From a bacterium (GTDB taxonomy: Bacteria; SM23-81; DAOVCL01): 8,498 nt of DNA. The translations under genes were made by a program, and so were the position numbers. The notes below the pieces were generated by a model, which saw nothing but the letters and a program-made list of their open reading frames with translations, had not been told where the DNA came from and did not search any database. Below, piece after piece: positions 1-8,498 of the stretch. The stretch's first letter is position 1. The number at the start of each line of letters is the position of its first letter. The stretch lies in contig JAOZPP010000078.1 in assembly GCA_029932675.1 (NCBI GenBank), positions 7,222 to 15,719 on the forward strand. The letters are read 5' to 3'.

Positions 1-55
1 TGATTGGCATGCTTAGCTGCTTATTCCTATTGAATGTCTCAATGGGGAGCGGTTT
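1..55 (+). repeat. 55-bp perfect direct repeat in the peptide leaders, copy 1
   Basis: Bases 1-55 are identical to 489-543. They cover most of the signal-peptide coding region of the two small peptide genes. Identity stops abruptly at base 56 (T against C at 544), after which the pre-cleavage region diverges. The repeat begins exactly at the window edge, so its true left end is not visible. Confidence 0.9.
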
Positions 56-230
56 TTTGACTGCCCAGAAGGCAGTAGCTGACGATATGATGCCTTGGAC
101 TAAGCTCTGGCATGCGTTCAGGCGAGTTAGCTCGATCTATGACTATGAGTTTTGGTTTACAGACGAAAATGGAATAAGGCATCTTGTTGTTGTCTGCCAT
201 GGATGGGGATTTACCTGCCTTTTCCATTAG
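1..230 (+). CDS. Small secreted peptide with C-terminal CHGWGFTC motif, copy 1 (5' end outside window)
   Basis: The reading frame is open from the first base. By comparison with the downstream copy, about 10 residues (through M-Q-S-K-I-L-R-V-V-V) lie left of the window, so the ATG at 9 is internal. The full protein would be about 85 aa. A hydrophobic segment (LSCLFLLNVS) is followed by A-V-A, a plausible signal peptidase I site, leaving a mature peptide of about 49 aa that ends CHGWGFTC plus LFH. The Cys-X6-Cys pair near the C-terminus, the S-I-Y-D-Y-E block and N-G-I-x-H are shared with the second copy; the region just after the signal peptide is not. I do not recognise the family. The two cysteines and the nearby thioredoxin-like gene suggest an exported disulfide-containing peptide (inference). 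It could be a signalling peptide, a toxin or a modified peptide precursor. Confidence 0.75.
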   Translation, partial: IGMLSCLFLLNVSMGSGFLTAQKAVADDMMPWTKLWHAFRRVSSIYDYEFWFTDENGIRHLVVVCHGWGFTCLFH

Positions 231-444
231 GTGAGAAAAACCGAGGCGGCACAGCAGTGAGAACTGAATAATTCGGGACCCTGGATAAAAAGAGAACTCT
301 TAGGTGAACCAATCAGCTTCTTCGATCTGGCCGTGACAGAACTTGGTTCTGCCACTTTAGAAGAGAATCTTTTGGTCAGCGGCTACCGATTTCTTGCTTA
401 AGCGTCACATTGTTGATAATTTTCCAGGGTCCCAGGTTAAAGGG
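231..444 (+). other. Intergenic spacer between the tandem peptide genes, bounded by an inverted repeat
   Basis: I see no gene here. An 11-bp perfect inverted repeat (275-285 against 423-433) encloses about 137 bp, and inside it a small hairpin CAGAAC-TTG-GTTCTG lies at 337-351. The arrangement is compatible with a small non-autonomous repeat element or a structured spacer RNA. There are no flanking target duplications that I can see, so mobility is only a possibility. Confidence 0.4.
271..289 (+). repeat. Post-gene direct repeat ATTCGGGACCCTGGATAAA, copy 1
   Basis: This 19-base motif lies 40 bp after the stop of the first peptide gene. It recurs with one change (A to G) at 746-764, 27 bp after the stop of the second peptide gene. 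Its core GGGACCCTGGA (275-285) also occurs inverted at 423-433 (TCCAGGGTCCC), just before the SD of the second peptide gene. It may be the residue of a duplicated gene unit, or a small repeat that travels with these peptide genes. Confidence 0.7.
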
Positions 445-460
445 AAGGAGGTGAGTAAAG

Positions 461-718
461 ATGCAAAGCAAAATCCTTAGAGTGGTAGTGATTGGCATGC
501 TTAGCTGCTTATTCCTATTGAATGTCTCAATGGGGAGCGGTTTCCTTGCCCCGCAAAAGGCCGTTGCCGGGCCGGATGGTTGGTGGATCCATAAACTGCT
601 TCATGCCATTACCGGAGAATATTTCTCAATCTTTGACTATGAATACCTGGTTATAGACCAAAATGGAATAGAGCATTATGTTGTTATTTGCCATGGATGG
701 GGATTCACTTGCTACTGA
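461..718 (+). CDS. Small secreted peptide with C-terminal CHGWGFTC motif, copy 2
   Basis: An 85-aa protein. The start is firm: a full-consensus SD AAGGAGGTGA lies at 445-454, six bases before the ATG. Residues 1-10 (MQSKILRVVV) are the n-region, residues 11-29 are hydrophobic, and A-V-A at 34-36 is a likely signal peptidase I site giving a 49-aa mature peptide starting GPDGWW. The end is V-V-I-CHGWGFTC-Y with a Cys-X6-Cys pair. Compared with copy 1, the leader is identical in DNA, residues about 30-55 vary, and the last 30 residues are conserved (I-F-D-Y-E, D-Q-N-G-I, CHGWGFTC). The gene stands 68 bp before the propeller and redoxin genes on the same strand, likely one transcript. Cys16 in the signal peptide has no proper lipobox. 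Family unrecognised; loosely comparable in size and context to NVEALA peptides of Bacteroides, which I recall from memory only. Confidence 0.85.
   Translation: MQSKILRVVVIGMLSCLFLLNVSMGSGFLAPQKAVAGPDGWWIHKLLHAITGEYFSIFDYEYLVIDQNGIEHYVVICHGWGFTCY
489..543 (+). repeat. 55-bp perfect direct repeat in the peptide leaders, copy 2
   Basis: Identical to bases 1-55. It encodes the hydrophobic core of the signal peptide. The absence of even synonymous differences, next to strongly diverged flanking codons, points to recent duplication or gene conversion limited to the leader. Confidence 0.9.
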
Positions 719-745
719 ACGAAAAGAGGTAGGGTAAATTTAAAC

Positions 746-764
746 ATTCGGGGCCCTGGATAAA
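746..764 (+). repeat. Post-gene direct repeat ATTCGGGGCCCTGGATAAA, copy 2
   Basis: Matches 271-289 at 18 of 19 bases and lies at an equivalent place after a peptide gene stop, just ahead of the SD of the propeller gene. The single change creates a GGGGCCC core containing the palindrome GGGCCC. Confidence 0.7.
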
Positions 765-786
765 CCTAAGAAAGGAGAAGACAAAT

Positions 787-1977
787 ATGAAGACGCTCAA
801 TTTCATTGCGTACCTATCCACAGTAAGTTTTGCCGCAATTCTTATCGGTGGCAGATTTGGATTTTCCCTTGCTGGTTCTAACAACGGCTACCTCGATCAA
901 TCCCCCCTCTTCCAGTCTACCTTCGTCCTGGAAAGGGAGGTAACTCTCAAAAGGGCTGTCGTTTTTTGGGGAATGGCCATTGATAACAAGGATCAAATTT
1001 GGGTTCTATATCTGAATTTTGGCAAGAAAGGGATTATCAAAAACCCTGAGGGAGGAATAGAGATTTTCACTCCCAAAGGAAAGCTCTTTAAAACTATAAA
1101 TTTGATCAAAGAGCCGTCCCTTAATGGCATTTTTGCCAAAGCGGGAAAGATTTACGCCTCTGCTGTAAGCAAGGATAAAGTCTATGTATTCAACCCCCAG
1201 GGAAAGAAAATCCGTGAGATTGAAATAAATCTTCCAATGGGCATCAGGGTAGATAATGATGGTAATTTGTACAAGGGAAGAAGAGAGTGGGTCAAGAGAG
1301 AAAAAAGAAAGGACCGCTACTTCAAGCATCAGAGAGAACTTACCTCGAGAGAGAAAAGCCTTGCGGAGTTAAGGAAAGAGGAAGCGGATATGGACTTCAA
1401 GGAGAAGTCTTTTTACATCCACAAATATGATTCCCTCGGCAACTACATCTGCTCCTTCTTCCCTGTAGAGGGAAAATTCAAGCGGTTACAACTTTACCAG
1501 GGGAGAGTTTATTTGGATATTGACGATGCTGACAATATCTATGCCGTCTGCCCGGTGAGCAAGGGAGTCTACAAGTTCTCACCCTCCGGAGAACTTCTAA
1601 CTGAGTTCACCCAGGTAGGCCCTGAATATAAACCTATTCCTTCCTATTTCGACAATGAAAACCTAAAGGGTAAAGATCGGTGGGAAGTGACCGAGAGATT
1701 CCACTCGGAATGCATCTCCCGTGAAGGGATATTCTGCTGGGATGACTATGTCATTGCTTTGCTCCGCCAGTCAGAAGAAAAAAGAGAAAGATATTTCTAC
1801 GACATCTATGATAGGGAAGGAAATCTCCTCTTGGGAGGGATTGAGTCCTCATATAAGCTTTTGACAATTGACCAGACCGGCCGGTTTTATTTTCTGATCC
1901 CCTCTTCAAGCAAGGGGGTAAGCAGAATTGGGATATTCAGACTCAACTTTAGCCAGAGGAGAAGAGAGGGCCAGTGA
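787..1977 (+). CDS. Exported six-bladed-type beta-propeller protein
   Basis: A 396-aa protein with an SD AAGGAG at 772-777, nine bases before the ATG. Residues about 5-29 form a signal peptide or N-terminal anchor, with possible cleavage after S-L-A at 29; there is no lipobox. The rest carries recurrent propeller strands of the NHL / 6-bladed type: G-M-A-I-D-N-K-D-Q-I-W (62-72), I-F-T-P-K-G-K-L (93-100), V-F-N-P-Q-G-K-K (134-141), G-I-R-V-D-N-D-G-N-L-Y (152-162), Y-D-S-L-G-N-Y (214-220), D-I-D-D-A-D-N-I-Y (244-252), F-S-P-S-G-E-L (264-270), and L-T-I-D-Q-T-G-R-F-Y (359-368). Residues about 165-207 are a very charged, probably helical insertion between strands, unusual for the fold. No catalytic residues are evident. 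It probably binds a ligand or partner in the periplasm or outside the cell. Its stop overlaps the next start, so the two are translationally coupled. Confidence 0.8.
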   Translation: MKTLNFIAYLSTVSFAAILIGGRFGFSLAGSNNGYLDQSPLFQSTFVLEREVTLKRAVVFWGMAIDNKDQIWVLYLNFGKKGIIKNPEGGIEIFTPKGKLFKTINLIKEPSLNGIFAKAGKIYASAVSKDKVYVFNPQGKKIREIEINLPMGIRVDNDGNLYKGRREWVKREKRKDRYFKHQRELTSREKSLAELRKEEADMDFKEKSFYIHKYDSLGNYICSFFPVEGKFKRLQLYQGRVYLDIDDADNIYAVCPVSKGVYKFSPSGELLTEFTQVGPEYKPIPSYFDNENLKGKDRWEVTERFHSECISREGIFCWDDYVIALLRQSEEKRERYFYDIYDREGNLLLGGIESSYKLLTIDQTGRFYFLIPSSSKGVSRIGIFRLNFSQRRREGQ

Positions 1978-2573
1978 TGTTAAGCAAGGACAAAATTTTC
2001 ATAGCCGGATTCATTCTGTTGATCTTTATGAACATAGGGGCACTATATAGAATTTGGGAATTACAAAAGGAGAGGAAGGAATGGCCCTTTATCCTGGATT
2101 TACACCAAAAGCTTGCCTCCGGAAATCTAAAATCATTGACCGGAGAGGAGATAGATTTGACCATACCTGACTCCCTCTTAACTCTGGTGATCTTCTTCTC
2201 GCCTTCAGATTGTGTGGGATGCTTGGAGGAGACCAAGGTATGGGAAAGCTTGCATGAGAAATTTAAGGGGTATGCACTGAAGGTTATTGGGGTAGCAAGC
2301 AGCTATAAACGCAATTCTGTGGAGAGATTTGTTCAAAAAGAGGGTTTGACCTTCCCCATCATATTCGATTATAAGGGGAAACAGACCCGCAAACTCGGCG
2401 TTCTCTTTACCCCTTTTAAGGTGGTCCTGAATCAATGGGGAGGGATCCTCTTTGCTGATCCACCCCATAAAGGAAGTGAAGATCAGGAAAAATTCGGTGA
2501 GATAGTTGAATATCTGGTGCAGAATAGGGAGATGTATTTTGTGGCCGGGCGGTTTGAGCCTTTTCTCAAATAG
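1977..2573 (+). CDS. Membrane-anchored thioredoxin-like (TlpA/redoxin) protein
   Basis: A 198-aa protein from the ATG at 1977, which overlaps the previous stop by one base (TGATG); a GTG at 1974 is an alternative start. GAGAGGG at 1964-1970 serves as SD. Residues about 7-25 form one membrane helix, followed by a charged linker, so the domain probably faces the periplasm. The thioredoxin fold is shown by F-F-S-P-S-D-CVGC-L-E-E with the redox cysteines at 79 and 82, by V-I-G-V-A (103-107), F-P-I-I-F-D (126-131), and the cis-proline loop T-P-F at 145-147. Family members reduce or oxidise disulfides of exported proteins, or mature c-type cytochromes. Nothing here points to cytochromes, so the two-cysteine peptides encoded just upstream are the natural candidate substrate (inference). 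An AhpC-like peroxidase role is less likely because of the CXXC. Confidence 0.82.
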   Translation: MLSKDKIFIAGFILLIFMNIGALYRIWELQKERKEWPFILDLHQKLASGNLKSLTGEEIDLTIPDSLLTLVIFFSPSDCVGCLEETKVWESLHEKFKGYALKVIGVASSYKRNSVERFVQKEGLTFPIIFDYKGKQTRKLGVLFTPFKVVLNQWGGILFADPPHKGSEDQEKFGEIVEYLVQNREMYFVAGRFEPFLK

Positions 2574-2624
2574 GATAAAAAAACGGCCCCGCAAAAATAT
2601 TTACAACTCCACCTGCAGCAGGGA

Positions 2625-2742
2625 TTTTTGACAGGATAAACGGGATCTGCTGGATTATATTCCAACCCAAGTGGCTTAAAGATAACCTGCGCGGTGTAGA
2701 AGTCTTACTTATCCTGGCCATCCTGTTAATCCTGTCCAAAAA
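2625..2742. repeat. Imperfect long inverted repeat built on ACAGGAT units, possible bidirectional terminator
   Basis: The left arm (2625-2660) contains GACAGGATAAACGGGAT and a further TGGAT. The right arm (about 2705-2742) is its approximate reverse complement, containing ATCCTG-TTAATCCTGTC. The arms match over most of about 36 bases and are separated by about 44 bp. Each arm is made of short spaced ACAGGAT-like units, a repeat type I recall as scattered through many environmental bacterial genomes. It starts about 50 bp after the redoxin stop, ends in an A-run on the + strand, and has a T-run at its left edge. It may therefore act as a transcription end signal in either direction (inference). 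Confidence 0.65.
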
Positions 2743-2852
2743 AGGAATCTCCTAAGCTTTCAAGTCGCCAAAAGCTATTAGTCCCTTTTAGAGCAGTTAC
2801 ACCCCTTTAAAACACCCCATAATACCTTCCCAAATGCTCTATTAGAAACTAT

Positions 2853-2883
2853 CTTCTGTAAACTTTTGGAAAGTTTACAGAAG
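2853..2883. repeat. Perfect 13-bp hairpin within the TGTAAAC cluster
   Basis: CTTCTGTAAACTT (2853-2865) and AAGTTTACAGAAG (2871-2883) are exact reverse complements around a 5-base TTGGA loop. No T-run follows directly, so it is not a standard terminator. It could be an operator dyad or an RNA hairpin. Confidence 0.8.
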
Positions 2884-2977
2884 TGTAAACTCCAAATCCA
2901 CCCTTATAACCTCCTGAAAAACTTGAGATTAAAAATGGGAGTTTACACTACAGGCTCTAAGTTAACAGTGGTTTACA
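2857..2977. promoter_or_regulatory. Cluster of five TGTAAAC / GTTTACA heptamers, possible operator array
   Basis: TGTAAAC occurs at 2857-2863 and 2884-2890, and its complement GTTTACA at 2873-2879, 2941-2947 and 2971-2977. The first two lie in the perfect 13-bp hairpin. The third and fourth are arms of an 11-bp inverted repeat (GTGTAAACTCC 2883-2893 and GGAGTTTACAC 2938-2948). The last lies inside a small TTAAC/GTTAA dyad (2962-2982). Clustered dyads of this kind are typical of binding sites for a regulator or replication-type protein. Which protein, if any, cannot be told from sequence. Confidence 0.5.
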
Positions 2978-3027
2978 GTTAATTGCATCTAAGGGATTTG
3001 AATCGAGTTTTATAACTCTTTGTATAT

Positions 3028-3064
3028 AGGCCACTTGGGGATTAACCTGAGTGGCCTTCTTTTT
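3028..3064 (+). terminator. Rho-independent-like terminator upstream of the sigma-54 promoter
   Basis: AGGCCACT (3028-3035) pairs perfectly with AGTGGCCT (3050-3057) around a 14-base loop and is followed by TCTTTTT (3058-3064). It would stop readthrough just before the downstream promoter. The loop is larger than usual, so its strength is uncertain. Confidence 0.6.
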
Positions 3065-3080
3065 GGCATAGAAATTGCAT
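3064..3080 (+). promoter_or_regulatory. Sigma-54 (RpoN) -24/-12 promoter
   Basis: TGGCATAGAAATTGCAT matches the RpoN consensus TGGCACG-N4-TTGC with exact spacing: GG at 3065-3066 and GC at 3077-3078, 12 bases apart. The only deviations are T and A in place of the C and G that follow TGGCA. The predicted transcript would start near 3090. Such promoters need an AAA+ activator, usually bound upstream; the TGTAAAC cluster, whose sites lie about 110-230 bp before the predicted start, is a possible activator site (inference). Confidence 0.65.
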
Positions 3081-3089
3081 ATATAACCT

Positions 3090-3346
3090 GCGGATAAGGT
3101 TTCACCAATTCCTTATCTCGTTGCTTTCCTCCAAAGGAAGGGGTGGGATGGGGTAGTCTTCCCTTCTCCACCCCTGGATTGATCTAAAGGTCCTTTATCC
3201 ACACTGAAATGCGGTAGAAGCTTTTCTACTCCTCCTGATTCGTTCCGGTTCGGAATAAGTAGCCGGGGTCATGGGGCCTCAGCCCCTTGGAGGAGGGACC
3301 CTAATTCCTTTCCTTACACCTAAAACCTGCTATGAAAGGAGGATAT
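3090..3346 (+). promoter_or_regulatory. Long structured 5' leader, possible cis-regulatory RNA or small RNA
   Basis: Between the sigma-54 promoter and the 48-codon gene, several stems can form: GATAAGG/CCTTATC (3093-3099 with 3111-3117), GGGGTGG/CCACCCC (3140-3146 with 3168-3174), GTAGAA/TTCTAC (3214-3219 with 3224-3229), TTCCG/CGGAA (3243-3247 with 3251-3255), and nested GGGTC/GACCC (3266-3270 with 3297-3301) around GGGGC/GCCCC (3273-3277 with 3282-3286). CCTCCT at 3231-3236 can pair either with the purine run at 3289-3295 or with the SD AGGAGG at 3337-3342, an anti-SD / anti-anti-SD arrangement. I match it to no known riboswitch class. Confidence 0.45.
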
Positions 3347-3493
3347 ATGGAGCCTAAGGGGAAAAAGCCGAAGTTCAAGTTGAGCTCAGAGCTTGACCAA
3401 GAGCCACCCCGAAAGAAGAAGGGAGTGTGGCAAAAGATTCTGGAAGTATTAGAACATGACCTTAGGAAGGGAGAGGAAAGAGAGGGAGAGTAG
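3347..3493 (+). CDS. Small highly charged protein of unknown function, 48 aa
   Basis: ATG at 3347 follows SD AAAGGAGG (3335-3342) by four bases, a strong initiation site. The protein begins MEPKGKKPKFKLSS, has a basic patch P-R-K-K-K (21-25) and then a probable amphipathic helix from about V27 (V-W-Q-K-I-L-E-V-L-E-H-D-L-R-K), ending in an acidic-basic tail. There is no signal peptide and no cysteine, so it is likely cytoplasmic. The candidate sigma-54 promoter and structured leader upstream suggest regulated expression. Family unrecognised. The main doubt is its length; the strong SD and helix pattern argue that it is real. Confidence 0.55.
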   Translation: MEPKGKKPKFKLSSELDQEPPRKKKGVWQKILEVLEHDLRKGEEREGE

Positions 3494-3505
3494 AGATCCC
3501 ACTGA

Positions 3506-3697
3506 TTGGCAAGGTCCCAGCCCATTAAGGAAAGATTGAAGATATGTCCCACATCAGGAGCATTTGGCAATTGGGGATTTGATGCAGGTTTAGCTCGCGC
3601 TAATAAGAAAGCTCTTGACAAAATATTAGCTATAGTGCTAAAATCGGGGCAATCAATAACCATCGGGATGACTAAGTTTCAAATGTGTTCCTACTGA
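3506..3697 (+). pseudogene. Doubtful 63-codon reading frame, possible gene remnant
   Basis: The frame is open from a TTG at 3506 to TGA at 3695-3697 and has protein-like content (KERLKICPTSGAFGNWGFDA, then a helix-like A-N-K-K-A-L-D-K-I-L-A-I-V-L-K). There is no SD and no ATG start. It lies in the same frame as the 48-codon gene, separated only by TAG at 3491 and TGA at 3503, so it could be the decayed 3' part of a longer gene. It may equally be chance. I recognise no family. The following stretch to 3738 shows nothing else. Confidence 0.25.
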
Positions 3698-3754
3698 TTA
3701 GGTGATGAACAAATTAGCTTAAATGACAACTCTTGGGTAAGGAGGTGAACACTT

Positions 3755-4582
3755 ATGAAACAGACAAAAATTCTCTTGGTCCTTCTCCTCCTGGCATTGC
3801 CCTTTAGCTTGGTCCAGGGGCAATATGAGTTTGAGATGCTCTATTGGTTTGGCCCAGCCGGGGGATACCCAGGGGAAAAGGGAGTCAAAATCCCACTCTT
3901 CTATGAGGCCAATCAGGAAGTAGAGGCTTTTAATTTTGAGCTGGAGGTTGACTCTACAAAGTTGAGCTTTGCGGACACCGCTGCCATTAAGGGAGCGCTA
4001 ATAGATTCTATATGCTCAAATCCCTTCCTGTGGGAGGTGGATGTCCAGGGGAATCACCTCTATGTGGGTTGTGTTCTCAGTATGACGGGCGGTATAACCC
4101 TCCCGGCTCAATCAGAGGAGGTGCCTCTTTTTGAAGTAATTCTGGATGTTAATCCGGATCTTATCCCACCCGATTCCACCATCCTGGACATAAAGGATGT
4201 AGGGTGGTGGCCAGTAAGTTGGTATCATGGTATTGATGGCACCTTCTACATCCATAAGGAAGGCTGTAGGGAGCAACCAGGGTATAGCCAACCCCGTCAA
4301 TTTGAGCTGGGACAGAATTGGCCCAATCCCTTCAACCCTACCACAACTATAAATTATGAATTGAGAATTAAGAGTTCCCCCCTCTACACCACCCTGAAGG
4401 TCTACAACATCTTGGGGCAGGAGGTGAGGACATTGGTGGATAAACCACAGAAAGGAGGGAGATATGAGGCAGTGTGGGATGGGAAGAGTAACAATGGGAT
4501 GGATGTAGCATCAGGAGTCTACCTCTATCAGCTTAAGGTAGGAAAGTTCAGTCAGACAAGGAAGATGGTGTTGATCAGGTGA
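3755..4582 (+). CDS. Secreted cohesin-like domain protein with T9SS C-terminal sorting domain
   Basis: A 275-aa protein. The start is fixed by the full SD AAGGAGGTGA (3739-3748), six bases before the ATG. Residues 1-22 are a classical signal peptide with cleavage near V-Q-G. Residues about 35-165 look like a cohesin-type beta-sandwich: K-I-P-L-F-Y (45-50), V-E-A-F-N-F-E-L-E-V-D-S-T-K-L (56-70), L-Y-V-G-C (102-106), and V-P-L-F-E-V-I-L-D-V (123-132). Residues 183-275 are the FlgD-Ig-like sorting domain: FELGQNWPNPFNP, L-K-V-Y-N-I-L-G-Q-E-V, W-D-G, G-V-Y-L-Y-Q-L, ending K-M-V-L-I-R. Cohesin folds bind dockerins or other protein partners, but no dockerin is visible here and this domain often appears alone in exported proteins of these phyla. 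The protein is probably exported and held at the cell surface or released. Its exact role is unknown. Confidence 0.8.
   Translation: MKQTKILLVLLLLALPFSLVQGQYEFEMLYWFGPAGGYPGEKGVKIPLFYEANQEVEAFNFELEVDSTKLSFADTAAIKGALIDSICSNPFLWEVDVQGNHLYVGCVLSMTGGITLPAQSEEVPLFEVILDVNPDLIPPDSTILDIKDVGWWPVSWYHGIDGTFYIHKEGCREQPGYSQPRQFELGQNWPNPFNPTTTINYELRIKSSPLYTTLKVYNILGQEVRTLVDKPQKGGRYEAVWDGKSNNGMDVASGVYLYQLKVGKFSQTRKMVLIR
4352..4380 (+). repeat. Heptamer-repeat insertion inside a sorting domain, copy 1
   Basis: An A+T-rich run of AATTATGAATTGAGAATTAA followed by GAGTTCCCC, built from diverged GAATTAA-type heptamers. It encodes N-Y-E-L-R-I-K-S-S-P. The same DNA recurs in the next two sorting domains (6041-6069 and 7588-7616). 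Confidence 0.6.
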
Positions 4583-4588
4583 AGAGGC

Positions 4589-4682
4589 CGTAGATCGTTG
4601 TTCGTCTATCGTAGATCGGGGCATCTGTCAGGGCAGGAGCCTTGACAGCACCTGAAATGCGTCAGAATCGGGGTTCTGACGC
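4589..4682. repeat. Intergenic repeat block: short direct repeat plus two hairpins
   Basis: CGTAGATCG occurs at 4589-4597 and 4610-4618. Two hairpins follow: CTGTCAGGG/CCTTGACAG (4625-4633 with 4640-4648, one G-T pair, 6-base loop) and GCGTCAGAA/TTCTGACGC (4659-4667 with 4674-4682, perfect 9 bp, 6-base loop). Their spacing and similar size resemble a REP-type pair. The second resembles the CAGAAC/GTTCTG hairpin at 337-351. There is no strong T-run, so termination is unlikely to be the main role. Confidence 0.55.
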
Positions 4683-4747
4683 CTCTGTGGGAACCTCGTT
4701 GGATGGTGGATTCAAAGAACTTTTTAGAAAAAGAAGGGGGAATGAGA

Positions 4748-6283
4748 ATGAGATGGTTTGGCCTCTTGGGGGTGCTGGTGGTTTTTGGCTGGGCGAGTTC
4801 CCTGGCTCAGGACATCTCCTTTGGCCCCAGCATCAAGGTCAATGATGATACCACCACCAGGAACCAGTTGTCTCCTTCCTTGGCTGTGGACAGGGAGGGC
4901 AACCTCTACCTGTCCTGGCAGGACCTGAGGAATTTAGACATCACCGGGAGGGGGAACATCTACTTCTCCTCATCCTTTGATGGGGGCAGGACCTGGGCGA
5001 AGAACAGGATGATAGACCCGGACAGGGGCACCCCCAGCGATCCCCATCTGGCCTGTGATAGCTCAGGTAACATCTACTTTGTCTGGGCTGATGAGCCTAA
5101 GGGGGAGATCTACTTCTCTATGTCCTGTGATAAGGGGACAACCTGGACCCAGGCAGTGAGGGTTGATGATGGTCTCCATAGCTCATACGGCCCAGCCTTA
5201 GCTGTGGATGATAAGGGATGGATCTATGTAGTCTGGAGTGATACCAGGGAGGATTGGGATATCTATTTTTCTATGTCCACAGATGCGGGGACCACTTGGA
5301 CTCCCAATGTGAGGGTAAACTACCCACCTTCCAATCTTCAGTTGGCGAGTGACATAGCTGTGGATAAGAAGGGAGTTATCTATGTGGTCTGGTTAGATTT
5401 CCGGAGTGGGGTGAAATGGGATCTGTATTTCTCCAAGTCTGCAGATGCTGGCTCTACCTGGTCTCTGAGCAAGAAAGTGAACAATGATGATATTAACGGA
5501 AGCATAGCAAATGATCCCTCCCTGGTGGTAGACAGCAATGGTGGTTTATATGTAGTTTGGACCTATCAAGGCAATCATACGACAGGCGTCTATTTCTCTC
5601 GCTCTGGGAATGGGGGATGGAGCTGGACAAGGACGGTGAAGGTGAACACAGATTCCATATACCAATACTCAGATCCCTGCCTGAGCATTGATGCCCAGGG
5701 CAGGCTCTATATTGCGTGGCATGCTCTGGCGGTATACCCTGACTCCTTCCATATCTACTTTTCTATGTCCCAGGACAGTGGTAGAACCTGGCTTAGTCCC
5801 AATATTCAGGTAGATGAGATGGATTGGGGGGCTCTGCGACCTTCGCTTGGAGCAATAAAGAATGGTGAGCTTTACATAGCCTGGGATGAAGTAAAGGATT
5901 CCAGAGGTGGAGCTGACATCTACTTCTCCTCAGACACCGTCTTTAGTGGGATAGAGGAGTGGAGGGAGAATCCCGTGGTGATAAAGGACTTTGAGCTGGG
6001 ACAGAACTGGCCCAATCCCTTCAACCCCACCACAATTATTAATTATGAATTGAGAATTAAGAATTCCCCTGTCCGCACCACCCTGAAGGTCTACAACATC
6101 TTAGGGCAGGAGGTGAAAACTTTAGTTAGCGAGGAGCAAAGGGCAGGGAGCTATGAGGTGATCTGGGATGGAAGGGATAACCGGGGCAAGCCAGTGGCCA
6201 GTGGGGTGTACTTCTACAGGTTAGAAGTTAAAGGTGATGGGTTAAAGGCAACGAGGACAAAGAAGCTGGTGTTACTGAGATAA
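4748..6283 (+). CDS. Secreted seven-repeat BNR/Asp-box beta-propeller protein with T9SS sorting domain, copy 1
   Basis: A 511-aa protein from the ATG at 4748, seven bases after GAAGGGGG (4733-4740); the ATG at 4742 is an alternative, and the one at 4703 would place a charged stretch before the signal peptide. Residues 1-22 are a signal peptide (cleavage near L-A-Q). Then come seven repeats of about 50-60 aa, each with S-x-A-V-D-x-x-G-x-x-Y-V-V-W and I-Y-F-S strands. Asp-boxes S-x-D-x-G-x-T-W are seen in repeats 1-4 and 6 (SSFDGGRTW, MSCDKGTTW, MSTDAGTTW, KSADAGSTW, MSQDSGRTW); repeat 5 is degenerate (SGNGGWSW) and repeat 7 lacks one. The fold is sialidase-like, but I see no arginine-triad context proving sialidase activity, so a binding or structural role is as likely. 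Residues 415-511 form the FlgD-Ig/T9SS tail. The stop is 17 bp before the next start. Confidence 0.85.
   Translation: MRWFGLLGVLVVFGWASSLAQDISFGPSIKVNDDTTTRNQLSPSLAVDREGNLYLSWQDLRNLDITGRGNIYFSSSFDGGRTWAKNRMIDPDRGTPSDPHLACDSSGNIYFVWADEPKGEIYFSMSCDKGTTWTQAVRVDDGLHSSYGPALAVDDKGWIYVVWSDTREDWDIYFSMSTDAGTTWTPNVRVNYPPSNLQLASDIAVDKKGVIYVVWLDFRSGVKWDLYFSKSADAGSTWSLSKKVNNDDINGSIANDPSLVVDSNGGLYVVWTYQGNHTTGVYFSRSGNGGWSWTRTVKVNTDSIYQYSDPCLSIDAQGRLYIAWHALAVYPDSFHIYFSMSQDSGRTWLSPNIQVDEMDWGALRPSLGAIKNGELYIAWDEVKDSRGGADIYFSSDTVFSGIEEWRENPVVIKDFELGQNWPNPFNPTTIINYELRIKNSPVRTTLKVYNILGQEVKTLVSEEQRAGSYEVIWDGRDNRGKPVASGVYFYRLEVKGDGLKATRTKKLVLLR
6041..6069 (+). repeat. Heptamer-repeat insertion inside a sorting domain, copy 2
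   Basis: AATTATGAATTGAGAATTAA followed by GAATTCCCC, encoding N-Y-E-L-R-I-K-N-S-P. It differs from the 4352 copy at one base and from the 7588 copy at one base. Confidence 0.6.
6227..6273 (+). repeat. 47-bp identical 3' coding segment, copy 1
   Basis: Bases 6227-6273 equal 7774-7820 exactly. They encode the last residues of the sorting domain (V-K-G-D-G-L-K-A-T-R-T-K-K-L-V). The propeller parts of the two genes are far less similar in DNA, so the tail has been homogenised or recently copied. Confidence 0.85.
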
Positions 6284-6300
6284 TAAGGAGGGTAGGTAAG

Positions 6301-7830
6301 ATGAGAGGGTTGAAATTAGGATTTTTGATGGCTTTTATCTTAGGGGTCTTTTTATGGTCAGGAATGCTTTTAGCTCAGGATGCGAGCTTTGGGCCAAGTA
6401 TCAGGGTGGATGATGCTGATACAAGCAGTTGGGGTTGTTTTTCTCCGACACTGGCAGTGGATAGGAATGGCAACATCTATGTAGCCTGGCAAGACGGGAG
6501 GAAGAATCAAGGTTGGGACATCTATTTTTCCAGTTCCTTTGATGGAGGAACAACCTGGAGCAAAAATGTAATGGTAAGCGATAAAATCGAGCCACCCATT
6601 CCGACCCTCTCTCTAGAGGTTGATGCTAAGGGCAATCTTTACTTAGTCTGGGAAGATATGGGAACGGGCAATGTTTATTTTTCTATGTCCCGAGATAGTG
6701 GGAAAAGTTGGACTTCAGAAATACAGGTGAATGATTGGGGACACTGCTCAGCTAAAATGTCCCCCTCTTTAGCTGTGGATGATACTGGGATTACCTATGT
6801 AACCTGGGCAGATGACAGGTGGGGCCCAATGTTTCCTGGCATCTGCTTTTCAATGTCTACCAATGCTGGGACAACGTGGGTTCCTAATGTATGGGTAATA
6901 GAGCCCAACGATGTAGCTCATTGTCTTTCTTCTATTGCCCTCGATAGGCAAGGAAATATCTATGTGGTCTGGGTTGACAGCATCACACTTTTCAGTGCCG
7001 ATATCTACTTTTCTAAGTCTATCGATGGTGGGAAGAGATGGTCCCCAAAGATCAAGGTGAATAATGTTCCTGGAGGAATCTCATTCTATCCCTCTATAGC
7101 CATAGATAAAGGTGGCATCATCTATGTTGTTTGGCAGTATGAATTCAGAGACGTTTACCTTGGCAGATCCACCGATGGTGGCATAACTTGGAATGACCCC
7201 AGCATCAAGGTAAACAATGATAGTTTAAGCGCCAACGATGCTCAACCCCAGATTGATGTAGATGACAAGGGTAAGTTGTATGTGGTCTGGGATGCGGCTT
7301 CCCAAATTCTATTTGCTATGTCCAGTGATAGTGGTAGGACCTGGAGTGATCCGAGTATAAGGGTTGATGATAGCACTTTGTTTCTCTCTGCGGATCCGTG
7401 CCTTGATCTTGGGCCAGATGGGATCTACGTTGCCTTCAGAAGCCAAAAACAGACAGGTGCGCCTCACGTCTACTTTACCAAAGGTTCGCTAACTGGTATT
7501 AAGGAGGAGCCGGGGGATGGGTATCAGATATTGGATTACAGGCTTAAGCAAAACTGGCCGAATCCGTTTAATGCAACCACAATCATTAATTATGAATTAA
7601 GAATTAAGAATTCCCCCATCCACACCATCCTGAAGATTTACAACATCCTGGGGCAAGAGGTGAAAACTTTAGTTAGCGAAGAGCAAAGAGGAGGGAGCTA
7701 TGAGGTAACCTGGGATGGAAGGGATAACACTGGTAGCCCTGTGGCGAGTGGGCTATATCTCTGTAGGTTAGAGGTTAAAGGTGATGGGTTAAAGGCAACG
7801 AGGACAAAGAAGCTGGTGTTGCTCAGGTGA
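6301..7830 (+). CDS. Secreted seven-repeat BNR/Asp-box beta-propeller protein with T9SS sorting domain, copy 2
   Basis: A 509-aa protein; SD AAGGAGGG (6285-6292) lies eight bases before the ATG. Residues 1-25 are a signal peptide (cleavage near L-L-A-Q), followed by D-A-S-F-G-P-S-I-R-V-D-D, matching the mature start of its upstream paralogue. Seven propeller repeats follow with Asp-boxes SSFDGGTTW, MSRDSGKSW, MSTNAGTTW, KSIDGGKRW, RSTDGGITW and MSSDSGRTW; the seventh has none. Residues 413-509 are the T9SS tail with the variant NPFNA in place of NPFNP. Repeat number matches the paralogue, so this is a whole-gene tandem duplication; the propeller has diverged while the tail DNA stays near-identical. 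Both are likely co-transcribed and exported to the surface or medium. No enzyme activity can be assigned from visible residues. Confidence 0.85.
   Translation: MRGLKLGFLMAFILGVFLWSGMLLAQDASFGPSIRVDDADTSSWGCFSPTLAVDRNGNIYVAWQDGRKNQGWDIYFSSSFDGGTTWSKNVMVSDKIEPPIPTLSLEVDAKGNLYLVWEDMGTGNVYFSMSRDSGKSWTSEIQVNDWGHCSAKMSPSLAVDDTGITYVTWADDRWGPMFPGICFSMSTNAGTTWVPNVWVIEPNDVAHCLSSIALDRQGNIYVVWVDSITLFSADIYFSKSIDGGKRWSPKIKVNNVPGGISFYPSIAIDKGGIIYVVWQYEFRDVYLGRSTDGGITWNDPSIKVNNDSLSANDAQPQIDVDDKGKLYVVWDAASQILFAMSSDSGRTWSDPSIRVDDSTLFLSADPCLDLGPDGIYVAFRSQKQTGAPHVYFTKGSLTGIKEEPGDGYQILDYRLKQNWPNPFNATTIINYELRIKNSPIHTILKIYNILGQEVKTLVSEEQRGGSYEVTWDGRDNTGSPVASGLYLCRLEVKGDGLKATRTKKLVLLR
7588..7616 (+). repeat. Heptamer-repeat insertion inside a sorting domain, copy 3
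   Basis: AATTATGAATTAAGAATTAA followed by GAATTCCCC. Here the heptamer GAATTAA is clearest: two full copies plus a partial third (GAATT, then CCCC). It encodes N-Y-E-L-R-I-K-N-S-P in the same frame as the other two copies. Confidence 0.6.
7774..7820 (+). repeat. 47-bp identical 3' coding segment, copy 2
   Basis: Exact copy of 6227-6273 at the end of the second propeller gene. Further blocks upstream in the two sorting domains (for example the GAGGTGAAAACTTTAGTTAG run at 6111-6130 and its counterpart) are also identical. Confidence 0.85.
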
Positions 7831-7843
7831 AAGGAGGTGTAAG

Positions 7844-7900
7844 ATGGCAAATAGCCAATCCCGAACCTTTAATCCGGAGGTAATGAAAATGTTTGGTTAA
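7844..7900 (+). CDS. Very short ORF with strong ribosome binding site, 18 codons (possible leader peptide)
   Basis: ATG at 7844 lies six bases after AGGAGG (7832-7837), which begins immediately after the stop of the second propeller gene. It encodes MANSQSRTFNPEVMKMFG and then TAA. No signal peptide is present. It could be a regulatory leader peptide, a translational coupling device, or the stump of a decayed gene. A palindrome and hairpin follow directly, which favours a regulatory reading. Expression is not demonstrable from sequence. Confidence 0.4.
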   Translation: MANSQSRTFNPEVMKMFG

Positions 7901-7904
7901 GGAT

Positions 7905-7939
7905 TCTCTATAGAGAGCGGGTCGGATGAATCCAGACCC
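7905..7939. repeat. Palindrome and hairpin between the short ORFs
   Basis: TCTCTATAGAGA (7905-7916) is a perfect 12-bp palindrome. Directly after, GGGTC-GGA (7919-7926) pairs with TCC-A-GACCC (7931-7939) around TGAA, with one bulged A. There is no T-run, so attenuation by a simple terminator is not evident. Confidence 0.45.
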
Positions 7940-7973
7940 TACAAGCCTTTAACCTTCAGCAAGGAGGAGCAAA

Positions 7974-8009
7974 ATGCAAGAAGTAAAGAGCTTTTCAGAG
8001 GTGAGATAA
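7974..8009 (+). CDS. Very short ORF with strong ribosome binding site, 11 codons (possible leader peptide)
   Basis: ATG at 7974 is six bases after AAGGAGG (7961-7967). It encodes MQEVKSFSEVR and then TAA, ending 27 bp before the C25-type gene. It is the second SD-equipped mini-ORF in a row. It may tune translation of the downstream gene or be chance; no function is assigned. Confidence 0.3.
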   Translation: MQEVKSFSEVR

Positions 8010-8036
8010 AGAGGTGAAACTAAACAAGGAGCGAGA

Positions 8037-8492
8037 ATGAAAGCTTTGAGAAATTTCTTCATGATCTCCTCGGTTCTTTTGGCTATTCTTGTTTTAGCCG
8101 GAGGAGATGCTTCTGCTATAGTGCAGAAAAGCCTGACATATAGCCAGTCTCAGCTTTCTTTCAGCCATATTGAGGGCTATGACTTCGTCTCCTTGCCTGG
8201 CTGTATCCATATGGGAGCTCCTGGAGAGCCATCTCTACCGGTGAGGACTCTCCGGTTTGCCATCCCTAGGGATACCCGGGTAGCTGGTTTCCACATAACC
8301 GCTCTTGATTCCGAGGAAGTTCCGGGGACCTATCTTATCTATCCGGTTCAGGAACCAATAATCTTTGACGGTTCCCCCCCGCCGGATTTCGTCCCTCCGG
8401 ATACATCGATCTATAACTCCTCGGAGCCTTTCCCCGGGGTGGTCTTAACCCAACTTTCGCTCTTTGAAAAAATTTTCCTTGTTTTTCAATGA
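8037..8492 (+). pseudogene. Truncated gingipain-type (peptidase C25) precursor, N-terminal part only
   Basis: SD AAGGAG (8026-8031) lies five bases before the ATG. Residues 1-27 are a signal peptide (cleavage near A-S-A). Residues about 28-136 match the pattern of the C25 propeptide / N-terminal region: G-A-P-G-E-P-S-L-P-V-R-T-L-R-F-A-I-P (60-77), V-P-G-T-Y-L-I-Y-P-V-Q (95-105), P-P-P-D-F-V-P-P-D (114-122), and S-E-P-F-P-G-V-V (129-136). Family members usually continue for many hundreds of residues with His and Cys catalytic residues and often a T9SS tail. Here the frame goes on for 15 unrelated codons and stops with TGA at 8490-8492. The break at about 8444 coincides with a switch to A+T-rich sequence, suggesting disruption by an insertion. 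A frameshift or assembly junction is the alternative. The peptidase domain itself is not in the window. Confidence 0.65.
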
Positions 8493-8498
8493 GTTATG
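8444..8498. mobile_element. Possible terminus of an insertion sequence disrupting the C25 gene
   Basis: After the family-like G-V-V codons, the DNA changes to TTAACCCAACTTTCGC (8445-8460) and an A+T-rich run. It resembles the kind of non-coding end I associate with transposase-bearing elements, but I cannot name one from memory with certainty. No transposase, target duplication or second end is in view, so this rests on the broken gene and the composition change. Confidence 0.3.

Follow-up and report, generated by a model that had tools for sequence, protein, structure and literature searches.

A small exported cysteine peptide, a six-bladed propeller and a membrane redoxin encoded side by side in distant bacterial lineages

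The peptide, propeller and redoxin genes of the window

The window (the whole stretch of 8,498 nucleotides analysed here, G000:C76:7222-15719, from a 3.03-Mb assembly that is 97% complete) opens with two genes for small exported cysteine peptides. The first (3..230, + strand) shows 75 residues, ending in CHGWGFTCLFH; its start codon is hidden and its 5' end is missing because the window begins exactly where a 100-N scaffold gap ends (L004 7122-7221), and the sequence suggests AVA as the end of its leader, with DDMMPW... as the probable start of the mature part. The second (461..718, + strand) is complete and encodes 85 aa with a hydrophobic leader, a likely cleavage point at AVA|GP and the C-terminus CHGWGFTCY. 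The two products share 67% of their residues, with identical leader residues 11-29 and an identical CHGWGFTC segment, and a 59-nt repeat copy at 389..447 (+ strand), 98% identical to L004 7063-7121 upstream of the first gene, indicates a tandem duplication of the peptide gene together with its leader. Comparison of the two copies gave dN/dS of ~0.08 for the leader codons (dN 0.05, dS 0.68), 0.35 for the core codons (dN 0.41, dS 1.17) and ~0.18 for the C-terminal 13 codons (dN 0.14, dS 0.79), low values that show purifying selection at the protein level. The first-pass annotation had described tandem paralogous exported peptides sharing a Cys-X6-Cys C-terminus; both copies are present, and the selection acting on them agrees with that description. 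In the window leader the hydrophobic stretch is separated from A-x-A by a wider gap than in textbook Sec signal peptides, so that cleavage could require a special peptidase, or may not happen. A structure model of the peptide, of low confidence (pLDDT 62), suggests a leader helix and a strand-rich C-terminus, and we interpret it no further.

The next gene (787..1977, + strand) encodes an exported protein of 396 aa, for which Pfam reports only a sub-threshold match to SGL. Its structure model (pLDDT 72) has a six-bladed, NHL-type beta-propeller fold; comparison of the model with the PDB gave VIA Z 21.8 to Brat NHL, as well as Z 21.0 to the Bacteroides DUF4221 structure 3s9j and Z 18.4 to BF0058 (4raa). 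The propeller has homologues elsewhere (see below).

The third component (1977..2573, + strand) is a membrane-anchored redoxin of the thioredoxin fold, with a hydrophobic N-terminal segment, a CVGC motif and a cis-Pro TPFK. Its start may be the ATG at 1977, which overlaps the propeller gene by 1 base, or a GTG at 1974, and the overlap with the propeller stop codon makes translational coupling probable; the order of propeller and overlapping CVGC redoxin on one strand is as it had been read initially. Pfam recognises AhpC-TSA/Redoxin in the segment 1974-2573 (4e-12, 46.5 bits vs a cut-off of 26), and the structures closest to the redoxin profile are of the ResA/StoA/DsbE type. The protein scores far below the NCBIfam ResA and DsbE cut-offs (31.4 vs 170 and 17.4 vs 123, respectively). 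With ResA/StoA/TlpA-type oxidoreductases it shares the membrane anchor, the thioredoxin fold, the CxxC motif with a following Glu and the cis-Pro TP; in contrast to their WCxxC, however, the alignment reveals DCxxC with a conserved E and W after it.

Recurrence of the gene set in other lineages

The route to homologues proposed in the first-pass annotation, an HMM built from both peptides, proved unproductive: searched against 386 genomes it returned the peptides themselves and one marginal match, at an unrelated locus in G055 (E 0.009). Scans of viral contigs and genome contigs with the peptides and a plasmid search with the window peptide gave no match, and none of the HMM and pattern searches with the peptide alone identified a convincing homologue.

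The propeller was more informative. Within the collection searched, which includes only four genomes of the source phylum, homologues were identified in G012 and G286, then in G491, G428 and G444, the last three in a search of the phylum of G012. G491 (Candidatus Zixiibacteriota, JAOZNS010000103.1) was also the only match in a scan of genome contigs with the propeller. At the G012 and G491 loci, the gene directly upstream of the propeller homologue encodes a small exported peptide and the one directly downstream a CxxC redoxin, except at one of the three G012 loci (G012c), where peptide and propeller occur without a redoxin. The propeller gene and the redoxin gene share a few bases in the window, G491, G012b, G286, G428 and G444; the contigs of G286, G444, G077 and G530 end on one side, so that their modules are only partly visible. 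The window propeller falls below the curated cut-off of DUF5128 (PF17170), which its homologues in G286, G218 and G289 exceed; since the G286 propeller thereby qualifies as DUF5128, DUF5128 loci were collected from the 386 genomes, and this survey revealed further modules in G218 (two), G255 (two), G289 and G082.

The peptides of these loci share a common order of leader, variable middle and a Cys pair near the C-terminus. In G491 the window's VICHGWGFTC is replaced by VICHGNGFDC, and the three G012 loci exhibit CDGFFTNC, CQIGGANC and CPSDAVTC. The corresponding segments are CPVDKGSC in G428 (within CNC-PVDKGS-CIC), CPVLAGDC in G077 (within CAC-PVLAGD-CVC), CPVLYGDC in G530 (read in context as CSCPVLYGDCYC), CFPPPGDC and CYAPPGDC in G218, CFPGGSSC in G255 and CEAGSNSC in G289. 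Thus, of the motif singled out in the first-pass annotation, the literal CHGWGFTC is local to the window, whereas C-x6-C near the C-terminus is common to the relatives.

Several candidates were set aside in the course of these searches. Generic NHL propellers in G089, G122, G162 and G016 lie in unrelated contexts, as do most of the further propeller-profile matches that were examined for a redoxin gene nearby. L135, with a ResA-like neighbour but no peptide, appears to represent a different system. Iterating the redoxin profile led it into multihaem cytochromes, and the resulting profile was rejected.

The association was quantified with a fixed filter (a small ORF with a hydrophobic N-terminus and C-x6-C, directly upstream of the propeller). 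Such a peptide precedes 9/13 propellers with a downstream CxxC protein vs 3/66 without one (Fisher P 6.5e-7), and the C-x6-C spacing occurs in 15/18 peptides vs 2.8 expected from shuffles. Both values serve as guides, since the loci share descent, homology to the window led to several of them, and redoxin-linked members went into the seed of the propeller profile. Upstream of other genes at the same loci the filter found 1/183, and that one belongs to a propeller module. If any C-x2-12-C is accepted, the counts become 11/13 for redoxin-linked propellers, 4/66 for other propellers and 5/183 for other genes. The peptides of G428 and G077 were first noticed by the C-x6-C screen, which inflates the spacing statistic for those two; with one peptide per genome and the window left out, the spacing is found in 9/11 (P ~1e-6). 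The first-pass annotation had proposed a peptide-propeller-redoxin system that would fail if propeller-redoxin pairs normally occurred without such peptides; the 11/13 CxxC-linked propellers accompanied by a small exported Cys peptide, vs 4/66, describe instead a recurring unit. It is conceivable that the redoxin and the propeller serve general periplasmic housekeeping and that an unrelated peptide gene has stayed beside them by chance, as most of the surveyed DUF5128/NHL propellers lack a directly downstream redoxin as well as a peptide. This reading is contradicted by the strong association of peptide and redoxin that distant lineages show around one propeller clade, and by the shared cysteine spacing, and we regard it as highly improbable. 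We are confident that peptide, propeller and redoxin form a real conserved module.

Relation to NVEALA clusters and to methylamine dehydrogenase

According to the first-pass annotation, NVEALA peptides of Bacteroides are encoded close to six-bladed propellers and redoxins. Such an arrangement was indeed encountered by tblastn on a plasmid of Phocaeicola massiliensis (OY726023.1), which carries a series of peptide genes, each with a propeller gene behind it, along with a CTSC protein and signal-peptidase-like genes (the latter read by eye); Pfam assigns two of the peptides to NVEALA and one propeller to DUF5128. To our knowledge, NVEALA is a curated Bacteroidota family without any known function, and a literature search, with most subscription journals outside it, found neither a paper on NVEALA or DUF5128 nor an account of a peptide-propeller-redoxin gene set.

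The NVEALA/DUF5128 clusters of Bacteroidota resemble the window in that the gene for a small exported Cys peptide immediately precedes that of a six-bladed propeller and that the cluster contains a CxxC protein. Moreover, NVEALA peptides, the window peptides and their closest relatives have an unusual feature in common: A-x-A is found ~36-43 residues from the N-terminus, far beyond the hydrophobic stretch. However, the NVEALA motif itself is absent (the window leaders end in QKAVA|G and QKAVA|D, and G012 has INKAES and similar), the window family has a mostly fixed C-x6-C whereas the Cys spacing of NVEALA is variable, and the window redoxin gene overlaps the propeller gene, whereas the Phocaeicola CTSC protein carries DUF1573. 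PF14055 gave no match for the window peptides, the relatives scanned or the whole genome at E<=0.01, and for this reason and because of the absent motif we have not filed the window peptides as NVEALA. Comparison of the leader profile with NVEALA by hhalign gave a probability of 4 and a score of 18.2, vs a maximum of 16.2 in 60 block-shuffled controls; this did not establish direct homology between the leaders. By its layout, the window appears to be a distant variant of the NVEALA-type module.

Genes for an RND-HlyD-RND set follow the modules in G218, G082 and G347 (for G218 and G082, HlyD and the second RND gene are by-eye identifications). If this set is an exporter, the peptide could be an exported toxin, bacteriocin or signal, with the propeller as immunity protein or receptor. 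Such a role would be in keeping with the pairing of a constant leader with a variable core, known from many bacterial peptide families, and with the tandem peptide-propeller arrays of Phocaeicola. Against it, the surroundings of the window, G491 and G012 modules revealed no recognisable exporter, bacteriocin peptidase or modification enzyme (in the stretches read there, neither RND-HlyD-RND nor MauE genes were seen), the peptides tested match no known bacteriocin or RiPP family, and the core dN/dS between the window copies is below 1. We consider a toxin or signal unlikely.

In methylamine dehydrogenase, the MauB propeller is partnered by MauA, a small disulfide-rich chain; the module shares with MauA/MauB/MauD/MauE the small disulfide-bearing chain, the propeller partner and the thiol-disulfide proteins. 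MauE (PF07291), part of the methylamine dehydrogenase maturation set, even adjoins peptide and propeller in two relatives of the module (G347 and G531). The peptide could accordingly be a structural subunit of a propeller complex in the manner of MauA and MauB, retained instead of released, with the redoxin and the MauE-like proteins as maturation factors; the gene content matches that of Mau in outline, and peptides and propellers are paired almost 1:1 in the L171 and L163 arrays. However, no Pfam match to the Mau light or heavy chain families was found for the window or the relatives scanned, the window propeller is modelled as six-bladed and of NHL type, unlike that of Mau, and the quinone Trp pattern is absent, the peptide alignment revealing no conserved Trp (or Trp pair) for a quinone cofactor across the family. 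The variable middles of the peptides and their occasional duplication without an additional propeller (in the window and in L171) also speak against a fixed subunit, which leaves this explanation doubtful.

Predicted peptide maturation and regulation

Our preferred reading, in which an exported peptide receives its disulfide from the redoxin and docks on the propeller, is built on gene content and sequence motifs, and we give it as a whole a probability of roughly 0.5. According to this reading, a short precursor with a hydrophobic leader would probably be cut at A-x-A, ~36-43 residues in (in the window and the closest relatives), to release a mature peptide of roughly 30-50 residues with one conserved C-x6-C loop, most likely closed as a disulfide. 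That the peptide is an exported disulfide peptide appears probable to us. The membrane-anchored redoxin would most likely form, break or proof-read this disulfide outside the cytoplasm, and on balance we favour the peptide as its substrate. In favour of this reading, MauE lies beside peptide and propeller in G347 and G531, and a precedent exists in putative RiPP clusters, in which MauE/MauD were noted along with Cys-rich precursors and MauE was speculated to be a disulfide maker (PMC7794033). For the exported six-bladed propeller the likeliest task would be to bind the peptide as partner, carrier or receptor, a step to which we assign about even odds. 

Its presence in distant bacteria suggests that the arrangement represents a widespread peptide system, functionally unexplained, with a layout related to that of the NVEALA peptides of gut Bacteroidota and now found in Zixiibacteriota and other lineages as well. 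It links peptides, propellers and MauE-type redox proteins that today are annotated apart, and its minimal three-gene version makes both peptide-propeller binding and redoxin-dependent disulfide formation testable. More tentatively, we speculate that there may be one undescribed, phylum-crossing system in which a dedicated redoxin (together with MauE in some lineages) sets the disulfide of exported C-x6-C peptides and a dedicated six-bladed propeller displays or senses them, with NVEALA of gut Bacteroidota as one branch of this functional kind.

As far as the scan reached, sigma-54 regulation appears to be confined to the window: the regions preceding the relatives' peptides contained no sigma-54 site except a lower-scoring one in G428, the scan covering only 68 bases for two G012 loci. 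In the source genome, a gene upstream of the window (L004 3640-6456) encodes a sigma-54 activator that contains TPRs and a Fis-type DNA-binding domain, and the peptide operon is preceded by a sigma-54 (-24/-12) promoter-like sequence, TGGCACGGAATTTGCGA (L004 6924, ~300 bases before the window). A second such sequence, TGGCATAGAAATTGCAT (3064..3080, + strand), precedes the next operon. An enhancer-like TGTAAAC/GTTTACA array likewise lies ahead of each, at L004 6713-6746 upstream of the peptide operon and at 2857..2890 (+ strand) upstream of the next one, and with <=3 mismatches the array occurs at only these two places in the 3.03-Mb genome. From these positions, the sigma-54 enhancer-binding protein encoded just upstream probably turns on both the peptide operon and the next one, which encodes exported BNR/FlgD-Ig proteins.

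Candidate regulator and operons around the peptide genes

Upstream of the window, the peptide operon is adjoined by a gene (positions 3640-6456 of the source contig stretch, L004) for a sigma-54 enhancer-binding protein that carries both TPR repeats and a Fis HTH. This gene is itself preceded by one for a MASE9-HD-GYP type protein (L004, 1250-2563). Only two operons have an enhancer-like array upstream, and such arrays occur at no other place in the genome. A second operon (window positions 3755-7830), with a promoter and enhancer of the same type as those of the peptide operon, encodes an FlgD-Ig protein that is exported, together with a tandem pair of BNR-propeller proteins, each with an FlgD-Ig C-terminus. 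An ORF with a gingipain-type propeptide (Propeptide_C25; 8037-8492), possibly a truncated peptidase gene, reaches its stop codon just short of the contig end.

Peptide-propeller modules in other genomes

Genome G255 carries a tandem pair of peptide-propeller-redoxin modules and a third propeller (L146, 2267-5830); one of its peptides has the cysteine spacing C-x7-C. In three genomes, peptide-propeller modules are adjoined by RND and HlyD transporter genes, a candidate exporter (L171, 4963-16932; L172, 1874-16133; L174, 5511-15748). MauE-family membrane proteins adjoin Cys peptides and propellers in L171 (4963-5397 and 7442-7876) and in a further locus, L170 (3429-3851).

The NVEALA array of Phocaeicola massiliensis

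In Phocaeicola massiliensis (OY726023.1), each peptide of an NVEALA array is followed by a six-bladed lipoprotein propeller. The array also includes a DUF1573/CTSC protein and genes that, judged by eye, are signal-peptidase-like, which suggests a dedicated leader peptidase.

Follow-up and report, generated by a model that had tools for sequence, protein, structure and literature searches.

A probable sigma-54 output operon in a repeated module of exported peptides and TPR activators from a putative Zixiibacteriota genome

Several described regulatory systems resemble parts of the locus analysed here. RRNPP quorum-sensing pairs, described from Firmicutes (PMC10075063), combine a cytosolic TPR receptor of 250-500 aa with a Sec-exported propeptide of 10-100 aa encoded next to it, whose mature form is re-imported and bound by the TPR domain. 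Likewise, the gene for a small, Sec-exported peptide adjoins the gene for a TPR regulator at 13/13 loci of the present genome, with export judged by eye. In contrast to those pairs (PMC10075063), the activators found here are ~930-1030 aa long with GAF and AAA+ sigma-54 domains and the peptides measure ~104-118 aa, both falling outside the RRNPP size ranges; moreover, the host is a non-Firmicute with type IX secretion, and its peptides are not known to be re-imported or bound. A second parallel is the PEP-CTERM box with PrsR, PrsK and PrsT, i.e. a response regulator, its kinase partner and a TPR lipoprotein encoded separately (Haft et al. 2006, PMC1569441). Both systems use sigma-54 sites and a Fis-type enhancer-binding activator for a class of exported proteins that undergo sorting and whose genes follow large intergenic regions, and both include a TPR protein. 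Compared with that system (PMC1569441), the differences are that the activator itself contains the TPR and GAF parts and has an exported peptide as its companion, the cargo carries tails of the type IX secretion system (T9SS) type, and a structured leader and a small protein stand between promoter and cargo. A PrsR response regulator, expected of the PEP-CTERM/PrsR regulon, was looked for without success: the Pfam matches displayed for four activators include no receiver domain, and the activator encoded on our contig reaches 323 bits against TIGR02915, with a cut-off of 503. Like NtrC-type enhancer-binding proteins (NifA, NtrC, NorR), the activators combine an AAA+ sigma-54 domain with a Fis HTH, and inverted repeats on our contig lie ~200 bp upstream of the promoters as candidate sites; for sensing, they carry GAF together with an extended series of TPRs. 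Finally, sigma-54 and enhancer-binding proteins also drive a quorum regulatory RNA, which is an sRNA (PMC10162802), while here a 5' leader is followed by an ORF. A search of the open-access literature by fixed terms, with partial coverage, returned no description of the whole arrangement, which is weak evidence of novelty.

We analysed a window, i.e. the whole stretch of 8,498 nucleotides, within contig C76 of a 3.03-Mb genome; positions without a contig prefix refer to it, and the elements of the unit lie on its plus strand, apart from an inverted repeat given without strand. With its promoter and leader, the feature under study probably heads an output operon that belongs to a repeated module built around a peptide-paired TPR/sigma-54 activator. 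On our best reading, the predicted module runs from an exported peptide of ~104-118 aa through a TPR-GAF-AAA+-Fis activator, a terminator, a sigma-54 promoter, a structured leader and a small charged protein to exported cargo. As judged from gene order and sequence similarity, the module is present in about a dozen copies in the genome, and the window holds one of them, partly worn. The first-pass annotation had proposed a tightly controlled unit, which fits this picture as part of something larger. Its other suggestion, that the unit stands by itself and yields a small product, was not supported and gives way to that of one copy among about a dozen with activator, exported peptide and secreted-protein genes.

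The sigma-54 promoter TTGGCATAGAAATTGCA (3063-3079) has GG at 3065-3066 and GC at 3077-3078, with the consensus spacing of 10 bp. Directly before it lies a terminator-like hairpin with T run (3028-3064), formed by a 12-bp stem (3028-3057) and followed by TTCTTTTT, so the first-pass observation of a correctly spaced -24/-12 element right after such a hairpin was accurate. A hairpin of the CCACTTAG/CTAAGTGG type is also found immediately 5' of the promoter in most other units. Across the whole genome, the pattern YTGGCAYNNNNNTTGC has 33 matches against one for the reversed pattern, and sites of this type are thus not background. Moreover, rpoN is encoded in the genome (Sigma54_DBD, PF04552, E 1.3e-58), and its absence, which would have refuted the first-pass reading, can be dismissed. 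We compared 16 leader units drawn from the window's genome, G001 and G041 (three related Zixiibacteriota genomes), where L040 and g41C239 are one locus and were counted once. A sigma-54-type site precedes the leader in 16/16, and the first RNA stem begins 12-15 nt (once 20) past the -12 element, which places it at about the expected start of a sigma-54 transcript in all 16 units. Some of the sites are imperfect, with GT replacing GC at -12 in C104 and C7, and those of C9 and g41C231 start with TGGGCAC. Upstream of the C11 copy, no sigma-54-type site was present within the stretch examined. In the window, the predicted transcript of the predicted promoter would start at ~3090.

The candidate activator of this promoter is encoded on the same contig outside the window (C76:3640-6456); its 938 aa include TPR, Sigma54_activat and Fis HTH domains. 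Three activators from other units possess the same domains plus GAF matches. An inverted repeat at 2853-2883, with the core GTAAACT-N7-AGTTTAC at 2858-2878 and further half-sites at 2885-2890, 2941-2946 and 2971-2976, is the putative enhancer (UAS). The core was first spotted by reading the region and then searched genome-wide, which gave just two perfect copies, C76:6714-6734 and C76:10079-10099, the latter being the window copy. Both perfect repeats lie ~200 bp upstream of sigma-54 sites (C76:6923 and window 3063), and five GTAAAC/GTTTAC half-sites fall within 2840-2995 compared to a mean of 0.16 in stretches of the same size. This co-location suggests that the C76 activator binds the repeat; comparable shared upstream sites were not established for any of the other units. 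In the proposed mechanism, the activator would be idle as long as no signal, perhaps the companion peptide, reaches its TPR/GAF part; once triggered, it would bind the GTAAACT-N7-AGTTTAC sites and loop to sigma-54 polymerase at 3063-3079 to open the promoter. The resulting transcript would begin near 3090 with a hairpin that might protect the 5' end or serve as a regulatory domain, and would carry the small protein and, through read-through, the secreted-protein genes, which seemingly also have their own sigma-70 promoter.

An ORF of ~104-118 aa with a signal-peptide-like N-terminus, as judged by eye and a simple hydrophobicity rule, lies upstream of the activators. In this genome, the peptide family has 13 matches, of which that at C30 is weak (E 0.0016), and the 13 matches of the activator family fall at the same 13 loci. 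As a control, we read the surroundings of eight other sigma-54 activators of the genome (GAFTGA motif, outside these loci) and found an exported upstream ORF in 0/8; a loose filter gave candidates for 5/8, which we read as pieces of ordinary genes. One control, L211, has a TPR-like N-terminus, and hence the control set does not strictly consist of TPR-less activators. The pairing extends further: the activator is present at E <= 1e-55 in 18/386 genomes of wide kinship, in 13/20 activator loci outside the window's genus its immediate upstream neighbour is a small ORF that looks plausibly exported (in the remaining seven the activator start was not placed or nothing was found), and similar peptide-activator pairs are found in other phyla. 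At L184 (G012), a locus from another phylum with an exported peptide and a TPR sigma-54 activator, a TPR-like protein is located upstream on the opposite strand. A Phr_nterm match of one exported peptide (E 0.023, below the cut-off) was set aside as signal-peptide similarity. Tentatively, and with somewhat less than even confidence, these pairs might represent a widespread counterpart of RRNPP outside Firmicutes, in which exported peptides act through TPR-GAF-sigma-54 activators (13 copies here, at least one with a locus-specific enhancer) on target transcripts that open with a structured RNA of a new family and also code for a small charged protein alongside T9SS cargo. The module offers a candidate case, open to testing, in which sigma-54 activators would sense peptides.

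The leader proved structured in part. Over its first 91 nt (3090-3180), the predicted folding is stronger than in shuffled sequences (z -3.2, 1/200 as good), while the whole leader (3090-3360) does not differ significantly (z -1.5, 11/200 as good), and the five or more stems named in the first-pass annotation are by themselves no more than chance. The structured part corresponds to module B (3090-3177), three hairpins at 3090-3121, 3124-3141 and 3139-3175 that are common to units C111, C98 and C7. In these four sequences (n=4), 92% of cells are paired compared to <=67% in slid controls, and three two-sided pair changes occur in stem 1, all in the window copy. Other units contain two further modules, both strongly conserved, loops included. 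Module A is found in 12 units, starts at the predicted transcript start and has 96.9% of cells paired versus <=56% in slid controls, with no clear excess of covariation over shuffles. Module C, aligned from 10 copies of which two come from a single leader, has 98.7% of cells paired versus <=55% and eight pairs with two-sided changes, and its covariation score was matched by 0/500 shuffles; one of its helices was put in by hand after inspection. All covariation counts refer to sequences that are related to one another and not to independent events. The comparative folding proposed earlier gave good support for module C, three two-sided changes for module B, and no clear excess of covariation for module A; a lack of conserved stems, which would have told against the first-pass reading, was not observed.

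Modules A and C bear on what the transcript is for. One might argue that the sigma-54 transcript acts mainly as RNA, with the small protein as its partner, the cargo being expressed from its own sigma-70 promoters. The start of module A at the predicted transcript start, the conservation of both modules down to their loops, and the covariation of module C point in this direction, as do the sigma-70-like sites after most small ORFs, the Lys-rich composition and single predicted helix of the protein, and the Rfam search, in which neither the window nor any of eight unit loci reached a gathering score and which leaves modules A and C as candidate RNA families. On the other hand, the window leader consists of module B only, without modules A and C, and the covariation of module A is weak; we regard this reading as rather unlikely, if the more serious of the alternatives. 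A different and slightly less likely possibility is that the leaders are mostly piled-up, functionless hairpin repeats and that the window unit is a decaying duplicate. Short hairpins between the modules do occur in dozens of widely dispersed copies elsewhere, and the leader segment 3184-3296 resembles repeats scattered through the genome and its relative, parts of it matching G001 C54, G001 C92 and G000 C84, places that showed no unit of this kind; the truncated protein of the window (see below) would fit as well. However, in the genomes searched, modules A and C turned up nowhere but in these units, in one orientation and after the promoter, and module C covaries, which speaks against functionless repeats. 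We keep to the reading of a promoter and leader within a peptide-paired activator module, of which the window carries a reduced member with module B only and a truncated protein.

The segment before the small gene invites a further explanation, namely that the leader is a cis-acting riboregulator hiding the Shine-Dalgarno (SD) sequence of the small ORF, as the first-pass annotation had considered possible for CCTCCT at 3231-3236. A good SD was correctly noted: AAAGGAGG lies upstream of ORF 3347-3493, within a ribosome-binding context ACACCTAAAACCTGCTAT..AAGGAGG (3312-3346) whose positions 3312-3343 are 88% identical to the C9 unit just 5' of its small ORF. Unit leaders are long and structured, and in one fold (3090-3400) CCTCCT pairs with the SD at a probability of ~0.74. 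Yet the probability of an unpaired SD is 0.31 in the window and 0.15 +- 0.09 with shuffled leaders, and in none of the units does SD accessibility differ from that of its shuffles. Moreover, CCTCCT sits between or within segments matching dispersed repeats, and the pairing segment is not common to the units. Sequestration beyond chance was rejected on these comparisons, since the window SD is no less accessible than in shuffled leaders, and a riboregulator of this kind appears very improbable.

The preferred reading, an output operon under a peptide-paired activator, places a small charged protein directly behind the leader. The window ORF (codons 3347-3490, stop 3491-3493) encodes 48 aa and is a C-terminally truncated member of a family of 53-59 aa, most of which end in SRDP(S/T)DW or a related tail. 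A profile search found about ten homologues in the window's genome and three in G001, and a DNA search likewise recovered relatives of the small ORF, both from this genome and from another of its genus. In a scan of named genomes, which may leave out the window's own, the family was found only in MAGs titled Candidatus Zixiibacteriota, and the window probably belongs to this phylum. At 3489-3509 a different frame retains SRDPTDW, a relic of the family C-terminus, and profile columns 41-54 match C76:10689-10730, likewise out of frame; the window copy has lost its conserved C-terminus through a frameshift and may be decaying. The 48-aa charged protein described at first is thus part of a real family conserved in relatives, whereas its length reflects truncation. 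For every computable pair, dN/dS is <1 (mostly 0.1-0.5), although synonymous change is saturated in most pairs with the window copy, which yield no ratio; the ratios indicate that the family is under purifying selection. An ORF below the usual length cut-off hence turns out to be a conserved protein. It is Lys-rich, with a single predicted helix and a low-confidence remainder (mean pLDDT 65.9). No family match at E up to 0.1 was obtained in Pfam or in NCBIfam, the latter scanned with the C9 homologue, and no relative with a solved structure was found.

Downstream of the small ORF, exported cargo would connect sigma-54 control with type IX secretion. An exported protein with a T9SS type A sorting domain (3755-4582; TIGR04183 E 1.2e-8, FlgD_ig E 1.2e-9) is followed by an exported repeat protein (4703-6283) and an exported BNR-repeat protein with a T9SS-type tail (6301-7830; BNR_2 E 3.7e-13, TIGR04183 E 5e-6), the latter two being kin that share repeats D1-D6 and the same C-terminal tail. 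TIGR04183 scores above its cut-off for 3755-4582 and 6301-7830. Only window genes were tested against this family model; in most units with enough sequence, T9SS-type tails 3' of the small ORF were judged by C-termini, C104 being an exception. Before the cargo gene lies a sigma-70-like promoter, TTGACA-N18-TAAAAT with TG (3615-3644, 11/12 matches), and cargo expression therefore need not depend on sigma-54. A similar site is found 3' of the small ORF in most units, several of them close copies of each other.

Further features surround the unit. At the far end of the window, 8037-8492 has a Propeptide_C25 match (E 2.6e-5), and the protein terminates close to where the contig does; its final residues QLSLFEKIFLVFQ recur as the last ones of an ORF at the edge of contig C26, perhaps through a repeat or an effect of assembly. 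Just 5' of the window, a run of N occupies C76 ~7120-7221. Two small ORFs at 9-230 and 461-718 (73 and 85 aa) are similar to each other, with signal-peptide-like N-termini, and precede two larger proteins, one of 396 aa that weakly matches SGL and one of AhpC/TSA type; upstream of the two small ORFs is C76:6923, the contig's second sigma-54 site. Beside these small exported ORFs, the intergenic repeat TTCGGGRCCCTGGATAAA occurs in direct orientation at 262-289 and 737-764, and a similar inverted copy is located at ~420-442.
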